This document shows positions 1 through 64,000 of a DNA stretch of 64,000 bases, in pieces. The notes below the pieces were generated by a model that was given only the letters and a program-made list of their open reading frames with translations, searched no databases and was not told the origin of the DNA. The position numbers were made by a program, and so were the translations under genes. Each line of letters starts with the position of its first letter. The stretch's first letter is position 1. The stretch is from NCBI RefSeq assembly GCF_035046485.1, contig NC_085136.1, positions 221,158,853 to 221,222,852 on the forward strand, written 5' to 3'. This DNA is from Aedes albopictus. Taxonomy: Eukaryota > Arthropoda > Insecta > Diptera > Culicidae.

Positions 1-3000
1 ATTCCTCCAGGAATTCCTGCAAGGATTCCTCCAGGAATTCCTGCAAGGATTCCTACAGGAATTCCTGCAAGGATTCCTCCAGGAATTCCTGCAAGGATTC
101 CTCCAGGAATTCCTGCAAGGATTCCTCCAGGAATTCCTGCAAGGATTCCTCCAGGAATTCCTGCAAGGATTTCTCCAGGAATTCCTGCAAGGATTCCTCC
201 AGGAATTCCTGCAAGGATTCCTCCAGGAATTCCTGCAAGGATTCCTCCAGGAATTCCTGCAAGGATTCCTCCAGGAATTCCTGCAAGGATTCCTCCAGGA
301 ATTCCTGCAAGGATTCCTCCAGGAATTCCTGCAAGGATTCCTCCAGGAATTTCTGCAAGGATTCCTCCAGGAATTCCTGCAAGGGTTCCTCCAGGAATTC
401 CTGCAAGGATTCCTCCAGGAATTCCTGCAAGGATTCCTCCAGGAATTCCTGCAAGGATTCCTCCAGGAATTCCTGCACGGATTCCTCCAGGAATTCCTGC
501 AAGGATTCCTGCAAGGATTCCTGCAAGGATTCCTGCAAGGATTCCAGGAATTCCTGCAGGGATTCCTCCAGGAATTCCTGCAGGGATTTCTCCAGGAATT
601 CCTGCAGGGATTTCTCCAGGAATTCCTCCAGGGATTCCTCCAGGAATTCCTCCAGGGATTCCTCCAGGAATTCCTCCAGGGATTCCTCCAGGAATTCCTC
701 CAGGGATTCCTCCAGGAATTCCTCCAGGGATTCCTCCAGGAATTCCTCCAGGGATTCCTCCAGGAATTCCTCCAGGGATTCCTCCAGGAATTCCTCCAGG
801 GATTCCTCCAGGAATTCCTCCAGGGATTCCTGCAGGAATTCCTCCAGGGATTCCTCCAGGAATTCCTCCAGGGATTCCTCCAGGAATTCCTCCAGGGATT
901 CCTCCAGGAATTCCTCCAGGGATTCCTCCAGGAATTCCTCCAGGGATTCCTCCATGAATTCCTCCAGGGATTCCTCCAGGAATTCCTCCAGGGATTCCTC
1001 CAGGAATTCCTCCAGGGATTCCTCCAGGAATTCCTCCAGGGATTCCTCCAGGAATTCCTCCAGGGATTCCTCCAGGAATTCCTCCAGGGATTCCTCCAGG
1101 AATTCCTCCAGGGATTCCTCCAGGAATTCCTCCAGGGATTCCTCCAGGAATTCCTCCAGGGATTCCTCCAGGAATTCCTCCAGGGATTCCTCCAGGAATT
1201 CCTCCAGGGATTCCTCCAGGAATTCCTCCAGGGATTCCTCCAGGAATTCCTCCAGGGATTCCTCCAGGAATTCCTCCAGGGATTCCTCCAGGAATTCCTC
1301 CAGGGATTCCTCCAGGAATTCCTCCAGGGATTCCTCCAGGAATTCCTCCAGGGATTCCTCCAGGAATTCCTCCAGGGATTCCTCCAGGAATTCCTCCAGG
1401 GATTCCTCCAGGAATTCCTCCAGGGATTCCTCCAGGAATTCCTCCAGGGATTCCTCCAGGAATTCCTCCAGGGATTCCTCCAGGAATTCCTCCAGGGATT
1501 CCTCCAGGGATTCCTCCAGGAATTCCTCCAGGGATTCCTCCAGGAATTCCTCCAGGGATTCCTCCAGGAATTCCTCCAGGGATTCCTCCAGGAATTCCTC
1601 CAGGGATTCCTCCAGGAATTCCTCCAGGGATTCCTCCAGGAATTCCTCCAGGGATTCCTCCAGGAATTCCTCCAGGGATTCCTCCAGGAATTCCTCCAGG
1701 GATTCCTCCAGGAATTCCTCCAGGGATTCCTCCAGGAATTCCTCCAGGGATTCCTCCAGGAATTCCTCCAGGGATTCCTCCAGGAATTCCTCCAGGGATT
1801 CCTCCAGGAATTCCTCCGGGGATTCCTCCAGGAATTCCTCCGGTGATTCCTCCAGGAATTCCTCAAGGGATTCCTCCAGGAATTCCTCCAGGGATTCCTC
1901 CAGGAATTCCTCCAGGGATTCCTCCAGGAATTCCTCCAGGGATTCCTCCAGGAATTCCTCCAGGGATTCCTCCAGGAATTCCTCCAGTGATTCCTCCAGG
2001 AATTTCTCCAGGGATTCCTCCAGGGATTCCTCCAGGAATTCCTCCAGGGATTCCTCCAGGAATTCCTCCAGGGATTCCTCCAGGAATTCCTCCAGTGATT
2101 CCTCCAGGAATTTCTCCAGGGATTCCTCCAGGGATTCCTCCAGGGATTCCTCCAGGAATTCCTCCAGGGATTCCTCCAGGAATTCCTCCAGGGATTCCTC
2201 CAGGAATTCCTCCAGGGATTCCTCCAGGAATTCCTCCAGGGATTCCTCCAGGAATTCCTCCAGGGATTCCTCCAGGAATTCCTCCAGGGATTCCTCCAGG
2301 AATTCCTCCAGGGATTCCTCCAGGAATTCCTCCAGGGATTCCTCCAGGAATTCCTCCAGGGATTCCTCCAGGAATTCCTCCAGGGATTCCTCCAGGAATT
2401 CCTCCAGGGATTCCTCCAGGAATTCCTCCAGGGATTCCTCCAGGAATTCCTCCAGTGATTCCTCCAGGAATTTCTCCATGGATTCCTCCAGGGATTCCTC
2501 CATGGATTCCTCCAGGAATTCCTCCAGGGATTCCTCCAGGAATTCCTCCAGGGATTCCTCCAGGAATTCCTCCAGGGATTCCTCCAGGAATTCCTCCAGG
2601 GATTCCTCCAGGAATTCCTCCAGGGATTCCTCCAGGAATTCCTCCAGGGATTCCTCCAGGAATTCCTCCAGGGATTCCTCCAGGAATTCCTCCAGGGATT
2701 CCTCCAGAAATTCCTCCAGGGATTCCTCCAGGAATTCCTCCAGGGATTCCTCCAGGGATTCCTCCAGGAATTCCTCCAGGGATTCCTCCAGGAATTCCTC
2801 CAGGGATTCCTCCAGGAATTCCTCCAGGGATTCCTCCAGGAATTCCTCCAGGGATTCCTCCAGGAATTCCTCCAGGGATTCCTCCAGGAATTCCTCCAGG
2901 GATTCCTCCAGGAATTCCTCCAGGGATTTCTCCAGGAATTCCTCCAGGGATTTCTCCAGGAATTCCTCCAGGGATTCCTCCAGGATTTCCTCCAGGGATT

Positions 3001-4080
3001 CCTCCAGGGATTCCTCCAGGAATTCCTCCAGCGATTCCTCCAGGAATTCCTCCAGGTATTCCTCCAGGAATTCCTCCAGGGATTCCTCCAGGAATTCCTC
3101 GAGGGATTCCTCCAGGAATTCCTCCAGGGATTCCTCCAGGAATTCCTCCAGGGATTCCTCCAGGGATTCCTCCAGGGATTCCTCTAGGAATTCCTCCAGG
3201 TATTCCTCCAGGAATTCCTCCAGGGATTCCTTCAGGAATTTCTCCAGGGGTTCCTCCAGGAATTCCTCCAGGGATTCCTCCAGGATTTCTTCCAGGGATT
3301 CCTCCAGGGATTCCTCCAGGAATTCCTCCAGGGATTCCTCCAGGAATTCCTCCAGGTATTCCTCCAGGAATTCCTCCAGGGATTCCTCCAGGAATTCCTC
3401 CAGGGATTCCTCCAGGAATTCCTCCAGGAATTCCTCCAGGGATTCCTCCAGGAATTCCTCCAGGGATTCCTCCAGGGATTCCTCCAGGGATTCCTCCAGG
3501 GATTCCTCTAGGAATTCCTCCAGGTATTCCTCCAGGGATTCCTTCAGGAATTCCTCCAGGGATTCCTCCAGGAATTCCTCCAGGGATTCCTCCAGGGATT
3601 CCTCCAGGGATTCCTCCAGGGATTCCTCCAGGGATTCCTCCAGGGATTCCTCCAGGGATTCCTCCAGGGATTCCTCCAGGGATTCCTCCAGGGATTCCTC
3701 CAGGGATTCCTCCAGGGATTCCTCCAGGGATTCCTCCAGGGATTCCTCCAGGGATTCCTCCAGGGATTCCTCCAGGGATTCCTCCAGGGATTCCTCCAGG
3801 GATTCCTCCAGGGATTCCTCCAGGGATTCCTCCAGGGATTCCTCCAGGGATTCCTCCAGGGATTCCTCCAGGGATTCCTCCAGGGATTCCTCCAGGGATT
3901 CCTCCAGGGATTCCTCCAGGGATTCCTCCTGGGATTCCTCCAGGGATTCCTCCTGGGATTCCTCCAGGATATCTTCCAGGGATTCCTCCAGGAATTTCTC
4001 CAGGGATTCCTCCAGGAATTTCCCCAGGGATTCCTCCAGGAATTCTTCCAGGGATTCCCCCAGGGATTCCTCCGGGATTC
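1..4080. repeat. 12-bp minisatellite with 24-bp dimers
   Basis: Tandem array of the 12-mer RGGATTCCTCCA, mostly as a 24-bp dimer alternating GGAATTCCTCCA and GGGATTCCTCCA. Three zones are visible. About 1-600 has dimers with CCTGCAAGG variants. About 600-3580 is the alternating dimer. About 3582-3968 is a homogenised block of pure GGGATTCCTCCA. Marker variants such as GTGATTCC recur near 1987, 2095 and 2455, at spacings of 108 and 360 bp, both multiples of 12; this points to amplification of segments longer than the dimer. The array is cut by the window start. Because 12 is a multiple of 3 and the consensus has no stop in any of the six frames, its long ORFs ([12 protein letters not shown] and EFLEESLE repeats) are not evidence of coding. 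Confidence 0.97.
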
Positions 4081-4380
4081 CTTCAGGAACTCTTCAAGGG
4101 ATTCCTCCTAGTATTACTCCAGAGAATACTCTAGGAATTACTCCAGTGATTTTTCCAGGAATACCTCCACGAATTCTTCCAGGTATTTTTTTCAGGAATT
4201 TCTCCAAGGATTCCTCCAAGTCTTTCTCCAGGGATTCCTCCAGGATATCCCTCAGGAATTCCTCCAGGAATTTTTCCAAGGTTTTCTCTAGGAACTCATC
4301 CATGGATGCCTCCAGGAATTTCTTATGGTATTCATCCAGGAATTCCTCCAAGAAGTGCTGCAGAGAAACCTCCATGAATT
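4081..4380. repeat. decayed edge of the 12-mer array
   Basis: The 12-mer ATTCCTCCAGGA can still be followed, but with many substitutions and small indels, fading into non-repetitive AT-rich DNA near 4380. It resembles the larger decayed blocks at 16975-22990, 43985-45190 and 63105-64000. Confidence 0.85.
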
Positions 4381-4939
4381 TAATTAAATTTTTTCCAACT
4401 ATGTATTTGCATCCCATGACAGATAAATATTTATCGATCTCAACTGTAAGGTCGATACTGAACGTTGTATGTAAATACATTGTTGGAATTAAAAGGGACG
4501 ATATTTTTGTTGTTACGATTTTGTCATACTTCATTCAATCGGTTGTACCGCAAAGCTGTATTTTGTGTGGTGTCCTTTACTTGAAATCTCTTCTAAACTA
4601 GCAACATACATAAATACCTGAAAGAGACGTTTTGGGATCAGTTGATCTTACCTGAAAAGAAAGAAAAAATTTCAATTCGATTTTGTATCTTTGTATTTTA
4701 AATTCTAGTAAAGTAAGTAAATGTTTCCATGCAATACATTATTTAAGATTACTGATGATCGAAAACATAAGGATCTCTATTCAAGATATTTCGGTAATGA
4801 TTCAGAATATACACTAACCTAATTCACGCATTGTTTTTATATATTTTTTGGCTTTTCTGATTATGGGTTACTACTTGTGGTATCATAACATGTATATTAG
4901 TGAAACAGTCTTTGAATGCTGGAACAACAATGGTTTCAG
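4381..4939. other. AT-rich DNA, nothing recognised
   Basis: No coding signal, RNA gene or clear repeat was seen. The read-through of the array frame to 4601 is fortuitous. Confidence 0.5.
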
Positions 4940-5078
4940 AATGGGTTACTGCACGAATTTATACTGGCCTGCTTACTCTCACACGAAATTTGACGTTTGA
5001 GCGGTGTCGGCACCGCTCAAACGTCAAATTGTCTGTGAGAGTAAGCAGGTCAGCACAAAGTCGTGCAGTGAACCATAT
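4940..5078. mobile_element. foldback MITE, about 140 bp
   Basis: A near-perfect inverted repeat. The left arm (ATGGGTTACTGCACG onward) is mirrored by the right arm ending CGTGCAGTGAACCAT. The centre at about 4991-5025 is a strong palindrome around GAGCGGTG-TCGG-CACCGCTC. There is no coding capacity. Non-autonomous foldback DNA elements have this form. The target-site duplication is not clear. Confidence 0.8.
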
Positions 5079-5169
5079 TGTCGCTAGGTGTTTATGTGGT
5101 GCTGAAAACAACAAATACATTCCAAGCCTTGCGAAACTCAAAGGATGACGAATGGCCAATAGTGGCTAA

Positions 5170-5940
5170 GTGAAGGCATGCAAGGTAGAGAAGTTTAACG
5201 CGAGTTTTTGGGAACTTTCATGGAAGTTCAAAGGGAATTTCAGCGGTGTCTCAAAGCGTTTAAGGACAAACGTCATAAAATCCCGCTGCAATAGTGCATC
5301 AGAACTTTAGACGCACAAATCTTAAGAAACAAGCTTCAAACAACAGTGCATTTTATTATTATGTTCTTGCTCACTTGCAATAAGCTTAAAATAAAAAGAT
5401 CAGGTGCGCTGGTTTTGTTTACGAAGAGATTTGTGCGATCAAAATCGTGAGTAGGTGCCAAAGTCGGCCATTGTGGCGGCCATTTTTGGTTTCTAACAAG
5501 TCTGTCCTTAAGAGGGGCTTTAGAAAAGTTCCTCGGGGACTTAAGGAGCTCTCTGTAAATCTTCAAAACGTTTTTCAGTGGATTTTAAGTGGTGTTTCGT
5601 TGCATCTCAAAGCGATTCAATAATCTTTGGGGGTTTAACAAGGTTCGAAAAGCTTCAAGGAAGTACAGATGAGTTTAGACCTAGTAGGATGTTGGGGTAT
5701 ATATGACCCAGACTGGCTAGCTTAATGTATACTACGCTATCGTGGTGCGCCTAGTGTGAAATCTTTAAAGGCTACTTTAGAAGCGTTTCAATACGCTTCA
5801 AAGGAATTTCAGGAGGCTTTTTGGGGTTTCAGAGACTTAACAGGTTATCAGGTGAGTTCCTGCAACGTTTCAGGGGGTTTGTGACGTTACAAGACGTGTC
5901 AAGGCTGAAGATTTGACGAAACCAAACCTCGAATTTTCAA
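5170..5940. repeat. degenerate decamer repeat (GTTTCAAGGC family)
   Basis: Loosely tandem variants of GTTTCAAGGC / TTTCAGGGG at about 10-bp spacing, heavily mutated and mixed with unrelated stretches. The same family recurs at 9830-10390, 14070-15760 and 30340-32250. No coding potential was recognised. Confidence 0.55.
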
Positions 5941-6066
5941 GAGCACAAATTTGAAGAACCGAATGCTAGTTTGTGCTTGAAAGTTGATCGATTGGTCACC
6001 ACCACCGGGTAACAAATCGACTAACGTTTCAGCGCAAGCCGACATTTGGTTCTTCAGATTTGTGCT
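5941..6066. mobile_element. foldback element, 126 bp
   Basis: Inverted repeat. The left arm GAGCACAAATTTGAAGAACC is mirrored by the right arm GGTTCTTCAGATTTGTGCTT, and pairing extends about 55 bp per arm with scattered mismatches. It is non-coding and may be a MITE or foldback element. A duplication flanking it is not evident. Confidence 0.75.
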
Positions 6067-6281
6067 TGTTGCGGATGAGGGTGGAAGAGATCGTACCGAC
6101 TCTTACAGCAGACACATATTTAATTTGGTCAGCTAAAAAGCTAAAATGAGCACATTTATTAAAAACCATTCAATATACACATACATTTATGTACTTACTA
6201 ATTCGGTAACCTAGCTGGGCAGACAAATGCTGCCATCCTCTTCGAAATACATCTCCGCACTGGTTTTACAAATTAGCTCAT

Positions 6282-9200
6282 AAGACCAAGCCCACTCATG
6301 GGCTCAATCAAGCGTTTTAACGTCAAGTAGAGTCCCGAACAAAGAAACGAACCGCACCGGTCGCTGCTAAGTAGGGCTCGAAAGCGAAAAGTTTACGTAC
6401 GGTTCGTAGCAGGGCTTAGAATATAGAGACACGCAAAGTACGGTCTCTATCCGTAGGCTCGTGCGCTCTCTCGCGTTTAGCTCTCTGGGTAGCGTAAAGA
6501 GGAGACGAAAGAACATGAGTATGGATTTGTTGCCAGGTATATAGTTTCTAGAGAATGATTTTCTTGTTTTGTATAGGTAGGAATTTATTTTAGTTTGCAT
6601 CAAATATTTGAAGTTTTCAACCAATCAATATCATAGATCGTTACACGAATAACAAAACAAATTGTCTGACATAGAATTGTGATAGAGTGACAATACAAAC
6701 GCAGAAAAATAATAGGTTTAAATTGACAAGCTTTGCTTAAGTATGTTATGAATAAAGTTTTCGCTTCTTCGCCAATTTTAGGATCATGCATATCGAAAAT
6801 GTATTGATTTTCTCTTAAAAGTAGTTACGATTGCTCATAATCGCACCTTTAGTTTTTGATTCGGCCGATCGTTTTGAAACTAATATTTGATGAAATGTAT
6901 AGTTATTCAGTGAGTTTTGCTGTTTTAACACCTTCATGTTTGAGCCGGGTTTTCTACGCAGCAAGTAAAGCTTAGTTTCGCACATTTAGAAAAATGTCCA
7001 AATAAATAACTCGCGAAGTTCGTTCCGACAAGTTTCAAAATTATCGTCATCTGACGCAGATTCCGGTGAGAAGATGTGCGTATTTTCTAACCCGAAAAGA
7101 AACTGTTTGACAATAATAAGGAGTGTATCGGAAAGTAGTTGAAAATGTTCAGGATGCTCTATCTCGAAGCTGGATTGGTCTTTTCATTTCGGTTCTCCTA
7201 TAAAATTTTCTCAATATAGTTAAGTTTAGAATAGCTAGAAAAAATTTGGAAAATGTTTAGTATTATTGAAAATATGGTTAAATGAATACACCTCACAAAA
7301 CAAAAATCTGCACAAAATGCAATTTTGTTAAGATTTTTCAACACTTCAAAAATTCGTAGCGAATAAAATTTGTACGATAAAAAATCTGGAAAATATTGAT
7401 GTTTGTTAACAGTTATGTACACATAACATATCATTCAACACCGACTTTTAAAATTCATATTTTCGATAGAAAAATCACCAATATCTACAAAATGGTCCAC
7501 TCCAAAATACGTCTATTTTTTGGTCAAACTTTGAAGTTCTGCTTTTGATATCTTAAAATGTTATAAAATTATATTTTTTGCTCTAACTTACTCGTCCATA
7601 AATTAAAAAACATACCCTATTTTAAAATATGCGAATTTTTCATTTTATGTATTTTTTATTTGCGTAAACATGATTTGGAGGAGCATACAAAAAGGTGTTC
7701 CTCAAAAATGGCCTTTTTCCATTTTTAAGAATTGCGCTAAAATGCGGTGGAGATTTTTCTTGAAAAAAATAATTTGCCTATATCATGAGGATTCTGGAGC
7801 TTATTATATTTGCACAAAAAAGTTAACAATTTTCAAACATTATCGAACTTTTTTCGCAATTTGAAATTTTTAGGTGTGCAAAAATTTAAAAATATGCGTT
7901 CAGTAATCTAGGTTAAAAGCCCAGTTAAAAGAACATTTTTAGAAAATCATGAAAGCCATTTCTTTTTCCAAGGATTTATACAGTATCTCCAAATTACTTA
8001 AAAGTTGTATTAAACTATTTTTGAGGCTATTGTAAACATTTTCAACTACTTTACGATACACTCCTTAGGTGACCACAAGGTTTTCTTTCTTCACTTTCCG
8101 GGCTGAGATCCTCCGCTTTGAAAGAGCTGTGCCTCGCGTTTCGTTTTGTCGTGTATATTTCAAAAAGGCAAAAGAGTTTTGGTTTGATTGCTGTTTTTGA
8201 AAATGGTGGTCGTCAGTGGGTGGTTTATTAAATATAAACTTAAAAATATAAATTAAATAAACGAGACATTAGGAAGAAAGTGTGCGAAATGGGTAACTTC
8301 ACCGTCCAAACATCCTTCCTCCCCTGTAAATTCGAGAAGTACTTTGCCGAAATAAAATATTCTGTACTCCAAGTATTTCGACGAATCATCTTTGCGCGTA
8401 AATACAACGCAGTAGACCAGGCCGCTTTGATGCATGTGTCATATCTCTGATATGCTGCAAGCATCAGTATTGACAAGAAAAGTAACACGATTGCTTTCCA
8501 GGGTGATTCCGCGTATGTATGAGATTAGATAAGAGTAGTCACGATTTTTCAAAGATGCATTGACTGTACCTAACTCAACTCAGATATCATAGAAACACTA
8601 CAGTTATTTCTTTTTGTAAAAACTAAATCATACCGATAAAAATCTTAAAAAATTTAGTCGAGCTGCCAAGTTTCACCAATTAAAATAGGCGGTGTGCAGG
8701 ACTGCCATATTGTAGGTTCCTCGTTATAGAAAAAGCAAGGCGGTGGATGTTAAAATACAACAATTGTTGTATGAAGTGCCAAAAAGGAGAGTGGGCTCAT
8801 TATGTACTTTGACAAATACGCAGTCTACTTCAAGCGCATAGAATCTGCTTCCAACAAAATATTCATATACCAGCATCCAAAAGATCGCAATATATATTAA
8901 GATTTGCGAGTGATGCTTTGTAACTAAAAGGTTGTGACTGAGTATAGAATTAGCTGATGTTAAAATACACGTTAATGAAAAAAGGTTGCGCAAACTTATC
9001 GCAGACTGTTAGAAGACAGCTTCTACTATGACCAGGATTCAAGAATCTTGACCTACGCGAAGTTCTAAAGGAGACAACTACGTTATAAATGTGTTAGAAA
9101 TGCAAGGGATGTAGTTATTCAATAAACCTAATTATTAAAAAAGATGCTCATAACCTCAAATTCAAATAAATTTCTTGCGAGAAAGGCAACATGAATATTG

Positions 9201-9696
9201 AAGAGATGGATATTATTTTAGATAAAAATTCAACCTACAAGTCATACAGTAAGCAACAAACATATAATTTAAAAAAAAGATTGCTTGAATTCCGGGATTA
9301 AATACAATCATAAATTATTGAGAAAATGATATCTTTAAACGCACCAAGACTGGTACAAATCTCCAAGGGAATTATTTTTTTGAATTCAATTTTTACTAAC
9401 AGTTTTCAGTCTTATCCAAAACCCCATCTTTCATTATATGAGCACAAATTATTATACTGAATAAGATTTGCAATAACCCCATAGAAATATACAAAATATT
9501 GCGATGATATTCAGAAGTGCAAAAAACCGATGGTACGGAGAGAATAGAGACCACCGGTGCGCAAAGGTGACCGATCATTATTTTACTCACATGGAAACGA
9601 ACGACCGGTGCGAAAATGGGTTGATAACGAAATTAAAAATCGTTAACGACGTGCTGTTGCGTGTGTAGTATTAAGCCCACGGGTGGGCTTGGTCTA
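6282..9696. mobile_element. 3.4-kb TIR element, no recognisable transposase
   Basis: Both ends carry AAGACCAAGCCCACTCATGG-like sequence in inverted orientation (6282 rightward; 9696 leftward reads TAGACCAAGCCCACCCGTGG). Each terminus contains a small palindrome, AGCCCAC..GTGGGCT. A subterminal GCACCGGTCG occurs at 6354-6363 and inverted at 9602-9611, in the same orientation relative to each end. A second element (7119-8065) is nested inside. Minus-strand ORFs at 8240-8993 and 9396-9590 have hydrophobic stretches but match no family I recognise. No clear TSD was seen, so the exact ends are uncertain. Confidence 0.6.
7119..8065. mobile_element. TA-flanked MITE, 947 bp
   Basis: Terminal inverted repeats of about 31 bp with a single mismatch: left AGGAGTGTATCGGAAAGTAG and continuing, right the complement of AGGAGTGTATCGTAAAGTAG. 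TA dinucleotides at 7117-7118 and 8066-8067 flank the element, as expected for Tc1/mariner-type insertion. The interior is AT-rich without an intact transposase. It lies inside the 6282-9696 element and is therefore younger than it. Confidence 0.9.
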
Positions 9697-9829
9697 ATAG
9701 AAATGTTCTACGTCTATCTTTACAATTGCTGGGGTATTCGCAGGGGTGCTCAAATTACTTTAGTGTTCAAATTAATCGCACTCCGTTCTGCGTAACAGTG
9801 CTCTTGAGAAATCGCGATGTGGGTTCGTT

Positions 9830-10390
9830 ATATCTACACCTTATGGGAGTTTTAGAAGGACTTAAAGACATTTCGAGGAGTTTCATGCAATTCAGAGGCT
9901 CGAATGAGAGATCCATGGGAGTTTTAGAGTGTTATCAATGCTAGTTCATGGGACTTGCGGTGAACTTAAAGGGGTTTCAAAGGCGTTCCAAGTCGTTGAT
10001 GAGAAGGGGGGGTTGGTGCCTCATCAAATCTATGATGAGCTTTAGAGGGGGTTAAAGGGTTTTCATTGAATATCAAGATGATTCAGTACATTTAAAGGGG
10101 CTTCAGGCGATCTTAAAGGGTGTTTCAAAGAAGTTTCATTGTGTTTCATGAGATATCAGAGGTGTTTCTTGGGATTTTGTTGTTTTACATGTTTTGAAAT
10201 GCCCTTTAGGGTTTGAAGGGGTTTTCAGAGGTGTTCCAATTGGTTTCAAGGCGTTTGAGTGAGTTTCAAGGAGTCTTATCCAGAGGGCTTCACTGGCTTT
10301 CAGATGAGCATCGCGTGTTTCAAGGGATTGAAAGGCTTCCGTGAGAGCATCAGAAAAGATTCTGAGTGGTTTTGGAGCGTTTCAACAAAA
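9830..10390. repeat. degenerate decamer repeat block
   Basis: Dense GTTTCAAGG / TTTCAGAGG / GGGTTTCAAAGG variants in irregular tandem, the same family as 5170-5940. The short ORFs in it reflect repeat composition. Confidence 0.6.
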
Positions 10391-10598
10391 ATGATTCTCT
10401 GAACGATCATTCATTAAAAGTAGTCTAGGTCTGAACCGCATGCTGATCGGTCGCCTTTAGTTGGCTCTGTGTTTAAAAGATTCAATTTACCTTGCATCAC
10501 ACGAAAACCTTTATCAATATACATCATCATGTTACAACCTTTTACTCAAGGGAGTTCTTGGAGACCCATTAAAGAGTAATTGATTTCACCACTTGTTG

Positions 10599-10661
10599 AT
10601 TTGATTTATTGGTTTGTCTTTATTAAAGAGACTTTCAGCCCTTGGCTTGTTCGTCTCGTCT
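10599..10661 (-). mobile_element. ultrashort hairpin retroposon, copy 1 (63 bp)
   Basis: Read on the minus strand it starts AGACGAGACGAAC, forms a hairpin with outer stem GAGAC/GTCTC and inner stem AGCC/GGCT, and ends TTTAATAAAGACAAACC with an A-rich tail. It is bounded by a perfect 11-bp duplication, ACCACTTGTTG, at 10588-10598 and 10662-10672. A TSD plus an A-rich 3' end indicates target-primed retroposition. The whole insertion is only 63 bp. Related copies are at 42811-42865, 44322-44374 and 63025-63083. Confidence 0.85.
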
Positions 10662-10749
10662 ACCACTTGTTGCATGAAACTCTGTAAACATGCCTTTCAT
10701 TCAAAGTGCTCCAATAGAATTTTTATTTGATGTTTTCAAAAAACGTAGA

Positions 10750-10912
10750 GGGGCTGTCCATAAACCACGTGGTAATTTTTTTGGGAATTTTCAACCCCCC
10801 CCCCACCCGCGTGGTCATTAGTCCATACAAAATATTTTATTTGTCCATACAAAATGGTCATTGGCCGAAACCCCCCCCCCCCCCCATGACCACGTGGTTT
10901 ATGGAGAGCCCC
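10750..10912. mobile_element. 163-bp MITE with GGGGCTGTCC termini
   Basis: The left end GGGGCTGTCCATAAACCACG is mirrored by the right end CACGTGGTTTATGGAGAGCC followed by CC. A 5-bp duplication GTAGA is at 10745-10749 and 10913-10917. The interior has poly-C tracts and two copies of GTCCATACAAAAT. A second copy is at 14141-14300 and a degraded relative at 43196-43430. Confidence 0.9.
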
Positions 10913-10917
10913 GTAGA

Positions 10918-12870
10918 CTTATGACCTTACCTAAAGTTTGCCTTGTTCATAATACTCCGATGACTTTGGCTCAAGAATGCCCTTGGGAACCCATACATAG
11001 TTCAAATCCTTGAAACGAAAGACATAAATTAGCCCAATTTTCCTTTCAGGTTTTGGAGTTTGTACATTGTTGTTGTATCTAGTAAAATGCATTATTAAAT
11101 GTTCATGCAAATTGATGTTGAAAAATTTGCCTCGCAAAATGAATTTCGGCTAAACACATTCCGCCGGCTGATGATTAAATCTTGCTTTGACAACACCAAA
11201 AGATCGACGACAGGCAGTCCATCTGAGCGATGAAGTTTTTCATACAACAGGTGTACGCGTTTTGCTCTCGGTCTCCCAACGTGCCACCATAGCACATCCC
11301 TGAAATGATGATATGCCATAACTTCTGAAGGGGACGGAGATGAGCAAGATACCATCACCACCACCAGGACCATCGCGCGGATGCTGAAGTAATTTATTCA
11401 AGTGCGTTTTAATATTCATAACCTCCAACGACGGGGAGGCATTCCAGCGTATAGTTAGAAGGATCCGCGTTGTTGGAGGACCAGTTCTCTGCCGTTTCGC
11501 AAGACTTCTCGGGATTGACCTTTGTTGACTTTTAGACTTTCAAAAGTGCACCTGTGGCTGTATGGTGCGAGCAAAAGGGGTATCGTACTTTGTTGACAAG
11601 AGGTGCTTGGATATCCTGAGTGATATTTATCGGGGGTTTACCTTAGCAGTGAAAGTGTTTAGCAAACAACTTCCGAGAGGTCTGAAGACGACGACACGGT
11701 CTGCGGTTTGAGCGTTATAATACCTATTGAATGTGCAATGAGAATTTACCTCATTACGGAGTTTTGGCTACTGGCGCTGGGAATGTATAATGGTATATTT
11801 ACCACTTCAATGAAAAGAAGTATTTCAAAAGGAATCATTTACAGGTAATTGTGGTGTGATGCAATCAGATGCGAGTCATTGTTCAATAATTCTCATGTGA
11901 TGAAAAGCCTTTCAATTGCCGTAAATCATTAATCGTATTTACCCTGCTTGTTGTTGGTTGAATGCATTGTTCAGTAGTGAAAATATTTTTCAGCCCGAAC
12001 CGCTGATTGTTACATCTTACTTATTTCAATGCACAAGTCACGCAGCATTGTTCTCAAATCCATTGAATGAAACCATTTCAGTCATCATTTTCCCTCCGGA
12101 AAATCCAAAAGCCCCACTGAAACGTGCCCAAAGTTGTAGGGCCGCAATCGCTGTTGGATGATTTTGAATCACAACCAATGCGTGAATCTAACGTCCTTCG
12201 CTCCCATACAAAAACACAAGTCCACAGAGCCGAGGCAACGAACGGACACACCGGATTCATCCACTCACAGACATATATAACACATTCATCGCATTATCGT
12301 CACGTTCGAAGCATATATATCTAGGCAGTGCAGTGAATCGTATCCACCAGCTGCCATAAGTACTGTGCCCCAGGGCTATTGCAGGGTGATTCGATGCAGC
12401 AGTTTTCAACCTTTCCGTATCGTACTGTACACGTCTTAAGAAGAGCTTTCTGCATTCCGTGGCTAAGTACACTGTAATGTTTTTACGATAGTTGATAAAA
12501 CTCAATATAAAACATGTCTGGTTCATGATCAAAATTTAAGAGATATATTTTATGTGTGATTCTCAACAGCCAACAGCTTCACTAGAAATATAGCTGAAAA
12601 AGCTTTTTTCCTAAGTATTAGAGTTGAGAAAGCTTTGGCACAAACCGTGGAACGAGTTACAATTGTAAGCCAGGACACAGAAAATCCTTCTTAGTATTTT
12701 TTCGAAGCAAAGAGGCAAGAATACACCAGTACAAGATAAGAATCCAAAAAAACAAAAATACAAACAAAGCGTGAGATAACAGGGTCAGCTAGTAGCCGAG
12801 CTTGGGTGAATTCCGACGACAACGCCGCCAACGTTAACAACAAGGTCACACGGTGACAACAGCAGGGTTT
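10918..12870. other. no recognised gene
   Basis: Mixed-composition DNA. A minus-strand ORF at 10931-11137 (68 aa) and overlapping ORFs near 11095-11428 match no family I know. The part from about 12720 (CAACGCCGCCAACG, ACCATCATCACC) leads straight into the LINE ORF1 relic and may be its 5' UTR. Confidence 0.4.
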
Positions 12871-12879
12871 ACCATCATC

Positions 12880-14068
12880 ACCATCGAGTCTCGGTGGCCG
12901 AGCTCCAAACTCGCCTTAGTAAATACATAAACATGATGGAAGAGACAGGGATGACGCACTGTGTAAAATTAGCGAGTGAAGTCGAAACAGTGGAGAGAGA
13001 GAACAAGAAGAAGGAAACGCAAATGGAAACGAACAACGTATGAATATACGACGGCCTCTTGGAAAGAGAAGCGAGGGCGAAGCCCTGATCGACGAATTGC
13101 TTCGGCGACAAGTTGAAGAATGATCCATTCGTAATGTATTTTGCTTACCGGGAAATCGTCGCGAAGTCCCTGGAAAGCGAGGTACATTTCCAAGCACTCT
13201 CACAGGAGACAGTGGACAACATCAATAAGGACCTCAAGCAGGCCCTGACGAAACTTCGTAAGTCAACGATGGCGGCCAAGCAGGACCGAGCAAAACTCAT
13301 GACAACTGCTGCTGCGATATATGTAACCCGTGAAGTTGAATGTGCCGAAGTCTACCCATACGAAGGCCTTGCCATTTGCGGGTAGCCCTAAGAGTACACC
13401 AGACGACAAGCAATCGCAGATGCGTGTGAGGCAGCCGTCAGGTGAAAAGCTACCAGGCGGCGTTCGCAAGGCTAGGAAGTTGTTCACCCCGAAAGTCGGC
13501 AGTAATCTTTGATTTTCGGTTTTTGTAACGTTTTATGGGTTTCATGAGCAGTAGGTTGCAGGCCTAAGGCCCTCTATCTGCTGTGGTGGAGCTACCATCT
13601 TAGGTATAGCTTCTGGTGGAGAAGCATTTTATACTCAGCCGATGTATGCCAGAGGAGGGCCCTGAAAAGGCCGGTCCGTTCCGGACCAAAAGGAACAGGG
13701 TATTGCGACCATTGCTAGGTTATCAATCACCACAGGTTATGACAGGACAGAAGGAGAACTCCCCCTGGATTCTAGTGGGGACAATAATAGGAAGAAGTCA
13801 GAAGAACAGGAGGGCAGTAACACCAGGCCAAGGTAAGGAAGAATGGTAGATGCCAAGCGCGATAAGGGCAACGTGCTCGCCATCAAGACGAAAGAGTCTA
13901 AGGACGCGGAAATCTTGAGGGCGACGGGGAGCGATGTCAAGCTAGTGCATCTGGGAACTGACGTAGTATTAGACATATCCGTACAGGCGGAATGATCCTC
14001 GAGCTTAAGCGCAACAAAACTCCTGGCGGAAGGGGTCCATGACGAGGGTATGGAGGTCAATAAATTAT
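12880..14068 (+). pseudogene. LINE ORF1 (gag-like) relic, LOA/R1 type
   Basis: Coding-like sequence broken by stops and frameshifts. Segments include a lysine- and glutamate-rich coiled-coil-like stretch (VERENKKKETQMETNN, about 12990-13040) and NDPFVMYFAYREIVAKSLES then NKDLKQALTKLRKS (about 13117-13275). A later block has DAKRDKGNVLAIKTKESKDA (about 13850-13910), and finally, in another frame, GGMILELKRNKTPGG (about 13990-14030). The last motif resembles the region just before the zinc knuckles in ORF1 proteins of LOA/R1/I-group LINEs. No CCHC knuckle remains, and no matching ORF2 is attached here. The protein would be a nucleic-acid-binding RNP component. It is non-functional as it stands. 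Confidence 0.65.
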
Positions 14069-14069
14069 A

Positions 14070-15760
14070 GTGCTATTCAGGTCGTTTCAAGGCGTTTCAA
14101 GGCGTCTCAAGGTGATATTTCAGAGGTGTTTGAAGATATAGGGGCTGTCCATAAACCACGTGGTCATTTTTTTGGGACTTCTCAACCCCCCCCGCGTGGT
14201 CATTAGTCCATACAAAATTTTTTATTCGTCCATACAAAATGGTCATTGGCCGAAACCCCCCCCCCCCCCCCTCATGACCACGTGGTTTATGGACAGCTCC
14301 ATAGCAGATGCATTTCAGGGCGCCTCAAGAAGTTTCAGGGCATTACAGGAAGCTTCAAACGATTTGGGAGGCATTCAGGAAGTTACAGTAGGTTTCAATG
14401 GCGTTTAAAGGTATTTAGTGTGTCTCAAGGCGTTTCAAGATGTGTGTTCAGGTAATTCAGGAACGTTTCAGCAAGTTTCAGATGTGTTTTATGGCGTCTC
14501 TAGGTAATCCAGAGAGGTTTCAAGGCGTTTTAAAGGGTTTTCAAGGCGCCTCAAAATGTTTCAGGCCGTTTCAATGCACATTAATGTTTTTAGGGGTACG
14601 TCAGAACATTTCACGAAGTTTGATGGGTGTTTCAAGGTGTGTAAAGGTGATCCAAAGGCGTTTAAAGGCATTACAAGAAGTTTCAAGGCATTTTGTGCGT
14701 TTCAGATGCATTTTATAGCGTCTCAAGCCATTTCATAACGCTTCGGGTAGTAAATACATTTCCGATACGTTTTAACGCAAGGCGGAAAGTTTCAGTGCAT
14801 TTCAGGGGAATTCAGAGTCACAAGAAGTGCTTGCGGAAGCACTGCATCCGTTGAAAGGCATCAGCTTTACACTACGTAGTGTACGACAGCGAGCTCCCAT
14901 GTCATGCATCGTCATTGTCAGAAGGTTTCAGAGGCGCCTCAAGGCTATCTAGTGATGTTTCGAAAAGTTTCAGGGGCATTTTATGACGGCTCATGGCTTT
15001 TCATGGCGCTTCAGGCACATAATTTCAAGAGATTTCAGATATGTTGCAAGGGCAAGGCGAGAAGTTTCAGTGTGGTTCAGGATGTTTCAGGAGAATGCGG
15101 CAAGGTGATCCAGAGTCATTTCAATGTTTCAGAGTCGTTTCAGGAGGTTTCAGTGGCATTTCAGAGGAAGTCTCTGGAGGTTTCGGAGCTGTCTCAAGGC
15201 GTTTCAGGGTGTTTCATGGCATCTCAAGGCGTTTCAGGGCGTTTTAGAAACACTTCAAGTCTTCTAAAGATGTTATTGTTTTGCCATAAGACATTTAGAG
15301 AGTTTTAGGAGATTTCAAATTCATTTCGGGGAGTTTCAAGAGGTTTCAGAGGTGTTTCAAGACGTCTCAAGGCGTCACAAGGTTTAGCCACTGTGACGCA
15401 GCCCAGTAACTGCGTACCGAACGCCTGCCGCAAAAAATCATCGGTGGAGGATCTATGACAAAAGCTCGAAAGGAAGAAGATTGAAAGGTCAAATGGTCGA
15501 AGGCTATAGTTACATAAGGATTAGATTAAGGTGGATTGAAAAGCAATTTGAAGTTTTGTCAAGACGTCTCAGTGTATTTCAGGAGATTCCGAAGGGCTTC
15601 AGTGAAGCATAAAGGAAGGAAGTCTCAGGGTTTTTACGGGTTTCAAGGCGGTTCAAGGGGTTTCAGGGGGTTTCATTCGAGATTCTGGAGATTTCAGAGT
15701 GTTTCAGGGGCCATCAAAGGAAGTTTTAGCACAATTTCGCAGGCATTCTAAGGCAGTGAG
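14070..15760. repeat. degenerate decamer repeat block (clearest copy)
   Basis: Starts with near-perfect 10-mers (GTTTCAAGGC GTTTCAAGGC GTCTCAAGGT at about 14090-14118), then long degenerate runs to about 15760. The MITE at 14141-14300 is inserted in it. A different 55-bp stretch around 15385-15440 interrupts it. The small ORFs here (for example 14440-14718 and 14904-15308) are repeat-encoded. Confidence 0.7.
14141..14300. mobile_element. 160-bp MITE, second GGGGCTGTCC copy
   Basis: Closely similar to 10750-10912: left end GGGGCTGTCCATAAACCACG, right end GTGGTTTATGGACAGCTCC, the same poly-C and GTCCATACAAAAT modules. It is flanked by ATA on both sides, so the TSD is shorter or more decayed than in the first copy. 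Confidence 0.9.
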
Positions 15761-16974
15761 TACAAACGTTCATATTACTGCGACGTACATAGACATTATC
15801 ATCTTAATAAAAAATCCGACCTTCCAATTATAAATTATTCCCCGTTGAACACCACTGAACCAAAACGTATACGAACGGATGTTGTACCCGGTAGCTTCCA
15901 CTACCATCCAGCACGACCGACGGAGGAGGCTCTTATCGATGCAGCATGCGGGTCACTTACTGTCCCGGTTCTATCTTCGTCTATCTGAGCGCTCTGGACG
16001 GCGTTCTACTGGTTCAGGAAGCTAACCAACGCCGGCACCACCGCACACCGGTACCGTGTGTGTGAACCGTGATTGACCCCTTTTACCATGCTACGCACGG
16101 GCGGTGCATGCCGGAGTACCACGAAAATGTGCGGTCAAATTTTAGGTGATTCTACGTTTCCATAACAGACCGCACAACGACACACACGGGCAGCACGGGC
16201 AGGCAGGTGCATTCCTCTTGTCGATCGGAATGTCATGCATGGGGCACTTAGAGGGATGATGTGCAATGCATGTGCCATGTGCATTGTCCGTCCGTCCAGC
16301 AGCGACTAGTGTTGGGTCCAATCGGGTACCATTTATGCGGGGATCAGAGAGCAGATTGCTGCCTGCTCCACGAGCAGATTGAATGATTTTATCGGGACCG
16401 CTTATTATTTTAGTACCTTGTTACGATGAACTGTAATGTTGCTACTGGCATTATGGTTGGCCACAGTGCAAAATTGTAGAATGCTTCGGCCGAACTGTAG
16501 GTACTCACCTCCGGTAACGTTGAGCTTCAGTAATAATAGCCTCCTAATGGGTAAATCGAAAATATTCGTTTTCATTTGATCGTTGAACCTGGATGCAAGA
16601 TGGTAAATGTGAGCACTCGGGTCTTCAGAAGAAGCACTTGTTTTGCATACTATGAGCGAAAGCTACTTAAGTGTGAGAAAAGTATTCCTTCAATAGCATT
16701 TCCAGCTCAACGTACGAACCACGTTGACGTTATCTTTTAGTCTTTCTCGTACACTCCAAAAACAACTTCGCCGGACCCGAGGCGCAATTGTTCACAATTA
16801 GAATAATAAGCAAACTGTTATGGGATGATGGAACTGTCGTACGCAGATTTACATGTACTTTATATCCTCTCCAATAAGGATGCTGATAGGCCTCTGATGA
16901 CCTGTGATGACACAAAGTGCGTCGTATGACATGGCACGGTACGCCCTTGCCACCCTAAGGAACATAAGCTTGCA
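15761..16974. other. apparently non-repetitive DNA, no gene recognised
   Basis: Higher GC than its neighbours at about 15850-16350, with several ACCGGT/CCGGTACC motifs, but no long ORF and no convincing exon. It could be single-copy intergenic sequence. Confidence 0.4.
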
Positions 16975-17588
16975 TGGGATTCATCCAGGAATTTCTTCTG
17001 TGCTTCTTTCAGAAACAACTCAAGGGATTATTTAAAAATTCCTCGAACGATTCCCCCAGGAACACTATTTAAGGAGTTCCTCTTGAAATTCTTTCAGGAA
17101 TTAATCCAGTAGTTCCTTTAGGGACTGTTAAAGGATTCATTTAGGAATGCCTCTAGGAATTGTTTCCGGGATTCCTCCTGGGGTTTCTCCAGGAGCTCCT
17201 GCAGGGATTCCTTCAGGAACTGCTACAGGGATTCCTCAAGGAGTTCCTCCAATAACTCTTCCTAAAATTGCTTCAGGATTTCTCCAAGGATTCCATCTGC
17301 AATTTCTTCAGGAATTCTTCCTGAGATTCCTACAGGAATTTCTCAAGGAATTCCTCCACGAATTTCTTCAGAGATTTCTCCAGGAATTATTCCAGGAATT
17401 CCGCTGGGAATTGCTTCAGGGATTCCTCTAAACAATTACCCAGGGATTCCTTCAGAAATGTTTCTAGTGATTCCTCCAGAAACTCTTCCAGGAATTTTTC
17501 TAGCGATTCCTCCAGGAGTATTTCCATAGATTCCTCCGGTAATCATACAGGCATTTCTCTAAAATATCCTCCAGGAATTCCTCCATGG

Positions 17589-17881
17589 AGTAGTGTGCGG
17601 TAGTTCGGCAGCAGCAAAGTTTCGCGCGCTCGCTTTGCTAGATTTTTGCGATTTTTTTTCCTCTTCCCTCTGCGGGGCTCCGACGACGGGATGCCAAGCA
17701 GTCAGTAGTGTGCGGTAGTTCGGCAGCAACAAAGTTTCGCGCGCTCGCTTTGCTAGATTTTTGCGATTTTTTTTTTCCTCTTCCCTCTGCGGGGCTCCGA
17801 CAACGGGACGCCAAGCAGTCAGTAGTGTGCGGTAGTTCGGCAGCAGCAAAGTTTCGCGCGCTCGCTTTGCTAGATTTTTGC
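17589..17881 (+). repeat. 115-117 bp tandem monomers, 2.5 copies
   Basis: Units begin AGTAGTGTGCGGTAGTTCGG at 17589, 17704 and 17821; the third is cut at about 17881. Each contains TCGCGCGCTCGCTTTGC and, in the complete units, a T-run with CTCTGCGGGGCTCCGAC. They sit at the 5' end of the retroelement and could act as promoter modules (inference). Confidence 0.9.
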
Positions 17882-17885
17882 GAGA

Positions 17886-18168
17886 GTGAGTTTTTGGAGG
17901 CAAAGTGTACAGGCCGCGTTTTCATTCGGTCGTCGTCGTCGTCTACTTGACTGCTCATCTTCGTACGGGGCGATTTAGTGAGTTTTTGGAGGCAAAGTGT
18001 ACAGGCCGCGTTTTCATTCGGTCGTCGTCGTCGTCTATTTGACTGCTCATCTTCGTACGGGGTGATTTAGTGATTTAGTGAGTTTTTGGAGGAAAAGTTT
18101 ACAGGCCGCGTTTTCATTCGGTCGTCGTCGTCGTCTATTTAACTGCTCATCTTCGTACGGGGCGATTG
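17886..18168 (+). repeat. 92-100 bp tandem monomers, 3 copies
   Basis: Units begin GTGAGTTTTTGGAGG at 17886, 17978 and 18078. Each carries a (TCG) microsatellite and CTGCTCATCTTCGTACGGGG. They follow directly on the first monomer set. Confidence 0.9.
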
Positions 18169-21149
18169 ATGATACGATAAATGCAACAAACAACATTTTT
18201 TGCGATTTTAGTCAACAGACATTGAAATGTTCGTCACGTCAAGTGTCGGCCCAAGTTCCAAAGCCACGTTGATTCAAATCACTTTATTTTCTCTTTCGTT
18301 AATTTTCGCACTTCGAAAACTATCTGAATGGTTCGTCATCTTCGATGTCGGCATGTGTTTTGTTTTAGTCCAAATGAAAATAAGTGGTTTGATATTAAGA
18401 GGGTTGCATGAATCACTCCACTTACCAAAGTGAACTCATATCATGCGCCCTTTCCCCTCCCCACTAACAAAAAGTCCTTCCCATGACAGACGTGGAGACG
18501 CAGAGGTGATCTCGGTCTTTAGTAAGCAACGCACGTCATAATAACATTCCTTTCCCTCCTCGATGACCGTAAGGACGTGGCCGGCGCCGTTATTGACCTA
18601 ATAAAGTTTGGAATTCTCGAAGATGCACATTGAGGACGGTAAGCTACTCCCAAGCTCCGTCTGTTGGTTCCTTGTGCAACTTCGATTGTTCTGGTCAATC
18701 ACGGAGTAGCAACTACGAATAGTACGGTCATCTATGCTCATGCTCATGCTCAATATCCTCCAGGAATTCCTCCATGGTTTCCTCCAAGGTTTTCTACAGG
18801 GCTTAACTTAACGGGAATTTCTTCTGTGATTCTTTCTGGAACAACTTATTTTAAAAATGTCTACAAAGATTTTTCCAGGAACTCTTCTTAAGTTCCCTTC
18901 AGGAAATCCTCCTTGTATTCTTTAAGGAACTCCTCCAGGAAATAATTCAGTATTTCCTCCAGGAACTGTTTAGGAATTCCCTTGGGAATTCCTCTTAAAT
19001 AGCTTCCGGGATTCCTTCTGGAGTTAGGAACTCTTCTGAGGATTCCTCCAGAATTTCTCAAAGAATTCCATCTGCGATGTCTTCAGAAAATATTCCTGGA
19101 ATTCCTCTACGAAGCTCTAAAGAGATTCATAGACGAATTCCTTCAGGAATTCCTCTAGGAATTTCATTTCATCTTGAGATTCCTCGAAAAACTCGACCAG
19201 AAATTCCTCTAGAGAATTCTCCAGGAGTTCTTATGGAGATTCCTTCAGGAATTCCTACAGGCATGCCTCTCGGATGTCCTCCAGGGATCCCTCCAAGAAT
19301 TCCTTCAAGATTTTTTTTTTCAGATATTCCTCCAAGAAATCCTTCAGGTTTTCCTCAATGCATTCCTTCAGGACTTCCTCCAGGCATCCCTTCCGAGATT
19401 CCTCTGAAAACTATTTCCGGGATTTTTTCAAGAGTTACTACAGAAATTTATCCAGGAAATCGTCAAGGGATTCCTCTAATGATTTCTTCCAGAGACTCCT
19501 ACAGGAATTCATCCAAATAGCTCTCCAGGAATTACTTCAGGGAATTCTCCAATAATTCCACTAGAAATTCTCCTAGTCATTCTTCCAGGAAATTTTCCAG
19601 GCATTCTTCCAAATATTCATCCTTGGATTCTTGCAGAGATTTCTCCAGGAATTCCACCAGATATTCCTCCAGGAATTGCTTCAAGAATTCCTCCAGAAAT
19701 TCCTCCAGGAATTCCCCAGGAGCTGTTCCCGAAGATTTTTTTGGGATTGTTTCATCCTTGGATTCCTTCAGAAATCCACGCAGGCTTTCCTTCATGATTT
19801 CATCCAGGAATTTCTCCAGGGTCTCCTCGAGGAATTTCTCCAGGAAATTCTTCGGTGATTCCTCCAGAAATTTCATCAGGGAATAATCAAGGAGTTCCAT
19901 CATAAATTATGTCAGTAATTCATCCACGAATTTCTCTAGGAAATCTTTCAAGGATTCCTTCAATAATTCTAACAGGATTTTCTCTAGAAATATCTTCTAG
20001 AATTTTTTCAGGAATTCCCCCAAAAATTCTTGTAGATTTACATCTAGGCATGGATTCCTGTAGGAATTTCGCTAAAAATTCCTCCAGGAACTCCTTCAGG
20101 GATTTTTCCAGGGATTTCCCCACGAATTTCCCCAAGAATTCCCCCAAGGATTCCTTCAGAAATTCCTTCGAGAATTTTTCAGAAATTTCTACCAGACTTC
20201 CTCTAAAGATGACCCCAGAAATTCATCCAGTAATTTTTGCAAGAATTTCTCCAAAGATTCCTTTAGGAATCTCTTCAAGGATTCCTGCAGCAATTCTCAA
20301 AGGAAAGCCTCCTGAAATTCCTCCAGGTATTCCTTCAGGACTTAATCCAGAAATTTCTCCAGGAACTCCTCCAGGAAGTTCTCCAAGAATTACCCCAAGA
20401 ATTTCTTCAGGAATACATCCAGTAATTACTCAAGAAATCCGGGAATTGTGCCTGGACATCCTTCAAAAATTATGTCAGCAATTTCTCAAGGATATTTTCC
20501 AAAAAATCTTCTGGGATTTTTTTCTGAAGTTCTTCCAGGAAACCCTCCAGGAATGCTCTCAGGAATTTTTCAGGGATTCCTCCAGGCATTTTTCCAGGAA
20601 TTTCTTCTGATATTCCTTCATGAATTGCTTCAGGAATTCCTCCAGGGATTTCTCCACGAATTTTTTAAGGATTTTTTCCAGGAAATCCTTGGAAGATTTC
20701 TCCAGGAAATCCTCCAGAAGTGCCTCCAAGGATTCTTCCAGCAAATCCCCTAGGGGTTTCTTCAGAAATTCTTGCAGAAAATTCTCCAGAAATACCTTTA
20801 GTATTTTTTCAGGGATAACTCCAGGTATTCCTCCAGAAGCATCGCAAGGAATTCCTCCAGGGATTTCCTCAAAAATTTCTTCAAGGATTCCTCCAGAGAT
20901 TCCTTCAGGAATTCCTACGAGGATTTCTTCAGGAATTCCTTCAGAAATTCCTCCAAGATTTTCTCATGTTTTTTTTTCCAGAAATAGAAAAGTAATATAA
21001 ATCTCCCAGAATTCCTCTGGAGATTCCTCTAGTAACTTATCCAGTAATTCTTTCAAGAATTCCTCTAGAGGTTGTTCCAGGATTTTTTTCATGGATTCCT
21101 CCAGCTATTCCCACAGGAATACTTCTAGGAATTCCTCCAGGATTTTATA

Positions 21150-21237
21150 GCTTTGCTTAGCTTAGCTAAGACTGACTGCACATATCTATGGTTACTACTC
21201 CGTGATTGACCCGAACCAATGACAGTTGCACAATAGA
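21150..21237 (-). mobile_element. 88-bp 5'-truncated retro-insertion
   Basis: Minus-strand copy of the 3' end seen at 18672-18715 (TTGTGCAACT, then GGTCAATCACGGAGTAG), ending in a tandem AGCTAAGC tail. It is flanked by 20-bp repeats at 21130-21149 and 21238-21257 that differ at one base and share the unusual GATTTTATA. It is a short member of the same family as 17589-18751 or of a close relative. Confidence 0.75.
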
Positions 21238-22990
21238 AATTCCTCCAAGATTTTATACAGGAATTTCTCCAGGAACTATTCCAGAAAATACCCCAGGACA
21301 TCCTTCATAAATTTTTGTTAGCATTTCCTGTAGGGATTCCTCCAGGCATTTCACAAGGAATTTCTCCTGTGATTACATCAGAAATTGCTTCAGGAATTCC
21401 TCAGAGATTTCTGCACGAATTTCTCCAGTAATTTTTCCATGGATTCCTCCAGGTAATCCTTCGAAGATTCCTCCCGGAAATCCCCCAGAAGTTGCTCCAA
21501 GGACTCTTCCAGAAAATCCTCTAAGGATTTCTTTTTAAATTTTTCCAGGAGGAGAACTTCTTGGAATGCCTTCAGGATTTTTTCAGGGATTTCCCCAGGT
21601 ATTTCTCCAGAGATTTCTCCACAAATTTCTTCAAGGATTCCCCATGGATTCGATCAGCAATTTCTTCGAGGATTTCTCCAGGAATTTCGTTTCAGGAATT
21701 TCTCAAGGGATTTTTTCAGATATAGAAATCTACAAGAATTTCTCTGGAGATTCCTCTAGAAATTCATCCAGTAATTCTTCCAAAGAAATCCTCTAGAGAT
21801 TTCTCCAGCAATTATCACAGGAATACCTCTAGGAACTCCTCCAGGCAATTATCCAGGGTTTTATCCAGGAAATACTCCAGGAATTTCTTCAGGAACTCCT
21901 CCAGGAAATTTAGAAACTATGTCAGTAGTTTAGGAAATCCTTTAGGGATTTCTTCAGAGATTCTTCCAGGAAATTCTCCAGGAATATTTTCAGGAATTTT
22001 CAAGGGATTCCTTTGGACATTCCTCCACGAATTCTTTCAGAGATTTATCTAGGAATTACTTCAGGGATATTCCCAGAGATTTCTCTCGGTAATTCTCCAG
22101 AAATACCTCCAAGGGTTCTTCCAGGAAATCCTCCTGGAATTTCTCAACGATTTTTTTCAGAAATTTATCCAGCAATTCCTCCCGGAATTCCTCTGGAGAT
22201 TTCTCCAGTAATTTTTCCAGGGATTGCCCCAAGAATTCATCCAAGAAATTTCTCCAGGAATTTCTACAGCATTTCTTGTTCGGTCTCACCCAATAATTCT
22301 TCCAGGAATTACGTCAGGAATTAGTTTAGAAGTTTCTCCAGGATTCTCTCTACAGATTTTCCCTGGAATGGCTTCCTCCTGGAATTCCTTCTGCGATTTC
22401 TCCAAAAACTCCCCCAAGGATTTTTTTTTAAATTTCTATAAGATTTCCTCTAGGAATTCCTCAAGAGATTTATTCTGATTTTTTTTTCGAGGGATTCCTC
22501 TCAGAATTCCTCCAGAAATTTCTCAAGAACTTGCTTCAAGGAATCCTTCAGAAATTTATCTGGAATTTCTTCTAGGATTTCCTCATGAGATCTCTACAGA
22601 TATTTCTCTAGGTATTCGTCCCACAATTTGTACAGGGATTCTTCCAGGTATACTTTCAGAAATTCTGCCAGGGATTCCTCCGGGAATTCTTCCGAGAATC
22701 CCTCTAGAGATTCTATAGGGCTTCCTCCTGGCATTCCTGTAGGAATTGCTCCAGGGATTTATCCAGGAAGTCATCCAGGGATTGCTCCGGGAATTCCTCA
22801 AATTGTTTCTTCAGAAATTCCTCTCTGGTTCTCTTCAAAAATTTAGTCAGGAGTTACTTTGGAAATTTTAGAAATCCTTTAATCATCTTTTCAGACATGT
22901 ACCCAAAAACTTCTCCAGGTTTACCTGATGATTTATTTTTAATTATTTCAAGAATTTCTGGACGAATTCCTCTAGCGAATACTATTGGAT

Positions 22991-25900
22991 GATAATTTAA
23001 AAAGGACTAATACAGTAACCGGGAAATTCTAGTCCTAAAAATCCTAATTTTTCCAGAAATTGGTCACCGCTACCAATACCACCTTGAATCATGTAGATCA
23101 GGCGAGTTTTTTTAACGTATTGTACAAAATACAACAGCATGACTGCTGAAGGGTTGAATAGTGCTTTCTGAATATAATGTTATTATATGTATTCAATTTC
23201 ATCCTATTACGCATAGATATAGAAGCTAGTAGGCACAAATTTGCTAAGGGTGCTTGCCCCCCCCCCCCTGACCGAAAAGCTGGCTACGCCCTTGTAAGCT
23301 TGTACGTACTTTTCAGTTTTCACTGTAGCTGAAGATACGTAATGTCGTGCCACAAAACGGGTCCCTATAGCTGGTCGTGCCGACACTAGCCAGGAGCTTA
23401 CACTCACTCACATACACCGCAGATCTATTGGACATCTTCCGGTATAGGCTACCAAAGTTGAGTTTCAGGTATCAGTAGGTCAGCTTAAGAGGCACTTTCT
23501 CCTCCATTTGGGAAATTTGTGTTACTAGAGAGATCGTAGTGTGCTGCGCCTGTGTATGGACGCAAAAAAAAATCATCTTCCGTGTTTTCTCGCGCTCAAG
23601 GATGGCAGAAAATCACTTCAAGCGATAAATGATACAGGATACGAATAATCCAAGATAGCCTTGTTCTTGCAGTAGCATGATGCCGACGCCTCACACCGTG
23701 CTCGAATCAAAGAACAATTAAAGCATCTGATGCACGCTTTATCGCGTGATGACCCGTTATCGGATCATGTTACAAGTCATGATAAATTTTATTCATCCCA
23801 TTGTTTGCCACTTATGCACCCGTAAGCCGCATTCATAATTCGAAATGATACGTTCATAAGCATATCTGGAACTTAAATCACCAAGAATGCTCAAAAAGTA
23901 AATGAAATCACTAATTTATCATTTCGACTTCATGATAACGATCGCATCGCGCCCGCACATGCCGAGCGAATCATTCTTCTCGGACCGAAGTTTGTTATGA
24001 TGCTTGACGACAAAATGTTATCGTTGTTGCTATGATCGCGCGATGCCGTTCGACCGCGACACATTCGAAATCTGATCATGATCACTAGATTTCCATCCTT
24101 GCGCGCTACCTGTCATTTTTCACTTTCAGCTGAATTCTGGCTTAGTGTTAGGGTAGTGGAGGTATTTTGGACCGGGCAGGTATTTTGGCCCACCTAGGGA
24201 GTTTTATGATATGTATCACATAATCTCTACTAAATCTGGGTAAATTTTTATTGGAACACGAAAAGTATTCAACTATGTGATGATCTTTATTTTGGATATC
24301 AGTTAAATATGCTGTTCAGTATCAAAAATAGAGAAAATGTTTTCACTTCCAATGAAACGTACGGAAAAGCACCAAAAACAAAGAAGGTGACAAATTTGTA
24401 GTCGGCTTCGAAGAGGTATCAAATTTTACAAATAAATATTTATTTCATGTGAATGTAGTAAGGGCCTTGTAAGAACTCAAAATAAACTGTTCTTAACCTC
24501 AGTGAAGCGATAATATTTACTTAAATGGTGGTTTGAGGTATGGCCAAAATATGTTCAACATAATCAGATGTGTACATATTTTGGACCACCTGTCAGATCC
24601 ATCTCTCCAGTTCCTTCTAAAGGGAGAAAATATGCATGCCAATGTAATGTACTCTAAAAACAGATAAATAGAATAAGTAGGGACCTCCCGTGATCTGGGT
24701 TGTTATACGTTTATTTTACAATGAGATTGTTGTGGGTTCGATTTGTTCTAACAACTTTTCGCCAAGATAAAAATTTCGATTCGATTTGTGTCCTAACAAC
24801 TTTTCGACAAGTTGAAATTTTCAGGTCTTCAGTCATCCAGTTTAGAAAAGTTGTCCTTCTCGGCAATCAGTTGATGACTGAGACAATGCGTTATCTAATG
24901 TATGTTTGAAATTTTACGTATTTAGAACTCAAAACATTATTATAGCTCAATAAAACGTTTGTTGTAAGAATGTTTTAAGTATGTATTGCTAACGCAATTT
25001 TAACGCAAGGTCTCCTGATATAGCGTTTTCTCCAAAGCAAATTCATCCAAATTACAGTACCTGTCAAAAATGTGCATGTACCAATATAAATATGGAAACC
25101 AATTGGAAATATATTTTTCCTTCAATTCATTATAAATTTCGAAACAAAACTATTTATTGATTTCATATCACTCTAATCTCACGTGTGTTCTGAACAGAGA
25201 TAAATCTTAGGCCCAAAAACAATTATTATCATAACTTTAATAGTTGTTTACATATTTTGTACGGCACTGTAAGCTTCATAGACAAATCAGCCATATTGAT
25301 TCTTCATGTGGAGTCAATAAACTAAAAGAACAGCACAATTTGGGTGGAAAATTTTAATGGTTATGGTAGACTTTTTGAATTGAACTCTGCAGCGCTTGAA
25401 ATCTGGGTGAGCAAAATCAACAGTTCCACCATAAATATCAATTCGCATGTAAAATAGCGCTACCATCATTGAGCATAAACCATGTCTTAGTTGGCTATTC
25501 AAATAATTAACAACCATTATTGAATTCAGAACATTTTTCAAAATCCATGCGTTCATGTGGTTGAAGAAGCCAAATATATTTATAATTAAATTTATTTTGT
25601 TTTTCTGTGTTTTGACAGTTTATTTTATGCATCACATATTGTTGGATATATTATTTTTGTAGTATAAAAGCTTTGTACCAGTTACATAGCTTTGGGATAG
25701 CTTAATTCCAACCTGTGCAAATAATGTGTAATATAAATGTTGTTTACAAGTTATATTACTACCAAAATGTATTATTTGAGCTTATGAATGTAATTGTTTT
25801 ATATGTGTATTTTGCAAGTGATATTATTGATAAATATTTGGAATTTTGGATACATATTTGAGAGATGGATGGTATGTTCTACATCATTAGTTCAAGCGAT

Positions 25901-26065
25901 ATAAATGTGTTGAGATACAACTTATATAACATGTAAGATGTTTTATAAGCCGCCATTTTTTGCGCTGTTTTGATTGTACAAGTGTTCAAAATTAAGTAAA
26001 TAATACAAGAAAAATACACGACGTTTTGTATGAATAGTGAACTTTAAACACTTATATAGCTTGTT
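22991..26065. other. no recognised gene, repeat remnants likely
   Basis: AT-rich over much of its length. Noted: a poly-C run near 23260, GTATTTTGGACC motifs near 24170 and 24580, a two-copy repeat of about 55 bp at 24725-24830, and AT-rich sequence up to the TIR terminus at 26077. The last part probably belongs to the TIR element that ends there. Confidence 0.4.
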
Positions 26066-26077
26066 GTGTTACTTGGG
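26066..26077 (+). mobile_element. right terminus of a TIR element inside a LINE
   Basis: GTGTTACTTGGG, then AT, then LINE reverse-transcriptase sequence. The same 12-mer ends another block at 27885-27896, also followed by AT and LINE sequence. The complement CCCAAGYAACA also starts elements at 36933 and 62476. Confidence 0.65.
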
Positions 26078-26450
26078 ATATGCTTGCTCTACACGGTGTG
26101 GGCAAGGTGTTCGAAAGAACCATCTTCAACAGACTAATGGAGTACCCCGAGAGTGTAAATGATCTTTGTACCAGTTCAGCTTCCGGATAGCGTAGATGCT
26201 CTTTTGTACATAACGTTACACTCGCATGACGTCAAGAGTTCGCAAGGATCCACACTCTGTACGGTGGAATGTTACTGAATGTTATGTACGACGAGGTGTT
26301 CAGATTTGAATTCACTGAGGTGATTTTTGTGAACAATCCGAAGCCGGCGGTAATTAGGGTAGGCAAAATCACCTAGAAACGCTCAGTTACATATTTGTGG
26401 GTGATGGATGATCAGCGATAAGCTCATTTTATCTGCGATGTAGTGACACA
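26078..26450 (+). pseudogene. LINE ORF2 fragment (reverse transcriptase, C-terminal part)
   Basis: Begins ICLL, then after a 1-base slip VGKVFERTIFNRLMEY, a motif of LOA/R1-type RTs. Further on, again with frameshifts, come STLWN-VMYDEVF (about 26250-26300) and NPKPAVIRVGKI (about 26336-26372), typical of sequence flanking the FADD core; the core itself is lost. It continues exactly where the minus-strand fragment at 27897-28470 stops, and so is probably half of the same element. Confidence 0.7.
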
Positions 26451-27884
26451 AATTTCCCAAATGTGTTGTGTTGCGTTGCGTTGCGTGGTAACGGAGTAAA
26501 TCGTAGATTGCATACAGAAAGTTGTCATGTTAAAACTTTAATACTTCTTTTCTAATTGCTTATGGAATGCTGTTTGGGAAGGAACAGCTATCCAACCAGA
26601 AATTGAAGTAAAAAAGGCATGAGAACTTCCATTGCCGGCCACGTCCATCTTCTCCGTTACGAGGATAGGAAAGGATGTGATGATATGACACCTACTTTAC
26701 AAGAGGTCAGCGGCTCACCGACACTCCCATAGGTGTCAAGGAATGGGATGATTTGGGAATCACCATAAGCGAGTGATGAGACAAGATCCAGATTGTGTAA
26801 GTGTATTTGTGTAGATGTGTTGTTGTGAGTGTAAATGTTTTAGTATAGTTCAACACCAACGTTGGGAGTGACGTAGCTAAAAGATTTTGTCACTCCATGG
26901 CCCTTTTTTTTCAGGGATGGGGCACAGGTATTTGCACTGTGTCCTGGCTAACAAGCCTAGGCTTAAGCGCCATTGCTCGCTCTCTAAAACGATAAGAAAC
27001 ACGTTATGTGGATGGGAAGGGATAGTAGGCAAGGGATAGTATCTATTTATCGAGAGGCCAGCGATTCACCGACGCCCTCGTAAATAGAAAGAGTTGGGGT
27101 TTTTTTGAGGGATTGATTTAGAATTCAATATAATTAGGTAATGCGGCTGGGTTATAATAAATTTAAACTTTTAAAAAACTACATTATAACTTAGTTTCAG
27201 CATAGTTGAATCTGTCAAAATGTAATCGAAAACATTATTATTGTTCTCTCCGCTCTGCTGTTGGTGCTGAATCTGAGTCGTTTTTGGATATTTGAGAATT
27301 AAACTAATCGCTTTTTGATTCGGGATGACACCAGCTGCTGCCGAGAGGTCTTAGGATGATGCTTGGTGATATCCAGAAAAAATATGTGAGTAGCTACTAT
27401 TCGGCCGTACACAAGATTTCGAGTTGCATCGCGAAATTCAAGAGTCAACTTGCTCAGATCAAACTTGTCCGTGGTCGTAGTCATCGTCTTCGACGCTCTG
27501 TATAAAGACAGTCAAAACAAATCTACTTCAACATCATCATTTTCGTCGGAGATCTTTCTGTCCACTACCGACCAAAATATGGGCCATGAAAACTATGCTT
27601 CCGATTGAATTGTGCTGTTATGAAAATTGGGCTGACCGAAAATAAGGCGCTTCCGTAAAATAAAAATATTGTTGCTTTTATGAGTGATTTGCATGATGCT
27701 TTATTATTGTTATGTATTAGTAAAATGTTCTTATTTAATACTTGGTGCAACCTATGATATTTTTCTGCTGTTTGTAATCGGATAACATTATTAAAGCCTA
27801 AAAATAACACAATATGCTTCCAGATACACTTATATTACAGATATAATACATCTTTTGAAGTTTTGATTTTGAAAGATGTTTTCT
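26451..27884. other. unclassified repeat-like DNA, no gene
   Basis: Contains a short GTTGC pentamer run near 26470, two related segments with GCGGCTCACCGAC / GCGATTCACCGAC near 26710 and 27062, and AT-rich sequence toward 27884 that probably belongs to the TIR element ending at 27896. A 61-codon minus ORF at 27299-27484 is unrecognised. Confidence 0.4.
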
Positions 27885-27896
27885 GTGTTACTTGGG
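27885..27896 (+). mobile_element. second terminus of the LINE-inserted TIR element
   Basis: GTGTTACTTGGG facing a LINE fragment, the same arrangement as 26066-26077. About 13-20 bp agree between the two ends when read inward (CCCAAGTAACACA shared). Confidence 0.65.
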
Positions 27897-28470
27897 ATTG
27901 GTTGATATATACGTCAACGGGTTTCCGGATGGTTTCCCGCATTTGACCATAGTACTAAGCTCTGTCGCTTTCAAACCTTCGGGAAGACTTCCTCGTCCAG
28001 GCATTTTTGTATAGCATATCTGAACATCTTAGAAGCCTCTACATTAGTTACTTTCAAGGTCGGGTTTAGAACTTCGTCCTTACGTTAAAGAATTTGGCCA
28101 TCCCCGCAAGTTCCACATCGGTGACCCTTCTTCATCGGCCATCCGCTCCCAGAGGTCAAACGAAAGGAAGCCAAAGACTAGGGTCATGGCGTGGACCCGT
28201 TCATCCCCTCCAATATGTCTGGCGACTGCGCTGTAGGAGACTTAACACCTTTTGTCTTGGTCGTCACGATTCTGTAGGTATCACCCCACGGATTCGCATC
28301 AGGACTCTGGAAGAGACCCTCAAAACATGCCTTTTTGCTTGTCCTTATCTCGGTCTTCAGGGTGACTTTAGCAGAGGCGAAAACCACCCGCTCTTCATCA
28401 GTTACTGCATTCGCCGTCTAGGCAGGCGCGGCGCAGGTCCACAATCGCTTGAGTCCAGGGTGGACTTGCC
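27897..28470 (-). pseudogene. LINE ORF2 fragment (linker and N-terminal RT), LOA/R1 type
   Basis: Minus-strand reading gives AKVTLKTEIRTSKKACFEGL and NPWGDTYRIVTTKTKG (28184-28387), the conserved linker between endonuclease and RT. Then, through frameshifts, come RVTDVELAGMAKFFNV, MFRYAIQKCLDEEVFP and GKPSGNPLTY, the start of the RT domain. It stops at 27897 next to a TIR terminus. Upstream it abuts an unrelated RTE fragment at about 28480. Confidence 0.75.
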
Positions 28471-28484
28471 TAGGTATGGTCGCA

Positions 28485-29690
28485 TCGCATCGCATGTTCT
28501 GTTGTGTCTACATCCTCAACGCCATTCAAGTGCTCATCAAAGTGCTGCTTCCACCTTTCGATCACCTCACGACCGTCCTTCAAGAGGCCTCCGTCCTTAT
28601 CCCTGCATGTTGAGCTTTTCGTAGAACTTCCGTGTTCCGTGGGAACGCTATCTGCTGCGTCGTTGATGGCTGCTTTCACTGTACTCCAGCAGTCCTCTAG
28701 AGGGGCCTCATCGAGCTCGCGCTCGTCTAGCAACGCGGCTTCGAGATTTTGCGTGTATGCTGAGACGACATCCGATTGCTTCAGTCGCTCTAGGTTGTAC
28801 CGTGGTGGTCGCCGGTACCGTACATTGTTGATGACGGAGAGTTTTGGGCGCAGTTTGACCATCACCAGATAATGGTCGGAGTCGATGTTGGCGCCACGAT
28901 AGGTCCTGGCGTCGATAATGTCGGAGAAGTGCCGTCCGTCAATCAGAACGTGGTCGTTTTGAGATTCCGTCTGCTGTGGTGATCTCCAGGTGTAACGATA
29001 AGGGAGGCTGTGCTGGAAAAAGGTGCTACGTATGGCCATATTTTTGGAGGCGGCGAAATCAATGAATCGTAGGCCGTTTTCGTTCGTCTGCTGGTGGGCG
29101 CTGAACTTACCAATCGTCGGTCTGAATTCCTCCTCCTGGCCTACCTGAGCGTTCAAATCTCCTATGATAATCTTGACCTCGTGGCTTGAGCAGCGATCGT
29201 ACTCGCGTTCGAGCTGCGCATAAAATGCGTCCTTGTCATCATCAGTACTTCCGGAGTGTGGGCTGTGCACGCTTATTATGCTGAAGTTGAAGAATCGGCC
29301 CTTGATCCTCAACCTGCACACGGCCACCAACCGATCACGCGCCTCTGCATATCACCCATCACTATGAAAGCTGTTCCCAGCTCGCGTGTGTTGCCGCAGC
29401 TCTGGTAGATGGTATGATTACCTCTAAACGTTCGCACCATGGATCCTGTCCAACACACCTCCTGCAGCGCTACGATGCCGAGCCCGCGGTCCTTCAGTAG
29501 ATCGGTGAGTATGCGGGTGCTTCCAATGAAGTTGAGAGATCGGCAGTTCCATGTACCGAGTTTCCAGTCGCAAGTCCTTCTTGTTCGCTGGGGTCGTTGC
29601 TGTTGGTCTCGGTTCGTATTATTCTGTTGCTGATTTTCCGTTACAATGTTTTTTTACGGCTGGCTCGTAGGACCTGACACCAACCCCCTA
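28485..29690 (-). pseudogene. broken RTE-clade LINE, 5' part of ORF
   Basis: About 85-90% similar by eye to the intact RTE at 48772-51774. It retains the 5' UTR segment (GTCAGG..CGAGCCAGCCGTAAAAAA, complement at about 29654-29690) and endonuclease motifs (NCRSLNFIGSTRIL, ALQEVCWTGSMVR, IIIGDLNAQVGQEEE, NIDSDHYLVMVKLR). Breaks: about 14 bp deleted near 29322 causing a frameshift (GGTGGCCG joins GTGCAGG); the Asp of SQIDH is preceded by N (SQNDH); and about 100 codons are deleted between INDAAD and CRDKDGG. It ends in the middle of the linker at about 28485, where it joins an unrelated LINE fragment. It is not functional. Confidence 0.85.
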
Positions 29691-30339
29691 CTTTCCGGAG
29701 GACCATAGTGCACAGTTGAACTTTAGAGTCTTTCCCTGGCACTCGGACGTAGATCAGCCGCCCCTAACATGGGGATCAGACGCTGTTGTGAGCCGCTCCT
29801 CCTGGAGAACAGACGCTCAGGTTTACCGAAGCAAACCCCTCCTTCCCTGTCAGCCTACGACCAAAGTTCCCACCAGGGTTGGTTACCCGATCTTCCCTAA
29901 GGTTGCTCATAGTTTCCGGCCGGTACCGCGTGGAGGTAGGGATAGGAGTTGCTGGGCAGAGGCTAGTGGATCACAATGAGATCTGAATTGCACAGCATTC
30001 CCAGCCTTTACCGCAGCATACCCAGCCTTTATGTGTTTTGTCGTTTGTAGTTAAATTTTATGCTTCCATGTACCTGACGCGGATCGTGTGTAGTAAATAT
30101 TGAGTGATCACCTGACGTGGGTGGTCGATTGTTTGCCTCCCGCGTAAAGCAAGCAATAGCGCGGCAGCCAGCATGGCATAATTCAACATCAAAAGGTCGT
30201 ATTACTTATCAAAGTGAATCCCGACCCAACGATACCTTTCCTACTAACAAACAAACCTTCCTTCAACCTTTGGTGAAGACGTGCGGTCAACGCCAACTTT
30301 CACATAACAGAGATTGGTACTAATGGGACGAACAATGGT
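29691..30339. other. probable RTE 5' UTR and unclassified repeat
   Basis: 29691-29995 may continue the 5' UTR of the minus-strand RTE copy. 30085-30320 contains CCTTCCTACTAAC-type sequence loosely like 18440-18475 in the 1.16-kb retroelement. No gene was seen. Confidence 0.4.
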
Positions 30340-32250
30340 AGGTTACAGAGGGCCACAAAGGGGTTTTAGCGGGGTACTAGGAGATGGCAGGAGCGTTTAA
30401 AGGGGGTTCAGCGTTCTCTCAGGGGGCTTCAGAGAGTTTAGAAGGTCTCAGGAGTGCTTTAGGGAGTCTCAGGGATTCTAAAGGGCACAGATGGTTCTAG
30501 GGCATCATAGCAGGTCTTAGGGGAATTTCAAGGGCATTTTAGGGGGTATCAGTGTGTACAAGGAGGTCTTAGGGGCAAGCGGGGAGGTTCCAGGGGGTTC
30601 CAGTCACAGGGGCGTTATAAGGGATTTATGGGATTCACGAGGTACCTTGACGTCTCAGGAGCATTTTGGGGGAATTCTAGGGGCTTCCAAGGGTGATTAA
30701 GATGATCTCTGGGGCAATTCTTGGGGTCTCGGAGGCGTTGATTTTCAGAGCAAGTTTTAGAGGCGTCTTCGGGGGCATTTCAGGAAGTTTTGCGCATTTA
30801 AGGGCAGCAGGCGTTTCGGGGGCTTCGGAAGGTCTCAGTTGCGTTACATGGGGCCGACGCACGGTGGGACGAATGACCAAAAACGTGAACTTTTTTCAGT
30901 AGCGTCTTTAAACGTGATTTTATCGGCATGGTGTCTTCGGATGAAATTTTATAAAAATAGGGCGCGTCGAATGGCGTTTAGTTTTAGTTCGCAACTTTGC
31001 CACAGGCGGCGCTGTAAAATCCAACTTTTTTGTTTGACGTTTTTTCAATATGGTGTCTTCGGCAAAGTTGTAGATATGCTCAATACAAATATCTTTGTCG
31101 AAGACACCAACCCTCTATCTCTACATTGCTTCAAGATACAGACGTATTTTATGAATGGCCCCCCAAAAATCGTTTTATTCATATATTTCGAAAACGCGCA
31201 GTTTTAGAAAGTTGCAATGTTCTACAAAGTTGTGTAAAATGTTAAAAGAAACAACTTTGTAGAAGTGAATAGGGTTCTAAAATGGCAATAGGGTTAGTTA
31301 TGGCTATTTTTTAGTTAAAAATAGCCGTTTTTCAAGGCTCAATAACTATCTTGGATGCAAATGGATGCAAATCAAACCCCACTAGGTTCAATATGTATTA
31401 CTATTAGTTGAATATCCTGATGCTTTCGGTTGTATCCTCGAGTATCCTTAGCAGGGGTTCTTAATCTTGCTATAGCCTATTTTTGACGCTAAAACAATAA
31501 TATCAGTTTTTGTATGTCATTTAGAACCCCATTATCTTCTGTGAAGTGATAAATATTAACTATTTGCATAATTGTATGCTTTATTGCGCCTACAAAAATC
31601 AATTATTATCGAGTTATTATCATATTATTCAAAAAACACTGAATAGAAGTGAGCTAAACCAGACGGTCATATGTATCCAAGTGATCTCACCAGCAAGCAA
31701 ATTTTATTCGTGTGTTCAAAACATAAATGTAAATCTGGCGTTCGATTTGAATAGGTCGAATCAGGGTAGGAACCACAGTCAACATACGACCTATTCAAAA
31801 CGAATGCCAGAAATATACATATAGAGGGTTGGTCTTCGACAAAGATATTTGTATTGAGCATATCTACAACTTTGCCGAAGACACCATATTGAAAAAACGT
31901 CAAACAAAAAAGTTGGATTTTACAGCGCCGCCTGTGGCAAAGTTGCGAACTAAAACTAAACGCCATTCGACGCGCCCTATTTTTATAAAATTTTCATCCG
32001 AAGACACCATGCCGATAAAATCACGTTTAAAGACGCTACTGAAAAAAGTTCACGTTTTGGGTCATTCGTCCCACTGTGCGATGGGATTTTAAGGGGATGT
32101 CAAGGGCATTTCAGGAAGTTTCAGAGGATTTCTGGCGGGTTTTAGGGGCGTTACATAGGCGACTTCAATGCTTTCGGAGGGTCTCAGATAAATTTCATGG
32201 TGTCCGTGGGAGTTTTAGGGGGGATCTCAGAGACGTTATTTTGGTCTCGT
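30340..32250. repeat. decamer repeat block split by an insertion
   Basis: 30340-30857 and 32081-32250 are decamer variants rich in GGGGTCTCAG / TTTCAGGGG; the 30858-32080 inverted-repeat element interrupts them. This is a G-richer variant of the GTTTCAAGGC family. Confidence 0.6.
30858..32080. mobile_element. 1.22-kb element with about 260-bp inverted arms
   Basis: Arms 30858-31118 and 31821-32080 are nearly identical in inverted orientation, ending CGCACGGTGGGACGAATGAC / complement CGCACAGTGGGACGAATGAC. Each arm encodes the same ORF (RRRCKIQLFCLTFFQYGVFG), so those ORFs are repeat-derived. A small hairpin lies in the spacer (about 31733-31810). No TSD was found. It is probably a MITE. Confidence 0.85.
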
Positions 32251-32291
32251 TTGTCTTTGTCACACTCGGTTCATTGTCAGTCGAGATTTTA

Positions 32292-32409
32292 ACCCTTCAG
32301 CACGCGCGCTGTTGTAAAATGTACAACACCACCAAAAAACCTCGCTCGTTGTATACAACGCGAGCGCGGTGCAGTTTCAGTCGTATGATGGCGCGCGTGC
32401 TGAAAGGGT
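32292..32409. mobile_element. 118-bp MITE with ACCCTTCAGCACGCGCGC termini
   Basis: The left end ACCCTTCAGCACGCGCGC is mirrored by the right end GCGCGCGTGCTGAAAGGGT. The centre is also self-complementary (CTCGCTCG..CGCGAGCG). No coding capacity. Confidence 0.8.
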
Positions 32410-32542
32410 CATGTGGTTCCCTACATTTGCTCTACACGAACTGCATGATCTCCGCCCTCCTCAGCAGAAACCTAGCCAATCCACTCACTACTACTACTAC
32501 ATAGTAGTTAGCTGGTTTTCTGTCAATAACAATTCGGAATCC

Positions 32543-32806
32543 GTGGGGTCTCCAGTTAGCCTAGTGATTAAAGCTATGGATCGTCAATCCGGAGACGGCG
32601 GGTTTGATTCCCGTTCCGGTCGGGAAAATTTACTCGACTTCCTGGGCATAGTGTAGCATTGTACTTGCTTCGCAATATACAAATTCATGCAATGGCAGGC
32701 AATGAAAGCCCTTCAATTAATAACTGTGGAAGTGCTGAAAGAACACTAAGTTGAAGCGAGGCAAGTGAAGTCCCAGTGGGAACGTAGAGCCACAAAGAAG
32801 AAGAAC
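32543..32806 (+). mobile_element. Feilai-like tRNA-derived SINE
   Basis: Starts GTGGGGTCTCCAGTTAGCC. It has a pol III A box (TAGCCTAGTGATTAAAGC, about 32557) and B box (GGTTTGATTCC, about 32601). The body includes TCGACTTCCTGGGCATAG and TAATAACTGTGGAAGTGCTG and ends in an AAGAAGAAG-like tail. This agrees with my memory of Feilai, a SINE family described in Aedes aegypti. It is transcribed from its internal promoter and mobilised by a LINE. TSD not clear. Confidence 0.85.
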
Positions 32807-33732
32807 AAAAGATTTACAAATAGGAGAAGCATGTTTTTCGAGCAAAGAAAATTGTACCTGACCCAATCATTTGTTCTAACCCCGAATGTAAAACTAAAGC
32901 ATTACATCATACTTCACATGCATAGCAAACCCCGAAACGTAACAACAAAATAAATCCATTTCCTGTTTGTGAAGACCCGTATTTAAACGTAGGTACGCAT
33001 TGCTATCAACATGGTTGATAGTTTCCCCTTTCTTTGTATCTGCACCACTCCGGCAAGATAAAATCAGCCCAGCTTTGCGGTTACATCCGTTATTTTGGGT
33101 GCTGCTTCAAATTCCACCGACTAACGGCAGAAGGGGGATGCGGACCAACATCCTCGCAAATCCCACTGCACTACTGTTATTATCGGTTATGGTCCACTAT
33201 GCCAGAGATCAGACATATAGGGAAATATGAGGCAAACCTATGACAAGTGCCCATCAAAATGATCCACTATTGACCATATCGTGCTCTTCGCTCGGACCAC
33301 CGTTTCGAATGCTGCATGGACGCCGCGGCATGGCGGATTTGGGGTTTTCAGTCCCAACATTTCTGGTCTCAATGGGATGCCAATACCTTGCCACAGAATG
33401 ACGAGGCTTTTCACACAGTTGGGTACTTTGAACACTTTTTTGGCTCGTACCTACTAGAGGTGCATGTGAAATTTCTGGTTGAGCTTGGAATATATTTTTG
33501 AAGGGCTGCAGTTCCGCTTCTGTGGGCCTGAATCATCCGACCAGCAATGGGTTTCCATTTCAATCAATGCTATATGCTATCGTGGCATGATGGCATGATT
33601 GAATTGGACTCTAATTTTGTTGTGTGGTTTTAGGAGGGCTTGTTGGGCTTTGAATGATGGTGGATAAATGCATGAAGGGATAAATAAATGCTTATTCTGA
33701 TCAATAATTGTGAGGATATTAGATCCGACTTG
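32807..33732. other. no recognised gene
   Basis: Mixed-composition DNA without long ORFs; a transition to the 11-bp satellite begins near 33720. Confidence 0.4.
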
Positions 33733-35289
33733 GATTTCGATTCGATTTCGATTCGATTTCGATTCGATTTCGATTCGATTTCGATTCGATTTCGATTCGA
33801 TTTCGATTCGATTTCGATTCGATTTCGATTCGATTTCGATTTGATTTCGATTCGATTTCGATTCGATTTCGATTCGATTTCGATTCGATTTCGATTCGAT
33901 TTCGATTCGATTTCGATTCGATTTCGATTCGATTTCGATTCGATTTCGATTCGATTTCGATTCGATTTCGTTTCGATTTCGTTTCGATTTCGATTCGATT
34001 TCGATTCGATTTCGATTCGATTTCGATTCGATTTCGATTCGATTTCGATTCGATTTCGATTCGATTTCGATTCGATTTCGATTCGATTTCGATTCGATTT
34101 CGATTCGATTTCGATTCGATTTCGATTCGATTTCGATTCGATTTCGATTCGATTTCGATTCGATTTCGATTCGATTTCGATTCGATTTCGATTCGATTTC
34201 GATTCGATTTCGATTCGATTTCGATTCGATTTCGATTCGATTTCGATTCGATTTCGATTCGATTTCGATTCGATATTGATTCGATTTCGATTCGTTTTCA
34301 ATTCGATTTCGATACGATTTCGATTCGATTTCTATTCGATTTCGATTCGATTTCGATTCGATTTCGATTCGATTTTGATTCGATTTCGATTCGATTTCGA
34401 TTCGATTTCAATTCGATTTCGATTCGATTTCGATTCGATTTCGATTCGATTTCGATTCGATTTCGATTCGATTTCGATTCGATTTCGATTCGATTTCGAT
34501 TCGATTTCGATTCGATTTCGATTCGATTTCGATTCGATTTCGATTCGATTTCGATTCGATTTCGATTCGATTTCGATTCGATTTCGATTCGATTTCGATT
34601 CGATTTCGATTCGATTTCGATTCGATTTCGATTCGATTTCGATTCGATTTCGATTCGATTTCGATTCGATTTCGATTCGATTTCGATTCGATTTCGATTC
34701 GATTTCGATTCGATTTCGATTCGATTTCGATTCGATTTCGATTCGATTTCGATTCGATTTCGATTCGATTTCGATTCGATTTCGATTCGATTTCGATTCG
34801 ATTTCGATTCGATTTCGATTCGATTTCGATTCGATTTCGATTCGATTTCGATTCGATTTCGATTCGATTTCGATTCGATTTCGATTCGATTTCGATTCGA
34901 TTTCGATTCGATTTCGATTCGATTTCGATTCGATTTCGATTCGATTTCGATTCGATTTCGATTCGATTTCGATTCGATTTCGATTCGATTTCGATTCGAT
35001 TTCGATTCGATTTCGATTCGATTTCGATTCGATTTCGATTCGATTTCGATTCGATTTCGATTCGATTTCGATTCGATTTCGATTCGATTTCGATTCGATT
35101 TCGATTCGATTTCGATTCGATTTCGATTCGATTTCGATTCGATTTCGATTCGATTTCGATTCGATTTCGATTTCGATTCGATTTCGATTTCGATTCGATT
35201 TCGATTCGATTTCGATTCGATTTCGATTTAATTTCGATTCGGTTTCGATTCGATTTCGATTCGATGTCGGTTCGATTTCGGTTCGATTT
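33733..35289. repeat. 11-bp satellite GATTTCGATTC
   Basis: About 140 tandem copies of GATTTCGATTC, very homogeneous, with scattered single-base variants (for example GTTTCG near 33970 and TATTG near 34274) and a few 6-bp slips near 35168. Decay increases at both edges, especially after 35230. All three forward frames give the same cyclic DFDSISIRFRF repeat and the reverse frames give ESKSNRNRIEI, all stop-free, so the 607-codon ORF here is not evidence of a gene. Confidence 0.97.
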
Positions 35290-36932
35290 AAATTCTGCAA
35301 AGTACTACATACACATCCATTTAATTCACAAAGTAATGATTTCCAGCACAGTTACCCTTTAAGGATTTCACTGGAAGGCAACCTCTACTCCGACATGTGT
35401 TCAATGTCATCCCCATCGGAATCTTTTGTCGCACAGATATCGTGTTCTACCTTGGTAATGTCTCGTTTGCAACAGTGCGTTCTTTTGCCTCCGTTTCGGA
35501 TCTTATTCTGAGCCCATCCGACACCTGACATGCAAATGCTTTTCTTCTAATTCACCTCTGAGACCCATCAAACCCTAAAGTGGCGAAGGCAACCCCTCTA
35601 TAACGGGTGGACTCCGTACGATCATGGCAGAAAAGGGATGGCGAAAGCCCGGCACACAAGTTTGCAATGGCGACGACGACGACGATGATGATGACATGGA
35701 AGGTGGGAACAATTAGACACGTCCGTTTTGCCACCAAACATTCCATGAGTTCGCAAATGCGCACGTTTCAGTCACTTTCTCACCGCGGCAGTACCGAGAA
35801 AAGTGCGAAATCTGAGTGCCGCAAACGAGGAATGTCTTTTATATTTCTTTGAAACGTGACAAAACTTTTATCTACAATTACAATAATGATACTTGCGAAT
35901 CGAGGGTTTACTCTCTATTCCAGAGATTTTTGGGAAACTGTAGACAAATGCAGGCAAATAGGCTTACTTCTTTGAGATATAAAAGCAAATAATGCAATCT
36001 TAAAGTAATTCTTAGTTGCAAGTTATCAGAATGGAAATATCCAATTTTAGACACATAAAAGTTTTACGGACAAGCAAAATTTGATAGAAAGTTTGCTTCA
36101 ACGATGGAAAAACCATCGTTCCAACCAAAAATTCGACTCCGAAAAAAAAACGTAACTCAATGATGATCTAGTAAAATAAGCGCGATAATTTGTTTTGATA
36201 ATAGTTAGCCAACTTTTTGTTTCCCTCTGAACCGCGTTGTTCCCGATACGGAACGCAGAGTCTGGGAAAATTCACAAACACCCTCCTGTTTTTTTGTTTG
36301 TTCCAAGCTAGCCGCCTACCCACAAACCTGGGTTTCTGTTTCAAACTTTGTCCTTGTTTTTGCGGGAGCCACGATCATTGGAGCAACCAGCCAGCCGGAG
36401 CCCCGGATAAAAGGTAACATTCACCTACCGGTTGTAATTGTGTTTTAATGAAAGTTGAACGAGTCTCGTGTGGGTACCAGTACTATGTTTGTTAGGCGGA
36501 CGGGTATCCCTGGTTGGTAACGATGTAATGATAATGGGCAAGAGGATTAGAGTTGTTACGTAATTACGTGAATGTCTCCTGTTGAGCAGTACAAGTAGAA
36601 CAGTTTCTCCACTTTAATTGATTAGAAAAGTTGCATTCCTCCACGGAACGGCGCAAACCGTGACATATTTCTAGTACTAGCATCATGTACAAGTAACCAC
36701 GCTGTTGAAGCAGTACGTTTTCGTGTCTCCGTGCAGGGTTAATCGTTTCCAGTCACCCTGAACGTCGTTCCTCTGACATACGGTCTGCGTACCCAGCCCA
36801 CCGCAGCCTGCCGTGTTTTATTCGTCCTCCAGTTTATAGCCAAGTATTTCTAGCAGCACTCCAGCTCTTCCACCAACTTCTCTCAACGACCATGAATGTC
36901 GTCTTCATTTGCGGTCAACGGGACTTAAGCTG
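35290..36932. other. apparently single-copy DNA, no gene recognised
   Basis: A (GACGAC/GATGAT) run near 35672-35695 and ordinary sequence otherwise. Small ORFs (for example 36217-36417) have no recognisable motif. Confidence 0.4.
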
Positions 36933-38482
36933 CCCAAGCAACATTCTGATGAGCAACTGGTCGGGGTTCTGCTAAACCGAACCAAAGACAATTTTTTGAA
37001 AAATTGAGTTTTCTTAACCATTAGATGGAGAATATGATGATCTTCCTTCCGTGCAAAAATCCAGCAATTCTGACAGCTCTTCGTGGAGTAAATTCAAAAT
37101 TTCTGTTTGGCAGAACATACAAAAAATAAAATTGCATCCAACCAGAGTGAACTGTAAACCATTCCATAGAATCAGCGAAATATTTTAGTTTTGGTCCAAA
37201 TGATGAACATTTCAAGTTTTCCTCATCGCCGTCAGATTTCTAACTTCTAACCGACTCATAGTAACAATCTGTGAGAGAATTTAACACGTAAAGAAAAATA
37301 CGGGTGTTGGAGGATCCAATTATGTTTCGATGGCGTTGAACGCCATTTTTTCCAAATCACATTCAGCCAGTCCGAACCAAATCCACTGCATTTAAAAATC
37401 AATTTATTCTCAACAATACAAAAATGAACTGGCTTTGAATACATGCGTTATGTCGATACACCTCATACTGATTATTTAACCCAAAAGCCGTCATTGAACA
37501 ACAAGGCTAATAAGAATAATAAAGCTTGATAAAACCCAAACACTTAGTTCACTTTGGCTGATCGAAAATTGGCGTTTTCACGAAAACCATCCTTGAGAAG
37601 AATGTTTGAAACTTGATTCAGACGTAACGACTGACCTTCAGCTAGTTAAAGTGACCTAGAGGTAACGCGCTTCGTAATCACTTAAATGATCCAAGTTCGA
37701 ATTTCTTTTATATTTTAGAAAACTTTTTTTGTACTTAGTTCACTTTGGCAGAACATTTTCGTGGTTTTCTTCGACCAGCATAAATTTGAAGTACACAAAT
37801 TGCTCCACCTTCACATCTCAGGATCTCAGAGCATGCACGGACATCATTTGGCATAATCACTCTTGCTCTGTGCCTGCACAATACACATGCACCGCCTATA
37901 AAATAAAAACATGAGTGGGAAGGGCTAAGCTGGGAGGGCTTCCGCCGTTTACATTTCACACTATTTTGAGTCCTCTGTGCTACCATACTACGCGTCCTCT
38001 CTGATTCATGTAAAGGATTGTGAGTGATATCGATTTCAACTTCATAAACACTGAAAAATTGAGATTTTTTATCACATTCCGACTGGTTTTCTCTGAAACA
38101 AAGAAACACAGTCAGCCACACTGAAATATAAACCATATTCCAATGTTTTTGTTCAGCCAGAGTGAACTGAGTGCAAATTACTGAGAAATTAAATGTTATT
38201 AAATCAATGTTTTTAAATAATTTACATTTATTCTTCTTCTATGATGGTTAATAAAGGCTTGTAAGTTAATAATCTTAGCTGTTGTTTATTTCTAAGTGGT
38301 AGAACTTTAAGCTTAATTATCTCGGAATAAACTTTTTGGCGCTTAGTTCGGTTTAGCAGAACCCCGGCCATTGGTCTTGTAGAGGTTCTTAGAACTGCAA
38401 TTAAACTTAATACCTTTCATTTTGGTTTATGATGGTTCTAAAAACCTCTTCTAGTCCATTTGACTGAAAAATGTTACTTGGG
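36933..38482. mobile_element. 1.55-kb TIR element, CCCAAGYAACATT ends
   Basis: The left end CCCAAGCAACATT is mirrored by AATGTTACTTGGG at 38470-38482. Just inside, CGGGGTTCTGCTAAACCG (about 36962) is mirrored by CGGTTTAGCAGAACCCCG (about 38349). A related motif, AGTTCACTTTGGCAGAAC and variants, occurs at about 37145(-), 37551(+), 37737(+) and 38150(-), suggesting nested or self-duplicated ends. No transposase was recognised. Confidence 0.7.
37737..38168. mobile_element. nested 432-bp inverted-repeat element
   Basis: AGTTCACTTTGGCAGAACA at 37737 is mirrored by TGTTCAGCCAGAGTGAACT ending at 38168. It lies wholly inside the 36933-38482 element. It is non-coding. Confidence 0.6.
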
Positions 38483-38587
38483 TGGTTTCGCAGACCGAGA
38501 AAGGCCCGATCCCCAGTCGCAAGATCAGACTGCGCTGGTCCGTGTGTCCGCTCAGCATCAACGAACGGTGCACGCAGAACTCGATGT

Positions 38588-38764
38588 ACACAGCGCAACG
38601 AGTAACTTTCACGCAGCGACCGAAAAGACAAAAGAATTTTCACGCAGATTTGTGTAACACCGGATCAGCACATTTTTTTTGTGTTGATCCAGTCGTACAC
38701 AAATATGAGTGAAAATTCCTTTGTCTTTTTGCTCGCTGCGTGAAAGTTACTCGTGCGCTGTGTT
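38588..38764. mobile_element. 177-bp foldback element
   Basis: Arms of about 85 bp: ACACAGCGCAACGAGTAACT onward, mirrored by AGTTACTCGTGCGCTGTGT. Inner segments AAGACAAAAGAATTTTCACG and its complement also pair. The loop is around TTTTTTTTGTG. It abuts the 5' edge of the LINE relic at 38765. Confidence 0.85.
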
Positions 38765-40330
38765 GTTTCATTTAAGGGTGTGGAGACTTCAACGCCTAAG
38801 AGATTGAGTAGGGTAGCCGCTTGACTAACGCGAGAGGCTGGGCTCTACTCGAAACTATTGCTAGACTGAACGTATGTTAGCAACAAATAAAAACCTACAG
38901 TAGGAAGGGTGCAGAGTTCATCACTGATGTGACCTTCTCGAGCCCGGGTCTAAACCCTAGCTCAGACTAGAGGGTCGATGATGGATACACGCATAGTGAA
39001 CACGAAGAAAGATGGTCACAGCCGTAGGCCATCGACCATCATCGGGGATGGCTGACCTCGCGCTTCGATAAGCCGGCATTTGTGGAGCGATTGCTTATGG
39101 AGGGTAACACCGACAATCTATCCAGCGATAATCTAGTCGGAACCTTAAGCCGTATATATGTCGCCGCTATGTCAAGGAAATCCCTACCCAGAAATGGACG
39201 GAAGCCGGTATACTCAAAATTTGTAAAAACAATCATTCTGTTGGTATGGGAATGTTGTACGTGACTATTGTAATCGATTTAATTTGAGTTTATGTTATTT
39301 GCACTGTAATAACGGGATAAAAACTAAGTATATTCATTGCCGTATACGCCGGCGAAGAGAAAGATCCAGAGAGCCACTACACATATGAACCACCGTTTCT
39401 CACTCTCAGTAATAAAATTGATTGCTCATGCTCCCACTTGCTTCTGAAGCATGTAAGCCAATGAAGGTATATACAGCTACCGCTCTGGGTTGAACAGCGT
39501 CGGTCAAAGAGGAGCAAATTTTGCTTCGTCCAGGGGAAAACGCTTCATTTTGCAAGCACTGCGGTATACTGGTGGTGTGCAGAAACCGCCTCTGCCAGGC
39601 AGCCAACAGGACCCCTTTCTGAGATGCCTACAGAGTAATCATGGCCAAAATGAAAGGCGCGTTAGCACCCCAGATCGATCCCCCAAAATGCTGCAGAAGA
39701 TCATGGACACGTTGTTCCGTTGCCACGATACAATACCATGGGCCCTCGACCCCTAGGGCCAAACCGCTCAAAGTAAAGTCACCCCGGTGACAAACGACGA
39801 GCTCTTTGCAATATCGAAATCGCTTAAGTTAAACAAGGCTCCGGGTCTGGATAATATGTTCAGAATGACTATGCAGATGTGCATAGGCAAAAGCGAATTT
39901 CCGGAGAGGTAGAAAAGGCAAAGATTGGTTATACTGCCCAAACCCGGGAAGCTACCTGGCGACCCATCGGACAAATCGGTGTCTAAAAACGCCGGGAAAT
40001 AGTTGGAACGAAGCATTCTGTCGAGAGTGGGCGAGATAGCGCATCAAATGAAGTGAACTGGAATCCGCTATTGCGCGGTCATCACTCTGGACGTGAAGGA
40101 TGCGCTCAACAGCGTCACATGGGCCACCATCGAGCGTGCCAGATACTGGAGAGCTACATCCATAGTAGGGTGCTAATCTATGGCCCCGAGGAAGGCGAGA
40201 GGAATTACAACATCACCGCGGGGGTACCTCAGGGCTCCATCCTGGTACTATGAAACACGGCGTATGATGGCGTATTGAAGCTCAAGCTTCTACAGGGCGT
40301 AGATCTGATCGTCTTTGCCGATGATATTAC
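38765..40330 (+). pseudogene. LOA/R1-type LINE ORF2, endonuclease and RT up to FADD
   Basis: Endonuclease: GDFNA (about 38783), TNARGWALLETIARLNV, DVTFSSPGLNPS, GYTHSEH in place of the usual SDH, then FDKPAFVERLLMEGNTDNLS and MSRKSLPRNGRKP. An unrelated segment at about 39220-39480 interrupts. RT: PPDRS-like DRSPKMLQKIMDTLF, LKLNKAPGLD-like KSLKLNKAPGLDN (about 39820-39860), NITAGVPQGSI (about 40210-40243), TAYDGVLKLKL and the catalytic FADDIT ending at 40330. Many stops and frameshifts are present. The element continues at 43143-43195 and 46577-47130 after later insertions. Confidence 0.8.
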
Positions 40331-40925
40331 TAAGGGTATGCGGTATGGGATTTTTTCAAAGCGATACGAAACGAAACGGTATCTGAATTTTTTGATGCAA
40401 TGCGGTACGAAACGAAACGAAATTCAAAAATGTTTCGTGAGATCGATACAAAATCAGACTTCACTCGGTATTTTTCGAAACGAAACGAAATTTCCGTAAA
40501 AATTCCGCGGAATTTTGCAGTTATATCAATTTTGTGCAAATTTGCATTTTTTCCTACCGGTGGCGTGAATTGTGTTCCCCTAGACTTCATTTGCCACAGT
40601 TGGGTGTTGGACCATTTGGGCAGGGGGACCAGTATACTTGAAATATTGTACGTGACTACATAATGTACACATCTCACTGCATACGAACAATCAGTCAATT
40701 GGTGCAAAGTTGACTGTGTTAGCGCGCAACGTGCCCTTACTTGTAGTCTTGCCCTTATCCCAGATACTGTTTTTTACTAGTTTTTACTGTTTAACCACAG
40801 ATATTGAAATTTTCAACAATACATGAATAACCTAACAAGATTGCTCCAACGACCTAATAAATACGTTGCATCATTGCGATGATGTTATAAAATGCTCTAA
40901 CTACAAACGAGTCACCATCTTCAAA

Positions 40926-41311
40926 TGTGGAGCGGACCTGGTGTGGTGGTTAGAACACTCGACTATAACGCCGAGGACCTGGGATCGAATCCCACTCCCG
41001 ACAATACTCGCAAAATGTGGGTTCTATGGGGGGAAGTATTGTACATATTGATTTATTTTAGATCGAAGTCGATATGTGAAATCAAATATACCCAACAAAA
41101 GTTCGCCGAAGAAAAAACTTCGGCATTCTAATTGAAGCATCGCCGACACAGGCTATTCTTATGCGTCGGCGAACCCCAAATTAGAATGCCGATGCCGAAC
41201 TTCGCCGAAGATTTGACTTCCGAAGTTCAAACTTTCTCTCGCATGATCAATAATACGTGGGTCCCGAGATGAATTAGGGTTGAAAATCTCGTTAATACAG
41301 ACAAAAAGAAA
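40926..41311 (+). mobile_element. tRNA-derived SINE (type 2), split by an insertion
   Basis: 5' region TGTGGAGCGGACCTGGTGTG with A-box-like TGGTGTGGTGGTTAG and B box GGATCGAATCCC. The 3' end has CCCGAGATGAATTAGGG then TTGAAAATCTCG, followed by TTAATACAGACAAAAAG. An exact 10-bp TSD CATCTTCAAA lies at 40916-40925 and 41312-41321, which shows that both halves belong to one insertion. 41039-41253 is a later insert. The 3' hairpin (CGAGAT/ATCTCG) matches the type in the ultrashort retroposons. Confidence 0.9.
41039..41253. mobile_element. foldback element inside the SINE
   Basis: Flanked by TA (41037-41038 and 41254-41255). Comparison with the uninterrupted SINE copy at 43550 shows that this segment is extra. 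The core at about 41099-41210 is an imperfect palindrome: TTCGCCGAAG, CGGCATTCTAATT and ATCGCCGAC, each mirrored. The inverted arms are internal rather than terminal, as in elements with subterminal inverted repeats. Confidence 0.8.
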
Positions 41312-41321
41312 CATCTTCAAA

Positions 41322-41974
41322 CCAAACGGTTCCTCTACTAGAGGTGTAGTGCAAAGAAATCAATGGCTTCATTAAGTGAAATTAAGAAAAACCGCTGCGT
41401 TTCACTTAATATTCAAATATCCAATGTTCAGTAGTTCAGACACCGATAGTTCTATAGCACCCCAAACGAATAACGGTTAGTCAGAATTATCCCTTGAAGG
41501 AGACTCTAATACGAGTCAAAATGCTGGGAAAATCTAAAATTTTCGTTTCAATTCTCCAAACCTGCAGCACCGGAATCGAAAGCTCTATAAGATGCTCTAA
41601 TGCCGATTGTTTATCGTCATTCTGAAGCATATGATAAGAAACATAAACTAGATGTTTACCATCAAGCTCTGTGGATAGCGTTACTTCTGAAGAAAGCTTA
41701 TAATCTAAAATCTTCAAAAAAGTTGATAGATGCTTGAATTTATCAGAAAATCCCAGTACAACCAGTGTGTGTTTAACCTTCAGGTCTTCCGATTCGGGAC
41801 TTAAGGTCTCAAAATAAACTAACTTAGGAGTTATTTTGCTAAAATAAATGGAAAATTTTTTTTAAAAAACTTATTTTTCATAGTTGGGCTGTTACAAATT
41901 TAATTTTGACTTTTTGTCTACCACCCCCCTTTCAAACATTTTTGGCTGGATTTTACATTTTGAGGGGGCAGATA

Positions 41975-42035
<61 letters not shown>

Positions 42036-42810
42036 AAATATTGATCCTTGCCAAAAATTCTTTACCAAATCTTATGAGTTTTTAATATTTTTCAGGTTCT
42101 TTTATAATTTTATCCAGGAAGGACAATTTAAAGGTAATCTTAGTAAAATGTTTCTGCCTGGAATCGCTCAAGAACTTTCCTGAGCGAATCCGTAACACGA
42201 AATTAAACTCTACGCAGCAACTAAACTGTTTAGTGAATGCCCTTAGTGTGAAAGTTGGCTGGGCACATAGCGGAGTTATCATTTGCCGTGCTCATCTTAC
42301 CTTTTGGCATTTTCAAATCAAATCCGTTCAACGGTTCTAAAAAACGGTGCTCTAGAAATTTTGAGCAATGTACTCCAAATACCTTGTCCTTAAACTGCCG
42401 TTCTACGCCCAATTGTCCCATGTTATATGGAAGTCCCATATAACATGGTACAATTATGCGTATACCAGCAGTAAAAGTCTTTAAATAAATGACTGGAATG
42501 AATCCCTGCAGATGCATTTGAAAAACTTTAACAATAACGAACTCCTAAATTAACTCAAAAAAAATAAGATATAGAGATATCTGCTGAGAGAGCTTTCATG
42601 TTTTTACTAGTATATCCCACATCATATATCATTTATACCTGTTATTCTTCATTACTCTGCTAAACATTCTTATCGGGAATGTAAAGTGCGATTTTTTTAC
42701 ATTTGGATCCATCAGGAAATTTAACCAAAATATTATTTATGGTCCCGCTTTGAAAGCATCCTTGAAAAATGTATTTATGGTAGGTCCTAGATAAGAGGTA
42801 CATTCGAGAT
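41322..42810. other. interior of the hAT-like element, no gene seen
   Basis: AT-rich with short ORFs only. A (TA)n run lies at 41978-42033. A palindrome CCATGTTATATGGAAGTCCC-ATATAACATGG is at about 42418-42447. Confidence 0.45.
41978..42033. repeat. (TA)n microsatellite
   Basis: About 28 uninterrupted TA dinucleotides. Confidence 0.95.
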
Positions 42811-42865
42811 TTGTTTTGTCTTCATTAGAGAGACTTTCAGCCTGGCACTGGTTTGTTTCTCGATC
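42811..42865 (-). mobile_element. ultrashort hairpin retroposon, copy 2 (probable, 55 bp)
   Basis: Minus-strand reading has GAGAAACAAACCAGTGCC, then AGGCTGAAAGTCTCTCTAAT and GAAGACAAAACAA. The flanks TTCGAGAT (42803-42810) and TTCGAAAT (42866-42873) are an imperfect duplication. The outer stem is degraded (GAGAA against GTCTC). It is an older copy than those at 10599, 44322 and 63025. Confidence 0.7.
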
Positions 42866-43142
42866 TTCGAAATGATTTTCTAACATTTTTCAGTAACTTA
42901 AGATTAGCAAGATCTCTGATAGATGATATGGACATTTACACTATGAACTTGTTTTCGAAATTTATTAGACATTCCACGGAATTCCGTTTAATTTCGTCAA
43001 ATTATATTTTTTGAAGGCTAAATTTTTAGAATTTGACGAAACGAAACGAAATTCAAAATCATAAATTTCGCCGAGTTAAATTCCGCGGAATTTCGTTTCG
43101 AGGTGTATTTGGCGAAACATTTCGGTATACCGCTTACACTTA

Positions 43143-43195
43143 GATATTACCCTCGTAGTATACGGCGAGTCGATAGAGAAAATGGAACTGAGGGC
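43143..43195 (+). pseudogene. LINE ORF2 continuation after the hAT-like insertion
   Basis: After the second TSD copy the LINE frame resumes: VVYGESIEKMELR, the segment that follows FADD in LOA/R1-type RTs. It is cut at about 43195 by a MITE-like sequence. Confidence 0.8.
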
Positions 43196-43430
43196 GCGTC
43201 CATAAATGACGTAGCTATTTTTAAGCGATTTTAATACTCGTAGCATTTAGTCACAAATTTGGATGCCCCCCACCTATAAATGACGTTGCTTGTTAACCGT
43301 TATGTGCCCGACCATTTTTTTGCTTTTTTCTTCACCGTGTATTTTAAATGGGTGCTGGGTACCCGGGTACCCTGTCGTCCACATAAGGGTTAAACAACCA
43401 CCAACCCCCCCCCCCCCCCCACAACAAAAT
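43196..43430. mobile_element. degraded MITE with a nested 101-bp MITE
   Basis: The outer part starts GCGCGTCCATAAATGACG and has CCACCTATAAATGACG and a poly-C run; it is related in form to 10750-10912. Inside, 43293-43393 has ends TTAACCGTTATGTGCCCGAC and the complement of TTAACCCTTATGTGGACGAC, with a central GGGTACCCGGGTACCC palindrome. Confidence 0.65.
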
Positions 43431-43549
43431 TTTCATGTCAAAAAGCAAGTAACGAAAAAACTCGAAGCTTAGTTCTGATTTCAATTTTAACTTGTATGTT
43501 TAACGAATATTATGAAAAAAAACAATAATAGCCAGAAAACGTTGCCGAC

Positions 43550-43731
43550 TGTGGAGCGGATCTGGTGTGATGGTTAAAGCACGTGACTATCACGCCGAGG
43601 ACCTGGGATCGAATCCCACTCCCGACTAACTCGCAAAATGTGAGTTCTTCCTTCGGAAGCGAAGTAAACCCTGGGTCTCGAGATGAAAAAAGGATGGAAA
43701 TCTCGTTAAAACAGAAAAAAAACAATTCCGA
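43550..43731 (+). mobile_element. tRNA-derived SINE (type 2), uninterrupted copy
   Basis: TGTGGAGCGGATCTGGTGTG start, A box TGGTGTGATGGTTAAAGC, B box GGATCGAATCCC, CTTCCTTCGGAAGCGAAGTA, and 3' end CTCGAGATGAAAAAAGG then ATGGAAATCTCGTTAAAACA with an A tail. It gives the reference structure for the split copy at 40926-41311. TSD not clear. Confidence 0.85.
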
Positions 43732-43984
43732 ATGCTAGGTTCAGATCGCCAATTTCAAGACCATAGGTGCAACCAGAGGAGAATATCACCAAAGCTAATG
43801 ACTCAATAAAACCACCCATCGTTCTGCTCAATGCCGAAGAACAGTAAGTAGATGCTCCCAATACAGTTCAATACCATATTAACCTAGGAGCTCTTTCGAA
43901 GATATTAGTTTGCTCACTAATAAATCTTTTAAGAATATCGATTTGGTTTCATTGAATAAAATTTACCACGATATTTAAAGGACC

Positions 43985-45190
43985 CTGAATGAGTTTCTTC
44001 TAACAATCTTTCAGCAGTTCATTCTGGAATTCCTCAAGGAGCTTCTTTTTGGATTCCCATTTCTGAGAATTCCTCCCTTTTCAACTCCTCCAGCACTTTC
44101 TTCTGGGATTTCTCCGAGAATTTCCATTGGAATTCCATTTGAGATTTCCTCCTGTTCTTCGTATTTCTTCAGGGGTTCCTTCAGAGATCCCTCCAAGAAC
44201 TATTTTCGGAGTTCCTTCTTCGATTCCACTTAAAGTTCCTTCTGGGATTTCTCCGGAAGTTTTTTTTTATAAGGTTTTTTCTAAAAGTTTATCCATGGTT
44301 TCATTCGGGAGTTCTTTCAAGAGAGACGAACCAGCCCCAGGCTGAAAGTCTCTATAATAAAGACAAAAAAAAAAAGTTCTTTCAAGGTTTTCGTCTCCTT
44401 TGTTTCACCAGCGGATTCGTCGGACATCTCTTTAAGGATTTCAAATGGAATTTCTTTTGAGATTTCATCAGAACCTCTTTCTGGGATTTCGGAATAAGTT
44501 TCTTTAGGGATTCCTCCAGGAACTCACTCAGATATTCATTCCGAGATCTCTGTAGGAAACCCTTCCAGAATTCTTTCAAAACCCCTCCAGAAGTTGCCTC
44601 TGGGATTCCTCCAGGAGTTTTTTTCGAATTCCTTCAGGAATTCCTTCGTGGATTCTTCTGGGAGTTTCTTCTGGGATTTTTCGAGGACTTCCTTCTAGGA
44701 TTTTTCGAGGACTTCCTTCTAGGATTCATCCAGGTTTTTTTTTTCAGGTCTCCTCCAGGATCTTTTTCCGGCATCCCTTCATTCACTCCTTTAGGAATTC
44801 CTTCAGGATTTTCTTTCTAAGGTTTCACCAGGAGTTCTATCTGGATATCTTTCGGGATTCCCCAAAACATATTTTCGGGATGCCTTCAGTAATTTCTTTC
44901 GTGATTTGTTTAAAAATTTAAAAAATTCAAGTTCGTTCTGAGACTCTACAAATAGCTCTTTCTGAATTTTTTCCAGGAGTTTATTTAAGATTTCTTTAAA
45001 AGTTCCATCTAGAGTTGCTCCAGAAACTCCTCACGGGATTTTTTTTAATTTCCTTTCAAGATTCCTCCAGGAGTTTCTTCTGAAATTCTTCTGAAAGTTC
45101 CTTGAGGGATTCCTTTTGAGATTCCTCCAAATTCTTTTGGAATGTTACCAGAAGCTTTTCTGGGATTCCCAAAGCAATTCCTGTGAAAAT
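43985..45190. repeat. decayed 12-mer block
   Basis: Degenerate TTCCTYCAGGA units in the same orientation as at 1-4380, often with TTTCTTCTGGGATT variants. One ultrashort retroposon (44322-44374) is inserted in it. The short ORFs are repeat-encoded. Confidence 0.8.
44322..44374 (+). mobile_element. ultrashort hairpin retroposon, copy 3 (53 bp)
   Basis: Reads AGAGACGAACCAGCCCCAGG, then CTGAAAGTCTCTATAATAAA, then GAC and an A10 tail. The perfect 12-bp TSD AGTTCTTTCAAG is at 44310-44321 and 44375-44386. Hairpin: GAGAC/GTCTC outer and CAGCC/GGCTG inner stems. AATAAA directly follows the hairpin. This is the cleanest copy, with nothing else in the insertion. Confidence 0.93.
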
Positions 45191-45668
45191 GTTATCCTTT
45201 TCCTGTTGGGGAAACTTATAATGAACACCATGAGAAATTCATTACAAAGCTGCTAGAGGAGCTCCTAAAGAAATTTATGGAGGCATTCTTCAATATGGTT
45301 TTGTAGAAACTATATAAGGCACTGCTGAAATAATGTCATAATGCCAGAAACTTAGAAAAAAAATCTTCTGCAGTCTGCGTGCAGTGCCCTATAGCAAGCA
45401 GCAAACTACTGATCGTGGAAAGCATTTGAGCGAAATTAATTTTCATACACATTATTCTTTTATCTTTACACAGGACTTCAAAACCATTTTCTCAGATACA
45501 ATTGCGTTCGATAGGTGCACGTCTTATGAATGGAAGTCGGCATTTCTGTCCATTATTTGTTATTTAATGTGATGGAAAAAAACAAATCATGCAATATATA
45601 CAATTTTTTTATTTACTGGATAATGATACTTAAAGCAAGTAAAAATTGTATTAAGCTTAGTAGAAATC
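45191..45668. other. no recognised gene
   Basis: AT-rich sequence between the decayed 12-mers and the MITE at 45671. A few short ORFs without motifs. Confidence 0.4.
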
Positions 45669-45670
45669 TA

Positions 45671-46574
45671 CAGGGGATGGCCAAAATGTTTGGGATAGGC
45701 AACTTTTTTTTCTCTCACAAAAAAGTTCAAGATGCTATAACTTTTCATAGAGTGCATCAAAAAATCTCAAATTTTGACTGTTTGTCAACCTATTATATGT
45801 GCATCATTGGTACAAATTTGGGCTCGATTGATTAATCTTTCGCCAAGTTAGAACCGTTCTGGTAAAACACTATTTTTCAGACAACTCATTTTTGAGCTCT
45901 CATATCTCGGAAATCAGTGAACCGAATTGAATGAAATTTTGAACGAACACTAATAATATGAAATGCTTCACAAACTATTTAAACATAGGTACTTTTTGAA
46001 CGTTAAAAAAAGTTATCATGGATTGACTATTTTTGGATTTTTCTCGCAAAAATGTAATTTGTTTACATCAATGTCAATAAATTTTAATGTTAATATCCAA
46101 AGATTTTCCACTTCTGTTCTCAAGCTATCTCTAATCAGATATATTGGAGCCTATTTAGGTTGAAGAAAGAACACATTTCGTAATTTTTGTGTGGTATTGT
46201 AAATTTGACCTATTTTCCTCTGTATGGGTCAAAATTCCAACCCGGTATAACTTGATTCGCCGTGAGAAAATATTTCATTTTATAACGTCGTATAAAGTAT
46301 CAATATATTGTTGATACACGTTAAAAAAATCATTTAATTCGGTTCACTGGTCTCCGAGATATGACAGCTCAAAAATGAGTTGTCTAAAAAATAGTGTTTT
46401 ACCCGAACGGTTCTAACTTTGCGAAACATTAATCAATCGAGCCCAAATTTGTACCAATGATGCACATATAATAGGTTGATAAACAGTCAAAATTTGAGAT
46501 TTTTTTATGCACTCTATGAATTTTTTTGTGGGAAAAAAAAAGTTACCTATCCCAAACATTTTGGCCATCCCCTG
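45671..46574. mobile_element. 904-bp TA-flanked MITE with about 280-bp arms
   Basis: Ends CAGGGGATGGCCAAAATGTT and its complement, flanked by TA at 45669-45670 and 46575-46576. Arms of about 280 bp pair almost throughout (45671-45950 with 46300-46574). Both arms give the same MAKMFGIGNFFF peptide, so those ORFs are repeat-derived. TA target choice fits Tc1/mariner-mobilised MITEs. Confidence 0.9.
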
Positions 46575-46576
46575 TA

Positions 46577-47130
46577 CGTCATTAACCCCTACACGGCTGC
46601 ACGATAATCCCCAAGCGCTCACTGAAGCCACTGGGGATCATGATCGATGACGATCTGAAATTCGGTAGCCACTATAGTGCACTATAGAGATCAACCGAAA
46701 TTTGATCGGACTCGAGAGTACCCACAAGCTGCTGTGCCTTAGGGTGGTTAGCGCATACCGCACAGTCCTCAAAAGACGTGGTGTAAGTGCTAGCGGACAT
46801 GATGTACATAGAATTAGCGGTGGCAGAGGATGAAGAGTACTTCGTGCGACGCGGCACACGAGGCGTGAGGTAATTCGCCAGAACATCGTCCCCCGTATGT
46901 CCGGAATGCGCAGACTGCGACGAGACCGCGGAACATGTGCTATTTGAAAGCCCACGCTTTGTGGATTAAAGATCCAGTATGCAAGAGATATGCGGTAGAG
47001 ATATCACTCGGGACAACGTTGATGAAAGGATATGTATGGTGCAGTGGGAATCCGCTACTTCCACGGTCTCCCGAATCGTACTTGTACTACAGAGAAAATG
47101 GCGGGCCGACCAACGGTAAGTTAAGTTGAC
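46577..47130 (+). pseudogene. LINE ORF2 C-terminal relic
   Basis: IIPKRSLKPLGIMIDDDLKF resumes the LOA/R1-type ORF2, followed by HKLLCLRVVSAYRTV in another frame and the C-terminal cysteine/histidine region CPECADCDETAEHVLFESPR (about 46895-46955). It is broken by stops and frameshifts. It is consistent with the 3' part of the element begun at 38765, with about 45 codons unaccounted for between 43195 and 46577. Confidence 0.75.
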
Positions 47131-47403
47131 ACCACCCTCCCCCCCAACCTTTTGCATCCGGGAGCTTAAGTTCAACGGGTAGTTGACAGCACTAGCCAGA
47201 ACCATAGCTTCCAATTTAACGTGGTAGATGGTGGAACGCTTACCAATAGATAGTACTTATGTACAACCCCCCCTCCTACTTTCTCGAAGACATCGCTAAC
47301 GGGCGTACCGCGAAGGTAAGGGAGAGAAAGAGAATGAGTTTTTTGTGGGTCGACACAATTTCCACAAAATCTAAGTAAATTTGGGTGCTTCACGGACGGC
47401 ATG

Positions 47404-48125
47404 AACATTATAGTCGGGACATTTGGAACGGTGGCAGAGCTGTACTCCAGCAGAATAGCAACGTTTGGACTGGTGCCGAATGCGTCAAAGTCAAAAAACA
47501 TGCTGGTAGGCGGAACCGAACACAACCGGATCCGTCTAGGAAGTAATGTCACGATAGACGGAGATACATTCGAAGTGGTGGAGGAATTTGTCTATCTCGG
47601 ATACTTACTGATGACTGGCAACTATGTGAGTCGTGAAATCCTAAGGCACAAAATCTGTGGGAGTCGGACCTTTCTACGGGCTACGGAAGCTGCGGTTTAA
47701 AAAGATTCACCCCCCCCCCCCTCCACCAAACGCTTCATGAACAAAACGCTTATGAGACCGGTAAGTTGATCTTCTCGGATACGAGACATGGACCATGAAC
47801 GAGGAGGACCTGCAAGCACTCGGAGTTTTTGAGCTACGCGCGCTATGGATCTTCGGAAGTGAACAGAAGAAAGTCATGTGACGGCGAATGATGAGCCACG
47901 AGCTCGCTGCACTCTATTGTGAACCCAGATTAACCCAGAAGGCGCACATAACCGGAAAGATACGGTGGGCAGGGCATGTTGCAAGAATGTCCAATAAAAA
48001 CCCTTTAAAGTTAGTGCTCGCTACAGATCCCTATTAGGTGTGAAGCGCAGATCGCACGATGGGCGGACGAGTTTGAGCATGAAACTGGGCATCTGGAGCG
48101 TATTGTGGCGTGGCCTAGGGCGTGG
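47404..48125 (+). pseudogene. 5'-truncated RTE LINE fragment
   Basis: Matches 51004-51700 of the intact element: TFGTVAEL, FGLVPNASKSKNMLVGGTEH, GDTFEVVEEFVYLG, NYVSREILRHKICGSR, then in other frames sequence like KIHP, ETWTMNEEDLQALGVFE and IRWAGHVARMSN. A C-rich insertion near 47709-47720 and several stops break it. It lies just upstream of, and in the same direction as, the intact copy. Confidence 0.85.
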
Positions 48126-48559
48126 CGTATTGTTGTTGATTATGTCTTATCTGAGACGTGATGGTAAACAAATATATGTACAGTGTTTGTCCGTACAGCA
48201 TTTTTTTCGTCAAAATTATGTTTCATTCAAATGTTTTACTTTGTTATACGTCAATAAAAAATGCTGAAATTTTGACCAATCATAATCCATATATTGAAGC
48301 TTCATTGGTAAAATTTTGAGCAAGATTGAATATGTTTTCTGAAAGTTATAGAACTTTTAGATAGACTTGATGGTTTAATAACAAAATTTCAATACTCTAT
48401 ATCTCAAAGAATTTTGGATGAAACATTTTTGATCTTTTGAGGGAACACTATCACATCAACATTGATAACGCAATCTTGTAAGGAATAATTTGTTCACTAC
48501 AAAAATATGAAAAATCTGTTTATATTGTTGTTGATATTTATAAATTTACCATATTTTAC
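48126..48559. other. AT-rich spacer between two RTE copies
   Basis: No gene or clear repeat boundary was seen. It could be another degraded element. Confidence 0.4.
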
Positions 48560-51500
48560 ACATATAATCTGCTGGGGGTGGAAGCTCAGGTAAAATATTA
48601 TCTCCTGGGCGCCCATTAAAAACACCACCCCCGGCGAAGACTGGCGCTCGAGCCTAGCTATTTAGCACTGTAGTTGGAGGAAATGCCAATGCAGAACCCG
48701 TAGCTTCCGGGAAGGTAAGCCCAGCTCCCTGGGTTAGTGGGTTGGTGTCAGGCCCTGCGAGCCAGCCGTAAAAAAGACTAGCACCGGAAAATCAACAAGA
48801 GAAGAATGCGAACCGATACCAATGGCGACGACCACAGCGACGAAAAGGGACTTGCGATTGGAAGCTCGGTACGTGGAACTGCAGATCTCTCAACTTCATC
48901 GGGAGCACCCGCATACTCGCCGATATACTGAAGGACCGCGGGTTCGGAATCGTAGCGCTGCAGGAGGTGTGTTGGACAGGATCTATGGTGCGAACGTTTA
49001 GAGGTAATCATACCATCTACCAGAGTTGCGGCAACACACGTGAGCTGGGAACAGCTTTTATAGTGATGGGCGACATGCAGAGGCGCGTGATCGGTTGGTG
49101 GCCGATCGACGAAAGAATGTGCAGGTTGAGGATCAAGGGCCGATTCTTCAACATCAGCATAATAAACGTGCACAGCCCTCACTCCGGAAGCACTGATGAT
49201 GACAAAGACGCATTTTACGCGCAGCTCGAACGCGAGTACGACAGCTGCCCAAACCACGACGTCAAGATCATCATAGGGGATCTAAACGCTCAGGTAGGCC
49301 AGGAGGAGGAATTCAGACCGACAATTGGAAAGTTCAGCGCCCACCAGCTGACGAACGAAAATGGCCTACGCCTCATCGATTTCGCCGCCTCCAAGAACAT
49401 GGCCATTCGTAGCACCTTCTTCCAGCACAGCCTCCCGTATCGTTACACCTGGAGATCACCACAACAAACGGAATCGCAAATCGACCACGTTCTGATTGAT
49501 GGACGGCACTTCTCCGACATTATCGACGTCAGGACCTATCGTGGCGCTAATATCGACTCTGATCACTATCTGGTGATGGTTAAACTGCGCCCAAAACTCT
49601 CCGTTATTAACAATGTACAGTACCGGCGGCCGCCCCGGTACGATCTAGAGCGACTGAAGCAACCAGATGTCGCCACCGCATACGCGCAGAATCTCGAGGC
49701 AGCGTTGCCGGACGAGGGTGTGCTCGATGTGGCCCCTCTAGAGGACTGCTGGAGTACAGTCAAATTAGCCATCAACAACGCAGCCGAGAGCACTATCGGG
49801 TATGTAGAACGGAGTCGACGAAACGATTGGTTCGACGAGGAGTGCAGAGCGATTCTGGAGGAGAAGGATGCAGCGCGGGCGGTAATGCTGCAGCATGGAA
49901 CCCGACAGAATGTGGAGCGATACAGACAGAAGCGGAAGCAGCAGACCCGTCTCTTCCGGGAGAAAAAGCGCTGCCTGGAAGGAGCGGAGTGCGAGGAAAT
50001 GGAACTGCTGTGCCGTTCACAGGAAACACGGAAGTTCTATCAGAAGCTCAACGCATCCCGCAAAGGCTACGTGCCGCAAGCCGAAATCTGCAGGGATAAG
50101 GATGGGAGCCTCCTGACGGACAAACGTGAGGTGATCGAAAGGTGGAAGCAGCACTTCGACGAGCACCTGAATGGCGAAGAGAATGTAGGCACGGAGGACC
50201 AAGGCAGCGGAGGAAATGACTATGTTGGTGCAGCAGAGGACGGGAACGAACCAACTCCCACGCTGAGGGAAGTTAAGGATGCCATCCACCAGCTCAAAAA
50301 CAACAAAGCGGCTGGTAAGGACGGTATCGCAGCAGAACTCATCAAGATGGGCCCGGAAAAGTTGGCCACCTGTCTGCACCAGTTAGTAGTCAAGATCTGG
50401 GAAACCGAACAGCTACCGGAGGAGTGGAAGGAAGGGATAATCTGTCCCATCCACAAGAAAGGCGACAAGTTAATGTGTGAGAACTTTCGAGCGATCACCA
50501 TTTTGAATGCCGCCTATAAAGTGCTATCCCAGATCATCTTCCGTCGTCTTTCACCTAAAGTAAATGAGTTCGTGGGAAGTTACCAAGCCGGTTTCATCGA
50601 CGGCTGGTCTACAACGGACCAGATCTTCACCGTACGGCAAATCCTCCAGAAATGCCGTGAATACCAGGTCCCAACGCATCACCTGTTCATCGACTTCAAA
50701 GCGGCATACGACAGTATCGACCGCACAGAGCTATGGAAAATTATGGACGAGAACAGCTTTCCCGGGAAGCTGACTAGACTGATAAGAGCAACGATGGACG
50801 GTGTGCAGAACAGCGTAAGGATTTCGGGTGAACTATCCAGTTCATTTGAATCTCGACGGGGACTACGACAAGGTGATGGACTTTCCTGCCTACTATTCAA
50901 CATTGCCCTGGAAGGTGTTATGCGACGAGCCGGGCTCAACAGCCGGGGTACGATCTTCACGAAATCCAGCCAATTTGTCTGTTTTGCGGATGACATGGAT
51001 ATTATTGCTAGAACATTTGGAACGGTGGCAGAACAGTACACCCGCCTGAAACGTGAAGCAGCAAAGGTCGGACTAGTGGTGAATGCGGCTAAGACAAAGT
51101 ACATGCTGGTAGGTGGGACTGAGCGAGACAGGACAAGCCTTGGCAGCAATGTTACGATAGACGGGGATACTTTCGAGGTGGTAGAAGAATTCGTCTACCT
51201 CGGTTCCTTGCTAACGGCTGACAATAACGTGAGCCGTGAAATACGAAGGCGCATCATCAGTGGAAGTCGTGCCTACTATGGGCTCCAGAAAAAACTGCGG
51301 TCAAAAAAGATTCACCCCCGCACCAAATGTACCATGTACAAGACGTTAATAAGACCGGTGGTTCTCTACGGGCACGAGACGTGGACGATGCTCGAGGAGG
51401 ACATGCAAGCACTCGGAGTTTTCGAGCGACGGGTGCTAAGGACGGTCTTCGGCGGCGTACAGGAGAACGGTGTGTGGCGGAGAAGGATGAACCACGAGCT

Positions 51501-51810
51501 CGCTGCACTTTACGGCGAACCCAGCATCCAGAAGGTAGCCAAAGCCGGAATGATACGGTGGGCAGGGCATGTTGCAAGAATGCCGGACAACAACCCTGCA
51601 AAGTTGGTGTTTGCTAACCATCCGGTTGGTACAAGAAGGCGTGGAGCGCAGAGAGCACGATGGGCGGACCAGGTGGAGCGTGATCTGGCGAGTGTTGGGC
51701 GTGACCGACGTTGGAGAGCTGCAGCTGCAAATCGAGTATTATGGCGGCAAATTGTTGATTCAGTATTATCATGAATTTGATGTTAACTAAATAAATGATG
51801 AATCTGCTAA
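48560..51810 (+). mobile_element. RTE-clade LINE, apparently full-length ORF
   Basis: Contains a 5' UTR of at least 200 bp ending GAGCCAGCCGTAAAAAAG (shared with the minus-strand copy at 29654-29690), a 1000-codon open frame, and a very short 3' end with TAAATAAATGATGAATC-like repeats. A short 3' UTR with simple repeats instead of poly-A is typical of RTE elements. The 5' boundary is approximate and no TSD was identified. Confidence 0.8.
48772..51774 (+). CDS. RTE-type endonuclease / reverse transcriptase
   Basis: Catalyses nicking of target DNA and reverse transcription of the element RNA (target-primed reverse transcription, in the nucleus). The frame opens after TAA 48769-48771 and runs 1000 codons without a stop. 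The APE-type endonuclease domain covers about residues 25-270: LGTWNCRSLN, ALQEVCWTG, IIIGDLNAQVG (catalytic D170), SQIDHVLIDGR and SDHYLV (D264-H265). The RT domain covers about 490-770: NNKAAGKDGIAAELIK, FRAITILNAAYKVL, LFIDFKAAYDSIDR, RGLRQGDGLSCLLFN and the F738-ADD box. The C-terminal part has YLGSLLTADNNVSREIRRRI and RPVVLYGHETW. No in-frame ATG precedes the endonuclease; the first, at 48985, is already past ALQEV. Translation may therefore start at a non-ATG codon or follow a short upstream ORF (48822-49001 in another frame). It resembles JAM1-type elements and may still be active. Confidence 0.92.
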   Translation, partial: KRLAPENQQEKNANRYQWRRPQRRKGTCDWKLGTWNCRSLNFIGSTRILADILKDRGFGIVALQEVCWTGSMVRTFRGNHTIYQSCGNTRELGTAFIVMGDMQRRVIGWWPIDERMCRLRIKGRFFNISIINVHSPHSGSTDDDKDAFYAQLEREYDSCPNHDVKIIIGDLNAQVGQEEEFRPTIGKFSAHQLTNENGLRLIDFAASKNMAIRSTFFQHSLPYRYTWRSPQQTESQIDHVLIDGRHFSDIIDVRTYRGANIDSDHYLVMVKLRPKLSVINNVQYRRPPRYDLERLKQPDVATAYAQNLEAALPDEGVLDVAPLEDCWSTVKLAINNAAESTIGYVERSRRNDWFDEECRAILEEKDAARAVMLQHGTRQNVERYRQKRKQQTRLFREKKRCLEGAECEEMELLCRSQETRKFYQKLNASRKGYVPQAEICRDKDGSLLTDKREVIERWKQHFDEHLNGEENVGTEDQGSGGNDYVGAAEDGNEPTPTLREVKDAIHQLKNNKAAGKDGIAAELIKMGPEKLATCLHQLVVKIWETEQLPEEWKEGIICPIHKKGDKLMCENFRAITILNAAYKVLSQIIFRRLSPKVNEFVGSYQAGFIDGWSTTDQIFTVRQILQKCREYQVPTHHLFIDFKAAYDSIDRTELWKIMDENSFPGKLTRLIRATMDGVQNSVRISGELSSSFESRRGLRQGDGLSCLLFNIALEGVMRRAGLNSRGTIFTKSSQFVCFADDMDIIARTFGTVAEQYTRLKREAAKVGLVVNAAKTKYMLVGGTERDRTSLGSNVTIDGDTFEVVEEFVYLGSLLTADNNVSREIRRRIISGSRAYYGLQKKLRSKKIHPRTKCTMYKTLIRPVVLYGHETWTMLEEDMQALGVFERRVLRTVFGGVQENGVWRRRMNHELAALYGEPSIQKVAKAGMIRWAGHVARMPDNNPAKLVFANHPVGTRRRGAQRARWADQVERDLASVGRDRRWRAAAANRVLWRQIVDSVLS

Positions 51811-53374
51811 ATGTTTTCCACTAATAAAAGTGCATTAATTGAACGAAAAATGCATAGGACCTACTCTGCATATGTGGATTAGTAGGTCCTGTATAAAAAT
51901 ATTACATTACGAAAGTTAAAAGAAGTTGAAAACACTTGGCACTTTCATTGATCAAAATACTTCTCTGACCTGACTTGGCATTTCGTAACTAAGGAACATT
52001 AGTTTAGAATTCATTCACGCACTTTTACCAACTGCTTGGTCCAGAGTTGGAAATGCGTAATATCACCTTGAAAATTTGCGAAATTCGCAAGATTCGATGA
52101 ATGCGATTATCTGGAATCGGCTTTACTCCATCCCGGCAAAACCTTTTCTACTCTATGTAGTTGAAAAGAATCTCCAAAAACAAATAACAACGTTTATAGG
52201 GCAAAACTTTATGCGCAACTGGTATAATGCTGCAGAATTAGCATCGGTTGGCCCTGTGCAAAAGCTCATGAAAGACTTCAAACGAAAGGTAAGCACAATT
52301 GGATGCAACACATCGGACATATTTTGGTAACTCCACTTTTACGGTGCCTCCTTTTCTGTACACATTTATTAAAACTCGCGTCAAGACTGATTTGTACGCT
52401 TTCGAAACCTATGTATTCGACCCTAAACACTTCAGTGCAAGCAAGCAACTCATCATCTTGAACTTGTCGTAGGTATTAACACCACTGAACTGAACTTTAC
52501 AACAAGGTCAAACTTTTCTCCTAAATTCCATGTAGATTGATTCATTCGTTTTAGACCACGACCCCCGCCGCAGCCCGTTCCTAAAAAAATATCTAAGCAT
52601 AAACTTCAGAGTTCGCTCTTTTTGAGTTTTCCACTTTTTTCTTACCCAAGCGCCACCAACCACACAGCCCACCCTCCAAACCAGGGAAAAAGATATTGAT
52701 TTTTCTCGTGACTTTTTGCCTTCTAGTCCATCCAGGGGATAGACCCAAACTGGCAACCTGCTGAAATCCAAACCCAAGCCAAAGAAACGCGACGACGAGG
52801 ACGTGGATAAGGTAGCCGACCCGCTCGACCTTGTTATATGCTCATTACATTTTCATTTCGTACCGGCAGCAGCGGTAGTGCTATGGTTGGTCCCACTGTC
52901 CGGGGCTGGCACTGGAGGGTATCGAAGGGTGCCGTGTTTTCTCGCTACATAAGTTTCATGCCAGTCAACCGGCGAAAAAAGTATACTCGGGGTAGGAAAA
53001 AACTGCTACTCAATCCAGTGGGCAAGGAAGGGGAATGAAAAAAAAAAAAAAATGAAACGAAAAATCAGTCCAACTCGAATAAAATTTATTCGACTTCTTT
53101 TGAGTTGGATTGAGATTGAAAAAAGGGGGCGAGGATAAAAGTTGGCACATTTCTCTTGGTGCACCACCACAAGCCACGTTTTTTTCTGGTTGTCGTTTAC
53201 GGTGGTCTCGCAAAGTCGTATACATTAGCTTCGGGATCGGATTAGCATTCGAAAATGACACTAATTCGAAGGTAGTTATAACCTGCGGCATGGCATGACC
53301 TTTTCTCAATCGCGATATGCTTTCCAGCAGCGCAAACTCGGGCGAGAGAAAGATAAACAACGCTTAACCCAAAT
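51811..53374. other. no recognised gene
   Basis: 52076-52330 has an ORF with NAIIWNRLYSIPAKPFLLYV that I cannot assign. 53041-53110 has a poly-A run and a small hairpin (AACTCGAATAAA..TTTATTCGA). Otherwise ordinary AT-rich sequence. Confidence 0.4.
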
Positions 53375-54056
53375 AGTAGGGTATCGCGACTCTTGGGCGG
53401 TGGCTTCTATATTCGTCTGTTTTCCACTATAACTCAGTCAATTTTGAACCAATGAATTAACTACACTGAAACCTCTATTTAAGTTGGTGCATGGCTGATC
53501 GAAAAAAGTTTTTTACCGTACAAGCAATGACAAAACTAAAGACTTTTATATTTTTTAATACTCCGCATGACATTGAAGATTTGTCAAAAAATATAAAACT
53601 GTATAGTTTAGTCATTGCTTGCACGGTAGAAATTATTGTCGGTCTGCCATGCACCGACTTAAATGGAGGTTTCAGTGTACATCGGCTGTTTTCCTACTCT
53701 CCGTATCGACCTATGTGGCGCTAGCTTCTATGCGTGAAAAATCGCTAAAAGTAAATCGCAAAAATATTGTATGGCGAATAACATCTAAAGGCATATTTAT
53801 CGAAGTGGAATACATTATTCGAAAAAATATTTGGTAGTGGTTGTGCACAATGGTGACTGCTATTAAGCCTACCAAATTTTTTTTTCAGTAAAAGCTTTCT
53901 ATTTCAAGTAATTCAAGTTTGGTGTTGTGCACGGGTAGATACTATTCCTATCTCACTGCATTCCGAAAATTGGGTCAATTGGTTCAAATTTGACTGAGTT
54001 ATAGCGGGAAACAGACGAAAATAAAAGCCACCGCTCAAGTGGCGCGATTCCCTACT
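53375..54056. mobile_element. 682-bp MITE with about 80-bp TIRs
   Basis: The left end AGTAGGGTATCGCGACTCTT and right-end complement AGTAGGGAATCGCGCCACTT continue to pair through GTGGCTTYTATWTTCGTCTG and ATAACTCAGTCAAWTTTGAA. TSD not clear. It contains a younger nested element at 53464-53677. Confidence 0.85.
53464..53677. mobile_element. 214-bp TA-flanked palindromic MITE
   Basis: CACTGAAACCTCTATTTAAG is mirrored by CTTAAATGGAGGTTTCAGTG, with arms of about 100 bp. TA lies at 53462-53463 and 53678-53679. Nested inside the 53375-54056 element. Non-coding. Confidence 0.9.
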
Positions 54057-54086
54057 TTACGATGAAAGGGCTGGGATCAACTAAGG

Positions 54087-54486
54087 CAGGGGTTCCCAAC
54101 CTTTTTGAGGTGGCGACCCCCTTTGAAAGTTGTCAAAACATCGGGGGCCCACTGAAAATGTTAGGGTATAGTGACGTAGCCAGAAATACCTCTTCTTTTT
54201 TATTCGATACTCACATTACGCAAACAATGAAGTCATGTACATTGAATTTGAGTCGTAGCTGAAAAATAGCGGCACAGCCGAAAATTTTTTGTCTCTGAAG
54301 GCGTTTTATACTGAAGAATTGTTCCTCAAATTGTGGCTTTTGGGGGTGGCGGTATACAAAATTAAAAATTAGTATAATTTGCACAAAATTGAATAAAAAT
54401 TGAACAATTTTTTGGTAGCATCGCGGCCCCCCTGGACTGGCTTCGCGGCCCCCAGGGGGCCGCGGATCACCGGTTGGGAACCCGTG
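54087..54486. mobile_element. 400-bp hAT MITE
   Basis: Starts CAGGGGTTCCCAACC, ends GGTTGGGAACCCGTG. An exact 8-bp TSD AACTAAGG lies at 54079-54086 and 54487-54494. Subterminal GGCGACCCCC / GGGGGCCGCGG are G/C-rich. A CAG-GTTCCCAACC terminus is a widespread hAT terminus type in animals. Non-autonomous. Confidence 0.93.
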
Positions 54487-54494
54487 AACTAAGG

Positions 54495-55298
54495 TTTAAC
54501 GGTTTTGTTGGTAGAGGAACTTTTAGTGACCGTATATCCTTGTCCTTGGAAGATGTGCTTAATTTCTGCATTGATTTATTTATATTGGTCGAAAATCTTT
54601 CAATTTGCTCATTATACCCTAGGTTTAACACAAGAGGAATTGAATAACAAGTACTATTTTCCTATAGTTTCTATTTTGCAAACCAGTTTACCGTAGAGCC
54701 TTCTGATGCCTTTGAGTGTTTAACCCTTTTGCGCCCAGCGATCTATTTATAGATTAGATGCCTCGGACGCCCAGTAATCTAATATTTATAGATCAGCAAC
54801 TTTTTCCTGTGAAGGCATGTTCGAGTACTAGTGTCTTCATCGAAGTATTGTTGAGAGGATCAGGGACTCTTCGACAGCACGTAATTAAGTACATATGTAT
54901 TTGCTTCAGTATGCAGCGCTAGTGATCATGAAAGTTTTTACTTTTATGGGTGTTGTGTTGGCAGCCATTGCCAGTATCGTCACGCTCGTGTTGTGAACAT
55001 CGAGCGTGGTTTTGCAATGCGCAGTGTACATGACGCAAGTTGAAACCATTCTTGGGTTACAAGCGGAGTCTTCGACATCAATAACTATCCAATAGTGAAC
55101 TCGTTGATTCTATGTTTACCCGCTAAGTGGCGCTAGTGAGTCTAAAAATTCTTAACTGCTGTATCCCGAGATACAGATCACTTAGAAAAATTTCGTCTTC
55201 GGCAAAGTTGATCAACAGAGATGGTATTTGAGAGTTCGAAGGTACGCTGCTGCCACCTGGAAAAAGTTTACTGTATTCGTGAAGGACCGACTTTTTAG
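54495..55298. other. no gene, short repeats
   Basis: A local two-copy segment (GCGCCCAGCGATCTATTTAT / ACGCCCAGTAATCTAATATT) at 54730-54800. No coding evidence. Confidence 0.45.
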
Positions 55299-55562
55299 CA
55301 TAGGGAAGCATAGGAAGTCAGTTTTCAAATGCTTCTAAAAAATTCTCAAAAATATTTAATCAAAAGCGGCTTGGTGTACGTGATAAGAAATTCAATTAGC
55401 AAATTTTTTAGCATATAATGTTGATTAAAACGTTTTTTCCAGATTAGGTACTGATCGTGTAGAAAACGAAGAATCTTAACCCGTACATTAATCCGTTTTA
55501 ATTAAATAATGTTTTGAATTTATTCGAAGCATTGTGAAATTAACTTCCTATGCTTCCCCATG
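55299..55562. mobile_element. 264-bp inverted-repeat element
   Basis: CATAGGGAAGCATAGGAAGT is mirrored by ACTTCCTATGCTTCCCCATG, and pairing continues about 65 bp inward with mismatches. Non-coding MITE-like structure. Confidence 0.75.
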
Positions 55563-55916
55563 TTGAAAAAACGGCGCTTCACGCACATGATCAACTGTGG
55601 TAATTTGCTTCATAGTCCCCCGCACATCAAACATACGCACGCTTACACTTCTTTCACAAACTGTGTGAGAAGCCCTCTCTCACATCGGTAGCTCGAAAGT
55701 GAGCACTCAAACGCATGCCGAAAATTCTGCGCGAGAGTGCGATTGTGTGAGCAGCAATGACTACGATGTGAGTGCTCCTGCGTTGATGGTAACCTGATGG
55801 AAGTCAACGAAAACAATTTTTTTTTTGATTTTTTGAGTTCAAGTGGGTGCGTTCGTCACTGTGCCTGTGCGATGTAATTAATTTTGATAACGGTACAACT
55901 TTAGAACGGTCGATAT

Positions 55917-56655
55917 GGTAAAAAAAAGGTTTTAGAAACAAGTGAGCTTGATAGTGCATTCACAAGAAAACGAATTGAGAACAAAAAAGGAAAAGTGACA
56001 TACGTCTCGGAGAGCAATTTTTGTGCCAAGCACCTCAAGTGTGAAACAAAATACAATCTATCGCGGCACTTGATAATCAAACATAAGGAACAGGCTGAAG
56101 AGTATGGATTGGGGCTGCACAGTGAACATGAAGCAGTGTCAGCGGCAGGTTAAGTGTACAAGAAAGTTGGAAATATAACTATTCGTATGGATAAGGACCT
56201 TTTCATTTCATGTTTGGGGCAGTGGGTAGCCGAAGGACTCCCAATAAACTTTTTTTTCCAAAGATATGTGTCAACAGAATATTAAACCCGTTAGAAGACG
56301 CACTGAAAATAAACCACGTTAATCGGCATAACATACAGCAGCGATGTTAATTTGCAAATAATTGTCCGAGGTAAAGTGGTGGTTCGCACGTTGGCAATGG
56401 TAGAGAGATTTGGAAGGAACACTGCCGAAAATGTGTACAATTAAATTTTGAAAGTGTTGGACAAATTCAAAATACAATTAAACCAAGTTTATCTATAACG
56501 ACGGACAATGGCTCCAACTTTGTTAAGGCGAGCCAACTATTGCGTGAAGCCCATCAAAAGTGTTCAGAGTGTCCAGCCGATATGAGCTCCGGAAATATAT
56601 CCGAAAAGGACGATTCGGAAGAAGAATTTGAAGAAGAACTAGAAGAACTAAGGTA
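55917..56655 (+). pseudogene. hAT transposase remnant (BED finger and N-terminal part)
   Basis: Open segment RKRIENKKGKVTYVSESNFC, then AKHLKCETKYNLSRHLIIKH, a BED-type zinc finger (C-C-H-H spacing). After a stop comes VGNITIRMDKDLFISCLGQW then VAEGLPINFFFQ, like the hAT region preceding the catalytic core. Later ALKINHVNRHNIQ appears in another frame, then SLSITTDNGSNFVKAS-like sequence (TDNGSNF, around 56500-56525) carrying the first catalytic Asp region, and an acidic run SEEEFEEELEEL. Several stops and frameshifts are present, and the hAT dimerisation domain is absent. It is not linked by visible TIRs to any element here. Such a protein would excise and insert elements with 8-bp TSDs. Confidence 0.75.
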
Positions 56656-57092
56656 AAACTTGTACTTGATATCTATCTTGAATATATTAACAGAACATGC
56701 ATATTAGAGTCACAGACAAACAGTCGTCGCACTCTACTCACCCTCCATCGTCCACCTTTTTAACGATCGATTCAAATACAGTGACTCTCTACATCGCGAT
56801 GTTGAAGGGACCATCGAGATAAGGAGAAATCAAAGTGAAGAACCAATTTGTAATGCACACTAGATTAAAAACCCAGATTAATTCACCTAGTGGTGATAGT
56901 GCCTTTCTCGTCGAACATGTACTCATGATCTTTCCTTGGTCGGGATACGGCTGGGATAGTTTTGCTTCAGAATGTTGTCTTTGCAGTCTTTTGGAGAAAT
57001 CGAAAGCACTAGTTTATGATTTTCAAGGTCAGGGTTTCCTTGCCAAGATAGCTTTGCTAAACTGAAAAATGTCATACGGATGTTTTGGTATA

Positions 57093-58366
57093 TGGGTAAT
57101 TCTCGCTGAGACCGGCCCACTATTTACACCTTGTCTTCAAAAATGTTTAAGGTGCCGATTTTCTGAAAGCCCTCACCTGAAAAGTAAGAAAAATACATTT
57201 GGTTACTCAAATTGATGGACCCCCCGTTAGTTATAGCCACAACAATTTTTGCAGACCCCTCGATTTTGGTCAAACGGTGGCCCACTTAAACCGTTATAAC
57301 TCGAAAGTTTCTCCAACAACCACCTCAAAACGAATTATTGTTGAAAAGAGGAAAGATAGAGCTACTATTTACAATAATAAAAAGTTGGGTCGGCCATATT
57401 GATTTTGGCCGCCATCTTGGATTTTTATACCAAAACATTTTTTCCACCATGAGGGCAACCACCGATTTTCAAAATTTTTGCATCAATTGAAAGCTGGGAC
57501 ATTTTTGCATAACATATAAAAAAATTAGAGATGTCTTTTTCTTCTTTCAAAAGTTATCTGCAGTTTTGTAAATTAAGCCACGTTTTCTCCATACATTTCC
57601 ATGCGCACCAGCAACGACGTGTAACAGCATCCGAGTTAACGCCTGCATGTATACATAAAGGCGCGTGCCGCAAAATTTGGCCAAATCGGAGGTTTGTTTC
57701 CGTTTTTGACTGTTTCTCAATGATGCGGGCATTGTTTTTATAACTTTTTTAGTGTTTTGAAAAGCTTAAACCTTCAGCTTTCCATTAACGGGTTCAAAAT
57801 TTAAATTCGTGTTCGTAAACACTGCGAAATAACGCTGCATTTATGTAAACGGCCGGCAACGGATCCAGTGCGCAAAAGTGGTATGATTTACAAAACGGTA
57901 GATAACTTTTGAAAGAAGAAAAAGACATCTCTAATTTTTTGATATGTTATGTATAAATGTCCCAGCTTTCAATTGATGCAAAAATTTTGAAAATCGGTGG
58001 TTGCCCTCATGATGAAAAAAATGTTTTGGTATAAAAATCCAAGATGGCGGCCAAAATCAATATGGCCGACCCAACTTTTTATTATTGTAAATAGTAGCTC
58101 TATGTTTCCTCTTTTCAACAACAATTCGTTTTGAGGTGGTTTTTGGAGAAACTTTCGTGTTATAACGGTTTAAGTGAGCCACCATTTGACCAAAATCGAG
58201 GGTTCTGCAAAAATTGTTGTGGCTATAACTAACGGGGGGACCATCAATTTGAGTAATTAAATGCATTTTTCTTACTTTTAAGGCGAGGGCTTTCAGAAAA
58301 TCGGCACCTTGAACATTTTTGAAGATAAGGTGTAAATAGTGGGCCGGTCTCAGCGAGAACTACCCA
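57093..58366. mobile_element. 1.27-kb near-palindrome, 481-bp arms
   Basis: Arms 57093-57573 and 57886-58366 are highly similar inverted copies with a spacer of about 312 bp. The termini TGGGTAATTCTCGCTGAGAC and complement TGGGTAGTTCTCGCTGAGAC are flanked by TATA on both sides (57089-57092; 58367-58370). The paired ORFs (IDGPPVSYSHNNFCR in both arms) are consequences of the inverted repeat. It is probably a large MITE. A transcript would fold into a dsRNA of about 480 bp. Confidence 0.92.
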
Positions 58367-58370
58367 TATA

Positions 58371-59186
58371 TTGAGTCTGTTCGGTTTGAAACCGTCGTGA
58401 TGCGGACAATCGAATACCTATCGGGTGGTCTTTAATTCGGTCCCTGTTTTTGGAATCTTCCACTTTTGCTTTGTTTAGAAAATTTCTGTGCATGGGCCAT
58501 CATTCCGAAGCATGATCTTTCCGTCGACGTAATCTGAACTGTTCTTAAATCCTGAGAATACTTAATTTAGCAAAGCAATAATTTGAATAAAATTGGGAAA
58601 CTTATTAATGGAACATATTCCGACGTTATGTTAAACGTATAGACAGAGCTGAAAAATATCAGAATTTTCAGTTGACTGCATGAGCACCTTCACTATCACT
58701 GAGGGCAGATCAACATCAAGACAAGCTAGGATATAACTTTTTTCACAATCACAGATGACTGAACGGTCTTCGACAAAGTTTTTTCTTCACACTTTAGGCT
58801 ATATTTTATTATCGTAGGTTACAAGATTCATGTAATATTTGACAAAAAATGCAAGCAATAAAACCATAAAAAAAATTCCCAATAGTTTTAGACGCAAAAG
58901 AGGATTGAAAAAACTTTGTCCGAGGTTGATGCGATAATTTTCATTTTCCCATATAACTTTGATACTTCCTACTGTATATTTTTACACCTCAGGAATCTGA
59001 AATGGTTTGATTTGTTGAGATTGCTTTAGTACCGACAAACAGACATATCATTTGGAACATTTTGCTGTTATATTCATCGTCACGAAAAAATAATCGCCAA
59101 ATGCTAATCAGGTTGCATTTCACAACCCGCTGCTGGCTTGATGGCGGTAGTGAGGAAACGTCAATCGATCAAAAACGATTTCACGC
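58371..59186. other. no recognised gene
   Basis: AT-rich with a CTTCGACAAAGTTTTTTC / GAAAAAACTTTGTCCGAGG inverted pair at about 58770 and 58907. No ORF of note. Confidence 0.4.
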
Positions 59187-59388
59187 GTAACTTTACCAAA
59201 CACCGTATCTAACAAAATCCACGAACGAAGACGATCGAAAGGGAAGTTGTTCCCATAGCAACTAATACATTGAGCATTTCAGAAACGTAAAAAATTCGGA
59301 CATTTTTTCACAAATCATCCCTAAAGGTGAGTGATACAAGTAACCGTAACGAAATCCAGCGCCTCATGTGAAAATCTCTTTTATGTTT

Positions 59389-60613
59389 ACATAGAGTAAT
59401 GCGGGGCAAAGGTTCGCACGGGGCAAAAGTTTGCAGTGGGTCTTTCTCTGCGCACGAGTTAAAAACCCAGGCAAACTTGTATGGATTCGACACATTGTCA
59501 GGCCAGATACTCGTCAATAAAAACTTGTACGATTTCGTTATGTAGTGGCAGAGTTATGTAAACAAATGTGTTTCTAGCTGTTTTGATGTAATTTTTGGAC
59601 CTTTTGTAATAAGAATTTGTAATGATCGAAAGAAGAAGATTTACAAAATCTCTTGATGTCGAAGAATCGTCATTCATAGTAGTTCGAGAGGTGCACTCGA
59701 ATAAACAAAAAGATTCCAGTGTTTCTTGTAGGAAGGAACATTGCTAAAGTCTCGACAGTGTGGCAAAAGTTCGCAGTAGCTGTGGGGCAAAAGTTCACAC
59801 TATATTTCTGAATCTAGAGCATCAATATAGTAACAAAACATTTAAAGCAATGACGATTTCGTATGGCAACTAATATTATGTATAATATATGTAGTATGCA
59901 CCTTTAAATCGTTCTGAAAAAGGATTTGAACTTACCTATTTTTGGAAGAAAATCGGTTATAAGGCAATCAGTGTGTTCGCCTTTTAAAAATGAAATCGCC
60001 ATATTCATGTCAACCTTTGAAAGTTTTTGGGAATATTATGTTGTACTTTTTTGGGGGTCTTTCATAGCTAAGTTTGTTAATTCATACTTATAATGCATCA
60101 CCATACTGACGAAGGTTAGATTAAAATTACGGTCCCGTTCAAAAGTTTTGCAGCATATTTGTATTTTTTTTAAAGTAGTTTGTGCAACACTTACAATTGT
60201 TATTACTTCACAATGTATTTTGACAACTTCAGTAACGCTCTTTGTTATAAATTTTGGAAGTGTTCATAAAATACACTGTATACTAAAGCTGAGTACCAGG
60301 CCGTGTTCCAATTGGCATGTAATGTCATGAATTGAAAGAAACACATTTCGTGCATAGAGTGAAATGGTGAACATGAATTTACATGAAATAAATGAACTTC
60401 ACACTATGGGGCAAAAGTTCGCATTTGAGTACTTGAATTAAATTTTTTATTACTAGAACTACCAAAGAAACGTGAAAAAATCTAGTACTACGTTTCGAAG
60501 GTAACATGACAGGGATTCGTTTAACGAGAAACAATGATATTATTTTCTTTTTGTTTAATAGTTATTTGATAAAGACTGTTAGGTGCGAACTTTTGCCCCG
60601 CATTACTCTATGT
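59389..60613. mobile_element. 1.2-kb TIR element with repeated GGGGCAAAAGTTCGCAC
   Basis: ACATAGAGTAATGCGGGGCA is mirrored by TGCCCCGCATTACTCTATGT. The motif GGGGCAAAAGTTCGCAC or close variants occurs at about 59401, 59419, 59762, 59781 and 60407, and inverted at the right end. A second inverted pair, AACTTTACCAAACACCGTAT (59191) and complement (about 60618-60640), lies just outside; an older or larger element may enclose it. No transposase was recognised. Confidence 0.75.
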
Positions 60614-60759
60614 TACATACGGTGTTTGGTAAAGTTAGGCTTGATTTATATTTGATTCAACCGTTGAAACAAGCACGATGGTAAGTGAGTAGAGTGAGAC
60701 GTCTGTATATATGTGGTCTTAGTTCAGTCAAGATGTTTTTCTCTTACACATATTTATCG

Positions 60760-61865
60760 CTTGCGTTGACTTTGTTCACCGTTATTGCTCCTGTGAAGCA
60801 CCCAATGCTGGTTCTGCAACACTATCGGTAGCCTCTAATGTGGTCTGAGACTATTTTCTTGTTAATCGTTCCTCAGGATTTAAAAAAAACCGCGGTTTGA
60901 TGTGTCGCATGCATGGGTTTGGTTCACTTTTGTATTTGGCCACATTCGGTAGAATACCCGAGAAACCCAATCCTGAACACTACCGGTAGTTTTGAATGCG
61001 ATCTGAGCCAATTTTCTTGCTAACCATTTTTCGGGTTATCAAAATAGTCACGATTTGTTGTATAGCATGCATGGGATAGGATCACTTTTTCATTTGGCCA
61101 CTTACAGCGAGACATCCGGAACCGATTCCGGGACAATACCGATTATCCCTCATATGGTTTGAGACTAGTTTCTTGCTAACTGTTCATCAGGCTTACTAAG
61201 ATGCCATGAATTGATGCGTCTAATGGATGGGTTTGGTTCATTTGTGCATTTGACCACTTCTGGCGTAACAACTGAAACGGTTCTGGAACACTACCGATAT
61301 TGTCTAATATGGTCTGAGCCTATTTTCTTGTTAACCGTTCATCATGTTATCTGAAAAGTCGCTATCTGATGTGTCACATGCATGGGTTTGGTGCCTTTTG
61401 GCATTTGTCGACTTCCGGCGGGACACCCTAAATCAGTTCCGGAACACTATCGGTTGTCTGTAAAGAGATCTTAGTTGTGGTCTGAGCTTATTTTCTTGCT
61501 AATCGTGCATCAAATAATTTAAATATCCTTTGTTTAATGTGCCGCAGGCATGGGTTTGGTTCTCCTTCACATTTGACCACATCCGGCAGAACATCTAGAA
61601 CTGGTTCCGGAACACTACCGGTTCAGATATGGTCTGACAATGTTTTCCTGCCTACTGTTCATCAGGGAATCGAAAAAGCCACTGTTTGATGTGTCGCATG
61701 CATGGGTTTGGTTCACTTTCATATTTGGCCACTTCCGGCGGAACAATCGGAACCGGTTCCGGATTACTACCGGTTCAGATATGGTCTGAGACTATTTTCC
61801 TCCTTACCGTTCATTAGGTTATTCAAAATGCCGTGGTTTGATGTGTCGCATGCATGGGTTTGAAG
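60760..61865 (+). repeat. about 155-bp tandem repeat, 7 diverged copies
   Basis: The landmark GCATGCATGGGTTTGG recurs at 60907, 61065, about 61221, 61376, 61544, 61696 and 61848 (spacings 152-168). Each unit has TTTGGCCACTTCCGGCGG-like, CCGGAACACTACCGG-like and TATTTTCTTGCTAACCGTTC-like segments. Similarity between units is moderate. Non-coding. Confidence 0.9.
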
Positions 61866-62260
61866 CGTTTTTATATCTGGCCCCTTCCTGGGGTACCGGT
61901 CCGGAACACCTAAATGGCCATAACTCCGGAACGGCTGGACCAATCAGAACCATTTTCAATAGGAAACAATGGGACTATATGCCGCGTCGAATGAACCATC
62001 GGTCGTTGAAATCGGTTGATATTTACTATCCAAAAATGAGGTGACCTTTTTGTACACATACACACACACACACACACACGCACATACGCACACACATACA
62101 TACACACACACACATACACACACACAGACATCATCTCATCTCGTCGAGCTGAGTCGATTGGTATATAAGACTTGACCCCTCCGAGGGCTCTATAAAATTT
62201 TCGTTTTTGGAGTGAACATATAGCCTTTCGGTACACCTTGGTGTACGAGAAAGGCAAAAA
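61866..62260 (+). mobile_element. putative element end: CA-repeat and terminal hairpin
   Basis: After the last tandem unit comes CACCTAAATGGCCATAACTC and AACGGCTGGACCAATCAGAA, then a CA-rich microsatellite (62055-62127), then GTTTTTGGAGTGAACATATA and a 33-bp hairpin at 62223-62255 (outer stem GCCTTTC/GAAAGGC, inner stem GTACACC/GGTGTAC). From memory this combination is abundant in Aedes genomes. The class is uncertain. A GTGCCTTTCTCGT sequence at about 56900 could be the other end. Confidence 0.55.
62055..62127. repeat. (CA)n-rich microsatellite
   Basis: ACAC runs interrupted by GC and TA steps. Confidence 0.95.
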
Positions 62261-62475
62261 CTCTCCGTAACTAGGAAAAACCGTCAACAAACAGATGTCA
62301 CTTTATGTTCCCAGAATTTTTTGCACCTACGAAACGAGATCTAGTACCTGATAATATGGGCATATTGACATATGGAGAGCCAATCTAGAACAAAAAAAGG
62401 GGTGTTTTTCTGAACACTGCGTGTATTCCTTTATGATTTGCAGTAAAATTCAATCTTTTTTCAAGAAACTTACAC

Positions 62476-62642
62476 CCCAAGCAACACAAATGTTATAATA
62501 AAGTTACCACAGCGCAAGTTTTGGTTATATAGAAGTTTATTTCACGTAATTCTAACATTGTGTTGAAATAACGTAAAATAAACTTCTATACAACCAAAAC
62601 TTGCGCTGTCGTAACTTTTGTATAACATGTGTGTTGCTTGGG
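62476..62642. mobile_element. 167-bp foldback MITE, CCCAAGCAACAC ends
   Basis: CCCAAGCAACACAAATGTTA is mirrored by TATAACATGTGTGTTGCTTG followed by GG, with arms of about 75 bp including GCGCAAGTTTTGGTTRTATA. It shares its terminal decamer with the element at 36933-38482 and with the LINE-inserted termini at 26077 and 27896. Confidence 0.88.
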
Positions 62643-63012
62643 ACCTTCATCATCGAACTTTGATGAACAGTTTTGAACCGTTTAGGAACTACCGAATGAG
62701 GCCACCGAACATAAGCTCAAGAGGAAACTGCTTCATACTGCATTCTGGATATTAAACTGAAATCCTTTTTTTGCGGCCTCAAATATTGACTTTGGCGGTA
62801 TGGTGCCTTAGAAGAAGTGGTTCTATACACTAAACTCTTTATTTTCTAATTATCACCTTTGTGATTGCTCTACTAAGAAGTGAAATTGAAATTTACTTGT
62901 GACATTAATAAAATCTTGTATTTGACATTCATAAATTGTTGTAGAAAAAATGTATTGTTGTAAAGTGTGAAGAACAAACGATTAGGTACCTTATTTACTA
63001 AATTACCCTCAA
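62643..63012. other. no recognised gene
   Basis: Ordinary AT-rich sequence, no ORF of note. Confidence 0.4.
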
Positions 63013-63024
63013 AGTAGTTTTCTT

Positions 63025-63083
63025 ATTTTTATTATTATCTTTATTATCGAGATTTTCAGCCAGGGGCTGGTTCATCTCCGAAT
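63025..63083 (-). mobile_element. ultrashort hairpin retroposon, copy 4 (59 bp)
   Basis: Minus-strand reading: ATTCGGAGATGAACCAGCCC, then CTGGCTGAAAATCTCGATAA, then TAAAGATAATAATAAAAAT. The perfect 12-bp TSD AGTAGTTTTCTT is at 63013-63024 and 63084-63095. The outer stem is GAGAT/ATCTC instead of GAGAC/GTCTC, a compensatory change relative to the copies at 10599 and 44322. The inner stem CAGCC/GGCTG is conserved. Confidence 0.93.
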
Positions 63084-63104
63084 AGTAGTTTTCTTGTTAT
63101 TACT

Positions 63105-64000
63105 TTTCATAGGGATTTTGAGGAATTTCCAGGCGTTCTAAATAAAATACTCCTGCTTTGCTCACTGACCAGCTAAATCATAGCTTGCATCTAAATCCTA
63201 GAAATATTTCCTGGAGAAATCTGTGAAGGAATCACAGGAATTTTGTTTTCAGGAATTCCTGAAGAGATACTAGTACTCCTGCAAAAATTTTTGCCATTCC
63301 TCCAAAGATTTCTTCAAGATTTCTCGAGCTAATTCCTTCATGGATTTCTACAAACATTTCTCTCGAAATTTTCCATGCACTACTTGGTATTGAAAACCTA
63401 GTTGATATTCCTCTAGGTATTCTTGCCAATATTTATTCAGATTGTTCAGGAACTGGAACTCTTGAAGAGCTCTAAAAAAATAAATGGAGAATTTCCAGCT
63501 GAAATAGCTTAAAAAAGTCCATCAAGAATTCCTGAAACAATCATAGCAAGAAAAAGGGAAAATAACTTCCTAAAGGAATCCTTGTAGCAATCTCTGGTGG
63601 ATTCCTTGGAACAATCATAGTAAGGATTTGTATAGGAATCCTTGAAGAAACGTATGGAGCAATCCCAGCAAGATTTTTTATAGGAATCTCCTCAGATGGT
63701 TCAAAACAATTTCTCCCAGAATTCATCCTGAAACTCCTCCAGGAATGCATGATAAGGTTCTTCATAAATTCCTGTTGGGATTGCTGAATAAATTCCTTCA
63801 AAAATTTCTCCTGGGAATTCCCCAGAAAGTCCACTTGGAGCATGTCCTATGACTCGTCCTGTGATTGCTTCATGAATTCCTCCGATGATTTTCCCAAAAA
63901 ATCCCAAGGATTTCTTCAGAAATTGTTTTCGGAATTTTTCCATGAATACCTGCATACCTTCTTTCTAGGATTAATCCACTAAAAATGCTCGCTAGAATTT
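63105..64000. repeat. decayed 12-mer block, cut by the window end
   Basis: Strongly diverged TTCCTCCAGGAAT-type units (for example AATTCCTGAAGAGATAC, GGAATCCTTGTAGCAATC). The minus-strand ORFs at 63541-63955 are repeat-encoded. Confidence 0.7.

Follow-up and report, generated by a model that had tools for sequence, protein, structure and literature searches.

The insertion and its surroundings in the window

The window, i.e., the whole 64-kb stretch of Aedes albopictus DNA that was analysed, contains an ultrashort retroposon inserted between two copies of a target-site duplication (Table 1). The 53-bp insertion, the AATAAA motif, the A10 tail and the perfect 12-bp duplication described in the initial annotation were all confirmed by direct reading; the 30-nt hairpin described there is also present, and its length by reading is 32 nt. 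The left and right repeats, both AGTTCTTTCAAG, agree without mismatch, and the observation of a hairpin-plus-tail insertion between perfect repeats is confirmed. The element reads AGAGACGAACCAGCCCCAGGCTGAAAGTCTCTATAATAAAGAC, followed by ten A, with AATAAA at 44356-44361 inside ATAATAAAGAC. Its hairpin, AGAGAC-GAAC-CAGCC-CCA-GGCTG-AAA-GTCTCT, consists of a 6-bp lower stem, an internal loop, a 5-bp upper stem and a 3-nt loop, and folds at -15.2 kcal/mol, compared with -3.39 +/- 1.95 in 200 shuffles (z -6.06). The score of 76.7 bits with model R1 was obtained with the focal copy included in the training set. No promoter was found by reading in the element, which is hairpin and tail only, and Rfam gave no match on the element in the window, nor on another ultrashort copy (L064), at E up to 10.

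Table 1. Features of the ultrashort insertion, its relatives and the related SINEs in the window
Position	Strand	Feature	Basis
10599..10658	-	Second copy; AAG loop, CGAGAC 5' arm; CAACAAGTGGT on both sides	66.7 bits, in training set
40926..41310	+	Second SINE, of the same kind as at 43550; hairpin tail 41265-41307	41 bits
42813..42860	-	Third copy, more diverged; weak repeat ATTTCGAA / ATCTCGAA	60.1 bits, in training set
43550..43721	+	tRNA-like SINE; 3' tail 43679-43721 is a decayed hairpin	Borders from BLAST match; 29.4 bits
44310..44321	+	Left target-site duplication, AGTTCTTTCAAG	Direct reading
44322..44374	+	Ultrashort retroposon: hairpin, ATAATAAAGAC, A10	53 bp; reading, fold, model R1
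44322..44353	+	Hairpin, 32 nt	Fold; covariation in alignment A4; form seen at LINE 3' ends
44375..44386	+	Right target-site duplication, AGTTCTTTCAAG	Direct reading
63032..63079	-	Fourth copy, CGGAGAT type; repeat AACAAGAAAACTACT / AATAAGAAAACTACT	69.8 bits, in training set

Profile and pattern searches revealed three extra copies in the window, near 10.6, 42.8 and 63.0 kb, all on the minus strand. A 22-nt pattern with up to 3 mismatches matched the window three times and the shuffles not at all; a shorter pattern alone was not significant (4 window matches against a shuffle mean of 1.06), and the copy near 10.6 kb, first picked by it, fits the longer element patterns with 1-2 mismatches. In each of the extra copies the start lies no more than a few bases from the base of the hairpin, and the flanking repeats are clear in two of them and weak in one. 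The hairpin is also carried by two tRNA-like SINEs, the one at 43550 being presumably Feilai-like; the other is interrupted at 41026-41233 by about 208 bp of MITE-like sequence with self-complementary arms (66%).

The window contains a LINE with a reverse transcriptase, different from those treated below, at 48772-51774 on the plus strand, with a 1000-aa frame holding endonuclease and reverse transcriptase domains. A link between this LINE and the hairpin was considered and rejected, since the hairpin model finds nothing after the LINE in the window. A separate feature is an HDV-like self-cleaving ribozyme, drz-agam-1, at 29841-29958 on the minus strand (Rfam RF01787, 58.1 bits), which is possibly the 5' end of another retroelement. 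Long overlapping frames occur on both strands at 53-4134 and 33577-35511, and the first of these regions contains repeats spaced about 24 bp apart.

Abundance and target sites of the ultrashort copies

The genome search covered an assembly of 1.344 Gb, in which the contigs read include three large ones, of 338, 519 and 450 Mb. Exact matches to the hairpin pattern number 3,518, and 10,727 matches are obtained with up to 3 mismatches, compared with none for a reversed-pattern control. The main sample comprised 89 of 100 listed exact places (of the 3,518), located in the first 44 Mb of contig C1 (L001-L048, L069-L088 and L110-L129); this sample and those described below consist of first-listed or chosen places and are not random. 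Target-site repeats with a score of at least 9 flank 68 of the 89 copies and none of 445 mismatched pairs, commonly with a few extra bases between repeat and element. For the 21 copies in which no repeat reaches score 9, the start was judged solely from the absence of a common flank. Five insertions (L007, L035, L036, L041 and L066) have uninterrupted paralogous sites, relatives within the genome in which the repeat occurs once and the element is absent.

Subfamilies with nearly the same start were distinguished by AAG, TCG, CCA or TTG loops, or by an AGAGGT..GCCTCT stem. The focal element, with a CCA loop and an A tail, has a second member of its subtype in L028. On nearly identical hairpins, tails vary by subtype and include (TCAA)n, (TTAA)n, (TAA)n and A-runs, most copies read having one tail type; two places, L044 and L136, have a hairpin and no tail. 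The same ultrashort insertion occurs at C1:43.845 and 43.856 Mb (L064 and L065) in two inverted segments 11 kb apart, which are near-identical in the part compared, and this pair likely arose by duplication after insertion. Measured against what defines a SINE, the ultrashort copies have target-site duplications and a discrete 5' end, and neither reading nor Rfam detects in them an internal Pol III promoter or a head derived from tRNA, 5S or 7SL RNA.

Where the copies begin

In the main sample, the three bases preceding GACG are, going outward, A in all 89 copies, G in 88 (T in one), and A in 78 (G in 11), while position -4 is mixed (T33 A24 C17 G15). As this mixed position directly follows the near-fixed AGA, the common sequence begins at the base of the stem. 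The flanks were compared over 130 nt upstream of all 89 copies; the sole pair matching to near the junction was L069 and L078, and no common flank reaching the junction was found among the 68 copies with repeats. Hence 87 of 89 exact copies share no sequence upstream of the stem base, in agreement with the discrete 5' end at the hairpin base contained in the alternatives that the initial annotation had offered. In the 11 copies with G at -3, position -4 is C (7) or T (4); in 10 of these 11 the base after GTCTC is also G, hence unpaired, and the copies start one or two bases beyond the outermost pair, unless a C-G pair forms with a bulge. A second stem type, CGAGAC, has A at -4 in 27 of 28 places; it pairs with the T after GTCTCG as a seventh pair, and the sequence is mixed from -5 onward. 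The additional base pair in the stem of this second type is accompanied by a start that lies one base further out.

A 3'-anchored sample was drawn with a pattern running from the loop onward (1,244 matches) and is not selected for the 5' arm; it comprises 30 listed places inside the stretch covered by the exact-match list and covers starts up to column 18. The stem base is reached by 19 of 30 copies, 15 of them with an exact arm (9 in L001-L048 and 6 in L110-L115) and 4 with point changes (L049, L059, L061 and L063); L061 is counted here, the script having placed its start at column 4 owing to base changes. The remaining 11 copies start within the hairpin, at columns 6, 11, 14 (four times, two of which are copies of one event), 15, 16, 17, 17 and 18. 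Nine of these starts lie at the tip (columns 14-18), one at the upper-stem base (column 11) and one at column 6; two of the 11 copies lack a repeat by the script. No copy in this sample extends further upstream than the hairpin (0/30). The stem base is the main 5' end, and the hairpin tip is the second. The earlier suggestion that cDNA always stops at the hairpin base was too strong, 11 of 30 copies starting inside the hairpin. The check proposed with it, a sharp 5' peak as opposed to a broad spread, was run on these samples and a sharp peak was found; the opposite outcome, most copies extending upstream with random truncation points, was not observed, as only L069 and L078 continue upstream among the 89, and none among the 30.

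Parent LINEs and long relatives

With a pattern for stems that start with C or T and end with G or A, 28 places of the CGAGAC type were obtained, all of which were read. Four of them are LINE ends (L135, L141, L142 and L145) with one common upstream sequence, 20 are ultrashort copies, and four are other places, i.e., L136, without a tail, and L139, L143 and L154, of other subtypes. In L135, L141 and L142, which were read further up, the terminal part of a frame, containing TWVPGHCGVTGNESADHLANLG or the later part of it, is followed by a stop codon, the 3' UTR and then the hairpin; the script's repeat calls for L135 and L142 were disregarded, as the 5' ends of these elements lie far upstream. 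The LINE terminates with the hairpin ACGAGAC..GTCTCGT, followed by TAATAAAGAC(AAT)n. The 20 ultrashort copies begin at ACGAGAC, share this hairpin and end in a TAATAAAGAC-like tail, which is (AAT)n in most of them; 17 of the 20 have a repeat with a score of at least 9. One LINE thus has its hairpin and tail type in common with 20 ultrashort copies. Among the 24 LINE or ultrashort copies of this type, no intermediate LINE truncation was found.

Long relatives were also found in the TCG/TTG class. In L069 and L078, with TTG and TCG loops, the hairpin is preceded by the end of a coding region, a stop codon and a 3' UTR measuring a few dozen bases; their upstream sequences are 80.5% alike over 200 bases and no repeat is present at the hairpin, and they represent ends of a longer coding element. 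The other copies of this class are ultrashort, with repeats. The upstream part of L077, also without a repeat, reads by eye like a reverse-transcriptase frame.

These data bear on the possibility that the copies are ordinary 5'-truncated LINE or SINE copies with random ends, whose sharp start would be due to chance. Like such truncated copies, the ultrashort elements have a target-site duplication and an intact LINE 3' end and lack the 5' part. The truncation points of 5'-truncated LINE copies are normally scattered, whereas the ends described here lie mainly at one base and, to a lesser extent, gather at the hairpin tip. Starts within the hairpin in 11 of the 30 3'-anchored copies, and truncation within the tRNA part in 2 of 20 SINE copies, would suit random ends. 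However, the common sequence begins at the stem base in 87 of 89 copies (L069 and L078 being the exceptions) and in 20 of 20 CGAGAC copies, and the only longer copies seen run into coding sequence. With this sharp start and without intermediates, random truncation was rejected for the samples read, and we consider it extremely improbable.

The LINE protein was used for a further search, in which 150 of 9,472 candidates were scored. Five places show at least 98% identity, and the other scored places 47-59%. For 20 of the 150, chosen among the better ones, about 620 nt following the protein match were taken, and the hairpin was present on 14 of these 20 ends (L158, L160, L162, L163, L164, L167, L168, L169, L170, L171, L172, L173, L175 and L177); within that distance, none was found in L159, L161, L165, L166, L174 and L176. 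L177 is a fifth copy of the CGAGAC parent LINE, and L167/L172 and L168/L171 each appear to be two members of a single family. Another LINE type, with an AAC loop, has 14 exact places, at least 4 of which adjoin LINE protein matches. In the C-terminal 172 aa of the LINE, Pfam RNase_H (E 2.9e-5) and zf-RVT (E 0.015) were matched, both under the cut-offs; the RNase_H match covers the end of the domain only and scores 24.7 bits against a cut-off of 25.8, and weak matches to RNase H1 were obtained in the PDB (best E 0.046). Of the two features by which the I-like LINE group is recognised, an RNase H domain and a (TAA)n-type tail, the parent LINE shows the end of such a domain, below the cut-off, and (AAT)n tails. 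On sequence grounds, the parent LINEs appear to form a large group with such a C-terminus, and the ultrashort copies seem to hold little of them beyond the 3'-terminal hairpin.

For covariation, 23 hairpins from LINEs, the SINE and ultrashort copies were aligned, the rows having been obtained with a pattern or with a structure-containing model. Two-sided changes occur at 7 of 11 pairs, in 26 cells compared with 8.4 +/- 3.2 in shuffles, and 96.1% of cells pair; the count of further pair types in these 23 hairpins is not above shuffles (92/500). As in stringent LINE 3'-tail systems, a 3' hairpin is common to LINE and SINE and kept by compensatory change.

It could also be proposed that the ultrashort elements are a minimal SINE family, in which a ~45-nt hairpin RNA would be transcribed from a few source genes by outside promoters and copied by LINE machinery; the main (TCAA)n family would then descend from source genes, independently of LINE RNA. 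Such a family would account for the thousands of close copies given by the pattern count, mostly with one tail type among those read, and for several subfamilies with nearly the same start. In line with it, no AAG-loop copy joined to a longer element was seen among the 89 read. Against an origin from LINEs stands that no parent was found for the main hairpin with its (TCAA)n tail or for the CCA loop with an A tail of the window copy, no AAG- or CCA-loop copy among the 89 having upstream sequence in common with another. A LINE 3' end in common with ultrashort copies was found for the CGAGAC type, and no LINE with the exact hairpin of the window copy was detected. Against a minimal SINE family stand the match of the CGAGAC/(AAT)n copies to one LINE in hairpin and tail type and the long relatives of the TCG/TTG class; as these two sets have a LINE or long relatives, no source gene is needed for them. 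In addition, the fourth window copy, of the CGGAGAT type, resembles the LINE L163, and no promoter is read in the element. Taken together, we regard source genes of this kind as quite improbable.

The SINE as a control

The genome contains 6,729 exact matches to the SINE-type tail, and the SINE hairpin has the same shape as that of the ultrashort copies, with paired changes. Of 100 listed places, 20 were read, three of them picked for a GGGCTG variant. Fifteen are full length, starting at the SINE head, two of these with internal deletions; with the two truncated in the tRNA part, the hairpin was copied through in 17 of 20, a figure obtained for a hairpin that differs in sequence from the ultrashort one and is to this extent an imperfect control. 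Among the other places, L099 begins at the loop, and L096 apparently close to the base of the hairpin. In L094, a different tRNA-like head is fused to the loop half of the SINE hairpin, and this copy is possibly a template-switch chimaera. Derivation of the ultrashort copies from the SINE alone was rejected, as the SINE tails represent a different subtype of the hairpin and most SINE copies (15 of 20) are full length.

How the 5' end could be set

We interpret the ultrashort elements as retrocopies of the LINE hairpin alone, with a 5' end set by structure, and assign to this reading a probability of about 0.93. The mechanism proposed for it assumes that the LINE protein would bind the 3' hairpin and that the LINE RNA would be degraded from its 5' side, or cut, up to the bound and folded hairpin. 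The remaining stub of about 45 nt plus tail would then serve as a full substrate for target-primed reverse transcription and be copied to its end, and the tail would be lengthened by slippage to (TCAA)n, (AAT)n, (TTAA)n or A-runs. Such a remnant of decayed LINE RNA, protected by protein, may be one example of a short RNA that starts at the stem base. Including the stub step, the explanation as a whole has in our view slightly better than an even chance of being right.

One of the alternatives places the determining event in cDNA synthesis. The LINE reverse transcriptase, on full LINE RNA, would copy the hairpin and terminate or dissociate just past it; in a variant of this model, the hairpin might stay tied to the tail-binding region of the protein. 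In zebrafish L2 LINEs, the 3' stem-loop is bound by the part of the protein located between endonuclease and reverse transcriptase (PMC4176376). The match of the 5' end to a structural boundary in two stem types, and the hairpin and tail type shared by a LINE with its ultrashort copies, would be expected from such a stop as well. However, a structural block met by a polymerase arriving from the 3' end would be expected ahead of the hairpin and not behind it; at the 5' base the reverse transcriptase has already passed the whole hairpin, and a cDNA stop there is therefore not the best mechanism. The copying-through of the related SINE hairpin in 17 of 20 cases and the lack of intermediate truncations in 24 CGAGAC-type copies also speak against it. 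A short RNA whose 5' end lies at the base of the stem is thus favoured over a polymerase stop, since the start follows the stem base in two stem types and the related SINE hairpin is normally copied through, and we consider the cDNA stop rather unlikely. Of the earlier proposal of a LINE/SINE tail with a hairpin stop, the LINE/SINE tail is retained and the stop is not.

Relation to known elements

UnaSINE1 is an example of the SINE partner in stringent-type LINE/SINE pairs. Such pairs, in which the LINE protein recognises a common 3' stem-loop, are known for UnaL2, ZfL2-1 and ZfL2-2 (PMC4176376). The system presented here resembles them in that one genome contains a LINE and a tRNA-like SINE with a common 3' hairpin, followed by a short tandem-repeat or A tail, and the stem is kept by paired changes. 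It differs in that most copies read of one hairpin type are the hairpin alone, with a fixed 5' end. L2 elements are not known to have an RNase H-like C-terminus, unlike the LINE group described here. As for the SINE, the window element is presumably of the Feilai type known from Aedes aegypti, having like it a tRNA-like head with GGGATCGAATCCC, an A-rich end and a high copy number. The Feilai-like SINE is about 170 bp long with a promoter-like head, whereas the ultrashort copies have no head.

Short non-autonomous elements derived from LINEs are represented by RIME, SIDER and Bov-A, of about 100-550 bp. These also originate from the LINE's own ends and are moved by its machinery; in contrast, only the 3' hairpin and tail remain in the elements presented here, in more than one hairpin type. 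Among the literature matches listed, no title or abstract opening described this sequence or a class consisting of the hairpin alone with its 5' end set by structure. Viral and prokaryote contigs scanned with exact patterns gave no match.

Significance

The ultrashort copies represent a natural experiment suggesting the minimal template accepted by LINE machinery, and a genomic record of which 3' RNA pieces become inserted. The positions of their starts hint that RNA shape decides where copies begin. More tentatively, and at somewhat less than even odds, the 5' ends might be read as a frozen map of RNA breakdown, in which LINE mRNA would have been degraded down to the 3' hairpin bound by protein, and the resulting stub inserted thousands of times. 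As the LINE group, the SINE and their common hairpin are found together in one genome, the origin of 5' truncation, by fall-off of the polymerase or by a degraded template, becomes testable. Copies of 45 bp may have been overlooked by repeat annotation. If the reading as a map of RNA breakdown is true, then the stub of about 45 nt may be the smallest substrate that target-primed reverse transcription uses in nature, stub insertions outnumber the LINE itself in at least one LINE family, and hairpin-only retroposition would regularly accompany, as a by-product, any LINE whose 3' hairpin is strong.
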